Origin: Chloroflexota bacterium
Lineage (GTDB): Bacteria > Chloroflexota > UBA11872
Assembly: GCA_026707285.1 (NCBI GenBank)
Contig: JAPOXD010000053.1
Span: 1-64,000, forward strand
Reading direction: 5' to 3'
Length of the DNA: 64,000 bases
How positions within the stretch are numbered: the first letter of the stretch is position 1; the number at the start of each line of letters is the position of its first letter. A model generated the notes under the pieces. It was not told the DNA's origin and did not search any database. It saw only the letters and a list, made by a program, of their open reading frames with translations. The translations under genes were made by a program, and so were the position numbers. Shown here piece by piece: positions 1-64,000 of the stretch.

Positions 1-2
1 AT

Positions 3-43
3 GTGTAAACCATGTCCCCGAACGGGTGTAAACCATGTCTCCG
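3..43. repeat. Two direct repeats, possible IS481-like end
   Basis: The 14-mer GTGTAAACCATGTC, followed by a near-identical YCCG, occurs at 3-20 and again at 26-43, a 23-bp period. Repeated CATGTC-type ends are typical of IS481-family insertion sequences. No transposase lies inside the window, so this could be the edge of an element to the left or a remnant. The assignment to IS481 is from pattern memory only. Confidence 0.35.
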
Positions 44-199
44 GTCTGCACACCCATCGAGGGAGAGGGAACCGGACGCGCGCGGCGAGGTGGAGAATTG
101 CCCGGCGCCGATCAGGGTGACCACTACCCAGGTGTGTGGACGAGTCACCGGCGGCGACGCATGCTGCTAGCGGCTGTATTTCTGAGGCTGGAGAACGTC

Positions 200-514
200 A
201 TGCCGCGCATCGCCTTTGCCCTGCCGATCAAGCCCGACAAGATCGACGCCTACCGGGAGACTCACGCCAACGTGTGGCCCGAATTGCTGGCCGAGAATAC
301 CGTCGCGGGCATTCGCAACTACACCATCGTGCTCTTCGGCCACCACGCCATCGGCCTGCTGGAGTGCGACGATTGGGACGCGGCGACGGCGTACCTGGCG
401 AAGTCGGAACCCCAGTTGCGTTGGCAGGACCTGCACACGGACATCCTGGACGTGGACATGAGCTCGGGCCTGGTGCCGCTGGAGATGCTGGAGGAGCTGT
501 TCCACCAGGACTGA
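200..514 (+). CDS. rhaM: L-rhamnose mutarotase (RhaM family)
   Basis: This 104-aa protein has exactly the usual length of RhaM, which interconverts the alpha and beta anomers of L-rhamnose in the cytoplasm. The family catalytic residue His22 is present, as are Tyr18 and Trp59 of the sugar pocket. The reading frame is open upstream to position 35, but ATG 200 has a GGAG ribosome site at 190-193 with 6-nt spacing, and it gives the family length. No other rhamnose gene is adjacent, so the true substrate may be another 6-deoxy or pentose sugar. It is followed by a repeat-rich spacer and then the IlvD-type dehydratase. Confidence 0.9.
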   Translation: MPRIAFALPIKPDKIDAYRETHANVWPELLAENTVAGIRNYTIVLFGHHAIGLLECDDWDAATAYLAKSEPQLRWQDLHTDILDVDMSSGLVPLEMLEELFHQD

Positions 515-552
515 CCGGGCGGCCGGTCGGCGTGGGCGGCGATGGTCGGAAT

Positions 553-590
553 CCCCTCACCCCGACCCTCTCCCATGGGAGAGGGTGCCG
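553..590. repeat. Dispersed palindrome family A, copy 1
   Basis: The core CCCTCTCCCATGGGAGAGGG (566-585) is a perfect 20-bp palindrome preceded by CCCCTCACCCCGA. Related copies are at 28277-28315 (inverted, inside a gene) and 61009-61043. Confidence 0.75.
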
Positions 591-677
591 AACCCCGATC
601 GGGAAGGAGTCTCTCAGCGGGGCAACGGGCGCCCACTAGGGGCGCCCCTACACCGGCCGAGTGTGGGCGTGGGGGTG

Positions 678-725
678 GATTCCCGCTCCCCGCCTTCGCG
701 GGGACAGGCTCCGCGGGAATGACGG
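678..725. repeat. Dispersed palindrome family B, copy 1
   Basis: ATTCCCGC (679-686) pairs with GCGGGAAT (713-720), and an inner CCCCGC/GCGGGG stem sits between them. The flanks TGG and GACGG also match, in inverted orientation, the copy at 58763-58790. Confidence 0.7.
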
Positions 726-850
726 AATTCGGAGTGATCCGCTACCCGGCCTCGATGTTGCGTATATCATTTGTGACTGCGCGATTCAGCGCACCACCGG
801 TCGCGGGCACTGGCCCGCGGCCATTTTCCTGACTCTTCGAAGGACCTGCC

Positions 851-2539
851 ATGCCTCCGCTGCCGCGACCGAACAGCGCCGCCATGACCCAAGGCCCGGC
901 GCGCGCCCCCGCACGCTCGATGCTCAAGGCCATCGGCTTCACCGACGAGGACCTGCGGCGTCCCATTATCGGCGTGGCGCACCAGTGGATCGAGACCATG
1001 CCGTGCAACTTCAACCACCGCGAGATGGCCGAGCACGTCAAGGCCGGGGTGCGGGCGGCGGGCGGCACGCCGGTGGAGATCAACACCATTTCCGTCTCCG
1101 ACGGCGTGGCGATGGGCACCGAAGGAATGCGCGCGTCGCTGGTGAGCCGCGAGGTCATCGCCGACTCCATCGAGCTGGCGTCTCGCGGTCACTGCGTCGA
1201 CGCGCTGGTGGTGCTCGTGGGCTGCGACAAGACCATTCCCGCCGGCGCGATGGTGCTGGCGCGGCTGAATCTGCCGGGGTTGGCGTTCTATACCGGCAGC
1301 ATCGCGCCCGGCGTTCACCGTGGTCGCAACATCACGGTCCAGGACGTGTTCGAAGGCGTGGGCACGCACGCGGCGGGACGCATCGACGACGCCGAGCTTT
1401 TGGCCATCGAGGACGCGGCATGCCCCGGCGCGGGCGCCTGCGGGGGGCAGTTCACGGCCAACACCATGGCCACGGCGCTGGAGTTTCTCGGAATCAGCCC
1501 GGCGGGCGCCAACGCGGTTCCGGCCACCAACGCCGCCAAGGCCCAGGCCGCGGTTGCCGCCGGCGAGCTGGCGGTCGACCTGCTGCGGCGCGACGTGCGC
1601 CCGCGCGACGTCATCACCCGCGCGTCGATGGAGAACGCCATCGCCTCGCTGGCGGCCACCGGCGGCTCGACCAACGCCGTGCTGCACCTTATGGCCATTG
1701 CCCACGAGGCCGGGGTTGCGCTGGAGCTTGAGGACTTCGATCGCATCGCCGAGCGCACGCCGATCATCACCGACCTCAAGCCCACCGGGCGCTTCGTGGC
1801 GTCGGACGTCCATGCGGCCGGCGGCCTGGCCGTCATCGCGGCCGAGCTGGCCTCGCGCGACCTGCTCCATGCGGAGGCGCGCAACGTGGACGGTCGGACA
1901 GTGGCGGAGATTGCCGCCGCCGCGGAGCGGTCGGACGCCGCCGGCGACGTGATCAGGAGCATCGACGCGCCCGTGAAGGCCAGCGGCGGGATTGCCATTC
2001 TGCGCGGGAACCTGGCTCCCGACGGCTGCGTCGCGAAGGTCTCCGGACAGGAGCAGACGCCCTTCAGCGGACCGGCCCGAGTCTTCGACGGCGAGGCCGC
2101 CTGCTACGCGGCGCTGGAGGCGGGCGAGATTGCCCCCGGCGACTTCGTGGTGATTCGCTACGAGGGGCCGGTGGGCGGACCGGGCATGCGCGAGATGTTG
2201 CAGGTGACGGGCGCACTGCAGGGCGCGGGCCTGGGCGGCTCGGTGGCCCTGATGACCGACGGACGGTTCTCGGGCGCCTCCCACGGACGCATGGTGGGGC
2301 ACGTGGCGCCCGAGGCCGCGCACGGCGGGCCCATCGCCATCGTGCGCGACGGCGACCGCATCACCCTCGATCCCGTGGGCCGGCGGCTGGAGGTGGCGCT
2401 TTCGGGCGACGAGATCGCCGAGCGTTTTGCGGCCTGGTCGCCGCCGCCGCCGCGCTATCCCGGCGGCGTGATGGCCAAGTACGCCGCGCAGGTCTCGTCG
2501 GCGAGCGCGGGGGCCGTGACCAGCATCTTTTCGCCCTAG
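851..2539 (+). CDS. ilvD: Dihydroxy-acid dehydratase (IlvD/Edd family)
   Basis: This 562-aa protein belongs to the IlvD/Edd family of iron-sulfur dehydratases. IlvD converts 2,3-dihydroxy-3-methylbutanoate and its isoleucine counterpart into 2-keto acids for branched-chain amino acids. Cluster ligands are visible: Cys52 (MPCNFN), Cys125 (GCDKTIP, with the carbamylatable Lys127) and Cys197 (GAGACGG). The C-terminal signature [11 protein letters not shown] is present. ATG 851 has a GAAGGA site 6 nt upstream. The length and the CPGAGACGG motif favour true IlvD over 6-phosphogluconate or pentonate dehydratase. The neighbouring sugar mutarotase leaves a sugar-acid role possible. Confidence 0.88.
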
Positions 2540-2572
2540 CAGGGTTCTGAATAAGGCTCTGAGCTGGGCCGC

Positions 2573-2616
2573 AATCCGTTCGGAGACCCCTTCGACAAGC
2601 TCAGGGCGAACGGATT
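2573..2616. repeat. Hairpin repeat family C downstream of ilvD
   Basis: AATCCGTTCG (2573-2582) and CGAACGGATT (2607-2616) form a perfect 10-bp stem. The loop contains TTCGACAAGCTC. A shorter relative is at 58896-58924. No T-tract follows, so it is called a repeat, not a terminator. Confidence 0.65.
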
Positions 2617-2693
2617 GGGGTCAGGTACGCGGTGGGACTCTGCTCTCCATTATTTGAGAAGCTCGTCAACGGCGCGCCGCCCGGAGGCGGCTG

Positions 2694-3344
2694 CTACATG
2701 GGTGGGTGCATGGCCATGGCCAGTGACGTCTCGATGTCCCACACGGCCTGCGAGATGGCCTGACCGATCAGGTCCAGCTTGCGCACCTGCTCGATGCGCG
2801 CGGACGCCGTGGTCAGCTCGCGCGTGGACAGCAACGCCTGGAAGATGCCGCAGGCCTCGGCGAGGCAGACGATGACGATGTCGCGCGGGTCGGGGATCTC
2901 GTCGCTGAAGAGCACGCCCATGATCCGCAGCTTGACTTCGCGGTCGGCCTTGCCGTCCACGGCCGGATAGCGCCGCGACTTGAACACCCACAGGAAGCTC
3001 TCATCCCGACGCTCGAGGATGCCGTGCTCCGTGAGACGAGCGAGCGCGCGGTCGCGGATCTGGTCGGATTGGCGCGCCGTCTGGTGGACCCAATGGGCGG
3101 CGTCGTGCGTCTCGTCGGCCGCGGCGATTCTTTCAAGCGTCGGGTCGAGCAAGTCGTCCCCGACGGGCGTGGCATCGACCAGGACGAGCTGCTTGAGGTC
3201 GGTGTCGATGCGGTTCTCCAACGCCAGGTCCATGAGCACCGCGCCGGCCAGGGCGCAGCGCAGCGACCAGTCGGAGACGTGCAGGAAGTCCCCGCCCTCG
3301 TCGTCGAGCAGGAGCAGCATGATCTCTTCGGCGAATCTCAGCAC
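2694..3344 (-). CDS. GPP34 / GOLPH3-like protein
   Basis: This 216-aa protein matches the GPP34 family (related to eukaryotic Golgi phosphoprotein 3, a phosphoinositide-binding coat protein). The match covers the N-terminal EEIMLLLLDDEGG segment, the ALAGAVLMDLAL helix, LVLVDATPVGDDLLD, and a conserved RALARLTEHGIL region. Bacterial members are cytoplasmic or membrane-associated and have no settled function. The start is GTG 3344, with AAAGGAG 8 nt upstream on the same strand. It is divergent from the following acetyltransferase. Confidence 0.8.
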   Translation of the reverse strand: MLRFAEEIMLLLLDDEGGDFLHVSDWSLRCALAGAVLMDLALENRIDTDLKQLVLVDATPVGDDLLDPTLERIAAADETHDAAHWVHQTARQSDQIRDRALARLTEHGILERRDESFLWVFKSRRYPAVDGKADREVKLRIMGVLFSDEIPDPRDIVIVCLAEACGIFQALLSTRELTTASARIEQVRKLDLIGQAISQAVWDIETSLAMAMHPPM

Positions 3345-3464
3345 CGGCCACGCTCCTTTGCGTGCTTGATGAAGCTCGCAAGCCTGCCGCTAGCATATCG
3401 CTCCACCAGCGACGGTGTCCGAGTTGCGACGGCCAGCCGTCGGCCTGCATCGTTGGCATGCGAC

Positions 3465-3974
3465 ATGACCGGCATCGTGATCGAGTACTGCGGACCTGGC
3501 GATTCGCGTGAGCAGTCGGCGCGCGATCTGGCCGATGCCGTGGGCCAGGCCGAGTACTTCGCGTATGAGGCCGAGTGGCACCTGGAGAAGCACACGCTGA
3601 TCGCGGCGGAGTCTGACCGGGTGGTTGGGTTTCTCCGATTCGTCGTCCAGGAGATCGGACCCGACTCCGACCGACCGAGCCTGGCCCTGCGCGGCGAGCC
3701 CATGCGCGAGGCGTACGTGCTGGCCTTTGGCGTGGACGAATCCCACCGGCGCCGCGGCGTGGGAGCCGCGCTGCAAAGCAAGTTGATTGAGGAGGCCACA
3801 ACCCTGGGCTGCTTTCAGGTGCGCTCACGGAGCGCGGGCGATCGTGCGGCCAATCACGCGCTCAAGCTCTCGCTGGGCTTTGGCGTGCATCCCACCAAGG
3901 ACACCGATCAGGGCGTGTTCTTTGTGCTGCGCCTGCCGCAAGCGGAGCGGTCACCAGGCGGGGTTCGAGACTAG
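3465..3974 (+). CDS. GNAT-family N-acetyltransferase
   Basis: This 169-aa protein has the GNAT fold that transfers acetyl from acetyl-CoA. Motif A is clear near residues 85-105: FGVDESHRRRGVGAAL, with the R-R-G-V-G pyrophosphate loop. It is followed by an NHALKLSLGFG motif B. Which substrate it acetylates cannot be told. ATG 3465 gives a domain-length protein; an in-frame ATG at 3369 would add 32 residues without domain similarity. The gene is transcribed divergently from the GPP34 gene, with a spacer of about 120 bp. Confidence 0.75.
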   Translation: MTGIVIEYCGPGDSREQSARDLADAVGQAEYFAYEAEWHLEKHTLIAAESDRVVGFLRFVVQEIGPDSDRPSLALRGEPMREAYVLAFGVDESHRRRGVGAALQSKLIEEATTLGCFQVRSRSAGDRAANHALKLSLGFGVHPTKDTDQGVFFVLRLPQAERSPGGVRD

Positions 3975-4041
3975 GGGCTGTGGCTCCACGTATCCGGTAC
4001 CCGCGCGAGCGCCGCGGACCCTGCCCATGGCGTCGGCTGGC

Positions 4042-4132
4042 GACAATATGGCGGCCGCAGGCTTCCATATGTGCGGCTGCCGATAATATGGCCGGTGGTG
4101 CGGCTTTTTAGATGCTGCTAGTGACAATAAGG
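4042..4132. promoter_or_regulatory. Three evenly spaced direct repeats upstream of fic
   Basis: GACAATATGG (4042), GATAATATGG (4082) and GACAATAAGG (4123) are spaced 40 and 41 bp apart. That is close to four helical turns, so all three face the same side of the DNA. This suggests a binding site array for a regulator of the Fic gene that starts at 4209. The start codon of that gene lies within TTTCC-N8-GGAAA (4198-4215). Confidence 0.45.
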
Positions 4133-4208
4133 AGCGGAGATTTCCCCATATATTCTCGAAGTGATAGTATGAGATCGCCACACGATCCTTGTTCCCGTTT
4201 CCGAACAT

Positions 4209-5414
4209 ATGGAAAGCCCCGCCGCCCAAGTCGAGATCTCCGCCTCTGAAGAAACAGCCGCCCGCCAGCGCGCTGGCAGGTATGTTGCGCAGCCGCAGGG
4301 CTACCGGGCGTTCATGCCATCCCCGCTGCCCCCGGAGCCGCCGGTGCGTTTGGATGGGGAGCTCCAGGCCTTGCTCTCCCAGGCCGACCAGGCGCTCGGC
4401 CGCCTCGATGGCTCGATCCAGACGTTGCCCGACCCGGATCTATTCGTGTTCATGTACGTGCGCAAGGAGGCCGTGCTCTCAAGCCAAATCGAGGGCACGC
4501 AGAGCTCTCTGCAAGACGTGCTGGCTGCGGAGGCGCGCATTCGCTCGCCGGGTAGGCCGCGCGACGTCGACGAGGTCATCAACTACGTGACGGCCATGAA
4601 TCACGGGCTGGACCGACTGCAGACGCTGCCGATTTCCGTCCGCTTGGTCCGGGAGATCCATGCCCGGCTGCTTGAAGGCGTCCGTGGGTCCCAGATGCGG
4701 CCCGGCGAGCTGCGCACCAGCCAGAACTGGATCGGCCCTACGGGGTGCACGCTCAGCGAGGCGACGTTCGTTCCGCCGCCGCATCGCGATGTGCCCAGCG
4801 TCTTGGGCGCGCTGGAGAGCTTCATTCACAGCCCCAGCGAGTTACCGGTGCTGATCCAGATTGGATTGATCCACGCGCAATTCGAGACCATCCATCCGTT
4901 TCTCGATGGGAACGGACGCGTCGGCCGGCTGCTCATCACATTCCTGCTATGCCAGCGCGGCATTCTCGGGGAGCCCGTGCTCTACCTCTCGCACTTCTTC
5001 CGGCGGCATCGCAGCGAGTATTACGACCGACTGCAGGCTGTGCGTGACCGCGGCGATTGGGAAGGCTGGCTGGACTTCTTCTTGCGCGGCGTGGTCGCAG
5101 TCAGCAGCGAGGCCGCGGAGACCGTGCGCCGCATCCTCACGCTGCGGGAGGAGCATCGGGCCCGGGTCACGGAGCGCCTGGGTCGGGCCGCCGCCGACGG
5201 CCATCGCGTGCTCGGCCGGCTCTACCGACGGCCGTTCCTCACCGTTGCCGATGTGCCGCCAATTACCGGGACCAACTATCCCGCCGCCAATCGCCTGGTC
5301 GCCCGACTGGTCCGGATAGGGGTGCTGGAGGAAATCACCGAAAGCCGGCGCAACCGCGTGTTCCGCTACGGCCCCTACCTTCAGGCTCTGGAAGGCGTCG
5401 AGACGCCCGACTAG
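4209..5414 (+). CDS. Fic family protein with C-terminal winged helix
   Basis: This 401-aa class II Fic protein likely transfers AMP, or another phosphate-linked group, from a nucleotide onto a hydroxyl of a target protein. A Fic_N region carries the inhibitory-helix motif S-x-x-x-E-G (SSQIEG, Glu95). The Fic core has the complete catalytic motif HPFLDGNGRVGR at 229-240 with His229. A winged-helix-like tail occupies about 330-395. The target is unknown; proteins of this layout often act as self-contained regulators or toxin-like modules. No clear ribosome site precedes ATG 4209, so leaderless translation is possible. The last 4 bp overlap the convergent oxidoreductase gene. Confidence 0.88.
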   Translation: MESPAAQVEISASEETAARQRAGRYVAQPQGYRAFMPSPLPPEPPVRLDGELQALLSQADQALGRLDGSIQTLPDPDLFVFMYVRKEAVLSSQIEGTQSSLQDVLAAEARIRSPGRPRDVDEVINYVTAMNHGLDRLQTLPISVRLVREIHARLLEGVRGSQMRPGELRTSQNWIGPTGCTLSEATFVPPPHRDVPSVLGALESFIHSPSELPVLIQIGLIHAQFETIHPFLDGNGRVGRLLITFLLCQRGILGEPVLYLSHFFRRHRSEYYDRLQAVRDRGDWEGWLDFFLRGVVAVSSEAAETVRRILTLREEHRARVTERLGRAAADGHRVLGRLYRRPFLTVADVPPITGTNYPAANRLVARLVRIGVLEEITESRRNRVFRYGPYLQALEGVETPD

Positions 5415-6400
5415 CCCGCCCCGGACTCATCCTCCAGCGGCTGTCCAAGGGCGTCGAGCCGGGCGACCTGCTCCAGCAGCCGCATGCTGTGCACCACGTC
5501 GTGGATGCTGGTGAGCGGCTCGCGGCCCTCGCGGATGCAGTCGCGGAAGTCGCGGTGCAGCGCCGGCACGCCGTCGTCCAGTTGCCCGTGCGGGTCGCCG
5601 GTGAGGCTGGCCGCGTCGAGGATTTCGGGCGTGTCGCCGCCGTCGGCGAAGACTTCGCCGTAGGACGGCGGGCGCAGATAGGCGCTGATGCCATTGCCGT
5701 GCAGCTCGACCCGGTAGTAGCGGCTGCCCGCGTGTCCGATGGCCGTGTGCACTGCTAGCGCACCCGAGGTGAAGGCGATGACGGACTGCGTGGCATTCGT
5801 CCAATCGGTGTAGGCGTTGTCGACGCGGGCGTGCGCCTCGTCCAACTCGCCGCCGCAGACCCAGCGGATGAAGTCGATCATGTGGATATCACGGTCGTAC
5901 ATCACGTTGATCCGCAGCGACTCGGGCGGCTGGTGCGACGGGTGCTTGTGCATCCCCGCCAGCACGAAGCGGATGGGGCCTCGGGTCTCGATGCGCTCCT
6001 TGGCGGCGCGGATCAACGGCGTCCAGCGCCGCTGTAGGGCGACGCAAACCAGTCGGTCGTTGCGCGAGGCGGCCGCGGCGATGCGGGCGGCTTCGGTGGA
6101 GTTGGCGCCGGGCGGCTTCTCGACCATGACGTGCTTCCCGGCGTCCAGTGCGTCCACGGCCACCGGGCACACCTGATAGGGCTGCATGATGGCGTAGACC
6201 ACGTCGCAGTCGACCTCGTCGAGCATGCGGCGGTGGTCGGTGTAGCGTCGGGGGATGTCGTAGGTGTCCCCGGCGTGCGCCAGGCGCTCCGGGTCGAGAT
6301 CGCAGACGGCTTCGAGGCTCACGTCGTCGGCGTCGGCCAACGCGGGATAGTGCGCCCGCGTCGCCCGTCCGCCGGCCCCGATCATGGCGGCCTTGAGCAT
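5411..6400 (-). CDS. Gfo/Idh/MocA family oxidoreductase
   Basis: This 329-aa NAD(P)-dependent dehydrogenase belongs to the glucose-fructose/inositol/MocA family. The N-terminal Rossmann fold shows IGAGGRA (7-13) and the signature VEKPPG with Lys95. The C-terminal domain carries DRDIHMIDFIRW, the usual Asp/His proton-relay region. The substrate is probably a sugar or inositol derivative but cannot be named. ATG 6400 has GGGAG 6 nt upstream. It is divergent from the M20 hydrolase gene, 72 bp away, so the two may share a control region. Confidence 0.88.
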   Translation of the reverse strand: MLKAAMIGAGGRATRAHYPALADADDVSLEAVCDLDPERLAHAGDTYDIPRRYTDHRRMLDEVDCDVVYAIMQPYQVCPVAVDALDAGKHVMVEKPPGANSTEAARIAAAASRNDRLVCVALQRRWTPLIRAAKERIETRGPIRFVLAGMHKHPSHQPPESLRINVMYDRDIHMIDFIRWVCGGELDEAHARVDNAYTDWTNATQSVIAFTSGALAVHTAIGHAGSRYYRVELHGNGISAYLRPPSYGEVFADGGDTPEILDAASLTGDPHGQLDDGVPALHRDFRDCIREGREPLTSIHDVVHSMRLLEQVARLDALGQPLEDESGAG

Positions 6401-6472
6401 GGTCTGCTCCCGGACGGTGTGGTTCGCGCTCAGAGTCTAGTATGAGCGGCCGTCGCCGGCGGAACGTGGCAC

Positions 6473-7651
6473 GTGATGTATCGACAGGTTCTGGATCTGC
6501 TCGATGCCGACGCCATGGCACGGGACACGCTGGCCTTTGTCCAAGTGCCCAGCGAGACGGGCGCGGAGGGTCCCGGTAGCGAGCACTTCGCCGACCTCTG
6601 CGAGCGGGCCGGGCTCGAGGTCGAGGTCGATCGCTTCATTCCCGATCGACCCAACGTCTACGCGCGACTTCCGGGAACCGAGCCGGGGCATCCGCTGCTG
6701 TTGAACGGCCACGTGGACACGATCCCGCGCGGCGACAGCGATCCGCCGGAGTTGCGGGACGGCTGGGTGGTAGGCCGCGGCGCGGAGGATATGAAGGGCG
6801 GGCTGGTGGCGATGGTGCACGCGGCGACGGCGCTGCGGCGCGCCGGGGTGCGGTTGCGCTCGGACCTCTGGCTAACGGGAGTCGTCGGTCACGAAACGCC
6901 AGTGGGCAAGAAGGAAGGCCCAAAGCGGCTGGTGGAGCGCATGCGGGCGGGCGACGTTCCGGCGGCGGCGGTGATCATCGCCGAGGGACCGCACGCCATC
7001 TGGACGGCGGGGCTGGGCGCGGCGATGTTCCGCATCACGCTGAGCAGCGCGCGAGGCATCGTGCACACGCTGCACGTGCCCTACGCCGACAACCCGGCGC
7101 GCTGGGCCGGCGCGATGCTGGAGGAGTTTGCCGAGTGGGAAGCGCGGTTCGAGAGCGAGACACCGCATCCGCTGTGCGGTCGGCAGCGGGTCGACATTGG
7201 CCTGGTTGCGGGCGGCGACTATCCCAACCGCCTGCCGACGCCCCTCACGCTGCGGGGCACGCGACGTTGGCGGCACGGGTTGACGGCGGACGACATCGAG
7301 GCAGAGCTGCAGGGCATTTGCCGGCGCATCGAGCAGCGGTCGGGACTGGAGACGACGTTTTCGTTGGACGCGCCGCACGAACCCTTCGAGACGCCAGGCG
7401 ATCACCCGCTGGTGCATGCCGTTGAGGCTGCGGCGACGACCGCCACCGGCGCGGCGCTGTCGCAGATCGGGCTGGGGCTGGTGACCGACGCCAACATCTA
7501 CGCCAACGACGCGTCGCTGCCGGTGGTCTGCTGCGGTCCCGAGTACGCCACGGCCCACTCGGACCACGAGCGCGTGTCGGTCGAGCGCCTGCACCGGACC
7601 GCCGGGCTGTACGCCCTGGCAGCCATGGAGTTTTGCGGCGTCGGCGAGTGA
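6473..7651 (+). CDS. M20 family metallo-hydrolase (ArgE/DapE-like)
   Basis: This protein of about 392 aa belongs to the M20 di-zinc amidohydrolases. These cleave acyl or peptide amides, as ArgE, DapE and carboxypeptidase G2 do. The metal site is visible: NGHVDTIP (His, Asp) and GRGAEDMKGG (bridging Asp). The usual catalytic Glu pair is replaced in context by VGHETPVGKKEGP, so the exact base is uncertain. The C-terminal part ends in a ligand-bearing AHSDHERVSVE region. The start is GTG 6473 or ATG 6476. Its 3' end was later duplicated at 8872-8999. Confidence 0.82.
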   Translation: MMYRQVLDLLDADAMARDTLAFVQVPSETGAEGPGSEHFADLCERAGLEVEVDRFIPDRPNVYARLPGTEPGHPLLLNGHVDTIPRGDSDPPELRDGWVVGRGAEDMKGGLVAMVHAATALRRAGVRLRSDLWLTGVVGHETPVGKKEGPKRLVERMRAGDVPAAAVIIAEGPHAIWTAGLGAAMFRITLSSARGIVHTLHVPYADNPARWAGAMLEEFAEWEARFESETPHPLCGRQRVDIGLVAGGDYPNRLPTPLTLRGTRRWRHGLTADDIEAELQGICRRIEQRSGLETTFSLDAPHEPFETPGDHPLVHAVEAAATTATGAALSQIGLGLVTDANIYANDASLPVVCCGPEYATAHSDHERVSVERLHRTAGLYALAAMEFCGVGE

Positions 7652-7969
7652 CGCCTGCGAACCAGAACAGGTCTGGTGGGCGTTCGGCGGCCGCCGACCC
7701 GAGATCGGGCGGCTTGATCTAAGGGAATAAGACATCGGGCCAAGGGAATAATCCCTTGACCAATGATGGTCCTTGCTTTATTCTCCCAGGGCAAGGGAGT
7801 AGTCCATTGGTGAAGCCTATGAGATTCCATTTCACCGTGGATGCGCGCGGAATTGATTCCATATCACTTTTTCGGCGTCTTTGCGGGTCCCGCACGCGGA
7901 CCCCTGGCTCCGCCCGCGATTCCTTCGGGGCCGGTCGCATGATCCAGCGCGCTGACGAGGGGTACCCGG
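7652..7969. other. Regulatory spacer before LiaF-like gene 1
   Basis: This spacer of 318 bp carries the promoter and operators described separately (7721-7810). An open frame from ATG 7819 to 7977 could encode 52 residues, overlapping the next start as ATGCATAA. It has no recognisable domain, and I do not call it a gene. The last 60 bp are similar to the sequence just before the second LiaF-like gene. Confidence 0.5.
7721..7810 (+). promoter_or_regulatory. Promoter flanked by CAAGGGA-N4-TCC(C/A)TTG operators
   Basis: Inverted repeats lie at 7742-7759 (CAAGGGA-ATAA-TCCCTTG, perfect arms) and 7793-7810 (CAAGGGA-GTAG-TCCATTG). A half-site AAGGGAATAA is at 7721. A predicted promoter fits between them: -35 TTGACC (7757-7762), 17-bp spacer, -10 TATTCT (7780-7785). 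The first operator overlaps -35 and the second lies just past -10, a layout expected for repression. The same operator occurs before the Fic gene at 34.6 kb. Confidence 0.55.
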
Positions 7970-8773
7970 ATGCATAAGCCGCGCTACCAAATGAGTCAAC
8001 CGCTCTGGCGCAGGCTGCCGGACTCCCCGCATTTCGTGCGAGGCGTATTCGGCATTGCGTTTTTCCTATGGATCATCCTGCGCTCAGTCGGGGTGCTCGA
8101 CGTTTGGGATCTGTTGACGATCATGCTGGTTCTCTTCGGTCTTGCCTCGATCTACGACCTCGGCCGAGCCAACCCGATCGGATGGCTGTCGGTCAGCGCC
8201 GGGATCCTGGTGCAAGTGAGCCAACTGGTCGACTACAGCGGCGGCGTGCAGTTGGGCATCTGGATGGCCTTTGCGATCGTTGCCCTCGGCATCCTGTGGC
8301 AAAGTGGGACCATCCGCACGCGTCGAATCGTGCGCTTGCGGGGGTGGAAAGACAGCCACGTGGATCTCACCGCAGATGGGAGCACGCTGCGCGCCCGGGG
8401 CGACGTCCGGCGGGGCGAGATCACCTGCCGGCTATGCAACCTAGTCGTCGATCTGCGATATGCCGACATCACCCGTCCGCCGGCAATCCTCAATGTGACG
8501 TGCGTCGCAGGCCGGCTGGACTTGGTTGTCCCAACGGGGTGGCGCATCGACCGAAACGTGCGCACCACGTTCTCGCACGGGGTTCACGAAGCGCACCTGG
8601 TTGTGGAGAATGTCGGTTTCGCCGAGAAAACCTGGGTTGCGCCGATGCGGCCGGTCGGAGAGCTCTACAAGAGCTGGCGCGAGGCCCTGGGGCCCGACCC
8701 GGACCCCGGGTTCGTGAACCTGGTGGTGCAAGGGTCGTCGCACCTGGGCCGCATCCGGATTCTCCACGCCTGA
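7970..8773 (+). CDS. LiaF-like membrane protein, copy 1
   Basis: This 267-aa protein has an N-terminal membrane part with about four hydrophobic segments between residues 22 and 110. A soluble beta-rich domain follows (about 125-267) with VTCVAGRLDLVVPTGWRI and a closing SSHLGRIRI. This arrangement resembles LiaF/YvqF-type cell-envelope stress proteins, whose C-terminal domain is a beta-helix sensing or inhibiting a LiaS-type kinase. No kinase gene is nearby, and the family call is by pattern only. It is about 60% identical by eye to the gene at 9191-9994. Expression is probably controlled by the two operators upstream. Confidence 0.6.
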   Translation: MHKPRYQMSQPLWRRLPDSPHFVRGVFGIAFFLWIILRSVGVLDVWDLLTIMLVLFGLASIYDLGRANPIGWLSVSAGILVQVSQLVDYSGGVQLGIWMAFAIVALGILWQSGTIRTRRIVRLRGWKDSHVDLTADGSTLRARGDVRRGEITCRLCNLVVDLRYADITRPPAILNVTCVAGRLDLVVPTGWRIDRNVRTTFSHGVHEAHLVVENVGFAEKTWVAPMRPVGELYKSWREALGPDPDPGFVNLVVQGSSHLGRIRILHA

Positions 8774-9190
8774 CGACCGGCGTTCGCCGTGGCGGCCCGC
8801 TCGTCCATCGGGTTCATTGCGAGCGCCGCCGAGGTAGCCGCCGCCGTCGCGGTAGTTTCCGAGACTGACGGTTGTCCGCTGCGGATCCGAGTGCGCCACC
8901 GCTCACTAGGACCACGAGCGCGTGTCGGTCGAGCGCCTGCATCTGACCGCCGCGCTGTACGACCTTCCGGCGATGGAGTGCCGCGCCGTCGAAGGCTGAT
9001 GTCCACGCCCTAGGTTCGATCGTTCGCGCGGTCTGACGAATTCGGCGCTTTGCTAGGCTCCGAACCGAGGAGCGCTGCATGCACCACACCGGACGTTTGT
9101 CGGGGCACAGGCGCAGGTTGCGGCCTGGCGCGGTGCGCGATTCCTCGAGGACCGGCCGCGCACTTCCGCTCGCTTCGAGGGGTCGTCGAA
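8774..9190. other. Spacer between the LiaF-like paralogues
   Basis: There is no intact gene. The middle (8872-8999) is a decayed copy of the 3' end of the M20 gene. The last stretch resembles the sequence before copy 1 (for instance CGCGATTCCT followed by CCGG and CGC blocks). The operators found before copy 1 are absent. Confidence 0.55.
8872..8999 (+). pseudogene. Duplicated 3' end of the M20 hydrolase gene
   Basis: This stretch matches 7526-7651 closely. For example, GACCACGAGCGCGTGTCGGT occurs in both, and both end in TGA before a LiaF-like gene. It cannot encode a functional hydrolase. It shows that the LiaF-like gene was duplicated together with the tail of its upstream neighbour. Confidence 0.8.
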
Positions 9191-9994
9191 GTGGCTGACC
9201 GGCGCTACATGATGGCCAGGCCGTTCTGGCGCCAGCTGCTGGACTCGCCGCGATTCATGCGAGCGGCCTTTGGGATGGTCCTGTTTCTCTGGATCATCCT
9301 GCGCATGGTCGGGGTCCTCGATGTCTGGGACCTGCTGACGATGATGCTGGTCCTCTTCAGTCTCTCCTGGGCGAATGATCTCGGCCTGCGCAGTCCGGTC
9401 CCATGGCTTGTGATCGGTGCCGGAGTGCTAGTGCAGGTGAGCCATCTCGGCGAGTTCAGCGGCGCCGTGCAGGCGGGCATCTGGCTGGCCTTCGTGATCG
9501 TTGCCGTCGGCGCCCTGTGGCAAAGCGGGGCCATCCGCACGCGCCGCACTGTGCGCCTGCGGGGGTGGAAGGACAGCCATGTGGATCTGACCTACACCGG
9601 GGGCACGCTCCGCGCCAGGGGCGACATCCGGCGGGGCGATATCACCTGTCGTCTTTGTGACGTCACCGTCGATCTGCGCTACGTCGACATCACGCGTCCG
9701 CCGGCGATCCTCGACGTGACGTGCGTCGCGGGCCGGCTGGACCTGGTCGTCCCGGTCTGGTGGCGCATCGGTCAAAACGTCAACACCACGTTTTCCCACC
9801 TGGCGATAGAGGCGCGCCTCGCCGGGGAACACGGCGGGCCCAGGCCCGAAACATGGATTGGACGCATGCGGCCGATCGGCAGCCGCCGGCGCGGTGTCAG
9901 CGGCGGGGACGAGCCGGAGCCGGACGCGGGTTTTGTGAACCTGCTGATCCAGGGGTCCTCGCATCTGGGTCGGGTGCGGATTCGCCACGCCTGA
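9191..9994 (+). CDS. LiaF-like membrane protein, copy 2
   Basis: This protein of 267 aa is a tandem paralogue of the gene at 7970-8773. It has the same layout: hydrophobic segments at about 22-110, the conserved RLRGWKDSHVDLT junction, then a beta-rich C-terminal domain with GRLDLVVPVWWRI and SSHLGRVRIRHA. GTG 9191 is chosen because it aligns residue for residue with the ATG of copy 1. The frame is open further upstream without similarity. The segment before the C-terminal strand is more variable (GSRRRGVSGGDE versus ELYKSWREALG). The operators present before copy 1 are missing here, so the two may be expressed differently. Confidence 0.6.
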   Translation: MADRRYMMARPFWRQLLDSPRFMRAAFGMVLFLWIILRMVGVLDVWDLLTMMLVLFSLSWANDLGLRSPVPWLVIGAGVLVQVSHLGEFSGAVQAGIWLAFVIVAVGALWQSGAIRTRRTVRLRGWKDSHVDLTYTGGTLRARGDIRRGDITCRLCDVTVDLRYVDITRPPAILDVTCVAGRLDLVVPVWWRIGQNVNTTFSHLAIEARLAGEHGGPRPETWIGRMRPIGSRRRGVSGGDEPEPDAGFVNLLIQGSSHLGRVRIRHA

Positions 9995-10069
9995 CGTCGC
10001 GAGTCGTCCTGCGTGGAGCGGGTCGGTTCGCAGCGGCCAGGAACGTATGTTCCAGCGTGCGGGAGGTCG

Positions 10070-11290
10070 CTAGCCCACCAACTCGTTCGCGAGCGACAGG
10101 CCTTCGTCGAGTCGACACGGCCAGTCGGGCGAGAGATGGCGGACCGGATTGGTGCAGACGCGGAAGATGCACACGGCCTCGCGCAGATTGAGCGCCGGCT
10201 CGTCCCAGCCAAACCGATCCAGCGCGGCCTCGCGCATGCGCTGGTGGTAGGCGCCGCTGGCCTTGGCCTCGGCTGCAGGCCCGAAGTTCGCCGACCAACG
10301 TGTATGGGCCAGGAAATTGCCGACGTCGAGCAGCGGGTCGCCGAGCCCGGCTTCCTCGAAGTCCACCAGCGCCAAACGGCCATCCGGGATGCGGATCATC
10401 TGGTCGTCGTAGAAGTCGTTGTGGGCCGTGCCTGACGGCCGCCAGGTTTCAACGAATGGATCCAGTGCGGCGACTGCTTCGCTCAGGGTTCGGCGTGGGC
10501 CGTCGTGGTCCCGCAGCACCTGCCGAAACACGCGCCGCGCCCGCCGGTAGGCGCCGCGGAGGCTGAACGGGCGCCGGTCGTCGGCCGGTTCGGGGGCGTT
10601 CCAAAGCTTCGTCAGCGCATCGAGGATCGGCTCGGGGTCGATCGCGTCGCCTTTGCGGATCAGCCTTCGGACGTTGGTTCCCGGAATCTCGGACAGCCAG
10701 ACCACGCCGCCCTCGGTCCAGCAGCCCGCCAGGCGCGGCAGCGCAAACCCGGATGGCGCCACCAACTCCGCCGCGTCGATCAGCCGTGCGACTCGGTCGG
10801 GCCGCATGACGCGCACGTAGAAGCGCACGTCGCCGAGGCGATGGCGCAACACGGCGTGTCCGCCGGGTCGGTAGCGCACGACGCTCACGCGCACGCGCCG
10901 CACCGGAATGGTGAAGACATGCCGGTTGAGCAGCGAGCACGCGGCTTCCGGGGAGGCCGCGTCGCTCAATCCGGGCAGGTGAGGATCTTGCGGATAGCGG
11001 AAGAGGCGCGCCGGTTGTCCACGCGCCAGTTCGATGGCAAACGACTTCTGTGTGACGAATCTGTCGTGCAGCCACTCCGCGGCGCAGGTCAGCACGGCGC
11101 GCCGGCGCGGGTTGTAGCTCAACTGTCGCAATCGAAGGCGATGCGGTGGATCTTCCGGTTGGCCGAACCAGGCGCAATGGGCGCGCCAGACCCACTCGCC
11201 GTCGAAGAGGTCGGAAAACCCGGCGAGCTCAGCGTCCTCCGGAAGAGTGACCGGCGGAGACAACGGCGGCGTCGCGGAGATGCCCGGCAC
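10070..11290 (-). CDS. Aminoglycoside-phosphotransferase-fold kinase
   Basis: This 406-aa protein has an APH/choline-kinase-like phosphotransferase domain. The catalytic loop GTAHNDFYDDQM corresponds to the Brenner-type H-x-D motif, and LVDFEEAGLGDPLLDVGNF is the metal-binding D-F-E followed by the conserved GDP-xx-D. The N-terminal 150 residues are less conserved. Substrates in this superfamily range from antibiotics to sugars, choline and macrolides; none can be chosen here. The start is GTG 11290. It lies 42 bp downstream of the secreted repeat protein on the same strand. Confidence 0.75.
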   Translation of the reverse strand: MPGISATPPLSPPVTLPEDAELAGFSDLFDGEWVWRAHCAWFGQPEDPPHRLRLRQLSYNPRRRAVLTCAAEWLHDRFVTQKSFAIELARGQPARLFRYPQDPHLPGLSDAASPEAACSLLNRHVFTIPVRRVRVSVVRYRPGGHAVLRHRLGDVRFYVRVMRPDRVARLIDAAELVAPSGFALPRLAGCWTEGGVVWLSEIPGTNVRRLIRKGDAIDPEPILDALTKLWNAPEPADDRRPFSLRGAYRRARRVFRQVLRDHDGPRRTLSEAVAALDPFVETWRPSGTAHNDFYDDQMIRIPDGRLALVDFEEAGLGDPLLDVGNFLAHTRWSANFGPAAEAKASGAYHQRMREAALDRFGWDEPALNLREAVCIFRVCTNPVRHLSPDWPCRLDEGLSLANELVG

Positions 11291-11332
11291 GTTCCTTCCG
11301 ATTCACTTCGACCCGACGCCCACGCACCGGTC

Positions 11333-11660
11333 TCAGGAGCTGGTGTCCGTGGCGGTCAGGGTGGCGGTTGGGGTGAGGTCCGTGTCGTCGGTTGACGTGT
11401 TGGTGATCGAGGTCCCGTCGTCGGTGGCGGTCGCGGTGGCGGTGGCGGTCAGGTCCCCCGTGGCGGTGGCGGTAGCCGTGGCGGTCGCGGTGTTGGTGGC
11501 TGTTCCGACGAGATCCGTGGAGTTGGTGGCAGTGCTGGTGATCGAGGTCCCGTCGTCGGTGGCCGTGGCGGTCGCTGTAGCGGTCTGATCGCCGGTGGCG
11601 GTGTCCGTGGCCGTGGCCGTGGCCGTCCCCGTGTTGTCGTCGTCGTCATCCTCGTCATCG
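11333..11660 (-). repeat. Tandem Thr-Ala repeat and Asp-run coding tract
   Basis: The 3' third of the secreted protein gene is low complexity. A GTC/GTCATC run encodes an almost unbroken stretch of about 13 acidic residues. It is followed by two imperfect copies of a block of roughly 43 codons built on TATATATATDDGTSIT. Near-identical segments recur about 129 bp apart (around 11404 and 11533). The opposite strand is open too, giving valine-alanine shadow frames. Confidence 0.7.
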
Positions 11661-12238
11661 TCGTCGTCGTCCTGCCGCGTCTGGCCGGACATCACCGCTG
11701 ACTGGCCATCCTGTGTCGCAGGATTCGACGTGGCCGGCGGGAGTGGCGAGGTTTGGAGATCGTCGACCGAGAATCCGTACTCGGACTCCCAGGCCGACCG
11801 GTCAAGGACGAAATCGCCGTAGTTGTCGCTGTTGATGCCGAACAGCTCGACGTCCGCGATGGACTGGATGTGGAACAACTGCGGCTCCGCCCAATCGGTC
11901 TCCCACTTGGGGAGATAGATCGGGTCTCCGTCCTTCACCAGGCCTAACGAAAGCCAGGGATCGCCGCGCTCCAGATCCTGCAACTGCTCCACGCTGACCT
12001 CGACCCGGTCATCCCAATTGATGGTGCGCCCGGCGAGGGCGCGCGTATCGCCGCCCCAGTGCAGGACGCCCTCGGCATCGGCGATCCAAAGGTGCGGGGT
12101 TCCTTGAAGGCCGACCACCGTGCCATGCGAAATCGTGGCGCTGGTCCCTGCTGCGAGCGCCGGAGCGAGCATGCCGAAAATCAACACGGCAAAGAGAACC
12201 GCGCCAAGGCGCCAGCGAAGTCTCCTCATCCGCTTCAC
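11333..12238 (-). CDS. Secreted protein with acidic run and Thr-Ala repeats
   Basis: This protein of about 301 aa begins with a signal peptide: a basic start, a hydrophobic core at about 11-25 and a likely ALA-A cleavage site near residue 29. A globular region (about 30-165) contains GDPWLSLGLVKDGDPIYLPKW and several tryptophans. A run of about 13 Asp/Glu residues follows, then 90 residues of Thr-Ala repeats that would be extended and possibly O-glycosylated. No family is recognised. The role may be a cell-surface or matrix protein with a calcium- or metal-attracting acidic patch, which is inference only. The start is GTG 12238 or ATG 12229. Confidence 0.7.
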   Translation of the reverse strand: MKRMRRLRWRLGAVLFAVLIFGMLAPALAAGTSATISHGTVVGLQGTPHLWIADAEGVLHWGGDTRALAGRTINWDDRVEVSVEQLQDLERGDPWLSLGLVKDGDPIYLPKWETDWAEPQLFHIQSIADVELFGINSDNYGDFVLDRSAWESEYGFSVDDLQTSPLPPATSNPATQDGQSAVMSGQTRQDDDDDDEDDDDDNTGTATATATDTATGDQTATATATATDDGTSITSTATNSTDLVGTATNTATATATATATGDLTATATATATDDGTSITNTSTDDTDLTPTATLTATDTSS

Positions 12239-12344
12239 CAGCCGTTTGCTCCCGCGCTTGGACTTGACGCTAGTCCAATGCTGCTGATTGGGTCAAGCGC
12301 GACGCTTGAGTCCATCCGCCGTGCAAACGCTCAACAAGGATCGG

Positions 12345-13196
12345 TTAGCCCTCGCGTGCGACGAGAATCTCGTTGTGAACGGTCACGACCAGCGTCTCGT
12401 TGTAGAGCGTCGGCGGCCGGCGCGGCAGCGGGGGGTCGGTGGGCCTCCGGGAGGGGTTGCGCAGGGCGCGGCGGTCGCGGCCCCGCACCTCCCACCACCA
12501 GTGCTCGGATGCCATCGGCTCGACCTCGCGCCGCAGGATGAACTCGGCGCGGTCCCAGGCGCTGAATGCCGCGTGGGCCAGGAACACCCGCGACACGGCG
12601 GCCCCGTCCCACGTCGCGAGATCGGGCAGCGCCATCGGCCCGGTGTCTACCTGGAACCGGCCCTTGGCACGTTCGATGTTGATCGTGCGAATGGGGTACT
12701 CCAGCGTGACGGTCAGCCCCAGAGCGTGGTCGTGGTGCGTGGTGCGGGCGTTCAAGCGCCGGCCGGCCAAGACCGCGCGCACGACCTCGCCGGCGTCGCG
12801 CGTGACCTGCGCGTCCGGAACCTCGTGGGTCGTGAAATGCGTGCCGGCGTAGCGGCCGGCGTGCGGCGTGGCGGCGGTCGGCTCGCGCTCGGTTGACGGG
12901 CGCCTGGCGATGGGGATGCCGTGCGTGCGGCTGAGCGCCACGCGGAACTCCTGGCTGGGGACCTGGAAGAGGTTGCGGTCGGCGATGGTGTATTCGGCCA
13001 GGCAGGGCTGCAGGAGGAAGATCTCCAGCGGGGGTGCGCCCTGGTCCCCGGTGATCGTGCACACGGCGTCGTAGCCGATGCGCACGTGATAGGCGTCGCC
13101 GGGCTCGCCCACGAAGCCGCCCGGATACTTGTAGTCGGGGTCCGGCTCGTGAGGCCGGTGGTCCCAGGTGAAGTGCGAGTGCGCAAAGTCAATCAT
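12345..13196 (-). CDS. Conserved protein of unknown function, paralogue A
   Basis: I do not recognise this 283-aa protein. It is a paralogue of the gene just upstream (13193-14044), and both have the same length. Shared elements in order are a DF...TW opening, YPGGFVGEPG, an IADRNLFQVP segment, a GRRLNARTT motif, VTLEYPI, ALPDLATWDGA and VFLAHAAFSAWDRAEFILRR. It has no signal peptide or membrane segment. ATG 13196 overlaps the upstream stop as ATGA, so translation is probably coupled and the two products may work together, perhaps as a heterodimer. Confidence 0.7.
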   Translation of the reverse strand: MIDFAHSHFTWDHRPHEPDPDYKYPGGFVGEPGDAYHVRIGYDAVCTITGDQGAPPLEIFLLQPCLAEYTIADRNLFQVPSQEFRVALSRTHGIPIARRPSTEREPTAATPHAGRYAGTHFTTHEVPDAQVTRDAGEVVRAVLAGRRLNARTTHHDHALGLTVTLEYPIRTINIERAKGRFQVDTGPMALPDLATWDGAAVSRVFLAHAAFSAWDRAEFILRREVEPMASEHWWWEVRGRDRRALRNPSRRPTDPPLPRRPPTLYNETLVVTVHNEILVAREG

Positions 13197-14044
13197 CGGC
13201 GCGACTCGTCGGAGGTCTGCCAGATGGTGTTGACCGCCGGCAACTCCCAGGTCTCGAAGTAGCCGGCGGCACGGGGTGGCGGCCGATCGACCGGCTCCCC
13301 CGGGACGCGGCGCTCGTACCTGTCGCGCCCGCGCACGGCCGCCGCCCAGGCCAGCTCGTGCTTGGCCAGGGCGATGCTGCGACGCAGGATGAACTCGACG
13401 TGGTCGTTGGCGGTGAAGGCCGCGTGGGCCACGAAGACCCGGTCGACGCCAGCGCCGTCCCAGGTCGTCAGGTCGGGCAGCGCCACCGCGCCGGTGCACA
13501 CCTGATAGCGCCCGCCGCTGGCGTGAAGGTTGATGAGCTTGATCGGGTATTCGACGGAGACGGTCACGGCGTGCGTGTCGTCGCGGTAGGTGGATCGGGC
13601 GTTGAGGCGCGTCCCCGCCAGCGAAGCCGCCACGACCGCGTCGTCCGACGCCAGGACCACGGCGTCATGGGCGCGTACGTCGATGGCGAACTCCGCGAAG
13701 CGCTCATCGACGTGCTGTCGCCGCGCGCCTTCGTCGTGCCAGCTGGGCTCGGCGGCGATGGGGATCGTGAACGTGTCGCTGACCGCGGCGCGGAACTCGC
13801 CGTTGGGCACCTGGAACAGGTTGTCGTCGGCGATGATGAACTCGGAGCGGCAGGGCGCGGTGAGATAGATCGTGCAGGCCGTCCCCCGCGCCTGATCGAC
13901 GATCTCGAAGCAAGCATCGATCTGAACGCGGCTGGTGGTGGCCTCGCCCGGCTCCCCGACGAACCCGCCCGGAAAGGCATAGACCGGGTCGGGCTCGGCC
14001 CACTCGATAGTCCAGGTGACGAACGAACGGTCGAAGTCGATCAC
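13193..14044 (-). CDS. Conserved protein of unknown function, paralogue B
   Basis: This 283-aa protein is the first of two overlapping paralogous genes. GTG 14044 is chosen because VIDFDRSFVTW then aligns with MIDFAHSHFTW of paralogue A and the lengths become equal; a TTG at 14059 is also open. Conserved blocks are YAFPGGFVGEPGEA, FIIADDNLFQVPNGEF, GTRLNARSTYRD, VSVEYPI, ALPDLTTWDGAGVDRVFVAHAAF and HVEFILRR. No catalytic motif of a known family is visible. The repeated VALPDL-TWDGA and HAAF-EFILRR blocks suggest a shared ligand site. Confidence 0.7.
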   Translation of the reverse strand: MIDFDRSFVTWTIEWAEPDPVYAFPGGFVGEPGEATTSRVQIDACFEIVDQARGTACTIYLTAPCRSEFIIADDNLFQVPNGEFRAAVSDTFTIPIAAEPSWHDEGARRQHVDERFAEFAIDVRAHDAVVLASDDAVVAASLAGTRLNARSTYRDDTHAVTVSVEYPIKLINLHASGGRYQVCTGAVALPDLTTWDGAGVDRVFVAHAAFTANDHVEFILRRSIALAKHELAWAAAVRGRDRYERRVPGEPVDRPPPRAAGYFETWELPAVNTIWQTSDESRR

Positions 14045-14200
14045 GTCGAGGTCGGCCAACCCGGGCGCATGTTCGACAAAGTGTCCCGCCGCGCTGCCGC
14101 GCCGAGCTTAGCCGAAGGAGCGATTGATATCGGCGATGACCTTGGCTAGCCTGACCGCTCGAAACGAGGGGGACGCGCTGACCGACGGTTAGCCACAGCT

Positions 14201-15703
14201 ATGTTGGATGCCTGGGTACTTGCGGTCTTCGTCGCCTATTTTGCGGTGCTCATCGGCATCGCCGTGTTTCGCGCCCGGCGCATGCGCGCAATGTCGGACT
14301 ATGTGCTCGGGGGACGCAAGCTCAGCAGCTTCACCACGGCCCTGAGCGCCAGCTCGTCGACGACGAGCGCCTGGACGATCCTGGCGCTGCCGGCGCTGGC
14401 CTTTGCCGGGGGCGTGACCCACCTGTGGACCGTCGTCGCCCTCGTGGCCGGCAGTTGGATCTGCTGGACGGTGGTGGCGAAGCGGTTGCGCCGCTACACC
14501 ATCGCGGCCGACGACGCCCTGACTCTGCCCGAATTCCTTGAGAAACGGTTCGGCGACACCTCGCAAGTCCTGCGCACGCTGGCCGCGTTGCTCACCATTC
14601 TCTTTGTCATCTTCTACGTGAGCTCGGGATTGGTCGCGGGCGCCAAGCTGCTGGAATCCGAGTTCGGCGTCGAATACACGCCCGGCATTCTGATCACGTT
14701 GATCGCCGTGGCGTCCTACACGTTCATCGGCGGCTTCCTGGCCGTCTCCCGAACCGACGTCTTTCAGTCGGTGTTGATGCTGGTGGGCTTCATGATCGTG
14801 CCGCTGGCGCTGATCGTCGTCGCGGGCGAGTCGTTGCTGCGCGCGGGCTCCGATACGCCCGGGTTCTGGAATCCGCTGACCGATCCCGACAACAACCCGA
14901 TCACGCCGGTCATGCTGCTGTCGGCCGTTGGCTGGGGCCTGGGCTTCTTTGGCTCGCAGCGAATCTTGCAGCGGTTCATGGCGATCGAAGGCGAGTCGAG
15001 CATTCCCGCGGGGCGGCGGATCGGCACGATCTGGATCGCGCTGATGTACGCCACGGCGGTGGTGCTGGGCGTCATTGCGCTCCCCGCGCTTACCGAACTA
15101 GACCTGCTGGAAGCCGTAGCGGACCCGGAGCGGATCTACCTGGTGGTGGCGGTGGCGTTCTTCCATCCCGTCATCACGGGCCTGCTGATGACCACCTTGA
15201 TCGCGGCGGTGATGAGCACGGCGGACTCCCAGCTGCTCCTGGCGTCGGCGGTCGCCGCGGACGACGTGCCGGTGATCCGGCGGCTGACGTACTCCCGCGC
15301 GGCCTATGCGCGCGTGTGGATCGGCCGCGGACTGCTGGTCGTGATCGGCATCGTGGCCGCGGTGCTGGCGTTGGTGGCCCAGGAGTCGGTGTTGCAGTTG
15401 GTCACCTATGCCTGGGGCGGCATGGGCGCCGCCTTCGGGCCGGTGACGATCCTGGCGCTGTACTGGCGCCGCTTCAACCTCTGGGGCGCGGGCGCGGCGA
15501 TCGTGACCGGCACCCTGGTGTCCTCGATCTGGTGGGCATCCTCCGGAGGCCCGGGCGGCGTGATGGACATCCACCCGGCGACCCCTGGGTTCGTGTTCGG
15601 GATGATCGCGGCCGTTGCGGTTTCGCTGCTCACGCCACCGCCCGCGGCGGCGACGGTGCGGACGTTCGATCAGGTGATCGGCGAGCGCGAGGCCGCGGCG
15701 TAG
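14201..15703 (+). CDS. Sodium:solute symporter, PutP-like
   Basis: This 500-aa integral membrane protein belongs to the SSS family, closest in pattern to the sodium/proline symporter PutP. It has about 13 hydrophobic segments. Family landmarks are SDYVLGGRKLSSFTTALSAS, the ALTLPEFLEKRFGD loop, FYVSSGLVAGAKLLESEFG and YTFIGGFLAVSRTDVFQ. The position of the sodium-binding Asp55 of E. coli PutP (ASDMSGW) reads SSTTSAW here, so the acidic residue is missing and cation coupling or substrate may differ. ATG 14201 opens the first membrane segment directly. Confidence 0.85.
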   Translation: MLDAWVLAVFVAYFAVLIGIAVFRARRMRAMSDYVLGGRKLSSFTTALSASSSTTSAWTILALPALAFAGGVTHLWTVVALVAGSWICWTVVAKRLRRYTIAADDALTLPEFLEKRFGDTSQVLRTLAALLTILFVIFYVSSGLVAGAKLLESEFGVEYTPGILITLIAVASYTFIGGFLAVSRTDVFQSVLMLVGFMIVPLALIVVAGESLLRAGSDTPGFWNPLTDPDNNPITPVMLLSAVGWGLGFFGSQRILQRFMAIEGESSIPAGRRIGTIWIALMYATAVVLGVIALPALTELDLLEAVADPERIYLVVAVAFFHPVITGLLMTTLIAAVMSTADSQLLLASAVAADDVPVIRRLTYSRAAYARVWIGRGLLVVIGIVAAVLALVAQESVLQLVTYAWGGMGAAFGPVTILALYWRRFNLWGAGAAIVTGTLVSSIWWASSGGPGGVMDIHPATPGFVFGMIAAVAVSLLTPPPAAATVRTFDQVIGEREAAA

Positions 15704-15855
15704 GCGTCGGAAGGTCCCTAGGCCCATGCCGCACCTTCCCCCATTCCACCACCAACGAAGGGCAAGCGACGAGCCGATCCGCTCGACCTCGTCAGCGGCG
15801 CCTCGTGAACCGTACGAACCCGCGGCATTCCCCAACGCGTCGATGCGGCTCGCGC

Positions 15856-16614
15856 TCAGGAGTCCCTTCGCATCGCGACCACGTCCGTGCTGAAATATCC
15901 CGGTATCGGAACGCGGGTAGCTTTACGCAACGCAATCCCAAGCCGGCTGGCGGGAAACTCTCGCGTGAACGAGGTTCGAAACAGCCGATGTAGCCGCCTG
16001 AATACGAAATCCGCGACCGGAAAGCGAATCTGATGCTCGAATGTTCGAATGATTGAGAAGCGCTCAGCCGCGCTCCCAGACACGATAAGCTCATTGAATT
16101 CATCCAGTGACCTAAACTCGTAAACATGGCCTCTATCCAAGACAATCTCTCCCTGCTCGTTGCGCAGGTAGTACCAGCGAAGATTCGCCCTTCGCACGGA
16201 TGTGATTACCAGCAGGCCCCCGGGTTTGAGCATCTCGTACAGCCCGGCTATGAATCCTTGGCGATCTACAATGTGCTCGATGAGTTGCATGCATGCGATG
16301 ACATCGAAACACTTCGCAGGGAATGGTGCTCTTGCGCCGTCGGCCTTTACGATTCGTCCGCTACGAATCGTGGTTGCCGCCATCTTTGTTCTGGAAGGCG
16401 AGATATCCAGGCCGTATCCCCTCGACGAAGTTCGGTGCTCAACATTCCACAGGAATGTCCCGTTGCCACATCCCACATCGAGAACGCGACCGCCGGCGTC
16501 AAGCTGCTCGCGAATAAACTCCCAAGTCGATGGGTGAATTACGAAGCTTATATCGGTAGCTGGCACGAACTCGTCTTCGTTTGGAATAGTGTCCGGTAGA
16601 AAATTCGGCTTCAT
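15856..16614 (-). CDS. SAM-dependent class I methyltransferase
   Basis: This protein of about 252 aa has the class I methyltransferase fold. Motif I VLDVGCGNGTFLW binds S-adenosylmethionine, GYGLDISPSR is the acidic second strand, and LIEHIVDRQGFIAGLYEMLKPGGLLVIT covers motifs II-III. The substrate is unknown; similar proteins sit in surface-glycan or small-molecule pathways. ATG 16614 is preferred to the TTG at 16641. The gene is clearly less GC-rich and uses more A/T-ending codons than its neighbours, which suggests transfer from another genome. Confidence 0.8.
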   Translation of the reverse strand: MKPNFLPDTIPNEDEFVPATDISFVIHPSTWEFIREQLDAGGRVLDVGCGNGTFLWNVEHRTSSRGYGLDISPSRTKMAATTIRSGRIVKADGARAPFPAKCFDVIACMQLIEHIVDRQGFIAGLYEMLKPGGLLVITSVRRANLRWYYLRNEQGEIVLDRGHVYEFRSLDEFNELIVSGSAAERFSIIRTFEHQIRFPVADFVFRRLHRLFRTSFTREFPASRLGIALRKATRVPIPGYFSTDVVAMRRDS

Positions 16615-16831
16615 TTCACGGCTTTGTTCCTTGACGGCCAAGGTGTCTAGGCGAGAGTGCAGGGGCGTTCGCGGCGGTCAGTTTACTCAAAATGAGAAGC
16701 GGTAGCGGTTGAGAGGAAGCAATTGCTGGACATCGCCTTGACGCATCGGGGACGGGACGGGCGAGATTGGCAGGTCGGCAGGAGCACCGTGCGGGTACCC
16801 TACAGTCTGTGTGGCCTCTGAATCCTTCGGC

Positions 16832-18520
16832 ATGAGCAGCCTCACCGGCGCCGTGTGGGACATTCGCCGCCGCGCGCCGAAGGAGCTGTTTGCGCGGCTG
16901 GAGGACGTGCCGGCGCTCGCGGTGCAGCTGCTGCACAACCGGGGCTACGCCGACGAGGCGGCGATTCGGGAGTTCTTGGACGGCCCGTTGCCGCCGCACG
17001 ATCCCTACCTCTTGGACGGCATGGACGCGGCGGTGGCCCGCGTGACGCAGGCGCTCGCGCAGGGAGAGCGCGTCTACGTGTATGGCGACTACGACGTCGA
17101 CGGCGTCACCGGCACCGCGCTGCTGCTGGAAACCTTCGAAATGCTCGGCGCGGCGGCCACGCCCTACATCCCGGAGCGGCTGGCCGAGGGCTACGGCCTC
17201 AACCACGACGCGATCGACGCGATCGGCGCGCAGGGTCCCGGACTCATGGTGACGGTGGACTGCGGGATCGGCAGCGCCGACGAGATTGCGCGCGCGCGGT
17301 CGCACGGGATCGACACCATCGTCACCGACCACCACCCGGGCGACGGCGCCGATAACGGCGCGGCGGCGGTGCTGAATCCCAATCAACCAGGCGGCGCGTA
17401 TCCGTTTCCCGGGCTTTCCGGTGTGGGCGTGGCGTACAAGCTGGTGCAGGCGCTGGCGGAAGAGATGCCGGAGCGGCTGCCGTATCCCGAAGAGTTTCTC
17501 GATCTCGTGGCCCTGGGGACCGTGGCGGACATGGCGCCGCTGCGGGACGAAAACCGCACGTTCGTGGCCGAGGGTCTCGAAGCGCTGCGACAAACCCGGC
17601 GCCGCGGGCTGCACGCGCTCGGCGAGATCGCCCGACGCCCCGTCTCACGCGTGGGCGCAGCGGACATCGCCTTCGGCTACGCACCGCGGCTCAATGCCGC
17701 CGGGCGCCTGGCGCGCGCCGATCTGGCGCTGCAGTTGCTTCGAGCCGGCCATTCGGTCGAGGCCGAGTCGCTGGCGCACGAGCTCGACAATCTCAACATC
17801 GAGCGCCGCCGACTGACCCAACTGGTGATCGACGCGGCGGCGGCGCAGATCGACTCGGCGGAGCCGCTGGTCTTCGCGATCGGCGACGAGTTTCCGCTGG
17901 GCGTCGTCGGGTTGGCCGCCGGCCGCCTGGTGGAACAGACGGGGCTGCCCGCGTTCGTGGGGGCGCACGTGAACGGAATGGTGCGCGGATCGGCGCGGGC
18001 GCCGGACGGCGTGGTGCTCGCCGAGGTCCTGGGAACGCAGGCGAATCTGCTCGACGCCTGGGGCGGGCATGCTCAGGCGGCGGGGTTCTCCGTGCGGCCC
18101 GAGCGCGTGGATGCGCTGCGCGACGGTCTGGTTCAGGAGCTGGAGCGAGCGGGCGTCCAGGCGCCGGCGGAGCCGCGATTGGACGCTGACTGCCGCGTCT
18201 ACCCGCGAACCGTGACCTGGGAGACCTATGAGTTGACCCAGCAGCTGGGACCGTTCGGCGAGGCGCATGCCGAACCGCGCTTCGTGGTGGAAAATGTGGC
18301 CATCGACGAAACCCGGGTCGTGGGCTCGACGCATCTCGTGCTGCGCTTTGCGGAGCTGGGCGCGGATGTGGAGGGCATCTGGTTCGGACAGGCGGATCTG
18401 CGCCACGAGATTCCGCCGGGCCGGCGCTGCGACGTGGCGTTCCGTCTGAACCTGCGAACGTTCAACGACGAGACGCGGCTGCAAATGCTCATCGACGACA
18501 TCCGCCACTCGGCGGCCTAG
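16832..18520 (+). CDS. recJ: Single-stranded-DNA exonuclease RecJ
   Basis: RecJ degrades single-stranded DNA 5'-3' in recombination and mismatch or base-excision repair. The DHH domain shows YVYGDYDVDGVTGTA and the VTDHHPGDG motif that gives the family its name. Later come NAAGRLARADLAL and the DHHA1 glycine motif GGHAQAAGFSV, then an OB-like C-terminal domain. The length of about 562 aa is standard. ATG 16832 is preferred to an in-frame GTG at 16811. The next gene, the (p)ppGpp synthetase, follows after 12 bp, so the two probably form an operon; recJ-relA adjacency is seen in several bacteria. Confidence 0.93.
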   Translation: MSSLTGAVWDIRRRAPKELFARLEDVPALAVQLLHNRGYADEAAIREFLDGPLPPHDPYLLDGMDAAVARVTQALAQGERVYVYGDYDVDGVTGTALLLETFEMLGAAATPYIPERLAEGYGLNHDAIDAIGAQGPGLMVTVDCGIGSADEIARARSHGIDTIVTDHHPGDGADNGAAAVLNPNQPGGAYPFPGLSGVGVAYKLVQALAEEMPERLPYPEEFLDLVALGTVADMAPLRDENRTFVAEGLEALRQTRRRGLHALGEIARRPVSRVGAADIAFGYAPRLNAAGRLARADLALQLLRAGHSVEAESLAHELDNLNIERRRLTQLVIDAAAAQIDSAEPLVFAIGDEFPLGVVGLAAGRLVEQTGLPAFVGAHVNGMVRGSARAPDGVVLAEVLGTQANLLDAWGGHAQAAGFSVRPERVDALRDGLVQELERAGVQAPAEPRLDADCRVYPRTVTWETYELTQQLGPFGEAHAEPRFVVENVAIDETRVVGSTHLVLRFAELGADVEGIWFGQADLRHEIPPGRRCDVAFRLNLRTFNDETRLQMLIDDIRHSAA

Positions 18521-18532
18521 CGGAGGCGTCGG

Positions 18533-20929
18533 ATGCCAGTTTCAGTGACGGCCACGCTGGCGCCGATGGTGAGCGCGGACACGCCCGCGCTGGCCATCGA
18601 CGAGCTGCTGGAGCGGGTCGCCGCCTACACGCCCGCCGACGATCAGCCCGAGGCCGGCGAGCTCATCCGCCGCGCCTACGCCGCCGCCGAGCGGGCGCAC
18701 GCGCCGCAGAAACGGCTATCCGGCGAGCCCTACATCCAGCACGTGCTGGCGGTGGCCATGCTGGTGGCCGATCTTCACCTCGACGCGGACACGGTTGCGG
18801 CAGGTCTGCTGCACGACGCGGTCGAGGACACCAGCCTGAGCCTGGACGTGATCCGGCGGCAGTTCGGGAGCGGGGTGGCCGAACTGGTCGATGGGGTGAC
18901 CAAGCTGGAGCGCGTCACCGTGGCGAGCCTGGACGAACAGCAGGCGCAAAACCTGCGCAAGGTGCTGCTGGCCATGGCGCGCGACGTGCGCGTGGTGCTG
19001 ATCAAGCTCGCCGACCGGCTGCACAACGTGCGCACCGCCTGGGTGTATTCGGCCGAGAAGCGCGCCCGGTATGGGGAGGAAACACTCGAGATTTTCGCGC
19101 CCCTGGCCGGGCGCCTGGGCATCGAGGAATGGCGCTGGCAGTTGGAGGACTACGCGCTCAAGCTGCTGGACCCCGATCGCTACCGCGACCTGGCCCGCTG
19201 GCTGCTGGCCGAGCGGCGCGCGCGCGAGGCCGCCATCGCCGAGGTTCAGGAGCAACTGCGCCACGGCCTGGACGACGCCGGAATCGACGCCCACATCCAG
19301 AGCCGGGTCAAGCACATTTACAGCATCGAGCGAAAGATCCGGCGCAAGGGCGCCGACCGCGAGTCGATCTACGACATTCTGGCGATCCGCGTGATCGTGA
19401 ACTCCCAGCAGGACTGCTATGGCGCGCTGGGCGTGGTGCACGGGGCCTGGCGCCATATCCCGGTCGAGTTCGACGACTACATCTCGGCGCCCAAGGAAAA
19501 CGGCTACCAGTCGCTGCATACCGCCGTGCTGGGGCCCGACGGCAAGCCGGTCGAAGTGCAGATCCGCACCCGCGAGATGCACCAAAACGCGGAGTACGGC
19601 GTGGCGGCGCACTGGCGCTACAAGGAGGGCGGCCCGCTTGGGCCCGAGGCCTTCTTGGACAAGCTGGCCTGGATCCGGCAGATCCTGAGCTGGCAGGAGG
19701 ACGGCGACTCGGCGGGGGCATTCGTGGACGCCGTCAAGACCGACTTCTTCAGCGACACCGTGTTCGTGTTCACGCCGAAGGGCGAGGTCAAGGACTTTCC
19801 CATCGGCAGCACGCCGCTGGACTTCGCCTATCGCATCCATAGCGACGTGGGCCACTCCTGCATCGGGGCCAAGGTGAACCGCCGCCTGGTACCGCTGGAC
19901 CACGAGCTGGAAAACGGCGACGTGGTGGAGATTCTGACCAGCACCAGCAGCAAGGGGCCGAGCCGGGCGTGGCTGTCGCAGGTGCGCACGGCGCATGCCC
20001 GCGACAAGATTCGCCGCTGGTTCAAGCGGCACGAAAAGGCCGAGAACGTCGTCTCGGGCCGCGCGCTGCTCGACCGGGAGCTGCGGCGCGTGGGCCAGGG
20101 CGGGGTCGCGAACGTGCCGGACGCCGACCTGAAGGCGATCGCCACCTCGCTGGGCTACTTGGACGTCGAGAGCCTGCTGGCCGGCGTCGGCTACGGCGCC
20201 ACCACGGTGCACCAGGTCGTGACACGGCTGCGGCTCACCCCGGAGGTGGCGGAGCCGGAGCTGCCGGAAACGCTGGAGCCGGACGAGCGGCGCGAGGTGC
20301 AGCCGTTGGTCAACGTGCTGGGCGCGGGCAATCTGCTCACGCGCGTGGCGGCCTGCTGCCATCCGCTGCCGGGGGACGACATCGTGGGCTTCATCACCCG
20401 CGGCCACGGGGTCAGCATCCACCGCCGCAACTGCGCCAACGTGCGCAACGTGTCAGAGCCCGAGCGCCTCGTGCCCGTGTCCTGGGCCGACCGGCTGGTC
20501 GAGACGGATACCGACCTGCCCGTCCGACTGGCGAGTTGCTGCACGCCGAGGCTCGGCCGACGCATCGAAGGCGTGGCCAAGAACGGCGCGGTGGAGGTGC
20601 ACCGGCGCACTTGCCGCGAGCTGGCCGGCGAGACCGACCCCCGCGTGCCGGTGCGCTGGATCGAGGACGACACGCAAAGCCTGCCGGTCAGCATCCGCGT
20701 GGTGGCGCACGACCGCGAAGGGCTGACGCACGACATCACCGGCATCATCCGGGAAGAGGGACTCAACATTGCCACCATGTCGGTGCGCACCAACCGGCGG
20801 CACGAGGCCACCTTCCGGCTCACCGTGGCGCTGCGCAGCGTGGCCCAGCTGGCCCGGCTGCTGCGGCGCATCGAGACCGTCCGCGGCGTGGTCGCGGTCT
20901 CGCGCGAAGGTGCGCGGGCGCGGCAATAG
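18533..20929 (+). CDS. relA: (p)ppGpp synthetase/hydrolase with doubled zinc module
   Basis: This 798-aa RelA/SpoT homologue makes and breaks the alarmone (p)ppGpp. The hydrolase HD site is intact (His70, His94-Asp95 in LLHDAVEDT). The synthetase has Asp280 (YDILAIR), the KENGYQSLHT loop and Glu340 in EVQIRT, so it is probably bifunctional. A TGS domain (about 405-465) and a C-terminal ACT domain follow. Unusually, the CC/zinc-finger module occurs twice: Cys608-Cys609-His630-Cys634 and Cys669-Cys670-His690-Cys694, offset by about 60 residues. GGAGG at 18522-18526 lies 6 nt before ATG 18533. Confidence 0.93.
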   Translation: MPVSVTATLAPMVSADTPALAIDELLERVAAYTPADDQPEAGELIRRAYAAAERAHAPQKRLSGEPYIQHVLAVAMLVADLHLDADTVAAGLLHDAVEDTSLSLDVIRRQFGSGVAELVDGVTKLERVTVASLDEQQAQNLRKVLLAMARDVRVVLIKLADRLHNVRTAWVYSAEKRARYGEETLEIFAPLAGRLGIEEWRWQLEDYALKLLDPDRYRDLARWLLAERRAREAAIAEVQEQLRHGLDDAGIDAHIQSRVKHIYSIERKIRRKGADRESIYDILAIRVIVNSQQDCYGALGVVHGAWRHIPVEFDDYISAPKENGYQSLHTAVLGPDGKPVEVQIRTREMHQNAEYGVAAHWRYKEGGPLGPEAFLDKLAWIRQILSWQEDGDSAGAFVDAVKTDFFSDTVFVFTPKGEVKDFPIGSTPLDFAYRIHSDVGHSCIGAKVNRRLVPLDHELENGDVVEILTSTSSKGPSRAWLSQVRTAHARDKIRRWFKRHEKAENVVSGRALLDRELRRVGQGGVANVPDADLKAIATSLGYLDVESLLAGVGYGATTVHQVVTRLRLTPEVAEPELPETLEPDERREVQPLVNVLGAGNLLTRVAACCHPLPGDDIVGFITRGHGVSIHRRNCANVRNVSEPERLVPVSWADRLVETDTDLPVRLASCCTPRLGRRIEGVAKNGAVEVHRRTCRELAGETDPRVPVRWIEDDTQSLPVSIRVVAHDREGLTHDITGIIREEGLNIATMSVRTNRRHEATFRLTVALRSVAQLARLLRRIETVRGVVAVSREGARARQ

Positions 20930-20942
20930 CCACGCCCCTGGA

Positions 20943-20960
20943 CCCCGGCTTTCGCCGGGG
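20943..20960. repeat. GC hairpin, family D
   Basis: CCCCGGC-TTTC-GCCGGGG forms a perfect 7-bp stem 14 bp after the relA stop. No T-tract follows. The flanks TGGA and TGACG are of the kind seen in dispersed genomic repeats; it could also slow transcription at the operon end. Confidence 0.5.
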
Positions 20961-21058
20961 TGACGAGGTGTGGCCCTGAGCGGTGCGACGGCCGTCATTT
21001 CGCGCGGGGTACCGTAAGCGGAGTCCGACGAGCGACGCACCACACCACTGGAGAAGAC

Positions 21059-21961
21059 ATGGCGAATCAACTGGCGACCGCGACGTTGGGGCGAACGGGT
21101 CTGGAAGTGACGCGCCTCGGTTATGGCGCGATGGAGATTCGCGGAGGGCCGCGCGGGCGCGCCACCTCCGACGCCGAGGCGGAGGCCATTCTCAGGGCTG
21201 TGCTCGACGCCGGGATTACCTATATCGACACGTCCAACGACTACGGGCGGAGCGAGGAGCTGATCGGCCGGTTCATCTCCGACCGGCGGGACGAGTATTT
21301 GCTGGCCACCAAGTGTGGCTGCGTGGGACCCGCCGGCGGTCAGCACGTCTGGACGCGCGAGAACCTGATGCGCGGGCTGGAGCAGAGCTTGGAGCTTCTG
21401 CGCACCGACTACGTCGACGTGATGCAGTTGCACGGCGCCTCCGTCGAGGAGTCCGAGCGCGAGGGCGTGGTGGACACGCTGAACGCCATGCGCGAGCAGG
21501 GCAAGGTGCGGCACATCGCGACGTCGACCTCGGTGCCGAACCTGCCGACGTTCATCGAGTGGGGGTCGTTCGATCTCTTCCAGATCCCTTATTCGGCGCT
21601 GAACCGCGAGCACGAGGCGTGGATCAGCAAGTCGGCTGAAGCCGGGATCGGGACCGTGATCCGCGGGGGCGTGCAAAAGGGTGAGCCCGGCGAAGGCGGC
21701 GGCCGGGCCGACGCCTGGGACAAGTTCGAGCGGGCCAATCTGGACGAGCTGCGCGCCGAAGGCGAGAGCCGCACGGCCTTCATGCTGCGCTACACGCTGA
21801 GCCACCCGGACGTGCACACGATCATCGTGGGCACGAAGAACCCGGCCCACCTGCAGGAAAACCTGGAGACCGAGCGGCGCGGTCCGTTGGCCCCGGATGT
21901 CTACGCCGAGGCGAAGCGCCGGCTGGATGCCATCGGCGAGTCGCCCCAGAGTGCGGGATAG
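21059..21961 (+). CDS. Aldo/keto reductase
   Basis: This 300-aa NADPH-dependent oxidoreductase is of the AKR TIM-barrel superfamily. The catalytic tetrad can be read: Asp in YIDTSNDYG with Tyr three residues later, Lys in LLATKCG, and His in MQLHGAS. The C-terminal part holds the TIIVGTKNPAHLQENL cofactor-binding motif. The substrate is unknown. The frame is open back to 20960, but ATG 21059 preceded by GGAGAAG gives the family N-terminus. Confidence 0.88.
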   Translation: MANQLATATLGRTGLEVTRLGYGAMEIRGGPRGRATSDAEAEAILRAVLDAGITYIDTSNDYGRSEELIGRFISDRRDEYLLATKCGCVGPAGGQHVWTRENLMRGLEQSLELLRTDYVDVMQLHGASVEESEREGVVDTLNAMREQGKVRHIATSTSVPNLPTFIEWGSFDLFQIPYSALNREHEAWISKSAEAGIGTVIRGGVQKGEPGEGGGRADAWDKFERANLDELRAEGESRTAFMLRYTLSHPDVHTIIVGTKNPAHLQENLETERRGPLAPDVYAEAKRRLDAIGESPQSAG

Positions 21962-21987
21962 GTAGCGCCGGGGTCGCCGCCCGGTGG

Positions 21988-22009
21988 CCCAGGCTGCGTG
22001 CAGCCTGGG
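21988..22009. repeat. Dispersed palindrome family E, copy 1
   Basis: The arms CCCAGGCTGC and GCAGCCTGGG are separated by GT. Relatives with CCCGGG-type arms are at 23545-23566 and 63044-63065, all in spacers and all followed by a GAG. Confidence 0.75.
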
Positions 22010-22129
22010 GAGCACGTGGGCTGCAACCGATCGATATGGAACAGGCGTAGAGACTCCATAGAACGCACGGCGGCTGGGGTCACGGGGCTATGGTGGTCCG
22101 TACCAGCCGATCGACAGAGTCGTGAGCGA

Positions 22130-23086
22130 ATGGGCACCGACGAAGGCTTCGCGGAGGCGCTGCGCGCCGGCGATATCGAGGCTGTCAGGAGCTTCCCGAA
22201 GACCGACCTTCACGCGCACGGGTACATCAGCGCCCGCATCGAGAGCCTCGAGCGACGGCTTGGGCACGCGCTGCTGAGGCCTCCGCGCCGCATGAATGGC
22301 CTGGGGGAGTTTCAGGAGTACCTGCGGGTGGCCATTGACCCCTACGTCGGCACCATTGAAGGCGCGGAGCTCGCGGCTCAGGTGGCCGTCGCCGACGCCA
22401 TCGACGACGGCGTGTCTGTGTTCGAGATGAGCTTCGATATCTGGCCCGCGCCCCTCTACCCGGACGGCCTCGACGGCCATGTCCGCTTCATTCGATCACT
22501 GGTGGAGCAATGCCAAGACCGCATTCGGCTGCGGCCGGAGCTCGGGATCTCGCGACGCTACGCGTCCAATGCCGCACTCATGGGCCATGCCGCCGAGGCC
22601 GTCGCGTCCGCGTTCTTTACCTCAATCGATCTCTACAGCACCGAGGACGCCTGCGCCCCCGAGGATGTGCAGCCGCTCTACGCGCAGGCGCGCGCCCAGG
22701 GAATGATGCTCAAGGCGCACGTGGGCGAGTTCGGCAGCGCCGAAGACGTCCGCCGGACGGTCGAGGTGTTGGACCTCGACGAGGTGCAGCACGGCATCGC
22801 CGCCGCCGACAGCCCCGACGTCATGCGGTGGCTCGCCGAGAGGGGCGTGCGGCTCAATGTCTGTCCCACCAGCAACGTGATGCTGGGCGTGGTGGGAGAC
22901 CTCGCGGGCCATCCGATCCGCCGGCTCCACGACCACGGCGTCGCGGTGACGGTGAACTCGGACGACCTCACGGTGTTCGGGCAAAGCGTCTCTGACGAAT
23001 ACCTGAACCTAATCCGGGCTGGAGTGTTCACGGCCGGGGAGCTGGACGGTATTCGCGTGGCGGCGCTCGCCAGCCGCAGCAGTTAG
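22130..23086 (+). CDS. Adenosine/adenine deaminase-like hydrolase
   Basis: This 318-aa member of the adenosine deaminase superfamily has a TIM barrel with one zinc ion. The zinc site is visible in order: TDLHAHG (His-x-His), LKAHVGEFG (His and catalytic Glu, matching HAGE of ADA), DEVQHGIAAA (His) and VTVNSDDLTVFG (Asp pair, matching NTDDP). CPTSNVMLG is also an ADA landmark. It probably deaminates a purine base or nucleoside, though other amines are possible. ATG 22130 begins just before the domain; the upstream extension to 21998 covers a repeat and is unlikely. Confidence 0.82.
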   Translation: MGTDEGFAEALRAGDIEAVRSFPKTDLHAHGYISARIESLERRLGHALLRPPRRMNGLGEFQEYLRVAIDPYVGTIEGAELAAQVAVADAIDDGVSVFEMSFDIWPAPLYPDGLDGHVRFIRSLVEQCQDRIRLRPELGISRRYASNAALMGHAAEAVASAFFTSIDLYSTEDACAPEDVQPLYAQARAQGMMLKAHVGEFGSAEDVRRTVEVLDLDEVQHGIAAADSPDVMRWLAERGVRLNVCPTSNVMLGVVGDLAGHPIRRLHDHGVAVTVNSDDLTVFGQSVSDEYLNLIRAGVFTAGELDGIRVAALASRSS

Positions 23087-23135
23087 ACGCGCTGAATTAC
23101 GACCATCTCCAACGGCAGGCGTGCGCCTCGCCGAA

Positions 23136-23507
23136 CTACGGCTTGCTCGCAGCGCGGTCGATACGTCGCTGGAGCCGGACCAGGAACCCTTTGAGTTCCG
23201 GGTCCTGCGTGAGGCAAAGGGCGTGATGCGCGCTGGTGGTGGCCTCCGCGTGAGAGCCGGTTTTGAACAGGCTGCTAGCCAGCCAGGCGTACGCCTCAGC
23301 CTCTAAACCCGGATCGATGCCGAGTGCGAGCGCTTTCCGGTAGTGGGGGATCGCCTGGGCTTCTCGACCGTTATTGTCGTGGAAGAGGGCAAGGTCGTAG
23401 TGGGCGCGAGCCTTCGCCTTCGTTGTCGTCGCCTGGTCCAGCGCGGCGGTCAGCGAACCGAGGCTCCGGCGCTTTGGCAACTGCTTCTCCAACGTCGGAG
23501 ACTCCAC
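23136..23507 (-). CDS. Small TPR-repeat protein
   Basis: This 123-aa protein is mostly helical and contains about two tetratricopeptide-like repeats. The clearest reads ALFHDNNGREAQAIPHYRKAL, followed by AYAWLASSLFKTGSHAEATTSAHHAL. It has no signal peptide or membrane segment. The family is common as a small stand-alone protein of unknown role, presumably a protein-protein adaptor. The start is GTG 23507. Confidence 0.65.
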   Translation of the reverse strand: MESPTLEKQLPKRRSLGSLTAALDQATTTKAKARAHYDLALFHDNNGREAQAIPHYRKALALGIDPGLEAEAYAWLASSLFKTGSHAEATTSAHHALCLTQDPELKGFLVRLQRRIDRAASKP

Positions 23508-23544
23508 TCCTCGTCACATTATTCGTGAAGCAGGTCCCCGGCAC

Positions 23545-23566
23545 CCCGGGCTGCGGGCAGCCCGGG
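23545..23566. repeat. Dispersed palindrome family E, copy 2
   Basis: CCCGGGCTGC and GCAGCCCGGG are separated by GG, a perfect 10-bp stem in the spacer upstream of the TPR gene. Confidence 0.75.
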
Positions 23567-23644
23567 AGACAATCTGCGGCTCACGCCGTCGCGGACGCGC
23601 GCTCCGGGCTGCCAATGCTGACGCTCGACGCAAAGACGGTCTCG

Positions 23645-24505
23645 CTACCCGGCGCCAGGCGACTCTGAAGGGGCGGCCCGGGTCGACTCGTCCTCGCCGT
23701 GCAGCCAGCGGAGGCCGCCCGGCCAGCCGCGCATGGACTGCTCCAGGATCGAGCGGGTGTAGGGGTTGAGTCCGCTGACCGTGAAGTCGTAGCGGTCGGC
23801 CTCCCACACGAGGTAGTTCACGATGGCCACGCCCAAGAACTGCGCCGCCGAGCCGTAGCCGCCGTGGAGCCGCCGGTGGGCGGCGATGAGCGGCGGGTCG
23901 TGCTGGAGCTCCCAAGCCGACGCCGGCCTGCCGTCTTGGTGGCGATAGACGACTCCGTTCACGACGTCGACACAGCCCCACTGTCCCTGGCGCAGCGCCT
24001 CAACGATCACATGGCCGCTGTAGGCCGCCTCGGTGTTGAACAGGCAAACCAGCCTGGCCGGCAATCCGGCGACCTGGCATAGGACGCAGCCAACACGGGA
24101 CAAATCGGTGCACCAGTCAGTGCCCCGCTCGACGATGGCCTCCTCGTGGCCGCCCAGCAGGAAGTCGTCGAGACTCAGATCGTCGGCGGCCTCTGCAATG
24201 TCGGCGCACCACCGGACTATGCCGTCGACGATTTCCTCCGGGTCCGTGGCGCCGGCGGTCGCCGCGCGCAGGAACCGCTCCAACTCGGGACGTGATCCGG
24301 GACGATAGCGCGACGTGGTAGGCGTGTAGGACCCATAGAGGTAGTCGGCCGTCGCCGCGTGAAGCCGGATCATGCGTTGCGACAGCACCCGGTCGACCGA
24401 TCCGGCGGCGTGAGCGTCGCCGGCCAGCATGACCTGGTAGGCCGGACCGAACTGGTCTTCGCCGACATATTCGGCGATTTCCGGTGGCATGTCGGGCGTG
24501 GGCAT
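23645..24505 (-). CDS. Transglutaminase-like protein
   Basis: This protein of about 286 aa has a transglutaminase-like core (papain-type fold). The presumed triad is Cys in GTDWCTDLSRVGC, His in AYSGHVIVEAL and Asp in WGCVDVVNG. This Cys/His/Asp order and the AGLPARLV strand are typical. Such bacterial proteins are mostly proteases, deamidases or of unknown activity. ATG 24505 (MPTPDM) is preferred; a TTG at 24577 would add 24 residues. It lies downstream of the alpha/beta hydrolase on the same strand. Confidence 0.7.
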   Translation of the reverse strand: MPTPDMPPEIAEYVGEDQFGPAYQVMLAGDAHAAGSVDRVLSQRMIRLHAATADYLYGSYTPTTSRYRPGSRPELERFLRAATAGATDPEEIVDGIVRWCADIAEAADDLSLDDFLLGGHEEAIVERGTDWCTDLSRVGCVLCQVAGLPARLVCLFNTEAAYSGHVIVEALRQGQWGCVDVVNGVVYRHQDGRPASAWELQHDPPLIAAHRRLHGGYGSAAQFLGVAIVNYLVWEADRYDFTVSGLNPYTRSILEQSMRGWPGGLRWLHGEDESTRAAPSESPGAG

Positions 24506-24586
24506 GAGTCGAGATGTCGCGGCAGCCGTTTGGTGAGCAAGTCTATGCCGCGCCTGCGCCGAGAGCCTGTCGTCCAATTTGGCAGG

Positions 24587-25462
24587 CTAGGCGCTCGCGG
24601 TCAGGAACTTCCGCAGCGTGCAACGCGTGGCTTCCGGCCGCTCGATCCACGGCTCGTGTCCGGCGCGGGCAATGGTGACGTGACAACCCGCCGGCAGCAG
24701 CGCGGCAAGCTGGGCCCGCGCCCATTGAGGGCGTGGGTCGCCTTCGCCGTCCAGGACCAGCGTGGGGACTGCAGTACGACGGACCTGCGCCCGCAGCTCC
24801 CCGGTTTCCTCGAGGCGATTCGCCTCGGCGCCGAGGGCGGCGTTGAGGGCGAAGTTGACGGGGAATCGGTCATGGCGGGGAGTCTGTTTGACCTGAGTCA
24901 CGTCGAAATATTCGGTCCTGGCCAGCAGCTCGGAGCGCTCGGCGTTGATGCGCGCGAGGTCTGGTTCGGAAGCGATGGCTCGTCGCTCATCGAGGCGACG
25001 GAGACGCTCACGGTCGCTGGGTGACAGCTTGGCCGCTCGGTTCCGCCGGTACTCGGCGTGCCAGCCAGGGTCGACGCCGGTTCCGGAGATGTAGATGAGA
25101 CCTGTGGCGCGCTCGGGGTGACGAATGGCATACATGAGGGCGAGGTCTGCGCCCCACGAGTGGCCCAAGACCGTCCACGCGTCGTAACCCCAGTGCACGC
25201 GGAGCGCTTCGAGGTCGGCCACGAAGGTGGCGATGTCGCCGGGCGGCGCGTCCTGGGACCTTCCGCACCCGCGCTGGTCGTAGCGGTGAACGGTGGCGAG
25301 GTCGTCGACCATGGCGGCGACAGGTTCGAGGTAGTCGTAGAGGCCCGGACCGCCGTGACAAAGCACAACAGGCGGTCCGCTTCCCTGGGTTGCGGTCCAC
25401 AGGGACACGCCGTTTGCGATGACGTGCCGTTCGGATGCATTCGGTGGAGTCTCGTCCGTCAC
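24587..25462 (-). CDS. Alpha/beta hydrolase, proline-iminopeptidase-like
   Basis: This protein of about 291 aa has the S33 alpha/beta-hydrolase fold. The oxyanion motif HGGPG, YDQRGCGRS and the nucleophile elbow LGHSWGAD (Ser) are present. The acid in LDGEGDPR and the His in AGHEPW complete the triad. HGGPG with DQRGCGRS is characteristic of proline iminopeptidases and relatives. The actual substrate may be an N-terminal proline peptide or a small ester. The start is GTG 25462, or TTG 25480. The hisI gene ends 25 bp upstream on the same strand. Confidence 0.82.
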   Translation of the reverse strand: MTDETPPNASERHVIANGVSLWTATQGSGPPVVLCHGGPGLYDYLEPVAAMVDDLATVHRYDQRGCGRSQDAPPGDIATFVADLEALRVHWGYDAWTVLGHSWGADLALMYAIRHPERATGLIYISGTGVDPGWHAEYRRNRAAKLSPSDRERLRRLDERRAIASEPDLARINAERSELLARTEYFDVTQVKQTPRHDRFPVNFALNAALGAEANRLEETGELRAQVRRTAVPTLVLDGEGDPRPQWARAQLAALLPAGCHVTIARAGHEPWIERPEATRCTLRKFLTASA

Positions 25463-25487
25463 ATGGTGGTCACTTGGCAAGGCCCGA

Positions 25488-25928
25488 TCAGTGTTCTCCG
25501 CGCGTCACTGGCTCCAGCCGATCGCCCACGATCCGGCGGTAGTAGCAGCTGTGCCGCGCCTCCCCGTCCTCCAGGGTGTGACAGACGCCGCCCCGGCGCA
25601 GGCGGACGAGATACAGGAGCGAGTTCTGCTCGCAGTTCACGCGCACGTCGACGATGTCCAGCTGGTTGCCGGACGTTTCGCCCTTGATCCACAGGCGGTC
25701 TCGCGAAAGGCTCCAAAACGCCGCCACGCCCTCGCGCAGGGTGTACTCAAGGGCGGCCTGGTTCACGTGCGCCAGCACCAGCACGTCGTGGGAGTCGACA
25801 TCCTGGGCCACGACCGGCAGCACCCCGTGGCCGCTGGCGGAGAAGAACCGCTCGAAATCGAGGGCGATGTCGCAGCCTTCTTCCAGCTCCTCGGCGCTGT
25901 CGAGCTCGCGTGGGTGCTTCCAGGCCAT
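25488..25928 (-). CDS. hisI: Phosphoribosyl-AMP cyclohydrolase HisI
   Basis: This 146-aa enzyme opens the adenine ring of phosphoribosyl-AMP in histidine biosynthesis (third step), using zinc. Landmarks are VLVLAHVNQAALEYTL, FWSLSRDRLWIKGETSGN, and three zinc cysteines in VNCEQN, GGVCHT and RHSCYY. ATG 25928 has GGAGG 8 nt upstream, which settles the start although the frame is open to 26174. No other his gene and no HisE domain are present, so the pathway is dispersed in this genome. Confidence 0.92.
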   Translation of the reverse strand: MAWKHPRELDSAEELEEGCDIALDFERFFSASGHGVLPVVAQDVDSHDVLVLAHVNQAALEYTLREGVAAFWSLSRDRLWIKGETSGNQLDIVDVRVNCEQNSLLYLVRLRRGGVCHTLEDGEARHSCYYRRIVGDRLEPVTRGEH

Positions 25929-26142
25929 CAGGCTCCTCCGGTGAATCTGATTGTGCTGAGTCTCCCGTGCGCGGGGCTCACTGCAGCGGGGCGGCAGGCG
26001 CCCATGAAACACCGCCAGGGTCCACGGAGATCTGGAGCCTAGCCGCCCGCTCGTAGTATGCTTTGTCACCACCCCTATCGATTCGACGGTAGGGTCGAGA
26101 CCGTCCTCCGGGGCGGTCTCTGTCTTTGTATGGGGGAAGAGA

Positions 26143-26772
26143 TTGATAACGAACCTGTACATCGACGGCTTCAATCTCTACTACCGCGCCCTCAAGGACA
26201 CGCCCTTCAGGTGGCTCGACCTGCGGCAGCTGGCCGAGACGCTCTTCCCAAGGGATTCGATCAACCGGGTCTGCTACTTCACGGCCCGTCTGGACGTGCG
26301 CCCCGGCAACCCTGGACAAGCCCAGCGCCAGCTCATCTACCTGAGAGCGCTGGCGACGCTGCCGGGCTTCGATGCCTACTACGGAGTCTTCCGGTCCGGA
26401 GTCAAACGTCGCCCACTCGTGGAGCCCGTGGTGGGGCTACCGTCTCATGTCCTGGTCAGAGACTCCGAGGAGAAGGGGTCTGACGTGAATCTCGCTACCC
26501 GCCTCCTGGTGGACGGATTCAACGCGGAGTACGAACAGGCTGTGGTCATCTCAAACGACGCGGATTTCTCCGGGGCCATTCGATACGTGCGTGACGACCT
26601 GGGCCTTCGAGTCACGCTCGTCAATCCAGACTCCAAAAGTGCAAGTCCGAGGGAGTTGGCCAATGCCGCCACATACGTTAGACGCCTCTGGAAGAGCCAT
26701 CTGCGACGGAGCCAGTTTCCGGACACACTGAGGGATGAGGTCGGGATAATCACCAAGCCGGCGGGGTGGTGA
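26143..26772 (+). CDS. NYN (PIN-like) domain protein, LabA/DUF88 type
   Basis: This 209-aa protein has a NYN domain, a PIN-like metal-dependent nuclease fold predicted to cut RNA. Acidic site residues are in LYIDGFNLYYRAL (Asp8), EEKGSDVNLATRLL and VVISNDADFSG. The C-terminus ends in IITKPAGW, a conserved tail. The start is TTG 26143 with GGGGAAG just upstream; this is the intact member of three NYN loci in the window (remnants at 48594-48815 and 54942-55133). Its cellular target is unknown. Confidence 0.85.
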   Translation: MITNLYIDGFNLYYRALKDTPFRWLDLRQLAETLFPRDSINRVCYFTARLDVRPGNPGQAQRQLIYLRALATLPGFDAYYGVFRSGVKRRPLVEPVVGLPSHVLVRDSEEKGSDVNLATRLLVDGFNAEYEQAVVISNDADFSGAIRYVRDDLGLRVTLVNPDSKSASPRELANAATYVRRLWKSHLRRSQFPDTLRDEVGIITKPAGW

Positions 26773-26839
26773 CAGTCGGCGATAGCAAGCAGGAATTCAT
26801 GCTTGTAGTGAACAATAGGACCGGTTCGAGGGACGCACT

Positions 26840-28798
26840 ATGAACGCCGTCGTCACCGACACCCGCCGCACGCCCGGGGTCACGGTCCAGCCGGTGCCGA
26901 TCGGGGCCGTGTGGATCGGTGACGGATTCTGGCGCGGGTGGCTCGACCGGCTCTACGACGTCACGCTGCCCGCGCAGCACGCGCAGTGCGAGGCCACCGG
27001 ACGCCTGGACAACATCCGGCGTGTTTCGGGCCGCGTGGATGCGCCGTTTCGGGGGCGCTACTACGACGAATCCGACGTTTACAAGTGGCTCGAGGCCGCC
27101 AGTTGGGCGCTGGCGGGGCGGGAAGATCGGCGGCTGCGAGCGCAGGTGGACGCGCTGGTCGACGACATCGCCGCCGCCCAGCAGCCGGACGGCTATCTCC
27201 ACACGTACTTCGCCCTGGAGCGGGCCGACCAGCGCTATACCGATCTCATCAACAAGCACGAGCTCTACTGCGCCGGGCACCTGATCCAGGCGGGCATCGC
27301 CCACCACCGCGCGACGGGCGCGGAGACGCTGCTGCACGTGGCCGTGCGGCTGGCCGATCACATCCGCGCCGAGTTCGGTCCGGATGCCCGTGAAACGGCG
27401 GACGGGCATCCCGAGATCGAGCTGGCGCTGGTCGAGCTGGCGCGCGAGACCGGTCAGCGCGTCTACGCCGAGCAGGCACGGTTCTTTCTTGAGCAGCGCG
27501 GTCGGCAGCCGCCGCGGCTGGGCGGATATCGCTATCTCCAAGACCACGAGCCGGCGGCCGAGCAGCAGGAGATCGCGGGACACGCCGTGCGAGCGGTCTA
27601 CCTGGCGTGCGGGCTGGCCGACGCCGGATTGGAGCTCGAGGACGGCGCGATGTGGGAGGCGGCGGAGCGGCTCTGGCGCAGCGCCTACGAGACGAAGGTC
27701 TACGTCACCGGCGGCCTGGGAGCGCACTGGGCCGGCGAGTCGTTCGGCGACGCCTTCGACCTGCCCAACCGCAACTCGTATGCGGAGTCGTGCGCCGCCG
27801 TGGCCGGCGTGATGTGGAATTGGCGTCTGCTCGCCGGTACGGGCGAGGCGCGCTACGCGGACTGGATGGAGACGACGCTCTACAACGGCATGTTGGCCGG
27901 GCTGTCGCTCGACGGGCAACACTACTTCTATCCCAACCCACTGAGCGCGTCGGCGGGGCATGCCCGGGTGGAGTGGTTCGAGTGCGCCTGCTGCCCGCCG
28001 AATCTGGCGCGCCTGCTCGCCAGCCTGCCGGGCTACCTCTACGGCGTGTCCGAGCGCGCGCTGTGGGTGCACCAGTTCATGGCGGGCCGGGTGGATGCCG
28101 ACGTGCCGGGCGCGGGCCGTCTGTCGCTGGAGGTGGATACGGACTATCCATGGGCGGGCGAGATCAGGCTCGCCGTGCGCCACGCGCCGGAGGATCCGGT
28201 GGAGCTGCGGCTGCGCGTGCCCGGGTGGTGTGACGCCGCGAGCGTCGAGGCAGTCCCCGCCAACTCGAGTCCGGCTCCCTCTCCCCTCGAGGGAGAGGGT
28301 TGGGGTGAGGGGGTCCCGCGGCACGCCCGCGACCTTCCCGCCGGTGCATACACCGCGCTGCACCGCGTCTGGTCACCGGGCGACCAGATCACGCTGCGGC
28401 TGCCCATGCCGCCGCGTCGCCTGGTGAGCGACCCGCGCGTGACGGCCAACGTCGGTCGCGTGGCCCTGGCCCGCGGCCCCCTGGTCTATTGCGTCGAATC
28501 CCACGACCGCCCGGGACTGGAGCAGGACGCCTTCGCGCTGCCCGACGACGCGGCGGTCGCCAGCGGGCCGGTCGACGAGCGACTGCCGGGGATGACGCTG
28601 CTGGACACTACGGCCGTCCCGCTGCCGGGGACGCCCGAGCGCGGTGCGCTCTATCAGTCGGTGTCGGGCGATGGCCGGGCGCACGGCGCGGCCACGGATC
28701 GGGTGGCCATCCGCGCTATTCCCTACTTCGCCTGGGCCAATCGGGGGCCGAGCACCATGGACGTGTGGCTGCGCCGGTGGGAGGCCGCATCGGGCTAG
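26840..28798 (+). CDS. GH127 beta-L-arabinofuranosidase-like (DUF1680)
   Basis: This 652-aa glycoside hydrolase resembles the zinc-cysteine enzymes of GH127, which release beta-L-arabinofuranose. The metal/nucleophile set is intact: Glu316 and Cys318 in YAESCAAVA, and Cys384-Cys385 in CACCPPN, matching the Glu/Cys/Cys-Cys pattern of HypBA1. An (alpha/alpha)6 barrel occupies about 30-400 and beta domains follow. Residues about 473-494, PAPSPLEGEGWGEGV, are encoded by an inserted dispersed palindrome, in frame and tolerated in a surface loop. It has no signal peptide, so it probably acts on imported oligosaccharides. Confidence 0.88.
   Translation: MNAVVTDTRRTPGVTVQPVPIGAVWIGDGFWRGWLDRLYDVTLPAQHAQCEATGRLDNIRRVSGRVDAPFRGRYYDESDVYKWLEAASWALAGREDRRLRAQVDALVDDIAAAQQPDGYLHTYFALERADQRYTDLINKHELYCAGHLIQAGIAHHRATGAETLLHVAVRLADHIRAEFGPDARETADGHPEIELALVELARETGQRVYAEQARFFLEQRGRQPPRLGGYRYLQDHEPAAEQQEIAGHAVRAVYLACGLADAGLELEDGAMWEAAERLWRSAYETKVYVTGGLGAHWAGESFGDAFDLPNRNSYAESCAAVAGVMWNWRLLAGTGEARYADWMETTLYNGMLAGLSLDGQHYFYPNPLSASAGHARVEWFECACCPPNLARLLASLPGYLYGVSERALWVHQFMAGRVDADVPGAGRLSLEVDTDYPWAGEIRLAVRHAPEDPVELRLRVPGWCDAASVEAVPANSSPAPSPLEGEGWGEGVPRHARDLPAGAYTALHRVWSPGDQITLRLPMPPRRLVSDPRVTANVGRVALARGPLVYCVESHDRPGLEQDAFALPDDAAVASGPVDERLPGMTLLDTTAVPLPGTPERGALYQSVSGDGRAHGAATDRVAIRAIPYFAWANRGPSTMDVWLRRWEAASG
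28277..28315. repeat. Palindrome family A inside the GH127 gene
   Basis: CCCTCTCCC (28277-28285) pairs with GGGAGAGGG (28291-28299), followed by TTGGGGTGAGGGGGTC. It is inverted relative to the copy at 553-590. It lies within the coding sequence without breaking the frame. Confidence 0.85.
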
Positions 28799-28885
28799 GG
28801 ATCGGCCCGCGAACCCAATGGTCGAGGCGGAAACTCGGGCCGGGAGAGACTTGAGGGGTCATGACAGCCGGCGGCGTCCGGTGGC

Positions 28886-29650
28886 ATGCTGCGGCGGATG
28901 TCGCCGTCCACCGATTTGCGCGTCTGCTTCGTCATTCCCACCTACAACGAGGCAGCCAACATCACGCCGCTGCTCGAGCGGCTGACCGCGTTGCACCCCG
29001 ACGATGACACCGCAGTGCTGATCGTGGACGACCGCAGCCCGGACGGTACCGGTGAACTGGTGCGGGCGTTTGCCGCAGGCGATCCCCGCGTCCATCTCCT
29101 GGAGGGTCCGCGGCGCGGATTGGGCCACGCCTACGTGCGGGGCATGCGCCACGCGCTGGATGAACTCGGGGCAGAAGCGATCGTGGTCATGGATGCCGAT
29201 CACTCGCACGATCCCGCCGACGCCCACCGCCTGCTCGATCGTCTTTCGGCCGGCGTCGACGTGGTGATCGGCAGTCGCTATGTGACCGGAGGAGGCATTG
29301 ACGAACGCTGGAGCCTGCGCCGTCGGCTGCTGTCGGCATGGGGCAACCAGTTGACGCGCTGGGTGGCCGGCCTGCGGCACGTGCACGACTGCACGGCGGG
29401 CTATCGGGCCATTCGCGCCGCGGCGCTGCGGGCGGCCGATGTCGGCGGCGTCAGCGCGCGCGGCTACGCCTTCAACGTCGTGCTGCTGCACCGGCTGAGC
29501 CGCAGCGGCGCGCGCGTCGTCGAGGAACCGGTCTTTTTCCGCGAGCGCGATCACGGACGGACCAAGCTGGGCCTGCGGGACATCGCCGAATACCTGCTCG
29601 TCATCTGGCGGCTGCGACTGGCCGACGTTTTCCGCCCGCGACAGGCGTGA
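28886..29650 (+). CDS. GT2 polyprenol-phosphate glycosyltransferase
   Basis: This protein of about 254 aa has the GT-A fold of family 2, close to dolichol-phosphate mannosyltransferase (DPM1). It transfers a sugar from a nucleotide sugar to polyprenyl phosphate at the inner membrane face. Motifs are FVIPTYNEAANI, IVDDRSPDGTG, the VMDADHSHDP metal triad and GSRYVTGGGI. There are no C-terminal membrane segments, as in short DPM1 enzymes. The start is ATG 28886 or 28898. The GT-C protein at 35-36.5 kb is a possible user of its lipid-linked product. Confidence 0.85.
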   Translation: MLRRMSPSTDLRVCFVIPTYNEAANITPLLERLTALHPDDDTAVLIVDDRSPDGTGELVRAFAAGDPRVHLLEGPRRGLGHAYVRGMRHALDELGAEAIVVMDADHSHDPADAHRLLDRLSAGVDVVIGSRYVTGGGIDERWSLRRRLLSAWGNQLTRWVAGLRHVHDCTAGYRAIRAAALRAADVGGVSARGYAFNVVLLHRLSRSGARVVEEPVFFRERDHGRTKLGLRDIAEYLLVIWRLRLADVFRPRQA

Positions 29651-29723
29651 GAAACGCGCTCGGCAGCTAGCACCGCGCGTCGCGAGCGTCATTTCCAGAT
29701 CGCTGCGGGATTACCAAATAGCC

Positions 29724-29753
29724 TTGGAAGTTACTATTGTAACGCACTAGGAT
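29724..29753 (+). promoter_or_regulatory. Predicted promoter/operator of the first phage half
   Basis: A -35 TTGGAA (29724-29729), 18-bp spacer and -10 TAGGAT (29748-29753) precede the portal gene. The spacer contains the perfect inverted repeat GTTAC-TATT-GTAAC (29730-29743), well placed for a repressor. The stretch is markedly AT-richer than its surroundings. A matching arrangement lies at 40397-40425. Confidence 0.45.
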
Positions 29754-29814
29754 AGGGGCTGTAGCACGACGGCGCGCGCTATGCGCACGGCGCCAATGAC
29801 ACCGGGAGGCCCCT

Positions 29815-31497
29815 TTGTCCGAGCTTCGCCCCGACGCGTTGCCCCCACCGTCCGAGTCTTATGTACAAGAGCTGGAGCAGCACCTGCTGACGGAGTTCGG
29901 CGGGCGCAATGCTCGCATCGAGCGGCTGCGGCGGCTGCGGTTCATGGAAGAGCCGGTGGATATTCCGGCGGCCTACCGGGCCACCACGCGCGAGGTGCGG
30001 ACGCCGCTGGCGCGGGAGCAGCTCAAGCGCGTCGTGGGCAGCCTCACCGCCAACCACCCGACCATCAGCGTGCCGCCGGCCGATCAGACGCCGGAGAGCC
30101 GGGCCAACGCCTCGCGCCGCGAGCGCTGGACGGCCGCGGCCCTGCGGCGCATGAAGAACGACGCCGGACGCGACATCTTCGGCATGTTCGTGGACGCGCT
30201 GGTGGCGGACGGCACCGGCGTGATGAAGCTGGTCTACGTGCCCGAGCGCTGGACGGGCTATCCGCGCCGCGGCGACGGCGGTCCCGAGACCGACTCGAGC
30301 TTCAACGAGCGGTCGACCCGGTTCAAGCGATCCGCGCCGTTCCCGCTGGCCTGGCGCGACGTGGACGTGCTGACCTTCTTCCCCCTGATCGGCGACGACG
30401 GCATCGAGGCCTGCCTCGAGATCTCCGAGCGCCCCAAGTGGCTCATGATGCGGCGCTACGGCCTGGTCGAAGACCGCCGGTCGGGCCGTCTCGCGCCGGC
30501 GGGACGCGCGGCGGCGAGCGAAGGTCCCGCGGCCGTCGGCGGCAGCGTGCGCGTGATCGAATACTGGGACCGCGAGCACTTCGCCTATTTGGTTGACGGC
30601 CACCTGGTGCGGCGCGGTCGCCACGCCTACGGCGCGGTGCCCTACGTGATGGCGCACGGCAACCAGTCGCCCAGCCGCGACCCGGCCAAGGCCGGCGAGT
30701 CGATGCTCGCGTCGGTGGAGTATCTCGTGCCGCTCCTCGACCGCCTGCTCACCATGAAGCAGAACGCGGTGCACCTCTACGCGTATCCGACGCCCAAGCT
30801 CACCGGCTTCGCCGGCAGCGACGGCGCGCTGGGCGAGGACGGCCGTCCGCCGCCGATCGAGTTCCGGCCGGGCGAGATTCTGCCGCTGTTTCCCGGCGAA
30901 GACCTGAGCCTGCTGCAGTGGTCGGGCACGCCGCCCGATCTGGACGAGCTGATCGCCCTCACGCGCTCGATGATCGACCAGGCCGGTGTGCCCACGGTGC
31001 TGTTCGGCATCGCGCCCGACGGCAACACCAGCGGCTACTACCTGAACCAGCTGATCAACGCGGCGCGGCTTTCGTTCAACCAGATCACGCGGCACGCCGA
31101 GCAGGCGCTGGAGCGCATCGTGCAGCTGGCCTGGCGCCTGGTCGAGCACCGGGTGCGGGAGACGGTCTACGTCTACGGCGATGAGGACGCCGCGTGGCTG
31201 GGCCTGTCGCCGCGCGACGTCAACGGCTACTACGCGGTGCGCGCCAAGCTGGAGGCCCTGGCCCCGGCGGATGAGATTGCCCAGGGCACCTACGCCGCCA
31301 ACCTGGTGGCGGCCAAGCTGGCGTCGCGGCGCTGGGCCATGCAGGAGAAGCTGGGCATCGCCAACGCGGCGGAGATGCAGGCGGAGATCCTGCGCGAGGA
31401 GATGCTGGACGACCCGGAGGTCCGGCGCGAGCTGTGGCGTCGCGATGGCGGCGCGGCGGCGGATATGGACCGTGCGGCAGAGAAGGCGGCATCGTGA
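29815..31497 (+). CDS. Phage portal protein
   Basis: This 560-aa protein fits a head portal subunit: the dodecameric ring at the capsid vertex through which DNA enters. Supporting features are its size, an N-terminal helical region, a central beta-rich wing with VRVIEYWDREHFAYLVDGH, and the conserved helix region LDRLLTMKQNAV...TSGYYLNQLINAARLSF typical of podovirus-like portals. Direct coupling to a terminase gene supports the call. The start is TTG 29815, with GGGAGG (29804-29809) 5 nt before it. The stop overlaps the next start as GTGA. Confidence 0.78.
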   Translation: MSELRPDALPPPSESYVQELEQHLLTEFGGRNARIERLRRLRFMEEPVDIPAAYRATTREVRTPLAREQLKRVVGSLTANHPTISVPPADQTPESRANASRRERWTAAALRRMKNDAGRDIFGMFVDALVADGTGVMKLVYVPERWTGYPRRGDGGPETDSSFNERSTRFKRSAPFPLAWRDVDVLTFFPLIGDDGIEACLEISERPKWLMMRRYGLVEDRRSGRLAPAGRAAASEGPAAVGGSVRVIEYWDREHFAYLVDGHLVRRGRHAYGAVPYVMAHGNQSPSRDPAKAGESMLASVEYLVPLLDRLLTMKQNAVHLYAYPTPKLTGFAGSDGALGEDGRPPPIEFRPGEILPLFPGEDLSLLQWSGTPPDLDELIALTRSMIDQAGVPTVLFGIAPDGNTSGYYLNQLINAARLSFNQITRHAEQALERIVQLAWRLVEHRVRETVYVYGDEDAAWLGLSPRDVNGYYAVRAKLEALAPADEIAQGTYAANLVAAKLASRRWAMQEKLGIANAAEMQAEILREEMLDDPEVRRELWRRDGGAAADMDRAAEKAAS

Positions 31498-31730
31498 CGG
31501 CGGCGAGACGGCGGCCGTCGCCGCACGACTTTCCGGCCCGCTTTCGCACGCTGGCCGAAGAGCACACGGACGAGATCTGTGACGCCGTCATCGCGAAGGC
31601 GCGCAAGGGCGAGCGCTGGGCCACCGAGCTGGTGATGCAGTACGCCTTCGACCGCTCGGCCGAGGCGTCCGAGGACGCGCTCGTGAACCTGTTGGAGGAG
31701 ATTCGCGCCCGCCTCGCGCACAGCGCGTGA
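31494..31730 (+). CDS. Small phage protein, possible terminase small subunit
   Basis: This 78-aa basic helical protein begins with GTG 31494, overlapping the portal stop. The segment DAVIAKARKGERWATELVMQY resembles the repeated K-A-K-G-x-x-A-x-x-L helix pattern of small terminase-type or DUF5681-type proteins. Its position between portal and large terminase suits such a role, but it lacks a clear DNA-binding domain. The large-terminase frame overlaps its 3' end in another frame. Confidence 0.55.
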   Translation: MTAARRRPSPHDFPARFRTLAEEHTDEICDAVIAKARKGERWATELVMQYAFDRSAEASEDALVNLLEEIRARLAHSA

Positions 31731-31734
31731 GGCG

Positions 31735-33006
31735 CTGTGGCGGCGCGTCGGCTACGCGCCCAGTTCCGAGCAGCGGCAGGCGCACGACTCGCCCGCGCGC
31801 ATTCGCCTGATCGCCGGCGGTGAGCGCGCCGGCAAGAGCCGCAGCGCCGCCATGGAGCTATTCGGCCGCTGCCTGGAAGGCCGGCTCTACTGGCTGGTGG
31901 GCCCGGACTACGAGCTCTGCCGGCCCGAGTTCCGGTACCTGGCCGAGGCGTTCGGGGCCATCGGGGCCGTCGACAGCCTGAGCTTTCCCAGCTCGGAGCA
32001 GTGCCGGCTGACGCTGCGCACCGGGGCGCGGATCGTGACCAAGTCGGCCCGCGATCCGGCGCGGCTGGCCGGCGAGGCGCCCGATGGGATCCTGGGCTGC
32101 GAGGCGGCCCAGCTGCCGTTTGAGGTCTACTTGCGCCTGCGGGGCCGCGTGGCGGAGCGCCGGGGCTGGCTCTGGCTGAGCGGCACCTTCGAGGGCTCGC
32201 GCGGTTGGTACGCCGACCACTTCAGCGCCTGGCAGGTGGTGAACGCCGACGGCGCGGCGTCGTTCTCCATCCCCACCTGGTCCAACCGGACGTTGTTTCC
32301 GGGCGGGCGCGCGGACGCCGAGATTGAGGCGCTCGAAGCGACCTATCCGGCGGCGGTGTTTCGGGAGCGGTTCGGCGGCGTGCCCTGCCCGCCCGCGACG
32401 CTGGTGTTTCCCGAGTTCGAGCCGGCGCGGCACGTCGCCGCGGTCGACCCGGCCACCGTCGAAACTGTCGAGCTTGCCATCGACCCGGGTTACGCCGGCG
32501 CGTATGCCGTGCTCGCGGTAACCGAGGCGGCCGGCGTGGCGCGGGTGATCGACGAGGTCTACCACCGCCGCATGGTTGCCGCCGAAGTCATCGCCGAGTG
32601 CCGACGGCGCTGGTGGTGGCCGCGCGTGAGCGGCGGGGTGATCGACGTCGCCGGACGTCAGCACCACGCCAGCGCCAGCCAGGTCGAGATCTGGCAGGCC
32701 CTGGCGGGGTTGCGGCTGCGGTCCCGCCCGGTGCGGATCCAGGACGGCATCGATCGGCTGCGCACGTTTCTGCGCGACCCGGCCAGCGGCGAGCCGCGGC
32801 TGGTTCTGGCGCCGGCCTGCCGCGCGCTGATGCAGGAATTTGGCAGCTACCGCTACCACGAAGCGCGGGACGACCGCCCGATTTCGGAGCTGCCGATCGA
32901 CCGCGACAACCACGCCATCAAGGCGCTGGCCTACTGGCTCTACGACCGCTTCGGCCCGGTCGCGCGGCCCCCGCGGTCGTACCGGCCGTTCGCGCTGGTG
33001 CGATAG
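31735..33006 (+). CDS. Phage terminase large subunit
   Basis: This protein of about 423 aa is the packaging motor: an ATPase that pumps DNA into the capsid and a nuclease that cuts it. Walker A is AGGERAGKS (codons 31813-31839), encoded upstream of the first ATG (31852). The acidic GCEAAQ is the likely Walker B end. The C-terminal RNase H-like nuclease has LAIDPGYAGAYAV and GGVIDVAGRQHH. No ATG, GTG or TTG exists in frame before Walker A; CTG 31735 is the only near-cognate start that gives a full ATPase, so coupling or frameshifting from the upstream gene must be considered. Confidence 0.78.
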   Translation: MWRRVGYAPSSEQRQAHDSPARIRLIAGGERAGKSRSAAMELFGRCLEGRLYWLVGPDYELCRPEFRYLAEAFGAIGAVDSLSFPSSEQCRLTLRTGARIVTKSARDPARLAGEAPDGILGCEAAQLPFEVYLRLRGRVAERRGWLWLSGTFEGSRGWYADHFSAWQVVNADGAASFSIPTWSNRTLFPGGRADAEIEALEATYPAAVFRERFGGVPCPPATLVFPEFEPARHVAAVDPATVETVELAIDPGYAGAYAVLAVTEAAGVARVIDEVYHRRMVAAEVIAECRRRWWWPRVSGGVIDVAGRQHHASASQVEIWQALAGLRLRSRPVRIQDGIDRLRTFLRDPASGEPRLVLAPACRALMQEFGSYRYHEARDDRPISELPIDRDNHAIKALAYWLYDRFGPVARPPRSYRPFALVR

Positions 33007-33088
33007 CGGCGCCGGCGCAGGGAATCCTGTTTCAGCGCTGTCCGCTGCTACGATTCGACGCCAGCGCGCGCCGCGGCGAGGGGTCGGG

Positions 33089-33445
33089 ATGGCGAATAAC
33101 CCGCGTGAGACGAACGAGCTCTCGCTCAAGCTCGACTGGTCGGGCTTCGAGGAGCTGTCGGTCCACTTTGTGAACCGGTTTGCCGTGCAGCACGACGCGC
33201 AGGCCAACGAGTTCTATCTCAACGTCGGCGCGGTGTCGCCGCCGCTGCTCATGGGGTCCGACGCGGACGTCATGGCCGCCGCCGCCAAGCTGCGGGAACG
33301 CGGCACGGTTCCGGTGCATCCGGTGGCCCGCCTGGCCCTGACCCCGGAGCGCGTGCTCGAGCTGATCCGCGCGTTGCAGACGAACTACCGCAACTATCAG
33401 GAGACCCAGGCGCGGCGCCAGGCCGACGCCGACGCTACCGAGTGA
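33089..33445 (+). CDS. DUF3467-like small protein
   Basis: This 118-aa protein resembles DUF3467: a FVNRFAVQHDAQANEFYLNVG strand pair followed by HPVARLALTPERVLELIRALQTNYRNYQ. In DUF3467 the equivalent is a YAN-F-V motif and an ARIVMSP-type helix. The function is unknown. ATG 33089 follows GAGGGG. It sits 82 bp after the terminase gene; whether it belongs to the phage module or to the cargo is unclear. Confidence 0.6.
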   Translation: MANNPRETNELSLKLDWSGFEELSVHFVNRFAVQHDAQANEFYLNVGAVSPPLLMGSDADVMAAAAKLRERGTVPVHPVARLALTPERVLELIRALQTNYRNYQETQARRQADADATE

Positions 33446-33465
33446 GCGCCCTCGGGCGGCCGGCC

Positions 33466-34617
33466 CTAGCCGTCGCTTCCGCCTGAGTCGCGTCGGCGGC
33501 CTCTGCTCCTCTGAGCCTCCGCCCAACCCGACCGCTCGACGGCGGCGATCAGTTGGGCCAAAAGGTCCGGATTCACCGCGTAGCGCGTATTCCGACCTTT
33601 GCCCGATCGCACGGCGGCGCCACAGGACACCATGTGCGTCAGGTCCGCGTAGGCGGTGGATGGGGACGCGCCGATCAGGCGCGCGTACATGGAACTGGAG
33701 ACGGAGCCCGTGTCGATGATGTACGTCAGGCCCAGCGTCTGCCGCTCGTTCAGACGTGTGCCGAACTCTTCCCGCCAGGCGTCCTGACGCCCGTTGAAGA
33801 CCACGATGAAGTGTTCAAGCATCGTCGCGGCCGTGCTCAGAGCGTCGGTGTGAAATGCGGCGAATGGTGTCCCATCGACCTCCGACTGGAAGTCCAGGCC
33901 GTGCGTGTCGCGGAGTGCCTGGTAGTAGCTGTCGCGGTCGCGCCAGATCACCACATTCGGCACCAACATGCCCTCCGCCGACCAACCCGCCTGGTGCAGG
34001 ATCATGTCGGCCAGGAGACGGGCCGTCCGACCGTTTCCCTCCTCGAACGGGTGGATCGAGACCAGTCCGGCGTGCGCCAGCGCCGCGATGATCGGCGGGG
34101 GATAGCTTTCCTCGGCCACCCATCGCTGGATGTGGGCTACGAGCTGGTCCATCAGGTCTGGGACCCAAGCCGGCGGGGGCGGGCGGTAGCGGATCTCGCG
34201 CGACTCCGCGTCCTCGATCAGGCTCGGTCCCGTGCGGTACTGCCCACGGCCCCCTGACATCTCCTCCGGCAAGCCCTCGAGGATCAGCGAGTTCATGGCG
34301 CGCAGCAGTCCCTGGTCGATCCGTGCCGTCGGGTCCGCCGCCAGCTGCTCCATCAGCGCATAGGCGCCCCACAGGTTCGTCAGCTCGCGCTCCTCGGGTC
34401 GGACCGGATCGCCCTCGCCCGCGAACAGGACGCGGGCCTCTTCATAGCCGAGGGGGTTGCCCTCCACCTTCGCCGAGGCGAGCGTGCTCAGATAGCGCGC
34501 GCGCTCGCGGAAATAGGGCTCGTAGCCGCCAGGGACCAACGTGCGGACCTCGTAGAGTCGCCGAAACAGAGAATCCGTGTCGATATCGCCGACATCCGCG
34601 GCTAGTGAAAGTTCCAT
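33466..34617 (-). CDS. Fic family protein with C-terminal winged helix (second)
   Basis: This protein of about 383 aa is a class II Fic enzyme, only distantly related to the one at 4209. The inhibitory helix motif is SAKVEG (Ser-x-x-x-Glu-Gly). The catalytic motif is HPFEEGNGRTAR, with the usual Asp after HPF-x replaced by Glu but the key His and GNGR intact. Near the C-terminus a winged helix holds SMYARLIGASPSTAYADLTHMV. ATG 34617 is chosen over GTG 34668, because the latter falls inside the predicted promoter. The winged helix may bind the operator at 34676-34693, giving autoregulation; this is inference. Confidence 0.87.
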   Translation of the reverse strand: MELSLAADVGDIDTDSLFRRLYEVRTLVPGGYEPYFRERARYLSTLASAKVEGNPLGYEEARVLFAGEGDPVRPEERELTNLWGAYALMEQLAADPTARIDQGLLRAMNSLILEGLPEEMSGGRGQYRTGPSLIEDAESREIRYRPPPPAWVPDLMDQLVAHIQRWVAEESYPPPIIAALAHAGLVSIHPFEEGNGRTARLLADMILHQAGWSAEGMLVPNVVIWRDRDSYYQALRDTHGLDFQSEVDGTPFAAFHTDALSTAATMLEHFIVVFNGRQDAWREEFGTRLNERQTLGLTYIIDTGSVSSSMYARLIGASPSTAYADLTHMVSCGAAVRSGKGRNTRYAVNPDLLAQLIAAVERSGWAEAQRSRGRRRDSGGSDG

Positions 34618-34649
34618 ACATGCACCAATACACCACTCCCTTCCGGCCA

Positions 34650-34715
34650 ATGATGATTCGATAGCCACGGTCTGTCAAGGGAATAATCCATTGGTCCAAT
34701 GCGATATTCCATTAG
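34650..34715 (-). promoter_or_regulatory. Fic promoter with CAAGGGA-N4-TCCATTG operator
   Basis: On the minus strand, -35 TTGACA (34678-34673), a 17-bp spacer and -10 CATCAT (34655-34650) precede the Fic start. The inverted repeat CAAGGGA-ATAA-TCCATTG (34676-34693) overlaps -35. Additional half-sites CCAATG and ATTCCATTAG follow up to 34715. The block aligns over about 40 bp with 7791-7835. Confidence 0.55.
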
Positions 34716-35021
34716 CGGAGTGCCCGATCTCGGACCGTCGGTAGCGGGGCGCCTACCGAATCCGCTGGCGCGCGTGGGTGAAGCCGGTCCGCGGGCTGGA
34801 GTCCGCGGGATTGGCGCACGCCTCGGCCACATGCTGGCGAGTGCGCACCGGGCGCGGCCATACTCAGTCGCACCGTCGGTTGCGGCGACAATCCGATTCG
34901 ACTCCCGTTTGCGCGAGCGATTCCGCGCGGCATGCTGGTCTCCGGGCGCACTGGCACCCTGGCGGCGCGATGGCGGAGCTTGAATCGGTCGCCCGTTGAC
35001 GCAAGCCCTGGCGGTGGCGCC
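34716..35021. other. Spacer with no recognised feature
   Basis: GC-rich sequence between the divergent Fic and GT-C genes. Open frames here show no domain and no consistent ribosome site. Confidence 0.4.
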
Positions 35022-36479
35022 ATGGAGCAGCGCTCGCCGCGACTCGATCTAGCTCGCGCGGCGGTGCTGGCGCTGCTGGCGGGCTTGATCTATGTCCTCT
35101 CCTCGGGGGGCCACGCCTACAGCGTGGACGAGATCACCAACTACGCTTCGGCCCGGGCGCTGGTTGAAACGGGCAGTCCCGACCTGTCCGGCGAGCAGCC
35201 GTTTCCCCGCGAGCAGCTGCTGACGCTGCGGCACCCGTCGACGGAGCGGACCACCGGCCGGTATGGCCTGCTGTCGTGGGCGGGAATGTCGCCCGCCTAT
35301 CTCCTTGCGAGCTGGACCAACTCGCTGCCGCCGGCCCCGTCGCCGACGTTTCCCCAGCCGAGCGCGGTGCGGCCGGTGGCCGCGCTGCTCTACGGGCCGC
35401 CGATCGCCGCCCTGCTCGTGGGTGCAACGTTTCTGCTGGGGCGCAATCTCGGCTTGCGACCCCGCTATGCCGCCGTGGCGGCAATGCTGCTGGCGTTTGC
35501 CAGCCCCCTCTGGGTGTACGCCCAGGGACTCGCCAACATCCCGCTCGCCGCGCTGTTCAGCGTGTTGGCGTTTGTGGCGGTCACCGGCTCGCGCTCAGGA
35601 GCCGGAGTCTGGGCCGTTGCCGGCGGCCTCACCGGACTTGCCGCGCTGACGCGGCCGGAGTTCGTGGTTCTCGCGCCGGCGGTCGGTGTCTTGGGCCTGT
35701 TGAGCGAGGGGCGCCTGTCGCGGGTCGGTCTGACCCGCGGGCTGGCGTTTGCCGCGGCGTGGGCCGTCGTGGCCATCCCGGGCATCGGCCTCTGGAACCT
35801 CTACCGAACCGGCGACTTCTTTGATGTCGGCTATCGGACGGCGTCGATCCTCTGGCAAACGGACCGCGCGTATATCGGCATGTTCGGCGTGCTGGCCAGT
35901 CCCAGCTTTGGGCTGCTCGTTTTCATGCCCGTCGCCGCCGTGGGGCTGTGGGGGATCCTCGGCGCGACGTCACGCCGGCCGGTCTGGCTGGTTATGTTGG
36001 CGCTGACCCTGCTGGCGGTCGTCGGCTATGGGTCATTCGACGACTGGTTCGGCGGCGTCTCCTGGGGACCTCGATACCTCACCACCGTCACGCCATTCCT
36101 GGCGCTCGGCGTGGGACTGGCGATGCAGTCGGCGTCGGCGACCCTGGGCATGCGCCTGGCGACGCTTGGCCTCGCGGCGTGGTCGACCGGCCTGTCGGTG
36201 CTGGGCGTGCTGTTCGACTACCAGTCGGGCTGGCGCAATCTCTGGGACCACGGGGCGCGCCCGGAGCAGATCGAGTGGAATCCGCACTTCTCACTCATCG
36301 GCGCCCACCTGCGGCTGGCCCGCCAGTGGGTCGATGGTCTGATCGGGCCGGATCTCTTCGTGGTGCACCGGCTGGGGCCGTGGACAATGGCGGTGCTGGC
36401 GGCGGGATTGCTGGTGGTTCTCGGCCTCGCCTGGGCGATCGAGACCCGCGGCGCCGGCTGGCGCCGCCGCAGCGGCTGA
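35022..36479 (+). CDS. GT-C fold membrane glycosyltransferase-like protein
   Basis: This 485-aa integral membrane protein has about 10-11 hydrophobic segments. The first is followed by an outside loop with AYSVDEITNYASA, the acidic D-E pair expected in GT-C enzymes (PMT, ArnT and relatives). These take sugar from a polyprenyl-phosphate donor. The ALTRPEFVVLAP loop and the SWGPRYLT segment are typical of large predicted mannosyl/arabinosyl transferases. The acceptor is unknown. ATG 35022 starts just before the first segment; the upstream open frame is unlikely to be used. Confidence 0.65.
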   Translation: MEQRSPRLDLARAAVLALLAGLIYVLSSGGHAYSVDEITNYASARALVETGSPDLSGEQPFPREQLLTLRHPSTERTTGRYGLLSWAGMSPAYLLASWTNSLPPAPSPTFPQPSAVRPVAALLYGPPIAALLVGATFLLGRNLGLRPRYAAVAAMLLAFASPLWVYAQGLANIPLAALFSVLAFVAVTGSRSGAGVWAVAGGLTGLAALTRPEFVVLAPAVGVLGLLSEGRLSRVGLTRGLAFAAAWAVVAIPGIGLWNLYRTGDFFDVGYRTASILWQTDRAYIGMFGVLASPSFGLLVFMPVAAVGLWGILGATSRRPVWLVMLALTLLAVVGYGSFDDWFGGVSWGPRYLTTVTPFLALGVGLAMQSASATLGMRLATLGLAAWSTGLSVLGVLFDYQSGWRNLWDHGARPEQIEWNPHFSLIGAHLRLARQWVDGLIGPDLFVVHRLGPWTMAVLAAGLLVVLGLAWAIETRGAGWRRRSG

Positions 36480-36513
36480 ACGACGTGGAGTTCGGGCCGC
36501 GCCACGGGGTTGT

Positions 36514-37944
36514 TCACTCCGGCGGCTGGCGCCCCATTCGGCGTGCCGCGAACAGCCCGAAACCAGGCGGCCCTGGTCGGACGCTCTCCACGAGGACGAG
36601 TGGGATCAGCGCGATCGCCGTCAGCGCGACGGCCGCGTCCGCCACCAGCAGCCACCAGCGTGGATCGGTGGTGAGGAGCCGCCCGATCGCGGCCAGCTTG
36701 CTGAGCGTGGCCTCGGGCGTGCTGTAGGCAACAAACTCCAGGTTTTGATCCGGCCAGGCCAACTCGCCGTTGATCCAGAGCCGACCGTCCTCGTAGCGGT
36801 TGCCATTGGTCAGGCCAACGCCAAGCTCCGCGCCGGGCGCGACATCGGCCGCGACTTGGGCGGCCAGCGGCTGGCCCTCAGCGGCGGTGAGCGGCGGTTG
36901 GAGCTCAATCATCTTCCAGCGCGGACAGTCGCCCACCGGGACCTCGATCGACCCTTCGGCCAGCGTCCGGTCGAGCGTGTCAAGGGGTGCGACGCGCACC
37001 GTGATCGCTCCCCCGTGACCGTCCCACTCGCAATTGAAGAGGAGGAGCTCGAGGCTCTGCACGGGCGTGGCCGGCATGCGGAACTCCTGGACCAGGGCTT
37101 CCTGGCGGCCGAGGGTCACCTCGAAGGCGCCGGAACGCGTATAGGGGGCCGGCGCCTCGATCAGCGGCGCACGGAAGAGGAACGCGAGCGCAAGGCTTCC
37201 GAGAATGGCCAGCGCCGCGATCGATCCGACGAGCGACCGACGCCAGCGGCCGCCGAAGAGGGGATACGGCGGCGGGCGACCATTGCGCAGCACGCCGACC
37301 GCGCTGAGTCCGATCAGCAGGGTCCCGCTGAACTCCGCAGTTTCTTCGAGCACGTATCCCAGCGCCACCGCGCCACCGGTGGGCATCCAGCGCCCGATCG
37401 CCTCCTGCACCAGCACAAACACCCAGCAGGCGATGCCAAGCGTCAGCGGCGCGCGGGCCGCCCGCACGCTCAGACCCTTGCGGACAAAGAACCACATCGC
37501 CAGCACGAACACGGCGACCAGCGGACTCACCAGCACGGGCCACGGCAGGCCGGTGCGTCCGGCCTGATCGAAGAGGGAGATTGGTCCACGGTCCTTGAAC
37601 TCGGCCAACTCCTCGAAGGTCAAGGCCGCGGCCGTCAGGGTCAGTGCGGCCCATCCGGCGACCGCAATCCAGCCGGCCGAGCGGCGGAAGCTGACGGCAG
37701 CGGCGGCGAGCGCAAGCGCCGTCACGCAAGCCAATCCGGCGGCCGACACGGAGTTGGCAATCGTGCCTTCGTTGTCGGCGTCCAGCCGGCCCAGGGTGGG
37801 GTCCCAGGGCGGAAGCAGCTCCGGGAATGCCAGGCTGAAGAGATGCGTGGCGGCATATCCGCCCCACCAGAAGGCCACCACGCCCAACAGCAGCACACGT
37901 GCCGTCCACTCCAACACGCGCCGGACGGCGATTCCCGTCATCAA
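36514..37944 (-). CDS. Large membrane protein of unknown function, copy 1
   Basis: This 476-aa protein has about seven hydrophobic segments in the first 260 residues. A soluble beta-rich domain follows (about 270-430), then a final membrane segment before the C-terminus. I do not recognise the family. It is a paralogue of the gene at 50481-51932: shared blocks include VFWWGG, EFRMP, YADGRLWINGxLAWPDQ and a closing L-AIxRLLT. Convergent with the GT-C gene, 34 bp apart. The double-strand insertion of cargo between the phage halves includes this gene. Confidence 0.7.
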   Translation of the reverse strand: MMTGIAVRRVLEWTARVLLLGVVAFWWGGYAATHLFSLAFPELLPPWDPTLGRLDADNEGTIANSVSAAGLACVTALALAAAAVSFRRSAGWIAVAGWAALTLTAAALTFEELAEFKDRGPISLFDQAGRTGLPWPVLVSPLVAVFVLAMWFFVRKGLSVRAARAPLTLGIACWVFVLVQEAIGRWMPTGGAVALGYVLEETAEFSGTLLIGLSAVGVLRNGRPPPYPLFGGRWRRSLVGSIAALAILGSLALAFLFRAPLIEAPAPYTRSGAFEVTLGRQEALVQEFRMPATPVQSLELLLFNCEWDGHGGAITVRVAPLDTLDRTLAEGSIEVPVGDCPRWKMIELQPPLTAAEGQPLAAQVAADVAPGAELGVGLTNGNRYEDGRLWINGELAWPDQNLEFVAYSTPEATLSKLAAIGRLLTTDPRWWLLVADAAVALTAIALIPLVLVESVRPGPPGFGLFAARRMGRQPPE

Positions 37945-38126
37945 GCGATGGGGCGGAGCGTGTCAGGGCGCATGGGCGAGGGCTGAGTGCTCAAGCGAAT
38001 GCAGTGGACCTTTGAGGCTACAGCGGCCGGCCGCACGTCGCATCGAAACCGGCGCTCCCGTCGCCGGTACGCGTTTTCGACACCGGCAAGCATCGAGCCC
38101 GGTGCCCGGTCCAGCGGGTGTCTCGC

Positions 38127-39581
38127 CTACTGGAACCGGTCCGGCGCGCGCGTGAAGTTGATCTGGGGTCCGGCGGCGCGGACGGCGGCCTCGCCGCCGC
38201 TGCGCTCCACCAGTCGGCGCTGGTCCGCCTTGGCCTCGGCCTCGACTGCCTCGGGATCGACGATCGTGCGCAGTTGCGCCTCGAAGCGCTGCAGCTCGGC
38301 GGCGAATGAGGGATCGCCCGCCAGGTCCTGACGCTCCTCCGGGTCGTTCGCCAGGTCGAAGAGTTGCGGCGGAAAGCCGTGGTAGTGCACGTATTTCCAG
38401 CGCTCGTCGCGCAGCATGAACGCGCCCGACACCGAGCCGCTGGCGTGGTATTCGGCGAACGTCGTGCGCGACGCCGGTCCCTCGCCCCGCGCGAGCGGCC
38501 ACAGCGACATGCCGGGCAGGTCCGCGTCGGCGGCCTCGAGCGGCACGCCCACCCCCTCGCAAATGGTCGGAAAGGCGTCCACCAGCGAGACGCTCACGTC
38601 GCGCACCGCGCCAATCGGCACGTCGGGTCCGGCCAGGATCAGCGGCGCGGCCACGGCGCTGTCGTACATCACGCTCTTGCCCCAGAGCCCGTAGTCGCCC
38701 AGCGTCTCGCCGTGGTCGCTGGTGTAGATCACGCGGGTGCTGTCGGCCAGGCCGCACGCCTCCAGCGCGTCCAGCACACGCCCGATCTGCCGGTCCAGAT
38801 AGGTGCACATGCCCAGGTAGGCGGCGATGGCGCGGCGCGTGGGCTCCTCGCCCGGGAAGTCGTCGGGCGTGAATATCCGCGCCTCGCGGAACGCCGACAC
38901 GTGCGGATGATCCGGCCACTCGTCGGGCTGCCACTGGATCGGCAGCGGCACGTCGTGCAGCGGGTAGCGCGCGAAGTCGGACGGCGGCGCGATCAGCGGA
39001 AAGTGCGGCAGCGTGAAGGAGACGAAGAGGCACCAGGGCTCCAGGTGCCGTCCAGACTCGTCCCGGAGCCAGGCGCAGGCCTCGTCGGCGATGGCGGCGT
39101 CGAAGCGCAGGTATTCCGAATCGCCCGGCCCCGCCGCGTGAACGTTCTCGAGCTGGCGGCGCGCGCGCGGCATGTTCCAGCGAATCGAGCCGAACGCGTC
39201 GCCGCGCTCGAACATCACGTGCATGGGAAGGCGCTGGTCCGGCAGTCCGATGTCGTCGCGCGTGTTGCGGTAGTGCAGCTTGCCGATCGAGGTGACCTGG
39301 CGGCCGTGGGCGCCCAGCCGGTGGCCCCAGCTTGGCGCCGCCTCGCCGGTGTAGGGCATGGCGTTGTCCCAGGCGCCGATCTCGTGGCCGTAGCGCCCGG
39401 TGAGGAAGCTCGCCCGCGAGGGCACGCAGATGGGGATGTTGCACGCGGCGTTGGTGAAGCGCGTACCGCGGGCCGCCAGCACGTCGAGGTGCGGCGTCTG
39501 GACCAGCGGATGCCCGGCGCAGCCGAGCACGCGGGCGTTGTGCTCGTCCGACATGATGACGAGCAGGTTTTGGGGTTGCAT
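38127..39581 (-). CDS. Type I sulfatase
   Basis: This 484-aa protein is an alkaline-phosphatase-superfamily sulfatase that hydrolyses sulfate esters from sugars, choline or phenols. The formylglycine-forming motif CVPSRASFLTGR is intact (C-x-P-S-R). Metal ligands lie in MSDEHNARVLG and YTSDHGETLGDYGLWGK, and GKLHYRN supplies further site residues. There is no signal peptide, so it is probably cytoplasmic. ATG 39581 has GGAG 7 nt upstream; an ATG at 39602 is also in frame. A formylglycine-generating enzyme would be needed from elsewhere in the genome. Confidence 0.9.
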   Translation of the reverse strand: MQPQNLLVIMSDEHNARVLGCAGHPLVQTPHLDVLAARGTRFTNAACNIPICVPSRASFLTGRYGHEIGAWDNAMPYTGEAAPSWGHRLGAHGRQVTSIGKLHYRNTRDDIGLPDQRLPMHVMFERGDAFGSIRWNMPRARRQLENVHAAGPGDSEYLRFDAAIADEACAWLRDESGRHLEPWCLFVSFTLPHFPLIAPPSDFARYPLHDVPLPIQWQPDEWPDHPHVSAFREARIFTPDDFPGEEPTRRAIAAYLGMCTYLDRQIGRVLDALEACGLADSTRVIYTSDHGETLGDYGLWGKSVMYDSAVAAPLILAGPDVPIGAVRDVSVSLVDAFPTICEGVGVPLEAADADLPGMSLWPLARGEGPASRTTFAEYHASGSVSGAFMLRDERWKYVHYHGFPPQLFDLANDPEERQDLAGDPSFAAELQRFEAQLRTIVDPEAVEAEAKADQRRLVERSGGEAAVRAAGPQINFTRAPDRFQ

Positions 39582-39604
39582 TGTTGATCTCCGGCGCGGC
39601 ATCG

Positions 39605-40003
39605 CTACGACAGGTCGACCAGCGAGACCGCAACGTCCGTCGCGGAACGCAGGATCTCTCGGTCAGCGGTCACCAGAGGCACATCTAGTTGGCGTGCCAA
39701 GACCACGAATTCGGCGTCATAGGCGCTCAGTCCACAGGCCAGCGCGGTGTCCAAGACGTCAGTGCTCGGAACCGTGAACACACGATCCCCCAGCACCTCC
39801 ACCGCGTCCGCGCACATCACCTCAGCATGCTCCGGCGACAGCGCGTCCCGTCGCACGAAGCCCACCAGCGCGTTGCGCAGCTCGCTGAGCAGGATTCCGG
39901 GTGCCGCCCACAGGGGATCCCGCTCCAGGAGCTGCGTTGCGTCAGGCCCGCTCGGGCCGCCGATGAGCAGGTAGACCATGATGTTCGTGTCGACCACGAT
40001 CAC
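39605..40003 (-). CDS. PIN-domain toxin (FitB/VapC-like)
   Basis: This 132-aa PIN ribonuclease has the acidic quartet at VVDTNIMVYL (Asp5), LLSELRNAL (Glu), SAYDAEFVVLA and VTADREIL (Asp). Such toxins cleave tRNA or rRNA until their antitoxin binds. ATG 40003 overlaps the antitoxin stop by 4 bp, the usual coupled layout. It lies in the cargo between the phage halves. Confidence 0.88.
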   Translation of the reverse strand: MIVVDTNIMVYLLIGGPSGPDATQLLERDPLWAAPGILLSELRNALVGFVRRDALSPEHAEVMCADAVEVLGDRVFTVPSTDVLDTALACGLSAYDAEFVVLARQLDVPLVTADREILRSATDVAVSLVDLS

Positions 40004-40242
40004 AGGCGACCGGCGTTTCGCAACTCCCGCAGTGTCGCCTCGCTGAGGTCGATCGGGCCCAGAGTCTCGCGGCGCTGTCGAATCCGCGCCAGCAGTGCCG
40101 TGACGTCTGCGGTACCGGGTCGAACGGAAGCCGTAAGGCGCGCCAGGATCTCGCCGTTCAGGCTGCGATGGTTGCGCGCTGCCGCCGCCTTCAGTTCGCG
40201 GTGCAGGTCGTCAGGAATTCCTCGCAGCGCAATCTGCCGCAT
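40000..40242 (-). CDS. FitA/VapB-type ribbon-helix-helix antitoxin
   Basis: This 80-aa protein starts with an arc-like ribbon-helix-helix: IALRGIPDDLHRELKAAAARNHRSLNGEILARL. The basic, antitoxin-typical C-terminus would insert into the PIN toxin encoded directly downstream. The pair resembles FitAB. A GGAGAG ribosome site precedes ATG 40242. The complex probably represses its own promoter, and TGATATCA at 40259-40266 is a candidate operator. Confidence 0.87.
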   Translation of the reverse strand: MRQIALRGIPDDLHRELKAAAARNHRSLNGEILARLTASVRPGTADVTALLARIRQRRETLGPIDLSEATLRELRNAGRL

Positions 40243-40258
40243 GGTGTCTCTCCAATAG

Positions 40259-40266
40259 TGATATCA
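40259..40266 (-). promoter_or_regulatory. Candidate TA operator TGATATCA
   Basis: A perfect 8-bp palindrome 17 bp before the antitoxin start, in an AT-rich promoter stretch. Autoregulation through such palindromes is usual for FitA-type complexes. Confidence 0.35.
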
Positions 40267-40396
40267 AGACGATAGCACACCAACATCCACGAGGTCCTTG
40301 CCAAGATTCCCATGAGAATCCCCACGCTGCACGCAGACCGGGCCACCGAACTCCGTCTGATGCCGCCGCGCAATGCCTTGTCGCTTTGTACTCGAC

Positions 40397-40425
40397 TTGC
40401 ATACGTTACTAAAGTTACGTAGAGT
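40397..40425 (+). promoter_or_regulatory. Predicted promoter/operator of the second phage half
   Basis: -35 TTGCAT (40397-40402), 17-bp spacer and -10 TAGAGT (40420-40425). The spacer contains GTTACTAAAGTTAC (40405-40418), sharing GTTACTA with the spacer at 29730, and lies within TACGT-N10-ACGTA (40402-40421). The capsid gene starts about 370 bp downstream. Confidence 0.45.
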
Positions 40426-40796
40426 TCCCTATGTAAGCACGCACGCGGATGCGCCCGGCGCTCCGGACCCGGAGCCGCGCGAGTGGGTCCCGTGGGTGTG
40501 CGCCGCGGTCGGCGCCCGGTGTGGCCGGGCCGGCCCGCAGGCGGCGGACGCGCCTCGCAAGGCGGATGGACGCCCGTGTGGACCGGCGCCGGCGCTCCGG
40601 CGTCCCGATCGACGGGCGCCGCACGCTTCCGCGCGGCTGGAAGGCGGCGGTCCGGCGGCATCACCGGCAGGAGTCCGGCCCGGTGTCCCGGCCGCCGCCT
40701 TTGGGACGCCCTTTACCCAGGGGGTCGTCTCCCGGATCCGCGCGGCGAGCCTTCATTGCTCCCCCGACGCCCGTTTGGGGCGTGAAAGGAGAGTCC
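40426..40796 (+). other. Long leader before the capsid gene
   Basis: No convincing gene is seen. All three forward frames are largely open because of the very high GC, but their products are Arg/Pro/Gly-rich without any domain. In related phages a scaffold or protease gene would stand here, so decayed coding sequence is possible. It ends with AAAGGAGAG just before the capsid start. Confidence 0.4.
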
Positions 40797-41651
40797 ATGG
40801 CGATTACGACGGGCGCCTCGATCGGAGACGTCGTCGACACGGTGATCGCTGAAGCGCGCCGGACCCAGTTGCACCGCACGGTCATGGAGCCGCTGGTGCG
40901 CACCTACCGCGTGAGTCGCGGTGCCGGCGACACGCTGGAGATTCCCAAGTTCGGCACGGTCACGGCCGGCGCCCTCACCGAGGGCGTGGATATGACTAAC
41001 CCGCAGACGCTGGCGACCACCAAGGTCACGATCACGCCGGCCGAGGTTGGCGCGCAGATCGTGATCACGGACCGGGCGCTGCGCACCGCCCGCGAGGACA
41101 TGGCGCGCGCCGCCGGCCGCGTGCTCGGCGACGCGGTGGCCAAGAAGCTGGACGCCGACTTGCTGGGGCTGCTCGACGGCTTCGGCACCTCGCTGGGCGC
41201 GGCCGGAGAGTCCATCTCCATGGGTCACTTGCGCGCGGCGGTGTCGCGGCTGCACGCGGCCGCCGAGCCGGCGCCCATGCCCTACTCCGCGGTGCTGCAT
41301 CCCTACCAGGCGCATGACCTGGCGGCGGACCTTGCGCCCGTCGGCACCTATCCGGTGCCCAGCGGCATCTCGCAGACGGTGCTCGAGAACCACTGGGTCG
41401 GTCGCGCCTTCGGGGTCGACCTCTTCCAGGCCGGCAACCTGCCGGTGGATGGCGAAGACGATGCCAAGGGCGGTGTGTTTTCGCGCGAGGCGCTGGTCCT
41501 GGTGATCTTCAAGGACTGGGCCGTGGAGCGCGAGCGCGACGCCTCGCTGCGGGCCTGGGAGCTCAACGTCGTGGCCGACTACGGCTACGCCGAGTACCAG
41601 GACGCCTGGGGCGTGGAGATGTACTTCGACGCCGCGGCGCCCAGCAGCTAG
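40797..41651 (+). CDS. Major capsid protein
   Basis: This 284-aa protein has the features of an HK97-fold coat protein of podovirus-like phages. An N-terminal helix (EARRTQLHRTVMEPLVR) leads into DTLEIPKFGTVTAGALTEG. Then come VTITPAEVGAQIVITDRAL, a spine helix DAVAKKLDADLLGLLDGFG, SAVLHPYQAHDLA, and a final P-domain segment EYQDAWGVEMYFDAAAP. ATG 40797 is set by AAAGGAG 6-7 nt upstream. No scaffold or maturation protease gene is adjacent. Confidence 0.78.
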   Translation: MAITTGASIGDVVDTVIAEARRTQLHRTVMEPLVRTYRVSRGAGDTLEIPKFGTVTAGALTEGVDMTNPQTLATTKVTITPAEVGAQIVITDRALRTAREDMARAAGRVLGDAVAKKLDADLLGLLDGFGTSLGAAGESISMGHLRAAVSRLHAAAEPAPMPYSAVLHPYQAHDLAADLAPVGTYPVPSGISQTVLENHWVGRAFGVDLFQAGNLPVDGEDDAKGGVFSREALVLVIFKDWAVERERDASLRAWELNVVADYGYAEYQDAWGVEMYFDAAAPSS

Positions 41652-41704
41652 GCCGCGGGAGCCCCGGCCGAGATCGCATGCAACGACTTCGGCGCGGCGC
41701 GGCG

Positions 41705-41816
41705 CAGGGGCGGTTCACGAACCGCCCCTGCCTCCTGGTAGGGCCGCCCCTCGTGGGCGCCCGTGGCTGGGGCACGGGGCACACGCGGGCGGCCACAAGG
41801 TCCGCCCCTACGGGAG
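41705..41816. repeat. Dispersed repeat family F after the capsid gene
   Basis: CAGGGGCGGTT and AACCGCCCCTG (41705-41730) form a perfect 11-bp hairpin with a CACG loop. It is followed by GGGCCGCCCCTCGTGGGCGC and GGCGGCCACAAGGTCCGCCC blocks. A related GGGCGCCC element is at 628-655. The hairpin may reduce read-through after the highly expressed capsid gene, but it has no T-tract. Confidence 0.6.
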
Positions 41817-41860
41817 TGACGACCGGCGCTGCCTGGCGCCGGCGAAGAAGGGACGTGTGA

Positions 41861-42088
41861 ATGTCTGGTCCGATCATCTGGATTCCGCGGGAGCGCCGGG
41901 CGCGGCTGGTGCACCGGTTTCGCGGCGCGACGCCGCATTCGCCGGTGGTGGTGGTGACCCCCGACGCGAGCGAGGCTGCCGACGCGGCGGCGGCGGCGCT
42001 CGAACGCCAGCGCCGGCGTTTGGCCGACCGCGGCAGCGCCTTCAGCGAGCGCCTCGACGCCCAGCGGCCCCAATGGCGCGACGCTTGA
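41861..42088 (+). CDS. Small phage protein of unknown function
   Basis: This 75-aa protein has a short strand-rich start (GPIIWIPRERRARLVHRF) and an Ala/Arg-rich helix (about 38-65). AAGGGA lies 7 nt before ATG 41861. The position between capsid and connector genes suggests a minor head protein. No family is recognised. Confidence 0.55.
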   Translation: MSGPIIWIPRERRARLVHRFRGATPHSPVVVVTPDASEAADAAAAALERQRRRLADRGSAFSERLDAQRPQWRDA

Positions 42089-42095
42089 TGGGTGG

Positions 42096-42908
42096 GTGGT
42101 CGTGAGCGTCACGCGAGCGGCGCTGCGGCAGGCCGTGGCCGCGCGGATGATGCGCACGGTGGTCGGCGTGGCCAGCGGCGGGTCCACCGTGGCGCTGGCC
42201 GACCCGGACCGGCTCCAAGACGCCGGCGCGTCGGACGACGCGTGGACCGGCGCCTGGCTGCACATCACCGCGGGGGCCAATGCGGGCGAGGTCCGGCGCG
42301 TGACGGTCTACGACCCGGCGTCGGGGTCGGTCACGGTCAATCGGCCCTTTGCACAGCCCATCGACGGGACGTCGGCCTACGAGCTGCTGCGCCTGCTCTC
42401 GCCGGCGGAGCTGCATCAGGCCATTGACGACACGCTGACGCGCTGCTGGCGCCGAACGCTGGCCGACCTGACGTCGGTCGCCGACGCTCAGCGGCAGTTC
42501 CCGCTGCCGGCCTGGGTCACTCGACGCCAGCAGGTCGTCGAGGTTTGGGAGCGTCGCGGCGAGCACCTGCGCGCGGTGGATTGGTGGCGGCTCAGGCGAC
42601 GTCCGGTTGCCAGCCCTTCGCCGTTCTGGTTGGAGGTTGGGCACGCGCCGGGCGGGGCGTTGGTGGTCGAGGCGCTGCGTCCCTACGAGGCTCTGGCCAA
42701 CGACCAGGGCATCACCGACGCCCCGGCTGACTGGGTAGTGGCGGGGGCGCTGGCGCACGCCTATCGGCGCCTGCGCCGGGACGCGCCGGCGGCGGATGTG
42801 GACCGATATGCCGCGCTGCAGTGGGAAGCCGCGCACGAGTTTCAGCGGCTCTCCCGGCTCTACCAGCCCCGAGCCGTGCGGCGGGTGCAGCTCGGGGAGC
42901 GGCTGTAG
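42096..42908 (+). CDS. Phage connector / tail-tube-A-like protein
   Basis: This protein of about 270 aa lies directly after the capsid genes and abuts the next large protein gene without a gap. Central helices (LLSPAELHQAIDDTLTRCWRRTL) and a C-terminal helical part (DWVVAGALAHAYRRLRRDAP, YAALQWEAAHEFQRL) resemble head-tail connectors such as tail tubular protein A of T7-like phages. An N-terminal beta region binds no obvious motif. The assignment rests mainly on gene order. Confidence 0.5.
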   Translation: MVVSVTRAALRQAVAARMMRTVVGVASGGSTVALADPDRLQDAGASDDAWTGAWLHITAGANAGEVRRVTVYDPASGSVTVNRPFAQPIDGTSAYELLRLLSPAELHQAIDDTLTRCWRRTLADLTSVADAQRQFPLPAWVTRRQQVVEVWERRGEHLRAVDWWRLRRRPVASPSPFWLEVGHAPGGALVVEALRPYEALANDQGITDAPADWVVAGALAHAYRRLRRDAPAADVDRYAALQWEAAHEFQRLSRLYQPRAVRRVQLGERL

Positions 42909-45239
42909 ATGTCCACGTCGCGGCGATCCCCCTTCCCCTATGACTGCGTGCTGCATGGGACGGGCCTGATGCTGGACGACGACGGCGGCCTGGCCTGGCG
43001 CGAGCGACGCCTCGAGTCGCTGCCGCCGCCGATCTCGGGGCCGGCCCGGGCCTACGCCCAGTTTCCCTCCGAGCATGAGGCCGCCTGGACCACCGGCGAC
43101 CTGACGGGCGGCTACGGCGCGAGCACGTCAACGGCGGAGGGCGGACGGCAGTACGCCCACGGCTTCGTGGACGCGCGCTTTCCCAATCAGATCATGTTGC
43201 CACCGGCCCTCACCGAGAGCCGCGTCGGCGGGGACGGCACGGTGCGCGGCCACTTCGAGTTGGGCGGCGTGCTGTACGCGCTGATCGGCTCGGCCGTCTA
43301 CCAATCAACCGACGGCGCCCGCTGGACGCTGGCGCACCAGTTTGGCGACGGCGACACGCCGGTTTCGGCGGCTGTCTTCCAGGGCGCGGCGGCGGCGCCT
43401 CACGCGTTCGTCGCGGTCGGCGGCGGGCCCGGTGACGGTCCCTATTGGACGTTCGACGGCAAGGCGTGGACGCCCCATCCGGGAGTGCAGGCGAAGCCGA
43501 CCGCCGTGCTTGCGACGACCGACGGCGGCGTGACCTACACCGATCAGACGGAGTCGGCCGAGGTTCGCCTGAGCGGCTCGGCCGCGGGCGGCGCCTGGCT
43601 GCTCCTGGGATCCGACGCACCGTTCGACAGCGTGCGACTGGACCCGCGCGAGCGAATCAACCGGGGCGCCGCAACGCTCACGGCCGAGTTTTGGACGGGC
43701 GCTGCGTGGGAGCCTGTCAGTGACTGGGTCGACCGGACGATCGTCGAGTCCGCCACGCTGGGGCGCGCCGGCGCGGGTGAGTTCACGGAGCCCGTCACGT
43801 GGCGTCCTTCACTCATCGAGGACATCCAAGCCTTCTGGCTGCGCCTGTCGGCGACCGCGCCACTGGACTCCAGGGTCCGGCTGCACGGCATTGCCGTGCA
43901 CCAGCCCCGCAAGGCCGACCGGTTCCTCGTGGTCGGAGATGAACTGTTGCGCTCGTCGTCGGAATCAGGCGTCCCCCGGATTTCGCGCTCGGTGGACGGC
44001 GGCGACGACGCGGCGTGGACGTCTGGCGAGCCGGTCGGCGGCCCGGGTCACGCCGTGACGGCGCTGGTGTCACTGGGCGACATGCCTTACGCGGTCACGA
44101 CCGACGGGCTGTATCGCATTCGACCATCCGGTGAGGCGGCGTTCGAGGCGTCGTGGCCACGTCCGGCGGCACTGCGCGATCGGAGTGACGGCCGGGGAGG
44201 CGCGGTGTGGCGCGGGGCGTGGTGGCTGCCATCGAAGGAGGGGCTCTATCGCTTCGCGCCGGGCGCGTTCGAGCTGGTGGGGCCCGAGACGCTGCCGGAC
44301 AACGACTCGGCGGTTCGCGGCCGCATCACCGCCTGCGCGGGCGACGCCTTTTTCTTGTACGCCGCCCTCCGCAGCGACCAGGGCGTCACCTATCTGCTGT
44401 GCTACGACGCGGAGCGCGGCGCCTGGCATCCCCTGGCCGACCTTGGCCGACGCGAATGCCGCCATATGTGGGTCTCGGACGTTCCTGGGCCAAACCCGCG
44501 GCTGTACCTCGGGCTGGACGACGACATTGGCGCGATCATCCTGCCGCGGCACACCGCCAATCCCTTGCACGACCCGCGGTGCCGCTTTGCCCCGTCGGGC
44601 GAGCTGCGGCTGTCGCGCTTCCACGGCAGCCCCGCCGCCCGACGCACCGCGTTTCTCGGGCTGAACATCGACGGCGCACGGCTGGGGCCAGACGCCTTTG
44701 TCGACGCCGCCTACCGGCTGGATGGGCACGGGGCTTATGCGCCGCTCGGTCGCTTCGCCACCGCCTCGGGCCAGCGGGTCGACTTCGGTTCGGCGGTGGC
44801 CGGCACTTCGATCGATCTGCGCCTGCGGCTCACGACACACAGCGACCGCGCCACGCCGGTGATCCGGGCCGTCACGCTGGCCTACGCGGCGCGCACCGGC
44901 TTCCGGCGCGTCTTTGACTTCCGCGTGCGGCTTGCCGACCGGCTCTCGCTGCGAGACGGAGGCCGGGACCGGCGGGCGGCGCGCGACATCAAGCGGGCGC
45001 TCATGGCGGCGGCGGCCTCGGAGCTGCCTGTGGTGCTCACCACCCCGGACGGCGAGGCGCTGGAAGTGCTGGTGCGCGAGGCCGAGGTCCGCGCGACGGG
45101 CCGGCCGCTCGCATGGGCCATGCACATCTCCGCCACGGAGTACCGGCCGACCGCTGCCCATGGCCGGCATCGCCGCCTCGCGACCTATCGCCATGACCAC
45201 CTGGCGGCCTATACGCACCGCCAGATCAGCCAGCTCTAA
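42909..45239 (+). CDS. Large phage tail protein, tail-tube-B-like
   Basis: This 776-aa protein is beta-rich, with propeller-like repeats (YALIGSAVYQSTDGARW, PYAVTTDGLYRIRPSGEA, WLPSKEGLYRFAPGAFE). Size and position match the nozzle/tail tubular protein B of podoviruses (about 800 aa), which also folds as a propeller with inserted domains. The late section DFRVRLADRLSLRDGGRDRR and the Tyr/His-rich end could contact the fibre. ATG 42909 is immediately adjacent to the previous stop. Confidence 0.55.
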   Translation: MSTSRRSPFPYDCVLHGTGLMLDDDGGLAWRERRLESLPPPISGPARAYAQFPSEHEAAWTTGDLTGGYGASTSTAEGGRQYAHGFVDARFPNQIMLPPALTESRVGGDGTVRGHFELGGVLYALIGSAVYQSTDGARWTLAHQFGDGDTPVSAAVFQGAAAAPHAFVAVGGGPGDGPYWTFDGKAWTPHPGVQAKPTAVLATTDGGVTYTDQTESAEVRLSGSAAGGAWLLLGSDAPFDSVRLDPRERINRGAATLTAEFWTGAAWEPVSDWVDRTIVESATLGRAGAGEFTEPVTWRPSLIEDIQAFWLRLSATAPLDSRVRLHGIAVHQPRKADRFLVVGDELLRSSSESGVPRISRSVDGGDDAAWTSGEPVGGPGHAVTALVSLGDMPYAVTTDGLYRIRPSGEAAFEASWPRPAALRDRSDGRGGAVWRGAWWLPSKEGLYRFAPGAFELVGPETLPDNDSAVRGRITACAGDAFFLYAALRSDQGVTYLLCYDAERGAWHPLADLGRRECRHMWVSDVPGPNPRLYLGLDDDIGAIILPRHTANPLHDPRCRFAPSGELRLSRFHGSPAARRTAFLGLNIDGARLGPDAFVDAAYRLDGHGAYAPLGRFATASGQRVDFGSAVAGTSIDLRLRLTTHSDRATPVIRAVTLAYAARTGFRRVFDFRVRLADRLSLRDGGRDRRAARDIKRALMAAAASELPVVLTTPDGEALEVLVREAEVRATGRPLAWAMHISATEYRPTAAHGRHRRLATYRHDHLAAYTHRQISQL

Positions 45240-45249
45240 AGGAGGACCG

Positions 45250-45930
45250 ATGCCAACGACGACGCTGAATCTCAACCTCACCAAGCCGCTCCCCCCGGAG
45301 CGGTATGACGTGGGGGGCGTTAACGCCAACGCAGACGCAGTCGACGCGGCCTTCGATGCCGCCTCCGGGCATCGGCATGACGGCACGGCAGGGCAAGGAC
45401 CACCCCTGGACAGCGACGCGCTCGCCGATGGGGCGGTCACGGACCCGAAATTGGCGCCCGGCGCGGTGGTCACCGACGCCTTGGCGGACGCAGCGGTGAC
45501 CGCGGACAAGCTGGCCGACGCCGCCGTGACGGCGGCGAAGCTGGCGCCCAATGTCGGCGGCATCGCACTGGCCAGCGTCCAGGACGGCGCCGGGCGGAAC
45601 GACACGCGCGTTTCCGCCCTCCGCGCGGAAGCCGGTTGGGGTTTCATTTCGCTCGCCGCGCTGCAGAGCGACGAGAGGGCTATCACCTTCGAATCGGCCT
45701 TCGGCTCGGCGCCCATCGTGTTCGTGTCGCCCCTTGGGGCGCATGTCGGCGCCAGCCCCCCTGAGTCCATTGACGACTTTGGCGATTACCACGCGAACCA
45801 CCAGCGCTTTTCGAGCGTGTTTGCCAAGGACATCACGGCCAGTGGCTTCACCGCCGAAGCCATCCGCGCGACCGCGGCGAATGGACAGTGGGCAGGCTTT
45901 GCCTGGATGGCGCTTGGGGTGAGCGCCTAG
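45250..45930 (+). CDS. Phage tail fibre protein
   Basis: This 226-aa protein starts with a short N-terminal adaptor and the HRHDGTAGQG motif often found in fibres. Repeats follow of the type DAAVTADKLADAAVTAAKLA (about 70-100), which make trimeric shafts. The C-terminal domain (ITFESAFGSAPIVFVSPLG ... WAGFAWMALG) resembles H-type lectin or receptor-binding tips, so it probably recognises cell-surface glycan. GGAGG lies 4 nt before ATG 45250. Confidence 0.75.
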   Translation: MPTTTLNLNLTKPLPPERYDVGGVNANADAVDAAFDAASGHRHDGTAGQGPPLDSDALADGAVTDPKLAPGAVVTDALADAAVTADKLADAAVTAAKLAPNVGGIALASVQDGAGRNDTRVSALRAEAGWGFISLAALQSDERAITFESAFGSAPIVFVSPLGAHVGASPPESIDDFGDYHANHQRFSSVFAKDITASGFTAEAIRATAANGQWAGFAWMALGVSA

Positions 45931-46943
45931 TGCCGCGCCAGGCCCCCGACCCCACGCCCCTCCTGGGCGTGCACTTCTGGAATCCGGCGCGGACGCCGGG
46001 CTATCCCGTGCCGACCCTCTTTGTCGAGCACGTGTATACGCATCCTGGGGGCGACCGGCAGCCCCATTGGCGGGAAATGGCGAGCCGCTGCCGCGTGCTG
46101 CGCGACGCCGGGCATCGGGTCCTGCTCAAGGTCAAGTACCGAGCCGGCGTCGATCAGCCACGGACCGGGGCAGAGCTGGACACGTATCTCCACGGGCTGG
46201 AGGCGCTGGCGCCGAAATTTGGCGGCATCGACGTGACCTTCGGCAACGAGCCCAACTGGCGGCGCTCCGAGGCCGACGACTCCAGCGTGAGCCCCGCCTG
46301 GATGGCGCGGGTGTTCAACGGTGCCGGCAACGAGCCGAGCGATCCGTGGAACGCCCTCCAGGTGTGGCGGACGCACGCCGCATCCCGCTGCCGCTTCTTC
46401 GTCACGCCCACGGGGCCGTTTGCCCCGCGCGGCGGACGGCCCAAGGCCGCGGTGGAGCAATCGCCGTGGGCGCGCTACACGGCGGAGTTTTGGGAGCGGT
46501 GCCGGGACGCGGCGCAAACGGCCTGGTCGCGGCGCTTCCAGGGCGTGGTCCTGCACGCCTACGCACGCACCGGGCCCAACGGCGACGACCACGGGGGACG
46601 GCACGAGCCGTGGCGCGACCCGCGCGACCGCCTGGAGCGGCGGTGGGGATCCAACGTCTTGCAGACGTGGGACGAGACCCTGCGCACCGTCGGGCTGGCG
46701 CGCAAGCCGGTCATCATCGCGGAATACAACGCGCGCACCGACGCGCCCTCCGCCGCGGCCTATCCGCCGGGCCTGCTGCCGAACGCATTTGCCTACGCCT
46801 GCGCCGTGTTCGGGCGACGCCTCGAGGGTCTGGCCTGGTTCGTGGATGCCAACGGCGACGGCCATTGGCGCGATGAAGCCTTGACCGATGGCGTGGGGCG
46901 GATGGCGGAGGCCGACGCCGACTTTCGACGGATCTGGGCGTGA
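45930..46943 (+). CDS. Phage-encoded clan GH-A glycosidase-like protein
   Basis: This 337-aa protein looks like a (beta/alpha)8 retaining glycosidase. VTFGNEPNWRR has the Asn-Glu of the acid/base strand 4, and VIIAEYNARTD has the nucleophile Glu of strand 7, with the right spacing for clan GH-A. Between them FQGVVLHAYAR fits strand 6. It has no signal peptide. GTG 45930 overlaps the fibre stop by one base. Its place between fibre and lysis genes suggests a virion-borne depolymerase or an enzyme that helps penetrate the capsule. Confidence 0.65.
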   Translation: MPRQAPDPTPLLGVHFWNPARTPGYPVPTLFVEHVYTHPGGDRQPHWREMASRCRVLRDAGHRVLLKVKYRAGVDQPRTGAELDTYLHGLEALAPKFGGIDVTFGNEPNWRRSEADDSSVSPAWMARVFNGAGNEPSDPWNALQVWRTHAASRCRFFVTPTGPFAPRGGRPKAAVEQSPWARYTAEFWERCRDAAQTAWSRRFQGVVLHAYARTGPNGDDHGGRHEPWRDPRDRLERRWGSNVLQTWDETLRTVGLARKPVIIAEYNARTDAPSAAAYPPGLLPNAFAYACAVFGRRLEGLAWFVDANGDGHWRDEALTDGVGRMAEADADFRRIWA

Positions 46944-47188
46944 CAAGCGGCGCACGCCCGACGCCCGACGGCAACGGCCGCCTCCTGGCGCGCATCGACG
47001 AGCGCACGGCGTCGATCCTGCGCGAGGTGGCGCAGTTGCGGGCGGACCTGGCGGCGCACAAGACCGAGTCGCGCGCGACCTACGTGACGCGGGTGGAGTT
47101 TCGGCCCATCCGCGGTCTGATCTACGGCCTGGTGGGTCTGACCCTGACGAGCGTGGGCGGCGGCGTGCTGGCCCTGGTGCTGCGATGA
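46940..47188 (+). CDS. XhlA-like coiled-coil/TM phage protein
   Basis: This 82-aa protein has an amphipathic helix (RLLARIDERTASILREVAQLRADLAAHK) followed by a C-terminal membrane segment (GLIYGLVGLTLTSVGGGVLALVL). The layout matches hemolysin XhlA-type or spanin/holin-associated proteins of lysis cassettes. GTG 46940 overlaps the glycosidase stop as GTGA. The function in lysis is inferred from the neighbours. Confidence 0.6.
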   Translation: MTSGARPTPDGNGRLLARIDERTASILREVAQLRADLAAHKTESRATYVTRVEFRPIRGLIYGLVGLTLTSVGGGVLALVLR

Positions 47189-47204
47189 CCGCCGAGGCGG
47201 GCTG

Positions 47205-48212
47205 ATGGCCTATCTGCCGCCGCTCGACGGTGTCATTCGCGTGACGTCGGCGTTCGGCCTCGACCGTGGCAGCTACCGCCACGGCGGACTGGACCTGGCG
47301 CTGCAACGGGAGTCGGTGTACCGCCGCCCGGTGAAGGCGCCGGCGGCGGGGACGATTCTGGCGGTCTGGACGACGGACCGGCCCAGCACGCGGGACGCGA
47401 CGCTGCGGGACGGGTTTCCCTACGGCAACGCCGTGGCGCTGCGCGACGCCGGGGGCGTGCTGTGGCGCCTGCTGCACTTCGACGAGCCCCCGACGGTTCG
47501 CGTCGGCGAGCGCGTCGCGGCCGGCCAGACGCTCGGCCTCTGCGACTCCACCGGCAACAGCACCGGGCACCACGTGCACCTGGACGCCTCACTGCTGGAC
47601 GATATCGACCCGGCGACCTTCCGCGTACGGGGCCCGCGGGTCGACCCGCTGCGCCTCTACGCGGTCGCCCTGGCCCGTGACGTGGGCTACGACCCGGCGG
47701 TGTTTCGGCGGCAAATCAGGGCGGAAAGCAACTGGAACCCGCTGGCCGTGAGTCGCGCGGGGGCCGAGGGCCTGGCGCAGATCATCCCCCGCTGGCACCC
47801 GGCCATGCGCGGGCGCACGTTCGACCCGTTCGCGTCGCTGGACTATGCCGCGCGGCTGATGGCGGCGCACGTGGATCACCGGAACGGCGACTACCGCGAG
47901 GCGCTGGCGGACTACAACACGGGCCGTGGGTCAAGCGGCGCGTTCCGTGCGCAGGGCTACCGCTACGCCGACACGATTTTGAAGGGCTTGGACATGGCGC
48001 GAATGGCGGAGATCGAGGCGCTGCGGCAGGACCGCGACGCCAACCACAGCCGCAAGCTCGCGGCGCTGGCGCACCTCGGCGAGGTGATCCAGGCGGCGCG
48101 CAGGGCGGGTGAAACCGCGTTCCGCCCGGAGGACTGGCGACGGGTCATGACCGCCGAGCGGTTCTATCACGACCCCATGGCGCGTCCCGATCAGGCGACC
48201 GGCGCGGGGTAA
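47205..48212 (+). CDS. Bifunctional endolysin: M23 peptidase plus SLT lysozyme
   Basis: This 335-aa protein joins two peptidoglycan-cutting domains. Residues 5-150 are an M23/LytM zinc endopeptidase with H26GGLD30 and H123VH125. Residues 155-255 are a lytic-transglycosylase (SLT) domain with catalytic Glu174 in IRAESNWNPLAVS, then AEGLAQIIP and ALADYNTG. A helical tail follows. There is no signal peptide, so export would rely on the holin-like proteins encoded on both sides, or the protein rides in the virion. A decayed copy of its C-terminus is at 50097-50410. Confidence 0.88.
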   Translation: MAYLPPLDGVIRVTSAFGLDRGSYRHGGLDLALQRESVYRRPVKAPAAGTILAVWTTDRPSTRDATLRDGFPYGNAVALRDAGGVLWRLLHFDEPPTVRVGERVAAGQTLGLCDSTGNSTGHHVHLDASLLDDIDPATFRVRGPRVDPLRLYAVALARDVGYDPAVFRRQIRAESNWNPLAVSRAGAEGLAQIIPRWHPAMRGRTFDPFASLDYAARLMAAHVDHRNGDYREALADYNTGRGSSGAFRAQGYRYADTILKGLDMARMAEIEALRQDRDANHSRKLAALAHLGEVIQAARRAGETAFRPEDWRRVMTAERFYHDPMARPDQATGAG

Positions 48213-48326
48213 TGGAAATCAAGGACGCCCGCCCGCTGCGGAGTTTCGGCGGTCGGGCTTGGCGAGATGTGACCCCGTACCTGATACGGGGCAAGCGATG
48301 GAGGCAGTTGGATGAAGGGACAGCCG

Positions 48327-48572
48327 ATGACGACGACTTACAGCCTGAAGCTGGGTGTGCTGCGGCGCTTCGCGCGCATCGTGAGCGCGGCATTCGTGGC
48401 CGGTGGCGTACCCGGCGCGGTGGCCGCCGTGCAGAGCCCCGAAATCTACCAGCTTGGGACGCAGCTGCTGGGTGCGGCGGGAGTGGCCGTGGTCGCCGGG
48501 ACGCTCGCGGCGCTGGACAAGGCCGTGCGCGGCCGACACGGCTCGTGGCTGGGGATGCTGCGACTGAGTTAG
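48327..48572 (+). CDS. Holin-like small membrane protein
   Basis: This 81-aa protein has two moderately hydrophobic segments (about 14-35, IVSAAFVAGGVPGAVAAV, and 45-62, LLGAAGVAVVAGTLAAL) and a basic C-terminus (DKAVRGRHGSW), typical of holins. ATG 48327 has AAGGGA 7 nt upstream; an ATG at 48312 is also in frame. It follows the endolysin gene. Fragments of its 3' end recur at 50428-50483 and 52495-52513. Confidence 0.6.
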   Translation: MTTTYSLKLGVLRRFARIVSAAFVAGGVPGAVAAVQSPEIYQLGTQLLGAAGVAVVAGTLAALDKAVRGRHGSWLGMLRLS

Positions 48573-48593
48573 CGGTCAAGCGAGACGCGGCGA

Positions 48594-48815
48594 CTACGCA
48601 TTCACTCCCACGACCCCTGGCTGGGTGACGGTTCCGTGGCGATCCGACATCGGAAACGGACACCGCCACTCTGAAAGCAGGGAGTGGTCGAGGAGTTGAT
48701 AGCTGGTCGCCGCGTCTCGCAAACGGCGGCGCACCCGCTCCAGCGGATCGATGACGTGGACGGGGAAGTTGAAATCCCGGCGCACCATGCGGATGACATC
48801 GACAATGATGGCGGC
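48594..48815 (-). pseudogene. C-terminal remnant of a NYN-domain gene
   Basis: A stop at about 48816 is followed by an open stretch reading AAIIVDVIRMVRRDFNFPV, then HVIDPLERVRRRLRDAATSY and LLDHSLLSEW...DRHGTVTQP. This is the last third of a NYN/DUF88 protein, including the conserved tail. The N-terminal catalytic part is missing. The 3' portion is similar in sequence to the remnant at 54942-55133. Confidence 0.65.
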
Positions 48816-48974
48816 TCAGCTGCCCAGCCCGGAGCCCTGGTGGGGCGTCCTCGGCGCGGCGGACCTCTGGGCTTGGCGGAACGTCGGGCCGGAGCGGGAG
48901 AGTGAGTGACGAACGTGGGGAAGCGCCGGACCACGCAGATCTGCGGCTGGCCCACTCAGCGTAAGCGGCTGGTG

Positions 48975-49969
48975 CTAGGGGATTTCGGAGAGATCGACTG
49001 GGCGGCGTTCGCGCAGGGACAGGTTGCAGGCGACGGCGACGCGCAGAGCCTCGAGTGCGTCGTCAACGGTGCTGGGCGACGACATGCGGCCGCGGGCGAC
49101 GTCGAGGAATGTCGCGATTTCGGCGGCGTAGGCGTCAGCAAAGCGGTCGTGGAACATTGCATGGGGCGCGGGGTGAAGCGGCGGGCCATTGGGTTCGAGG
49201 GAGCGGAGGGGCGCTTGGTCGTCCCAGCCGACCACCACGCTGTCGCGCGAGCCAAACAGTTCCATGCGGACGTCATAGCCCAAGGGGTTGTGCCGGGTGT
49301 AGCTGGCCAACCCGAGCGCACCGTCCGCAAGGGTGAGCGTGGCGACGGCCGTGTCAGCGTCGTCGTAGCGGTCGTAAACCGAGAAGGCGCGCACGGTGGC
49401 GTCGGCGTAGACGCGCGCGATCTCCTGGTTGGTGACAAAGCGAAGGGCGTCAAAATCATGGACGGCAAAGTCGCGAAACATGCCGCCGGAGCCGGCGATG
49501 TAGGACTCGCTGGCGGGTTCGGGATCGTGGCCAGCGGTGCGGAAGGTGTAGAGCGTTCCAAGGCCACCGGATGCGACCAGTCGCGCGCGGCCTGATAGCC
49601 GGCGTCGAAGCGGCGCTGGAAGCCCATGAGGACGGGAACGCTGAGGGCATGCACGCGGGACACGATTTCGCGGGCGCGCTCGAGGTCGTGCGAGATGGGC
49701 TTTTCGCACATGACCGGCACACGGGCCTCGACGGCCGCGCTGAGCAGGTCGGCATGGGCGGTGGTGATGGCGGCGATCACCAGCGCATCGACGGACGACA
49801 GGAGCGCGTCAAGATCCGCGACAGCCTGCATATCCAGATCGGCGGCTACTGCGGAAGCAAGCGTCGCGTTGATGTCGTGCAGCACAACGGCGGAAACGTC
49901 GGGGTTGGCCGCCAGCCGTTCGGCGTGCGGTCGACCAATGCGGCCGACCCCGGTAACGCCCACGCGCAT
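48975..49969 (-). pseudogene. Gfo/Idh/MocA oxidoreductase, frameshifted
   Basis: The N-terminal half starts at ATG 49969 with VGVTGVGRIGRPHAERL and the signature CEKPISHDL. The C-terminal half is in another frame: SGGLGTLYTFRTAGHDPEP, GGMFRDFAVHDFDALRF and FGSRDSVVVGWDD. Together they make a complete inositol-2-dehydrogenase-like protein of about 331 aa. The switch is at about 49579-49581, where one missing C in GACTGGTC would restore the frame. Either a real inactivating deletion or a sequence error would explain it. Confidence 0.82.
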
Positions 49970-50096
49970 ATCAGCGAGTCCGTTCCGAAAGAGGCGACCT
50001 GTCGAGGCGCCCAGGTTGATTGGGTGGACGGTACGCAGGGAATCGGCGGCATGGCAAGACCCGGCTCGCCGGCACGCAGGAATCCCGCGACGAGGA

Positions 50097-50483
50097 GTGT
50101 GCGGCGCGGCTGATGGCGGCGCACCTGGATCACTGGGACAGCGGCTACCGCGAGGCGCTGGCGGACTACAACACGGGTTGCGGGTCGGACTACGCGTTCC
50201 GTGCGTTGGGCCACCGATGCGCCGACACGATTCCGAAGGGTTTGGACATGGCACGAACGACGGAGCTCGCGGCGCTGCGGCAGAACTGCAACGCCAATCA
50301 CAGCCGCAAGCTCGCGGCGCTGGGGCACCTCGGCGAGGTGATCCAGGCGGTGCAAAGGGCCGGCGAAGCCGCGTTTCGCACGGAGGACCGGCGGCGGGTC
50401 ATGACCGCGGGCGCGCTGGCCGCCGTGGAATAGACCGTGCGCAGCCGATACGGGTCCTGGCTCGAGCTGATCCGGCTGGGCTA
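50097..50483 (+). pseudogene. Decayed copy of endolysin C-terminus and holin 3' end
   Basis: Bases 50097-50410 match the endolysin gene at about 47845-48155: CGCGAGGCGCTGGCGGACTA and CAGCCGCAAGCTCGCGGCGC are identical. At CATGACCGC the match jumps to the holin-like gene, whose last 60 bp are copied to the stop at 50483. About 350 bp between the two are deleted, and the M23 domain is absent. The frame 50020-50433 is open but has no start or catalytic residues. Confidence 0.85.
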
Positions 50484-51932
50484 GCCGAGGCTCGGAGCGT
50501 CCAATGAATCACCGGTGGTGGGGCTGTCCCTGTTTCCACGCCCCCTGTCACGCTTTGGCAGCACACTCGCGGCCACCACGGCCGGAATCAGCGTGGTGAG
50601 AGTTAGCGCGGCCGCAAGGCCAGCTAGCAGCGCAGGCCAGCGCCAATCGGACGTGAGCAGACGCCAGATTGCCATCAGTTTGCTTCGCGTGGGCTCCGGT
50701 GCCCCGTAGGCGACGAATGCAAGGTCTTGATCCGGCCACGCTAGGGCGCCATTGATCCAGAGTCGCCCGTCTGCGTATTGGTGCGCTCGCGTTGCGCTGA
50801 CTCGGACTTCCGCGGCAGGCTCAATGTCGGCTATCAACTCGAGGGTCAGCGGCTGGCCCTCCGCCTCGGCGACCGGCGGTGTGAGTTCAATGCTCTGCCG
50901 CTGAGGGCGGCCGCCCCGGAGATTTTTCACCGAGGTCTGGGACAAGACCCGTGCTGTCCCTGCCTCGTGCTTGATGAAGCGAATGCCCACGGCGCCGACC
51001 GTGCCGTGGGGATCGCGATTGGCGAGCCGGACATCCAACTGCCGGATCGGCGCGAATGGCATCCGAAACTCTTGGACAAGCGCCTCTTGGCGGTACAAGC
51101 TGAGTTCAAAGCCATCGATGTGCGTCGGCGGGCGCGTGTCGATGAGCGGCACTCGAAAAACGAGCCCGACGACCAGCGCGCCGAGCGCCGCAACGGTGAT
51201 CACGGCTCCGGCCACTGTAGGGCGCCAGCGAATGCCACCCGCGCTGCAATCGCGATTCCGGGTTGTCCCCAGAGAGATCGCCGCGCTCAAACCGATGAGC
51301 AATGCTCCGCCAAACTCCAGGGTTTCTTCGGCAATGATCGCCAGGTCGCCGATCCTGTGAGCGGCAAGCAGGGCAAGGTTCATGGCATCGAAGATGGCGC
51401 CAAGCAGCCAAGTGCCAAGTCCGAGGGCCCACAGGGTACGGGCTGATGAAGTGGGCAAAGCCTTCCGGGTAAACACCCACAGTGCGAGGCCGAACGCAAC
51501 AGCCAGCGGGCTCAGCAGAGCCGGCTTTGTCCAGGGATCGCGATCGCGGTCTGCACCGAACACCAGTCGCACTGCATCGGCCACGGAGGAGTTGTGCGCG
51601 TCGGAGATTTCCGCCCAGGCGACAAGTGCAGTCACGACGGCGAGTGCGGCCCAACTGCCGGCGGCAACCCAACCTGCCGCCCGACGCCTGCTGACGAATG
51701 CGTTGCCTAGTGCGAGCAACGCGACAACCACGAATGCCCCGGATGACATGGCGTTTGCGACGCTTCCCTCTTGCTCAGGATCCAAATGCCAGGGAATGGC
51801 GCCTTCCGGGAGAATCGCGGGGAGTGCCAGGCTGATGAGGCGAGGCGCCGCGATGCCACCCCACCAGAAGACCAGCACCCCCAGAATCAGAAGGCGGCCG
51901 ATCCACAACGCCGGGACTGAGCGGTTACTCAA
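50481..51932 (-). CDS. Large membrane protein of unknown function, copy 2
   Basis: This 483-aa paralogue of the gene at 36514-37944 has the same layout. The N-terminal membrane segments start with LLILGVLVFWWGGIAA. A soluble beta domain carries LYRQEALVQEFRMPF and YADGRLWINGALAWPDQ, and a C-terminal membrane segment follows. The family is not recognised. The two copies differ enough to be old paralogues, and this one has no disruption. Its 3' end abuts the decayed endolysin copy. Confidence 0.7.
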   Translation of the reverse strand: MSNRSVPALWIGRLLILGVLVFWWGGIAAPRLISLALPAILPEGAIPWHLDPEQEGSVANAMSSGAFVVVALLALGNAFVSRRRAAGWVAAGSWAALAVVTALVAWAEISDAHNSSVADAVRLVFGADRDRDPWTKPALLSPLAVAFGLALWVFTRKALPTSSARTLWALGLGTWLLGAIFDAMNLALLAAHRIGDLAIIAEETLEFGGALLIGLSAAISLGTTRNRDCSAGGIRWRPTVAGAVITVAALGALVVGLVFRVPLIDTRPPTHIDGFELSLYRQEALVQEFRMPFAPIRQLDVRLANRDPHGTVGAVGIRFIKHEAGTARVLSQTSVKNLRGGRPQRQSIELTPPVAEAEGQPLTLELIADIEPAAEVRVSATRAHQYADGRLWINGALAWPDQDLAFVAYGAPEPTRSKLMAIWRLLTSDWRWPALLAGLAAALTLTTLIPAVVAASVLPKRDRGRGNRDSPTTGDSLDAPSLG

Positions 51933-52141
51933 CGGTCGCGACCACTGTCAGCCAAAACACGAGGGACAGCTCATGGTTGCCAGCAATGCGGCCGATGCCA
52001 GATCAGCGGAATTTCGTGTCGCGCCACCGGCCCTGCCGGTCGCGGCGGTCTCGCGTTGTAGCGATGGTCGTCTAAGGATAGCCTTGGACCACCGGCCTCA
52101 AGGTCGGCACATTACGGCTCGCGGATAGGTGTCCTGAAAGG

Positions 52142-52284
52142 GCCGATCAGGGCGGCTGCCCCGGCGCGTCGACGATGTTGGGCGCGATGCGGCGCAGGTC
52201 GTCCCAGGAGACCGCGCCGGCGCGGCGGATGCGCGGGCGGTCGCCGGTAAGGTCGACGATGGTGGAGGCGGTGCCGCCGACCGG
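52142..52284 (-). pseudogene. Fragment of the sua5 3' end
   Basis: This stretch matches 54279-54422 at high identity: CGGATGCGCGGGCGGTCGCC and GGTCGACGATGGTGGAGGCG-type blocks occur in both. It stops at GCCGACCGG and lacks the catalytic N-terminus. The intact gene lies 2 kb downstream in the same orientation. Confidence 0.85.
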
Positions 52285-52494
52285 TCACCGTCGGGCGATG
52301 GCATTGCCGCCAACCCGCCATCGCGCGCCCCGCCATGACATGGCAATGTGTTGGGAGACACCCGTCGGGGAAACCACCACGAGCTGAACCCACCGACGAG
52401 TCGAGCCGCTGACTGCGGTCATCCGAGCTAGGTCGCCGGCCGCGGGGCGAGTGACGTCAGGGTGACGCCGAGGATGCCAGCCGCGACCATCGCC

Positions 52495-52513
52495 CTGGAC
52501 AAGGCCGTGCGCG
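52495..52513 (+). pseudogene. Short fragment of the holin-like gene
   Basis: CTGGACAAGGCCGTGCGCG is identical to 48513-48531 in the holin-like gene, with weaker similarity on both sides. It is the third occurrence of this segment in 4 kb. Confidence 0.45.
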
Positions 52514-52719
52514 CTCGGCATCGCCCAGTGTTTGGTGAATCGGGACCCTCCCCATGACACCTCGGCGGTCTGTTAGGGTGAATACAGGCGCCACCATCGG
52601 CGCACCTGGGATTCACCCGGCGGCGGATTACCCCCTCGTACAACTCCTGTCCGTTTGTCTCCTCGCCCCGCGCTGAATCGCCGTTTTCACCCCGCATCTT
52701 CCATGGAGTTCATGTCTGT

Positions 52720-54195
52720 ATGTCTTTTGAGTCTCGACCGACCCGGTCACGTCGTCCCCGCCGTTCCGGCGGCCATCCGGCCGTCTGCGCTGACTGCGAG
52801 ACGTCAACCACCGTCCCATTCCGACCACGGCCGGACCGTCCCGTGTACTGTCCACCGTGCTTCACGGCCCGGCGCAACGGTTCTTCCGCCGCGCCAAGGG
52901 CGCGTGACTCGGAGCCGCGCCCAACGAGCGATCGAGCAATTGCCGACGCTCCCGATGTCTCGGCAGCCTTTCCCGAGATCGACCTGAGTGCGGCCAGCCG
53001 AGCTGCCCTCTCGCGCATGGGCATCTCGGCGCCCACACCCATTCAGGAAAAAACCATCCCGCAGTTCCTCGCGGGGCATGACTTGATCGGGCAGGCCCGC
53101 ACCGGGTCCGGGAAAACCCTGGCGTTCGCGGTGCCTCTTGCCGAACGCTGCGACCCGTCGGACCGCCGCGTCCAAGCCCTCGTGCTCGTGCCCACGCGCG
53201 AGCTGGCCATCCAGGTGGCCGGCGTCGTTGATTCCCTGGCCTCGCCACAGGGGCTGCGCGTCACATTGCTTTACGGCGGCCGGTCGTTCCGGCCGGAATC
53301 CACGGCATTGAAACGCGGCGCCCAGATCATCATTGGCACGCCAGGCCGCACGCTTGACCACCTCCGGCAGGGCACGCTCGATCTGCGTGGCGTGCGCGTC
53401 ATGGTCTTGGACGAGGCGGATGAAATGCTGGATATGGGGTTCGCCCGTGACGTCGAGGCCATCCTCAGCCGGACGCCCGCCAGCCGCCAGACCGTGCTCT
53501 TTTCGGCGACGATGCCAGGGTGGGTGGCGAAGACTGCCGCCAAGCACCTGCGCAACCCGGTGACGGTGCAGGTGGACGCAAACGTGAATGCGCCGCCCAC
53601 CGTCGAGCACCTGATCTACTCCATAAAACGACACGACAAGCTCGGCGCGCTCCGGACCCTGCTCGATGATCGAAAAGATGCGCCGGTCATCGTTTTCGGA
53701 CGGACCAAGCACGGTGTGAAAAAGCTGGCCAAACAGCTCGCGGCGTTGGGCTATCCCGCCGGCGCGCTGCAAGGCAATCTCAGCCAACGCGCACGCGAGC
53801 GCATGATGGCGGAGTTCCGGTCTGGGACCACGCCGGTGCTGGTGGCGACCAACGTTGCTGCCCGAGGGTTGGACATCCAGGGTATCGAGCAGGTCATCAA
53901 CTATGACTTGCCCGACTCCGACAAGCTCTTCACCCACAGGGTCGGCCGAACCGGTCGCATGGGCAGTTCCGGCGAGGCCGTGACCTTCGTCACACCAGAT
54001 GAGGAAAAGAAGTGGCGGGAGATTGTGCGCGGACTCGGCCGCCGCTTTATCCGAAAGCCGTGGAAGGGGGGCCAAGCAAACGCGCAAGGCCCGGATCAGT
54101 CGCCTCGGCAGCCGCAGCGGACCTCCCGCCGCCGCGGAATGCCACGCCACCGCCCGGAATTTTCCGCCCCCAACGCTTCAGCCATCTCCAGCTAG
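52720..54195 (+). CDS. DEAD-box RNA helicase with N-terminal zinc ribbon
   Basis: This 491-aa ATP-dependent RNA helicase probably unwinds rRNA or mRNA structures. All core motifs are intact: ISAPTPIQ (Q motif), ARTGSGKT, PTRELAIQ, GTPGRTLDHL, DEADEMLD, SAT, RGLDIQGIEQVINYD and HRVGRTGRMG. Before the core, a CxxC...CxxC zinc ribbon (Cys23, Cys26, Cys44, Cys47; TTVPFRPRPDRPVYC) is fused, which is unusual for this family. The Arg/Gln-rich tail is likely an RNA-binding extension. ATG 52720 has only a weak ribosome site; the leader of about 150 bp may be regulatory. Confidence 0.9.
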   Translation: MSFESRPTRSRRPRRSGGHPAVCADCETSTTVPFRPRPDRPVYCPPCFTARRNGSSAAPRARDSEPRPTSDRAIADAPDVSAAFPEIDLSAASRAALSRMGISAPTPIQEKTIPQFLAGHDLIGQARTGSGKTLAFAVPLAERCDPSDRRVQALVLVPTRELAIQVAGVVDSLASPQGLRVTLLYGGRSFRPESTALKRGAQIIIGTPGRTLDHLRQGTLDLRGVRVMVLDEADEMLDMGFARDVEAILSRTPASRQTVLFSATMPGWVAKTAAKHLRNPVTVQVDANVNAPPTVEHLIYSIKRHDKLGALRTLLDDRKDAPVIVFGRTKHGVKKLAKQLAALGYPAGALQGNLSQRARERMMAEFRSGTTPVLVATNVAARGLDIQGIEQVINYDLPDSDKLFTHRVGRTGRMGSSGEAVTFVTPDEEKKWREIVRGLGRRFIRKPWKGGQANAQGPDQSPRQPQRTSRRRGMPRHRPEFSAPNASAISS

Positions 54196-54277
54196 GCGCC
54201 GCACCCGACCGACCGCGGTCAAATTCCTGGCCGGCGACTCAATCCACGGCGGGGAGGCCTCGTGTGGGGCGGTGCGA

Positions 54278-54916
54278 TCAGGGACCGCTGGCGGCGTCCA
54301 CGATGGTCGGCGCGATGCGGCGCAGATCGTCCCACGAAACCGCGCCGGCGCGGAGGATGCGCGGGCGGTCGCCGGTGAGGTCGACGATGGTGGAGGCGGT
54401 GCCGCCGACCGGCCCGCCGTCCAACAGCGCGTCCACCGCGTCGCCTAGCGCGGCGCGGGCCTCGGCGGCGGAGGTGGGCGGCGGGTCGCCGTGGCGGTTG
54501 GCGCTGGTGCCGGTGATCGGAGCGCCCGCGCGTCGACAGATCTCGCGTGTAACCGCCATACCCGGCACGCGCACGGCCACGGTGCGGCGCGTGTCGGTGA
54601 TGCGCGGGTCGATTGCGGGCCGGGCGGGGATCACCAGGGTCACGCCACCCGGCCAGAAGGCGGCGCCAAGCTCTTCGAGATAGGGCGCGGAGACGCCGAC
54701 GCTCGCGACCTGCTCGGACGAGGCCAGCAGCACCGGCATGCCGGTTCCGAGCGCGCGGCCCTTGATGGCGGCCACCCGCGCCACGGCTTCAGCGTTGGAG
54801 ATGCCGGCCGCCAGGCCGTAGAGCGTATCGGTGGGAACCACCGCGACCCCGCCGGCGGCGATGACTTGGGCGCAACGCTCGATGGCCGCCTCGGTGGGCG
54901 GCGTGGAGCAGCTCAG
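54278..54916 (-). CDS. Threonylcarbamoyl-AMP synthase (Sua5/YrdC)
   Basis: This protein of about 212 aa makes threonylcarbamoyl-AMP, the first intermediate of the t6A37 tRNA modification. The YrdC domain shows PTDTLYGLAAG, KGRALGTGMPVLLAS, WPGGVTLVIPA, VRVPG and TGTSANRHGDPPPTS. The start is a problem: no ATG or GTG precedes the domain in frame. CTG 54916 gives the family length, while a TTG at 55060 runs into the NYN remnant. Translation may be coupled to that remnant, whose stop is at 54942. Confidence 0.85.
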   Translation of the reverse strand: MSCSTPPTEAAIERCAQVIAAGGVAVVPTDTLYGLAAGISNAEAVARVAAIKGRALGTGMPVLLASSEQVASVGVSAPYLEELGAAFWPGGVTLVIPARPAIDPRITDTRRTVAVRVPGMAVTREICRRAGAPITGTSANRHGDPPPTSAAEARAALGDAVDALLDGGPVGGTASTIVDLTGDRPRILRAGAVSWDDLRRIAPTIVDAASGP

Positions 54917-54941
54917 TGGCCGCTGTCCTGGGGTGGTCGAC

Positions 54942-55133
54942 TCACCGCTCGTCGGAGGTCTGCCACGCTGACGGCCGCGTGATCGTGCCGTGAGAATCCA
55001 AGAGCGTGATGGGAAGCTGACACTGAGGAAGCAGGGAGTGGCTAAGAGCTTGCAGGTCAAGCCAGCGCCAAGGCGTGTGTCGCAGCGCCCGATAGAAGAG
55101 GTTGAATCCGTCCACGTAGAGGTTGGCGTCCAT
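54942..55133 (-). pseudogene. NYN-domain gene with large internal deletion
   Basis: The 63-aa frame begins like a NYN protein (MDANLYVDGFNLFYRALRHT, WRWLDLQAL) and then jumps to the family tail SHSLLPQCQLPITLL, DSHGTITRPSAW. Compared with the intact 209-aa protein at 26143, about 140 central residues with two acidic site motifs are missing. It can still be translated and directly precedes sua5, so it could be a leader for that gene. Confidence 0.75.
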
Positions 55134-55270
55134 ACGCGGAACGTAGCAGAGGCCGCCCGCAGGCGGCCTCTATCCCAGCCGCCGAAGAAGCTGGGGTGGT
55201 TAGCCTTAGTTTACCACCAGAGAGCGCATGACACGCTGGATTTAAGGCCTGCCTGGCTCTCGTTGCCACC

Positions 55271-56089
55271 TTACGGCGCCCCGTCCTCGCCCAGCACGAA
55301 CCGTTCGATGGCTAGCGCCGCCCCGTCGTCCTCGTAGGTCCCGGTGACCCAATCGGCGGCGGCGCGCACGCGCGGATCGCCGTCACCCATGGCCACGCCG
55401 ATACCCGCCGCCGTGACGAGATCGAGGTCGTTGAGGTTGTCGCCGATCGCCATGGTCGCCTCGGGTGAAATACCGAGTGCCCGCGCGAGCAAATGGAGCG
55501 CCTCGCCCTTGCTCACGTCCTGCCCAATCGCCTCCGCGAAGCGCGGATGGGAGCGGGTGATGTCCAGCACGGATCGGAAGCGCTCGTCGAGTTCGCTCAC
55601 GATCGCCGGCACGTCGGCCTCGTCGGCCACGACGACCAGCTTGGTCGTGCCGCGGTGCACGGCGGCCGCGAGATCGGGGATCAGGCGGATCGGCACGTCG
55701 GAGGTCTCGGCGTAAAAGCGGCCCTCGGGCGTGGCCGCCTCCATGTAGAGCTCGTCATTCACGTAGGCGTTGATGTGCCAGCGGCGCGCCTTGGCGTACG
55801 CCACGACGTCCAGTCCGGGTTGGACCGGCAGCACGCTCGAGTGCAGGGTCTCGCCGCTCACGGGGTCGCGCACCAGCGCGCCCTGGTAGCAGATGATCGG
55901 CGCGGTGACGTGCAAGTCGCGGGCGAACCGCCGCGCCGAGCGAAACATGCGCCCGGTGGCGATGGTGACGGCCACGTCCTGCGCCTGGGCGCGCCGAATG
56001 GCCGTCCGCACCCGCGGCGTGACGCCCTGCTCGCCGCTGACGATGGTGCCGTCGAGATCTAGGGCCAGCAGCCGGATCGCGGAGTTCAT
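55271..56089 (-). CDS. HAD-superfamily Cof-type phosphatase
   Basis: This 272-aa protein belongs to the HAD hydrolases of Cof subfamily IIB, which dephosphorylate small metabolites. Motif I is LALDLDGTIVSG, motif II is VTIATGRMF, the lysine lies in DVSKGEALHLLA, and motif IV is AIGDNLNDLDLV. The cap domain sits between motifs II and III. ATG 56089 gives the standard N-terminus; upstream frame is open but lacks similarity. It is divergent from yvcK. Confidence 0.9.
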   Translation of the reverse strand: MNSAIRLLALDLDGTIVSGEQGVTPRVRTAIRRAQAQDVAVTIATGRMFRSARRFARDLHVTAPIICYQGALVRDPVSGETLHSSVLPVQPGLDVVAYAKARRWHINAYVNDELYMEAATPEGRFYAETSDVPIRLIPDLAAAVHRGTTKLVVVADEADVPAIVSELDERFRSVLDITRSHPRFAEAIGQDVSKGEALHLLARALGISPEATMAIGDNLNDLDLVTAAGIGVAMGDGDPRVRAAADWVTGTYEDDGAALAIERFVLGEDGAP

Positions 56090-56184
56090 CGGGTTGTCGG
56101 AATTGGACGCGCGCATGCCATGCAGCCTACCCCCAGGTCGCTGTCGATCGGCGCCACATCGCCGGCTCAGCTGTCGCCGCGGAT

Positions 56185-56216
56185 TTGATAACCGCGCCAC
56201 AGGCGCTGCGTATAAT
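56185..56216 (+). promoter_or_regulatory. Predicted promoter of yvcK
   Basis: -35 TTGATA (56185-56190) and a perfect -10 TATAAT (56211-56216) are separated by 20 bp, slightly long. This is the best consensus -10 seen in the window and lies about 90 bp before the YvcK start. Confidence 0.45.
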
Positions 56217-56306
56217 TGGTCTCTGGGTCACCCGGTACTCCGCGCCGCCGAGTCCCAGCGTCGCGACGACGGCGGGCTCGTTCGTTGGCAGGAGGCTCGA
56301 CCGCGC

Positions 56307-57626
56307 ATGCGCTCACGACGTTGGTTAACCCTCGGCATAGGCGTCAAGCGCTACATCCTCCTCATCTTCGCGGGCACGGTCATCCTGGCGCTGGCGCTGG
56401 CCATGTTTCTGGCCTACGTCTACCGCACCATCGACGTGCCGGGGCCGGCCGGCTCGGTGGTCTACTACATGACCCTGCAGTTCATCGAGCATCCCTTCCG
56501 CTCGCTGGTGGTCGGCGGGCTGGGGCTGGCGGGGGTCGTCGCCGGCGGATTCCTGCTGGGGCGCACGGTGCTTTCGGTGGTCGTGAGCCCCGACGACAAC
56601 ATTGCCGAGACGCTCTACCAGAGCCGTCGGCTGCAGCGCGGTCCGCGCGTCGTGGCCATCGGCGGCGGCACCGGGCTCGGCATCCTGCTGCGAGGGCTCA
56701 AGGAGCACACCAACAACATCACCGCCGTGGTGACGGTGGCCGACGACGGCGGCAGCTCGGGGCGGCTGCGCGAGGAGTTTGGCCTGGCGCCGCCGGGCGA
56801 TGTGCGCCAGTGCCTGGCCGCGCTGGCCGATTCCGAGTCGCTGATGAACGAGGTGATGAACTATCGCTTCAGCCGCGGCGGCGGACTCCAGGGGCACAGC
56901 CTGGGCAATCTGCTCATCGCCGCGACCACCGAGCTCAAGGACGGCAATTTCGAGCAGGGCGTGCGCGCGCTCAGTGACGTGCTGCGGGTGCGCGGGCGCA
57001 TCCTGCCCTCCACGCACTCCGACATCCGGCTGGTGGGCGAGCTGGCCGACGGGCGAATCGTCCGCGGCGAGTCCAAGCTGCGGTCGTCGGGCCAGCCCAT
57101 CTCGCGCGTATTCATTGAGCCGCGGCACGTGGCGGCCAATTCGGCGGCCATTCAGGAGATTCTGGCGGCGGACATGGTAGTGCTGGGTCCGGGAAGCGTC
57201 TTCACCAGCGTGATTCCCAACCTGCTGGTGGGCCGGCTGACCACCGCGATCCGCGCCTCGCGCGCCGTCAAGGTCTATGTGTGCAACGTGGCCACCGAGC
57301 TTGGGGAGACGGACGACTTTGGACCCGCCGAGCACGTCTACTGCTGCACGCGGCACGTCGGGCCCGATCTCTTCCAATACATGCTGGGCAACAGCAACAC
57401 CCAGGTTGAGCTGCCCGAGGGCAGCGGCACCCGGCTGGTCACCTGCGATCCGGCCACGCAGGTGGAGCTGCTGGACGCGGGCGTGCAGGCGGTGCTGGCC
57501 GACGTGGTGGACCCGGCGGCGCCGCATCACCACGAGCCGCACGCGCTGGCGGCGGCGCTGATTGACCTCTACGAGCAGGCCTCGCAGAACAAGGCCACGC
57601 TGGTCGCGCTGGCGGAGACGCGCTAG
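56307..57626 (+). CDS. YvcK/CofD-like regulator with N-terminal membrane anchor
   Basis: This 439-aa protein belongs to the YvcK (gluconeogenesis factor) family, which binds UDP-GlcNAc and balances carbon flow and cell-wall synthesis. Two hydrophobic segments (about 13-38 and 58-85) anchor it, unlike the soluble Bacillus protein. The nucleotide-sugar domain has AIGGGTGLGILLRGL, TVADDGGSSGRLR, GHSLGNLLIA and VLGPGSVFTSVIPNLLV. ATG 56307 follows GGAGG. The last 4 bp overlap the convergent polyprenyl synthase gene. Confidence 0.88.
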   Translation: MRSRRWLTLGIGVKRYILLIFAGTVILALALAMFLAYVYRTIDVPGPAGSVVYYMTLQFIEHPFRSLVVGGLGLAGVVAGGFLLGRTVLSVVVSPDDNIAETLYQSRRLQRGPRVVAIGGGTGLGILLRGLKEHTNNITAVVTVADDGGSSGRLREEFGLAPPGDVRQCLAALADSESLMNEVMNYRFSRGGGLQGHSLGNLLIAATTELKDGNFEQGVRALSDVLRVRGRILPSTHSDIRLVGELADGRIVRGESKLRSSGQPISRVFIEPRHVAANSAAIQEILAADMVVLGPGSVFTSVIPNLLVGRLTTAIRASRAVKVYVCNVATELGETDDFGPAEHVYCCTRHVGPDLFQYMLGNSNTQVELPEGSGTRLVTCDPATQVELLDAGVQAVLADVVDPAAPHHHEPHALAAALIDLYEQASQNKATLVALAETR

Positions 57627-58657
57627 ACCGTTCGCCGCGCGGTGAAGGCCGCCAGGGCGCCCAGGGCTTCGCCGCCCCAGGCGTTGAGCGGTACGTCGGA
57701 GAGCAGATCGCGGGTCACGGCGTGATACTCCTCGGCCAGCGACTCCGCATAGGCGCGTGAGCCGGACCGCTCGAGCAGCGCCACGATCTCCGCGGTGTCC
57801 GGCGGAACCTCCAGGTCGGCGAGCGCGGTTCGGAGGCGGTCGCGGTCGGCCGGGGCGCCCTCGGTCATCGCGTGCACGATGGGCAGCGTCTTCTTGCGCT
57901 TCTGAATGTCGCTCTCGACGGATTTGCCGGTGGCGTCAGGATCGCCCCAAATGCCCAGGAAGTCGTCGCGAATCTGAAAGGCGGCGCCCAGCGCCCTGCC
58001 GGCCTCGCGCACGCCCTCGCGCACCGTCGCATCGTTGCCGGCGAAGACGGCGCCCAACTCCATGGACGTGCCAATCAGCGCCGCGGTCTTGAGGTCGATC
58101 ATGCGGAGATAGTCCTCGACCGTCACCGCATCCTTGTCCTCGTAGGCCATGTCCAGGTATTGCCCCTCGGTCATGCGCCGGCAGCCCAGGGTCAGCACTT
58201 CCACGGCGTCGCGCGCGGCGTGGGCGTCGTGAGGCGCGCCCGCCCGCAGCACGCTGAGCGTGGCGAGCACGTGCATGAAGTCGCCCGCGTCAATGGCCTT
58301 GGCCTGGCCCCACACCGCCCACACGGTGGGCCGGTGGCGCCGCAGGAGATCGTTGTCCATCACGTCGTCGTGCACCAGCGAGAAGTTGTGCAGCAGCTCC
58401 ACGCCCGCCGCCGCGGGCAGCGCCGCCTCGACGTCGCCGCCAAGGGCCTCGCAGGTCAGCAGGCAGAGGGTCGGACGCAGCGCCTTGCCGCGATTGGCCT
58501 GCACCGGGTTGCCGTCGGCGTCGACCCAGCCAAGCTGATAGCGGGCCATGGTGGCCAGCGGCGAGTCCAAGCCCTCGAAAACCGCGCGCAGGGCGGCGTC
58601 GACCTCGTCCCGGTAACGCTCGAACAGCTCGGCCGGCGCCGCGGCGCTGGTGGTCAT
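57623..58657 (-). CDS. Polyprenyl diphosphate synthase
   Basis: This 344-aa all-helical trans-prenyltransferase joins isopentenyl units to an allylic diphosphate. The first Asp-rich motif is HDDVMDND (Asp97, Asp98, Asp101) and the second is QIRDDFLGIWGD. RPTLCLLTCEALGG and VWGQAKAIDAGD are family landmarks. Chain length cannot be set with confidence; residues before the first motif (FSLV) are compatible with C15-C20 or longer products. ATG 58657. Confidence 0.9.
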   Translation of the reverse strand: MTTSAAAPAELFERYRDEVDAALRAVFEGLDSPLATMARYQLGWVDADGNPVQANRGKALRPTLCLLTCEALGGDVEAALPAAAGVELLHNFSLVHDDVMDNDLLRRHRPTVWAVWGQAKAIDAGDFMHVLATLSVLRAGAPHDAHAARDAVEVLTLGCRRMTEGQYLDMAYEDKDAVTVEDYLRMIDLKTAALIGTSMELGAVFAGNDATVREGVREAGRALGAAFQIRDDFLGIWGDPDATGKSVESDIQKRKKTLPIVHAMTEGAPADRDRLRTALADLEVPPDTAEIVALLERSGSRAYAESLAEEYHAVTRDLLSDVPLNAWGGEALGALAAFTARRTV

Positions 58658-58986
58658 GGCAGGCCCACGTGCAGGGGTGGCGGGTGCTCGATCGTGCCGT
58701 GCAAGGCCGGGAGAGGCAAACGGTTCCTGACCAGCTCGTTCGTCAAGTTGCGCAACTCCAGTCCGTCATTCCCGCGCAGGCGGGAATCCACCCTCACTGA
58801 ACCTGCGAGCGGAAGGGATGCGCCCGGTAATCCCCAAGCCCGCGTGGATTTTGCAAGGGTCTCCGAAGGCGGGAATTCAGACTCCAGTCCGCCACGTGGT
58901 TCGACAAGCTCACCACGAACGGGCAGGCGGCAGCGCGATACGCTCCAGCAGGCGGCAACGGATGTGAAGAGACCAATCTGACGGCG
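58658..58986. other. Spacer with dispersed palindromes
   Basis: No gene is seen. A family B hairpin is at 58763-58790 (ATTCCCGC/GCGGGAAT, loop GCAG). A family C relative is at 58896-58924 (GTGGT/ACCAC around TCGACAAGCTC). Confidence 0.6.
58763..58790. repeat. Dispersed palindrome family B, copy 2
   Basis: ATTCCCGC (58768-58775) and GCGGGAAT (58780-58787) enclose GCAG, flanked by CCGTC and CCA. It is the inverted counterpart of 678-725. Confidence 0.75.
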
Positions 58987-59739
58987 ATGAACATTCTTGG
59001 ATCGACGGCCCTAGTGACGGGAGCCACGGCAGGCATCGGCCGCGGGACCGCCATTGCCCTGGCGCAGGCGGGAGCGCGCGTAATCGCCGCTGGACGCGAT
59101 CCCCAGGCGCTCGCCGCGATCCGCGATGCCACCGGCGGCACGGCCGTCGCCGCGGACCTGGCGGACCCGGCGGACGTCGAGCGGCTGGCCGCGGCGGCGC
59201 TCGACGGACCCGAGCCAGTGGACATCCTGGTCAACAACGCCGGCATCGGCTGGGAAGGACCGTTCGCCGCGATGCCGCCCGAAAAGATCGAGGACCTGGC
59301 GGCGGTGAACCTGCTCGGCCCGGCGCGGCTCACCCGGGCGCTGCTGCCGTCCATGCTGGAGCGTGGCCGCGGCCACATCGTCAACGTGGCCTCGATCGCG
59401 GGGCACGTGGGTGTCCGCGACGAGGCGCTCTACGCCGCCACCAAGGCCGCCCTGCTCACCTTCAGCGAGGGCCTGCGCTACGAGGTCCAGGCCTCCGGCG
59501 TGCGGGTGTCAACGGTTTCGCCCGGCGTGGTGAACACGGAGTTCTTCGCGCGGCGCGGCAGCCCGTTTCGCCGCCGGCGTCCTCAGCCGATCCCGCCGGA
59601 GCGCGTGGCCCAGGCCATAGTGCGCGCCATCGAGCGCAACCACGACGAGGTCGTCGTGCCCGGCTGGCTGCGTCTCCCCATCTGGCTCCACGGGGTGTGG
59701 CCAGGGCTCTATCGGGCGCTGGCGAGGCGGTTTGGGTAG
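58987..59739 (+). CDS. Short-chain dehydrogenase/reductase
   Basis: This 250-aa NAD(P)-dependent SDR has TGATAGIGRG (cofactor loop), VNNAGIGWEG, and the catalytic VASIAGHVGV...LYAATKAA (Ser, Tyr, Lys). A C-terminal extension with SPGVVNTEFF and a hydrophobic end (WLHGVWPGLYRALA) is typical of the DltE/acyl-oxidoreductase-like classical SDRs. The substrate is unknown. Confidence 0.88.
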   Translation: MNILGSTALVTGATAGIGRGTAIALAQAGARVIAAGRDPQALAAIRDATGGTAVAADLADPADVERLAAAALDGPEPVDILVNNAGIGWEGPFAAMPPEKIEDLAAVNLLGPARLTRALLPSMLERGRGHIVNVASIAGHVGVRDEALYAATKAALLTFSEGLRYEVQASGVRVSTVSPGVVNTEFFARRGSPFRRRRPQPIPPERVAQAIVRAIERNHDEVVVPGWLRLPIWLHGVWPGLYRALARRFG

Positions 59740-59792
59740 AGGGGGATCGGCGCTCGATCCCCACTTGGCGTACTACAGTTTCCAGATTCTCC

Positions 59793-59852
59793 TTGCAAAG
59801 AGATGTATGGCCTTACTAGACTACTAGAAGTAATGCGTTTATCGGTCTAGTA
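59793..59852 (+). promoter_or_regulatory. Promoter and operator of the AbrB/PIN pair
   Basis: TACTAGAC (59814-59821) is repeated directly as TACTAGAA (59822) and inversely as GTCTAGTA (59845-59852), a perfect 8-bp inverted repeat. A -35 TTGCAA lies at 59793 and a -10 TAGACT at 59817, so the sites overlap the promoter. Autoregulation by the AbrB-type antitoxin is the simple reading. Confidence 0.5.
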
Positions 59853-59870
59853 GGGAAAGGGCGGCTACGC

Positions 59871-60104
59871 GTGCTGGAATCTGGAATCACGGCCAAGGGT
59901 CAGACCACTCTGCCCAAAGCGGTGCGGGAAGCCCTGGGAACAGGTCCCGGGGACCGTGTGCGCTACACCATTCTCGACGGCGAGGTGCGCATCCGTGCGG
60001 TGCGCCCCATTCAACGCCTATTCGGCATGCTCACCTACGATGGCCCACCGGTGACTCTCGATGACATGCAGCGGGCCATTGTCGAGGGAGCGACGACTGA
60101 TTGA
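59871..60104 (+). CDS. AbrB/SpoVT-type antitoxin
   Basis: This 77-aa protein has a swapped-hairpin AbrB domain at its start: SGITAKGQTTLPKAVREALG, then DRVRYTILDGEVRI. The C-terminal region (DDMQRAIVEGATTD) matches antitoxins that pair with PIN toxins. The start is GTG 59871. The stop overlaps the toxin start as TTGA. Confidence 0.87.
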   Translation: MLESGITAKGQTTLPKAVREALGTGPGDRVRYTILDGEVRIRAVRPIQRLFGMLTYDGPPVTLDDMQRAIVEGATTD

Positions 60105-60499
60105 TCGCCATTGATACAAACGTGTTGGTGCGCTATGTCGTGCGCGATGACGCCGCGCAAGCGGAAGCCGCCCGCGAACTGCTGGATGATCTGACCCTTG
60201 AGCGACCTGGATTCATTTGCCGCGAGGTGCTGGTTGAGATTGTGTGGGTCTTGGAACGTGCCTACGGGTTTGCGCGGGGTGAGACTGCGGCTGTGGTCGA
60301 GGGTCTGGTCTCCACGGCGAGCCTTGTGGTCGAGGATGCCGACGCGGTGGCTCGAGCGGCTGCGCGCTACGGCGCTGGCGGCCCCGATTTCGCCGATCGG
60401 TTGATTCTCGCCGCCGCGGAGCGAAACGGGGCGCGCCGGCTCTACACCTTCGACCGGCGGCTGGCGCGGCTGGAAGGGGCTGCCCTGCTACAGGCCTGA
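60101..60499 (+). CDS. PIN-domain toxin (VapC-like)
   Basis: This 132-aa PIN ribonuclease has acidic residues in IAIDTNVLVRY, REVLVEIVWVL, GPDFADRLILA and YTFDRRLA. It probably cleaves structured RNA unless held by the antitoxin encoded just upstream. The TTG start, overlapping the antitoxin stop, would keep toxin synthesis below that of antitoxin. Confidence 0.88.
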   Translation: MIAIDTNVLVRYVVRDDAAQAEAARELLDDLTLERPGFICREVLVEIVWVLERAYGFARGETAAVVEGLVSTASLVVEDADAVARAAARYGAGGPDFADRLILAAAERNGARRLYTFDRRLARLEGAALLQA

Positions 60500-60554
60500 C
60501 CTGGCCTCCGCCGCCTACACTCCCGGCACCTTATTGAACGAGGAGACCACCCCC

Positions 60555-60995
60555 ATGGACCTCACCCGTGACGTGCCGCGCAGCCCTTATGCCTCGCTGG
60601 GCGGCATCGTGTTCTTGCCGCGCGCCATCGACAAGGCTCGGGCCGAAGCGGCCGGCGCCCTGGGCGAATACGTCTCGCGGCGCGGGTTTTCCACCGAAAT
60701 GCTCGAGTTCCTCGGTCTCGACGTCGACGCCTTTCACGCGGCGGTGGCCGCGAACTCCACCGACGCCGACGTGCTGGCGTGGGTCCGGGCCAACATGACC
60801 GCGCGGTCGGACGACGAGATCGCCGCCTGGAACGCCATGATGATGACGCTGACGCCGGCGACCCCGGAGCGGGAGGCGTGGTATCGCGCGTTCCTGGAGG
60901 ACAGCGGCCAGGGTCACCGCACGGACCTCAGCCGGCAGTTCGACCGGCTGGACCTGGACGAGGGCCGAGACGTGCCGCTCGGAGGCCGCCGCTAA
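60555..60995 (+). CDS. DUF5069 domain protein
   Basis: This 146-aa protein matches DUF5069: MDLTRDVPRSPYASLGGIVFLPRAIDKARAEAAGALGEYVS is the conserved opening, and later VLAWVRANM and ERE-WYR are typical. The function is unknown. ATG 60555 follows GAGGAGA. It is a single-gene unit. Confidence 0.85.
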   Translation: MDLTRDVPRSPYASLGGIVFLPRAIDKARAEAAGALGEYVSRRGFSTEMLEFLGLDVDAFHAAVAANSTDADVLAWVRANMTARSDDEIAAWNAMMMTLTPATPEREAWYRAFLEDSGQGHRTDLSRQFDRLDLDEGRDVPLGGRR

Positions 60996-61008
60996 GCGGT
61001 GCTCCTGA

Positions 61009-61043
61009 CCCTCACCCTAACCCTCTCCCTGGAAGGGAGATGG
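61009..61043. repeat. Dispersed palindrome family A, copy 3
   Basis: CCCTCACCC, TAA, CCCTCTCCC, then GGAAGGGAGATGG. It is the same arrangement as 553-590 with an imperfect right arm, located between convergent genes. Confidence 0.7.
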
Positions 61044-61060
61044 AACCGGACGGTCACTGC

Positions 61061-62203
61061 TTACTGATCCACCACCGAGCCGTCCACGTGCAGCCGCGTG
61101 TGCACCTCGCGCGGTACGTAGGGCGCCTTCTCGCGCGCGTCGGGCTTCAGCTCCACGCCGATGCCCGGCCGGTCCGGAATCAGCAGATAGCCCTGGCCGT
61201 CGTGCTCGGCGATGCCGGTCACCATGTCCCGCTTGGGAAACTCGTCCTCGCCGCTGGGATATTCCACCAGGGCCAGGTTGGGAATGCAGGCCGCAACCTG
61301 CAATGACGCCGCTGTGCACACGGGGCTGAGCGGGTTGTGCGGCACCACGCCCACGTGCTGCGCCTCCGCCAGCGCGGCGATCTTCTTCATGGCCGTGATC
61401 CCGCCCACCACGCACACGTCCGGCCGCACATAGCGGGCCGCGTTGCGGCGCAGCAGCATGTCGAACTCCCAGAGCGACGTGAGCCGCTCGCCGGTGGCGA
61501 TGGGCACGGCGGTGTTGGCCGCCACGTAGGCCATCTCGTCCAGGTTGTCGGGCATCACCGGGTCTTCGAAGAAGAAGGGGTGGAACGGCTCGATGCCGCG
61601 CCCGAGCTGCACCGCCTCCGCCGGCGTCATGCGGCGGTGGATCTCGATGCACAGGTCCACCTCGTCGCCGACTAGCTCCCGGTACTGCCGCACGGCGTCG
61701 ATGGCGTCGCCAATCTTGCGCGCGTGGGTTTGGAAAAAGGGCCGCTCGTATGGCTCGTCAAGGAACGGCGTGAGGTGCCCGACGGCCGTAAATCCCGCGT
61801 CGCGGGCCTCGGTGATGCCGCGCAGCAGCTTCTCGCGCGTGTCGCCGAAGACGTGCGCATACACACGGGCCCGATCACGCACCTGTCCGCCGAGGAGTTG
61901 ATGAACGGGCGCGTCGAAGTGCTTGCCCGCGATATCCCAGAGGGCGATGTCGATGGCGCTGATGGCCGCCATAACCGCCGAGCCGCGGAAGGCGCTCCAG
62001 CGATAGAGGTATTGCCAGTGGTGCTCGATCCGCAGCGGGTCCTTGCCGACGAGGTAGCGGGCGAACTTCTCGATGGCGGCTTCCGAGGCCTCCAGGAATC
62101 CCCAGGCGCCGGCCTCGCCCAGACCCGTGAGACCGCTGTCGGTCTCGATCTCGACCAGCAAGTACTGGTCGAGCCGGATGGATTCGACGCGGCGGATGCG
62201 CAT
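61061..62203 (-). CDS. Enolase-superfamily sugar-acid dehydratase
   Basis: This 380-aa protein belongs to the mandelate racemase/muconate lactonizing family, probably the mannonate/galactonate dehydratase subgroup. It has a capping N-terminal domain (about 1-115) and a barrel. Metal ligands appear in LCIEIHRRM, FFEDPVMPDN and PIATGERLTS, and the general acid/base His is in VVPHNPLSPV. The E-x-H at the end of the third strand fits dehydratases. Substrate is unknown. ATG 62203 directly follows a GTG. It is 23 bp downstream of the AIM24 gene. Confidence 0.85.
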   Translation of the reverse strand: MRIRRVESIRLDQYLLVEIETDSGLTGLGEAGAWGFLEASEAAIEKFARYLVGKDPLRIEHHWQYLYRWSAFRGSAVMAAISAIDIALWDIAGKHFDAPVHQLLGGQVRDRARVYAHVFGDTREKLLRGITEARDAGFTAVGHLTPFLDEPYERPFFQTHARKIGDAIDAVRQYRELVGDEVDLCIEIHRRMTPAEAVQLGRGIEPFHPFFFEDPVMPDNLDEMAYVAANTAVPIATGERLTSLWEFDMLLRRNAARYVRPDVCVVGGITAMKKIAALAEAQHVGVVPHNPLSPVCTAASLQVAACIPNLALVEYPSGEDEFPKRDMVTGIAEHDGQGYLLIPDRPGIGVELKPDAREKAPYVPREVHTRLHVDGSVVDQ

Positions 62204-62226
62204 CACCGGGATCGGGCCGTTTCGGC

Positions 62227-62919
62227 CTAGTCTCCGCCGGCGCGCGGCTTGGGCAGGAAGCGCATGATGGCACCCGCGAGGTTGGAGAGCGGCATGCGCT
62301 GCAGCCAGACCTTGCCCGGACCGGTGACGGTGGCCAGGAACAGTCCCTCGCCGCCGAAGAGCATGTTGGTCACGCCCTTCACCCGCGTGATGTCATAGGT
62401 GACGCTGGGCTCGAACATGGCCAGGTGGCCGGTGTCGACCTTGAGCGTCTGCCCGGAGGCCAGGTCGTATTCCTGCACCTCGCCGCCGATGGCCGCGAAC
62501 ATGGTTCCCGGACCGGTGAACTTCTGCATGATGAAGCCCTCGCCGCCGAAGAGGCCGGCGCCGAGCTTGCGGTTGAACGTGACCTCGAAGGTGACAGACT
62601 CCTCCGCGACCAGAAAGGCGTCCTTTTGGGCAATGATCGACTCGCCGGCGCCCAACTCGATCGGGATGACGGTCCCCGGCGCTTCGGGCGTGAAGGCCAC
62701 CATGCCGCCGCCCGATGGGCTGTTGAACTTGGTCACGAACAGGCCTTCGCCGGAGATCATGCGGCCGAACATCCCGCCAAGGCCCCCGGAGCCGCCGGTG
62801 TTCATCTCGATGCTCTCGTCCATCCAGGCCATGACGCCGGACTCGGTGAAGACGGTCTCCCCCGGTCCGAGTTGAACTTCGAGGTGCGGTGTGATCGTGC
62901 CCTTGACCTGATATTCCAT
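62227..62919 (-). CDS. AIM24 / TIGR00266 family protein
   Basis: This 230-aa protein is a beta-rich member of the AIM24 family. Family blocks are LGPGETVFTESGVMAWMD, GGMFGRMISGEGLFVTKF, GEGFIMQKFTGPG, and FGGEGLFLATVTGPGKVWLQ near the end. The function is unknown; eukaryotic AIM24 acts in the mitochondrial inner membrane. GGAGAG precedes ATG 62919. Confidence 0.88.
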   Translation of the reverse strand: MEYQVKGTITPHLEVQLGPGETVFTESGVMAWMDESIEMNTGGSGGLGGMFGRMISGEGLFVTKFNSPSGGGMVAFTPEAPGTVIPIELGAGESIIAQKDAFLVAEESVTFEVTFNRKLGAGLFGGEGFIMQKFTGPGTMFAAIGGEVQEYDLASGQTLKVDTGHLAMFEPSVTYDITRVKGVTNMLFGGEGLFLATVTGPGKVWLQRMPLSNLAGAIMRFLPKPRAGGD

Positions 62920-63043
62920 GGCGCTCTCCGTGAGCCGACGGGACGTAGTCGCATTGTATGGGGCGCACGCAGTCGCTTTGTCGCGTGAAGCACATTTGGC
63001 GTCGCCAATTCCGGGGGTGTTGGAAGGTCGCTTGGTCCGGTGG

Positions 63044-63065
63044 CCCGGGCTGTGCGCAGCCCGGG
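63044..63065. repeat. Dispersed palindrome family E, copy 3
   Basis: CCCGGGCTG and CAGCCCGGG are separated by TGCG, followed by GAG. Otherwise the spacer 62920-63206 shows no gene. Confidence 0.75.
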
Positions 63066-63206
63066 AGCCTCACCCAGCGGATCCTACGCTGCCCGCAGCG
63101 TGGGCCACCGCCACGCGACCGTTCGGCGCGGTGCGATACTGCCCCGCATGAGCCTTCGCTCTGCGCCGGGCGGTGTTCGCCGGGCGCTTCTGACTGTGGA
63201 TGTGCG

Positions 63207-63878
63207 ATGAAGCGGACCGGCGACGGCAACGCCAGCGACCCGGCGAGCCCCAGGCCCCCGGAGCCGGATACGCGCGATCTCGGTCCGCCCGACGACGGCC
63301 CGCCCGACGACGAGTTGCCGCGCCAGCCGCCGCCCCGCCCGGTGCTGTTCGGGGGCGACATGCGGCTCATCCTGCGCCGCGTCGGCGCCTGGTTGATTGA
63401 TTTCACCATCGCCTACTTCGTGGTGTACGTGGCCGTGTCCATCGCCGGCGTGGCCCCGACCGCGGAGGCTACCCCCGAGTCCGATATCACGGGTCTGGTG
63501 GTCTGGCTGCTGGCCGTGCCGTTCGTCTACCGCTGGGCCATGCAGTCCGCGCTTGGATACACGCTAGGCAAGCTGGGCATGGGCCTGCGACTGGTGGACC
63601 GCGACGGCCAGCCGCCGGGTCCCATCGCCGTGCTCAATCGCGAGGCGGTGCAGCTGGTGCTGCTCTTTGCCTGGCAGGTCGTGCCCCAGTCCGCGACGGA
63701 GCAAGTGCCGTTCTTGACCACCCTGCTCATCCTCGGTCCCCTCGGTGACGTCTACGCGATGTTCCGCCGCCGCGACACCCGCGCCCTGCACGACCTGCCG
63801 GCCGGCACCCAGGTCATCCGCGTGGCGCGGGTGGACGCCTACGGCACATCGCGCGACGGCCCGCGACGCTATTCGTGA
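63207..63878 (+). CDS. RDD family membrane protein
   Basis: This 223-aa protein has a Pro/Asp-rich cytoplasmic start (about 1-50) followed by an RDD domain. RRVGAWLIDFTIAYF begins the first membrane segment, YTLGKLGMGLRLVDRDGQ is the signature loop, and RDTRALHDLPAGTQVI closes it. RDD proteins are small transport-related membrane proteins of mixed or unknown function. ATG 63207; the open frame upstream crosses a repeat and is not used. Confidence 0.85.
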   Translation: MKRTGDGNASDPASPRPPEPDTRDLGPPDDGPPDDELPRQPPPRPVLFGGDMRLILRRVGAWLIDFTIAYFVVYVAVSIAGVAPTAEATPESDITGLVVWLLAVPFVYRWAMQSALGYTLGKLGMGLRLVDRDGQPPGPIAVLNREAVQLVLLFAWQVVPQSATEQVPFLTTLLILGPLGDVYAMFRRRDTRALHDLPAGTQVIRVARVDAYGTSRDGPRRYS

Positions 63879-63918
63879 AGCGCACGCCGATCCGCGAGGG
63901 TCGCGGCGGGAGCCTCAC

Positions 63919-64000
63919 ATGGCGCGACTGATCGTCCTCAGTTGCGGCGTTCCCACGCCCATGCCGGGCCGGTGGGGCACGGCCTTCGCCCTGCAGGTCG
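63919..64000 (+). CDS. MBL-fold hydrolase, partial at the window edge
   Basis: The first 27 codons read MARLIVLSCGVPTPMPGRWG, then TAFALQV. This matches the start of ribonuclease Z-like metallo-beta-lactamase-fold proteins. GGGAG lies 6 nt before ATG 63919. The metal motif would lie beyond the window. Confidence 0.65.
   Translation, partial: MARLIVLSCGVPTPMPGRWGTAFALQV

Follow-up and report, generated by a model that had tools for sequence, protein, structure and literature searches.

The window analysed here, a stretch of 64,000 nucleotides of Chloroflexota DNA, raises the question of why the first of a row of LiaF-like genes (LiaF1) and a fic gene some 27 kb away carry the same operator at their promoters, and which protein acts there. 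A preliminary description had placed an 18-bp motif twice around a promoter at 7.75 kb and once over the −35 box of fic, and these coordinates were reproduced, with a pattern search of the window returning three exact CAAGGGA-N4-TCC(C/A)TTG sites at 7741–7758, 7792–7809 and 34676–34693. Its count of three exact sites therefore stands, but two weaker sites at fic (op0 and op2) had been overlooked. The consensus of the window operators, CAAKGGANTANTCCMTTG, is an 18-bp palindrome with TA at its centre.

Operator layout and distribution

The features of the two control regions, and of the fic gene, are as follows.

7720–7737, forward strand: LiaF1 op0, with one good half-site (TAAGGGA), at the same distance of 21 bp ahead of op1 as its fic counterpart
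7741–7758, forward strand: LiaF1 op1, CAAGGGAATAATCCCTTG, with perfectly palindromic 7-bp arms
7756–7784, forward strand: LiaF1 promoter, TTGACC-N17-TATTCT, the −35 box overlapping op1
7792–7809, forward strand: LiaF1 op2, CAAGGGAGTAGTCCATTG, covering the start region
33466–34617, reverse strand: fic, for the class II Fic protein Fic-A, with SAKVEG, HPFEEGNGRTAR and a C-terminal winged helix; the proposed repressor
33574–33756, reverse strand: winged-helix coding region (residues 288–348), the most conserved stretch among orthologs
34626–34643, reverse strand: fic op2, GAAGGGAGTGGTGTATTG, weak, with 3–4 mismatches
34650–34678, reverse strand: fic promoter, TTGACA-N17-CATCAT, the −35 box overlapping op1
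34676–34693, reverse strand: fic op1, CAATGGATTATTCCCTTG
34697–34714, reverse strand: fic op0, TAATGGAATATCGCATTG, with 3 mismatches

Both promoters follow one plan, in which op0 is followed after 21 bp by op1, itself joined to the −35 box, and op2 lies 50–52 bp past op1 at the start region, immediately upstream of the start codon. At each locus the 3′ end of op1 forms the TTG of the −35 hexamer of a sigma-70-like promoter (TTGAC[C/A]-N17-TATTCT/CATCAT), and the 17-bp spacing between −35 and −10 recurs in all 11 promoters compared. The outermost site, op0, is weaker than op1, and occurs 21 bp upstream in the genome of the window and in some of its relatives. At fic, a strong op1 is paired with a weak op2, which has 4–5 mismatches in five genomes and is perfect only in the sixth, G004, and the gene may for this reason be under looser control; at LiaF1, op2 is strong in all five genomes that have it. 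Cross-genome comparison places op1 among the best-conserved 18-bp segments of the fic promoter, and op2 among those of the LiaF1 promoter in five genomes, where its identity is 0.91 as against 0.65 for the spacer.

These comparisons are based on six genomes of a single genus, namely that of the window (G000) and five relatives (G001–G005). No further exact site is present in the 3.2 Mb searched of the window's own genome. The preliminary description had allowed that the motif might belong to a mobile repeat scattered away from promoters; when the six genomes were searched with CAAKGGANTANTCCMTTG at 0–1 mismatch, the downstream genes proved to be fic and the first LiaF-like gene and no others, which rules out such a scattered repeat. 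Sites of this type precede fic in 6/6 genomes of the genus and the LiaF array in 5/6, and no regulon beyond the two promoters is seen in the six congeneric genomes. A reversed control pattern of a simpler motif gave 0 matches at ≤1 mismatch in the same set.

Origin of the LiaF1 control region

The likeness of the two regions had been put at about 40 bp, an underestimate, as the similarity actually spans some 190 bp and takes in the first ~30 codons of fic. The alignment of the upstream regions covers 191 bp, from op0 to codon ~31, and scores 45 against a background mean of 11, and the leader peptides encoded ahead of LiaF1 match the Fic N-terminus in 5/5 genomes, with 0 of 1000 shuffles reaching the score; a chance likeness of the two promoters is ruled out by these tests. 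The start of the leader ORF at 7819, MRFHFTVDARGIDSISLFRRLCGSRTRTPG, matches that of Fic, MELSLAADVGDIDTDSLFRRLYEVRTLVPGG; the start codon of fic is the ATG at 34617. Because the likeness runs so far into the coding sequence, the LiaF promoter can be read as a copied fic 5′ end, and because just 30 of the 383 codons of fic are present ahead of LiaF1, fic was the source. On this sequence evidence, the LiaF1 control region is a duplicate comprising three operators, promoter, ribosome-binding region and ~30 codons; the copying is the cause of the promoter likeness that the earlier reading had missed. The copy and its surroundings are arranged as follows.

7819–7977, forward strand: leader ORF of 52 codons, ~30 fic-derived codons fused in frame to the native LiaF leader tail
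7970–8773, forward strand: LiaF-like gene 1, with four predicted TM helices and a C-terminal beta domain
8910–8999, forward strand: vestigial 3′ end of an M20-peptidase gene, a mark of tandem duplication
9049–9198, forward strand: native LiaF promoter region and leader, TTTGCTAGG, with the native leader ORF at 9079–9198 (MHHTG...), no operator, and a stop overlapping the LiaF2 start
9191–9994, forward strand: LiaF-like gene 2, 66% identical to gene 1, with the native promoter

The insert lies between an M20-peptidase gene (Pfam) and the tandem LiaF-like array, the members of which are separated by vestiges of the 3′ end of the M20 gene. Non-head LiaF genes, as well as the single LiaF gene of G004, have a native upstream region consisting of TTTGCTAGGCTCCGA, a ribosome-binding site and a leader ORF beginning MHHTG; this leader, a conserved upstream ORF of 35–39 codons, stands before every non-head copy, with its stop overlapping the LiaF start by 8 nt. 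At the head gene, G000, G001 and G005 lack the native region, G003 has it with a mutated leader start (ATG to AGG) and G002 retains it, and the fic-derived operators persist there in all five genomes. Judged from these alignments, the fic-derived copy has supplanted the native promoter at the head of the array. The gene tree resolves three LiaF paralog groups, and the head genes of G000 and G001 fall into a different one from those of G002, G003 and G005, so that whichever paralog is first carries the fic-type promoter. G004 has the third group alone, with no fic-type LiaF promoter, and retains the operators before fic; thus the LiaF link is dispensable. Since the paralog groups predate the divergence of the genomes, the fic-type LiaF promoter of G004 was probably lost by deletion. 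The M20 tree does not settle the branching order, and a DNA tree of Fic and M20 combined is not firm either.

With regard to translation, the last 8 nt of the leader ORF, stop codon included, are also the first of LiaF1 (ATGCATAA). In G000, G001, G003 and G005 the fic-derived codons continue without a frameshift into the native leader tail, and for this reason the same overlapping stop is used in all four. Given this overlap, LiaF1 is probably translated by coupling to the leader with its fic-derived start. Within the leader, a 14-nt block, TTTCACCGTGGATG (window 7830–7844), shows no change between the five genomes, even at third codon positions, whilst the rest has diverged. It is conceivable, though very doubtful, that the chimeric peptide, which corresponds to Fic residues 1–30 and the first N-terminal helix, binds Fic as an anti-repressor, in which case the captured 5′ end would bring an operator plus a regulator of its own repressor. 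In CccR, a Fic repressor from Yersinia pseudotuberculosis, the N-terminal residue N13 is part of the dimer interface needed for DNA binding; the proposed role is weakened, however, by leader codons 11–30, which would form that helix and have diverged more than codons 1–10.

Other accounts of the shared motif have to be set against this history. An origin of the operator in a mobile repeat, or in two palindromes that arose by chance, is extremely improbable: weak matches with three mismatches do occur elsewhere (for G001, among the matches listed), and one of them, CAAGGGATTAGCCCACGG, is a multi-copy repeat, but the six genomes hold no other site at 0–1 mismatch and the operators keep their positions relative to the −35 box and the start codons. 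CAAGGGATTAGCCCACGG itself is repeated on at least six contigs of the window's genome (C1, C2, C11, C27, C33 and C60), on one of them near the contig end, and is probably a mobile repeat with no relation to the operator. It is also improbable, if less so, that the copy at LiaF1 is no more than a leftover piece of fic, its operators kept through recent descent alone. Common descent would account for the similarity of the promoters, leader codons 11–30 have diverged (identity of 0.66, as against 0.85 in fic), and G004 does without the LiaF arrangement altogether. A passive fragment, though, sits poorly with an op2 that has stayed at 0.91 identity next to a spacer at 0.65, with a native promoter deleted or damaged in 4/5 genomes so that the fic-type promoter is what is left, and with an overlap of leader stop and LiaF start that is retained in 4/5 despite differing indels.

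Fic-A as the putative repressor

The protein encoded by fic has the Fic motif HPFx[D/E]GN[G/K]RxxR at residues 189–200 (HPFEEGNGRTAR; Pfam Fic, E=3e-17) and, N-terminal to the Fic core, an inhibitory helix of the form (S/T)xxxE(G/N), as SAKVEG at residues 48–53, of which E52 and G53 are invariant in 20 Fic proteins. The C-terminal winged helix noted earlier is borne out by AlphaFold2, which predicts it at residues 291–348, with helices at 291–303, 308–315 and 319–331 and wing strands at 335–338 and 345–348 (pLDDT ~80–94); the Pfam wHTH sequence match of this region is below cut-off. Amongst six orthologs, identity amounts to 97% for residues 288–348, 86–89% for the catalytic part and 72–74% for the ends. 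The G001 ortholog (L044) reads HPFEEGTGR rather than GNGR, its winged helix being nearly unchanged, and may thus be impaired as an enzyme whilst the proposed repressor is kept. Fic-A orthologs at this level and the operator occur together in 6/6 genomes of the genus, and neither turned up in the genomes searched outside it, the class-wide search covering 41 genomes.

Taking the above together, we assign a probability of roughly 0.7 to the reading that the LiaF1 control region was copied from the fic 5′ end and that Fic-A represses both promoters by binding of its winged helix to the operators. Under this scheme, Fic-A made from the parent gene would bind the 18-bp palindromes, probably as a dimer; bound to op1, which overlaps the −35 box, and to op2, which covers the transcription start, it would block RNA polymerase, and would thereby repress both fic and LiaF1. 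The fic-derived start codon would open the chimeric leader ORF, to which translation of LiaF1 would be coupled. The scheme builds on the observed sites, promoter build, duplication, conservation, co-occurrence and fold; binding, repression, the dimer form and translational coupling are what we infer, with the action at op1 and op2 drawn by analogy with CccR. Shared control by Fic, as first proposed, has thus gained good comparative support from the 6/6 co-occurrence, the conserved winged helix, the private palindromes and the CccR precedent, the binding itself being putative.

Two further winged-helix Fic genes on the same contig show a comparable arrangement. Fic-C, a second class II protein (Fic_N + Fic) encoded at window 4209–5414, has a promoter at 4025–4172 with 27-bp palindromes, CCATATGTGCGGCTGCCGATAATATGG, in tandem at a pitch of 40–41 bp (7 copies in G004, 6 in G008); at ≤3 mismatches none is found away from the gene in eight genomes, save one outlier in G018, on the same contig and ~1 kb from the gene. 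Fic-B, the third, lies beyond the window at contig position 71252 (G000 C15:71054-72193; L061, L140), and a 19-bp palindrome, AGTCGTATATAATACGACT, covers the −10 region in most relatives and is present at both Fic-B copies of G018. Both palindromes are private, being essentially absent away from their own promoters. Three winged-helix Fic genes with three private palindromes therefore fit autoregulation through the winged helix, and suggest that it is common. Although Fic-C (4209–5414) is encoded closer to LiaF1 than Fic-A, it is unlikely to control that gene, since its own promoter has a different operator.

A rather unlikely alternative, yet the least improbable of those considered, grants functional operators and a real duplication but has the sites bound by another regulator, encoded elsewhere, with the winged helix serving substrate targeting or allosteric control. 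Such roles have been proposed for the winged helix of CbFic2, which binds DNA without clear sequence specificity (PMC10628234), and a regulon of just two promoters leaves some room for another regulator. Nonetheless, the operator is confined to the same few genomes as Fic-A, a distinct palindrome marks the promoter of each of the three winged-helix Fic groups, and CccR offers a precedent for repression by a Fic protein.

Known relatives and significance

Full-length Foldseek matches of the Fic-A model are to SoFic (SO_4266, PDB 3EQX), CbFic2 (PDB 8CIL) and CccR (YPK_0951, PDB 7XUX). With SoFic and CbFic2 the likeness is one of overall fold, a Fic core with a C-terminal winged helix; Fic-A (P0001) scores 36.9 in the NCBIfam SoFic model, far below its cut-off of 550. 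At the time of PMC10628234 no DNA binding by SoFic had been demonstrated; CbFic2 has histone H3 as a target and binds random DNA (PMC10628234). CccR is a class II Fic protein with an N-terminal inhibitory helix, a C-terminal HTH and palindromes near its own −35 and −10; it is a proven autorepressor that requires the dimer and binds these inverted repeats in its own promoter (PMC9755527). Its site is AGATAATCAT-N26-ATGATAATCT, with 10-bp arms 26 bp apart, an arrangement particular to CccR and not known to define a group, whereas Fic-A has two to three compact 18-bp palindromes 21 and 50–52 bp apart, so that the binding geometry of Fic-A must differ. CccR is in addition a type VI secreted effector (PMC9755527), a feature for which nothing in the window speaks, and the text available for CccR reports no captured second promoter such as Fic-A has.

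The putative target gene is related to LiaF of the liaFSR system only distantly. The window proteins share 22–28% identity with family members that match Pfam LiaF-TM, and have the four TM helices and beta domain, but reach no Pfam or NCBIfam cut-off themselves: LiaF-like protein P0002 has no LiaF domain match and L092 matches LiaF-TM at E=0.23, whilst homologs L073–L075 and L086 exceed the LiaF-TM cut-off and fall just below that of LiaF-like_C. No LiaS/LiaR pair was recognised among the annotated neighbours, and a Foldseek search with the LiaF-like model brought no significant match (4QRK came first, at E=0.03). The envelope-stress role is thus a guess from distant homology. Elsewhere in the window, a gene at 40797–41651, downstream of a sulfatase gene, matches Pfam phage capsid families and is possibly a prophage or encapsulin-like gene.

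According to the CccR paper (PMC9755527), class II proteins make up ~80% of Fic proteins, and their roles and control are hardly understood; it describes one of them acting as a specific repressor of itself. Fic-A would be a second, unrelated candidate case, in which the operator is defined, the regulon comprises two promoters and one target is not a fic gene. The locus also documents a form of regulatory rewiring, in which a promoter was copied together with the start of its gene and the native promoter was then lost.

Follow-up and report, generated by a model that had tools for sequence, protein, structure and literature searches.

Rel proteins, the long RelA/SpoT homologues (RSH), are near-universal regulators with a very stable domain order. 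In the long-RSH architecture of Atkinson (2011), six domains are present, including one zinc-finger domain (CC/ZFD) (PMC3153485). Long RSHs switch between a closed form, associated with hydrolysis, and an open form, associated with synthesis (PMC13376610). In Escherichia coli RelA, the ZFD helix formed by residues 638–647 docks on the A-site finger of the ribosome, while the sheet of the domain packs on S19 (PMC4974054). The A-site finger is required for RelA recruitment (PMC5829649), and C612/C613 and R629 of the E. coli protein, like C602/C603 and R619 of the Bacillus subtilis one, matter for ribosome-dependent activation (PMC7058999).

The window analyzed here, i.e., the whole 64,000-nucleotide stretch of Chloroflexota DNA, encodes a Rel protein in which two ZFDs, rather than one, precede the C-terminal ACT domain.

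The rel gene and its domain architecture

The rel gene has an unbroken reading frame with no stops, and its product is the only long RelA/SpoT homologue found by a search of the genome. The 798-aa protein scores 759.8 bits with the TIGR00691 profile, the curated cut-off of which is 499.2, and therefore belongs to this family. The HD, synthetase, TGS and ACT domains and the helical part of RelA_AH_RIS were all matched by Pfam. The gene and its domains are as follows:

18533..20929, + strand: rel, long RelA/SpoT homologue, 798 aa (TIGR00691 profile match)
18674..19123, + strand: HD (ppGpp hydrolase) domain, residues 48–197 (Pfam)
19301..19630, + strand: RelA_SpoT synthetase domain, residues 257–366 (Pfam)
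19760..19939, + strand: TGS domain, residues 410–469 (Pfam)
19982..20230, + strand: helical domain (matched part of RelA_AH_RIS), residues 484–566 (Pfam)
20321..20497, + strand: ZFD1, canonical zinc-finger/CC/RIS domain, residues ~597–655, ligands C608, C609, H630 and C634
20498..20671, + strand: ZFD2, second, diverged copy before ACT, residues ~656–713, ligands C669, C670, H690 and C694
20672..20911, + strand: ACT/RRM domain, residues ~714–793 (Pfam ACT_4 at 715–791, model)

The HD motif HDAVED (residues 94–99) is intact, and both the HD and the synthetase domain are present. The synthetase motif reads EFDD (residues 312–315; 19466–19477), the HD motif being nonetheless intact. The form xFDD was also found in the other matched Chloroflexota and RFKD in the matched Bacillota and Geobacter, some rows of this comparison giving no match. 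RFKD is the mark of bifunctional enzymes and EFDD that of monofunctional ones.

Upstream of rel lies recJ, with DHH and RecJ_OB domains, the stop of which at 18520 leaves a gap of 12 bases, and an aldo/keto reductase gene is located downstream. Elsewhere in the window, a DEAD-box helicase of 491 aa (52720–54195) carries an N-terminal match to a “probable treble clef zinc finger” (PF23477). A CofD-family protein of 577 residues (55893–57626) has its CofD domain from residue 253, the N-terminal 250 residues giving no Pfam match at 1e-8, and an open frame of 776 residues (42909–45239) likewise has no Pfam match at this threshold.

Homology of the two zinc-finger modules

The first-pass annotation had placed two tandem CC modules before the ACT domain, with the Cys/His positions listed above, and its residue numbering proved exact; the coordinates it gave, 20351–20620, span both modules, and the strings it quoted, HPLPGDD in the first copy and TPRLGRR in the second, are correct. 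Rel thus has two ZFDs where the standard architecture has exactly one. That this is a real, diverged tandem duplication is confirmed by the residues themselves, by BLASTP and by profile searches. In a single BLASTP comparison, ZFD1 and ZFD2 share 20 of 54 residues (37%) with an E-value of 8e-10. When 87 single-module ZFDs were combined into a profile, both modules were matched in all 34 two-module proteins, with E-values of about 1e-25 to 1e-31 for module 1 and domain E-values of 5.6e-12 to 2.6e-6 for module 2, and in the reverse search a module-2 profile matches single ZFDs at 5e-17. The significance of the matches in both directions indicates homology rather than chance likeness. Tandem Repeats Finder detected no DNA-level array at the module spacing, implying that the duplication is old, and together with the profile and BLASTP matches this rules out a chance or repeat artefact. 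Both modules can be read in all 29 two-module loci of the class (L001–L029) and in five Chloroflexi MAG contigs, which excludes an assembly artefact or a single-genome oddity.

The annotation had also raised the possibility that only one of the modules folds; both are, however, predicted to do so. In a full-length AlphaFold2 model of Rel (34-row alignment; mean pLDDT 78, pTM 0.46), the two modules have the same strand order and a short helix; with a pTM of just 0.46, the way the model places ZFD2 against its neighbors ZFD1 and ACT carries little weight. ZFD2 modeled alone (16-row alignment) reached a pLDDT of 82, and the top six solved structures aligned to this model by VIA-align are all RSH ZFDs: SpoT 7qpr (Z 7.8), Rel 6htq (7.0), RelA 5iqr (6.6), and 5kpv, 5kps and Mycobacterium smegmatis Rsh 8fr8 (6.0 each). 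The next row is unrelated, with a Z of 2.7. Foldseek gave weak E-values (best 0.041) because the domain is so small, yet its nine top rows are all RSH proteins. The models thus predict the ZFD fold for ZFD2.

Distribution and origin of the two-module Rel

Rel C-termini were read in all 41 genomes of a sample of the class, which covers 13 genera and five families (f1–f5). Two modules are present in 29 of them, comprising all 19 genomes of f1, the window's own family, four of the five of f2, and all six of f4. The remaining 12 have one module: all nine genomes of f3, both of f5 and one genome of f2 (G019). A pattern scan of the class matched 30 genomes, two of these matches (G019 and G040) being out-of-frame chance hits, and missed one (G006). 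The two-module Rel is thus not peculiar to the genome of the window, being fixed in f1 and present in most of the larger clade.

Across the phylum, 301 genomes were searched with a two-module profile and counted by the best E-value per genome. In 27, all of this class, it was 1e-53 or better, in 270 it was 3.6e-30 or weaker, and four gave no match; of the 264 sampled genomes that belong to other classes, none scored in the upper group (≤1e-53). Counted over the phylum, the insert is therefore clade-specific (29 of 41 genomes within the class, 0 of 264 elsewhere). A scan of named genomes, in which 542 relatives were confirmed and 80 loci kept, yielded 75 one-module and five two-module loci, the latter all from MAGs named “Chloroflexi bacterium.” The second module could have been a common feature of RSH proteins at this site, a condition under which the first-pass annotation would have lost its novelty, but these counts clearly speak otherwise. 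Outside the phylum, the searches covered samples of two further phyla and are blind to duplications with a different spacing or a very diverged copy. Within this scope, no two-module Rel was found among 79 genomes of the phylum of Geotalea (76 matched, none above 90.1 bits), and a pattern search of 199 genomes of the phylum of Bacillus inaquosorum gave no matches; in a control, this pattern finds 31 of 34 known two-module proteins and none of 87 single-module ones.

The origin of the trait was examined in a tree of 60 RSH sequences trimmed to the core, with the C-terminal modules removed; it was obtained from an earlier 62-row tree by removing two long-branched outgroup rows. The 29 two-module proteins group with the single-module protein of G019 in a single clade (bootstrap 99, SH-aLRT 93). 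Two changes are needed on this tree, and the simplest account is that the module was gained once and lost once, the latter in G019, where the duplicate was lost from a rel gene that has no visible damage. In a tree of the modules, a branch with an SH-aLRT of 86 separates all 28 distinct module-2 sequences from the rest, the deep branching order of this 56-column alignment being too weak to read. These trees indicate a single duplication of the ZFD, which took place in the common ancestor of three families belonging to one Chloroflexota class.

Conservation and selection in the two copies

Among nine diverse two-module proteins, 20 columns are invariant in module 1 and eight in module 2. Each of the latter (C, C, I, G, H, C, V, and W) is also among the invariant columns of module 1, and they remain the sole invariants when 16 module-2 sequences from the three families are aligned. 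The Cys-Cys/His/Cys pattern is kept in all 16, and these four positions are the presumed ligands of a predicted zinc site. ZFD2 has neither the PGD motif nor the TRGRG loop of ribosome-binding ZFDs, the loop being one residue shorter, and it also lacks the Asn after the last Cys. It thus appears to keep the zinc-binding and folding residues and little else.

Such a pattern, with invariance confined to the presumed ligands and four residues of the core and the rest free to vary, would be expected where the metal counts, for instance if ZFD2 were a zinc or redox sensor whose metal-site loss or oxidation reshapes it and biases Rel toward synthesis or hydrolysis. However, any structural zinc finger keeps its ligands, and no regulator or metal gene is tied to the trait, making this function quite improbable.

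ZFD1, aligned to E. coli RelA, is close to canonical. The equivalents of C612, C613, P617, G618, H634 and C638 are present in all 29 two-module proteins, and the PGD motif is exact in 28 and PGE in one. The position of R629 is occupied by His in 19 and by Arg in ten. The His belongs to the GHG loop form of family f1; in other proteins the residue is mostly Arg. In the window, this residue is H625 (20405–20407), at the position of E. coli R629 and B. subtilis R619, close to the A-site finger. In the ACT domain, the equivalents of D675, R676, G678 and R740 are present in 29/29. The position of R670 holds Arg in 15 and Leu in 12 of the 29, and that of R739 holds Arg in four of the 29 and in one of the 12 single-module proteins of the class. 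Overall, ZFD1 and ACT retain the majority of the known ribosome-contacting residues.

Pooled Nei-Gojobori dN/dS values, calculated in three groups of 6, 7, and 6 genomes, were 0.278, 0.219, and 0.135 for ZFD2 versus 0.059, 0.094, and 0.022 for ZFD1, and in every group ZFD2 was the fastest-evolving of the six regions tested. These ratios indicate that ZFD2 is constrained by purifying selection despite its faster evolution. ZFD2 might still be a near-neutral leftover of the old duplication, folded and out of the way, as its rank among the six regions and its clean loss in G019 would suggest. Against this, its dN/dS stays at 0.14–0.28, its ligands are invariant over three families, and the module is kept in 29 of the 30 members of the clade, so that we regard a leftover as improbable.

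Ribosome contacts and the A-site finger

According to the first-pass annotation, this region senses the state of the ribosome and tRNA. This statement can be refined: the ZFD serves mainly to anchor the protein to the ribosome, on the A-site finger and S19, and within the C-terminal half it is TGS that touches the tRNA 3′ end (PMC4974054, PMC7058999).

The A-site finger, helix H38 of 23S rRNA, was compared with that of E. coli at 12 loci of 11 class genomes (eight with two modules and three with one; one genome, G030, has two copies), the search for 23S rRNA having given no match in two of 13 genomes. In this set, H38 is not enlarged and does not divide the genomes by module number, so that a co-evolved A-site finger was rejected. 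The 23S rRNA of one of the genomes (G029, L126) spans about 3790 bases, versus about 3085 in its relatives, probably because of an intervening sequence or intron, and the 23S match of G019 (L130) is likewise broken into pieces.

Among the two-module proteins, the net charge of ZFD2 varies, with extremes of −6 and +5, making the module ill-suited to a conserved contact with rRNA. It is basic in genus g2, where 12 of 13 loci have a charge between +2 and +5, the exception being L019 with −4. This basic character and a predicted fold shared with ribosome-binding ZFDs could mean that ZFD2 provides Rel with another anchor to the ribosome or to RNA, such that one ZFD binds the A-site finger and S19 and the other a neighboring rRNA or protein surface, with increased affinity; it might then offset the missing R629 equivalent in ZFD1 of f1. 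We consider a second anchor unlikely: ZFD2 has lost PGD, GRG and the conserved post-Cys Asn, its charge is unconserved, its evolution is fast, and H38 carries no matching change.

Proposed role of ZFD2

The reading we prefer, with a probability of roughly 0.55, is that ZFD1 remains the ribosome anchor, while ZFD2 acts as a zinc-folded regulatory spacer between this anchor and ACT, tuning anchoring and the closed/open switch. ZFD1 would still dock on the A-site finger and S19, and ZFD2 would be a zinc-stabilized module devoid of those contacts. Since it is inserted between two domains that both touch the A-site finger in known structures, ZFD2 must either be looped out or alter the geometry of ZFD and ACT. 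It may thereby set the spacing, flexibility or contacts of ACT relative to ZFD1, and in this way tune how Rel is anchored and how it changes from the closed, hydrolyzing form to the open, synthesizing one and back; a protein partner is possibly involved. The His found at the R629 position in 19 of 29 proteins makes ZFD1 an imperfect canonical anchor in family f1, to which the window belongs. Several points speak against this reading, namely the Leu at R670 in 12 of 29 proteins, the Arg at R739 in only four of 29 (although single-module proteins of the class mostly lack this Arg as well), and the loss of ZFD2 in G019 without visible damage to the gene. Alternatively, ZFD2 could be a separate input of Rel that senses metal, redox state or a protein partner and, from its place between the ribosome anchor and ACT, acts as a gate on the switching of Rel by starved ribosomes; this proposal is tentative, and we see it as possible rather than likely.

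The two-module Rel poses the question of how rigid the ZFD–ACT unit must be. One copy of the ZFD is canonical and the other is reduced to the predicted metal site and core, which makes the protein a natural experiment parting the structural from the ribosome-binding roles of the domain. The starvation alarm may be tuned differently in this group of Chloroflexota.

Comparison with known RSH enzymes

No long RSH with two ZFDs was found in the literature searched, as far as titles and the beginnings of abstracts indicate. Rare domain losses are given in the survey of RSH proteins, and a ZFD gain is absent from the portion of that text consulted (PMC3153485). In the two-ZFD Rel, a domain of a well-known enzyme has thus truly been duplicated, and the duplication has become fixed in a clade and is under constraint.

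Bifunctional long RSHs such as B. subtilis Rel agree with Rel of the window in their six domains and the order of these, with an intact HD motif and a synthetase domain, and differ from it in lacking the extra ZFD of 61–62 residues before ACT. The synthetase motif, xFDD as in other matched Chloroflexota, also sets Rel of the window apart from RFKD-type Rel. ZFD2 resembles the ZFDs of RelA, Rel and SpoT (5iqr, 6htq, 7qpr) in its predicted fold, in having all four Cys/His ligands and at the core positions I, G, V, and W, but does not share PGD, the GRG loop with its A-site-finger arginine (one residue shorter in ZFD2) or the post-Cys Asn. The closest relatives by RSH core are the single-module Rel proteins of the same class (f3, f5, and G019), in which, unlike in the two-module Rel, the ZFD is followed directly by ACT.
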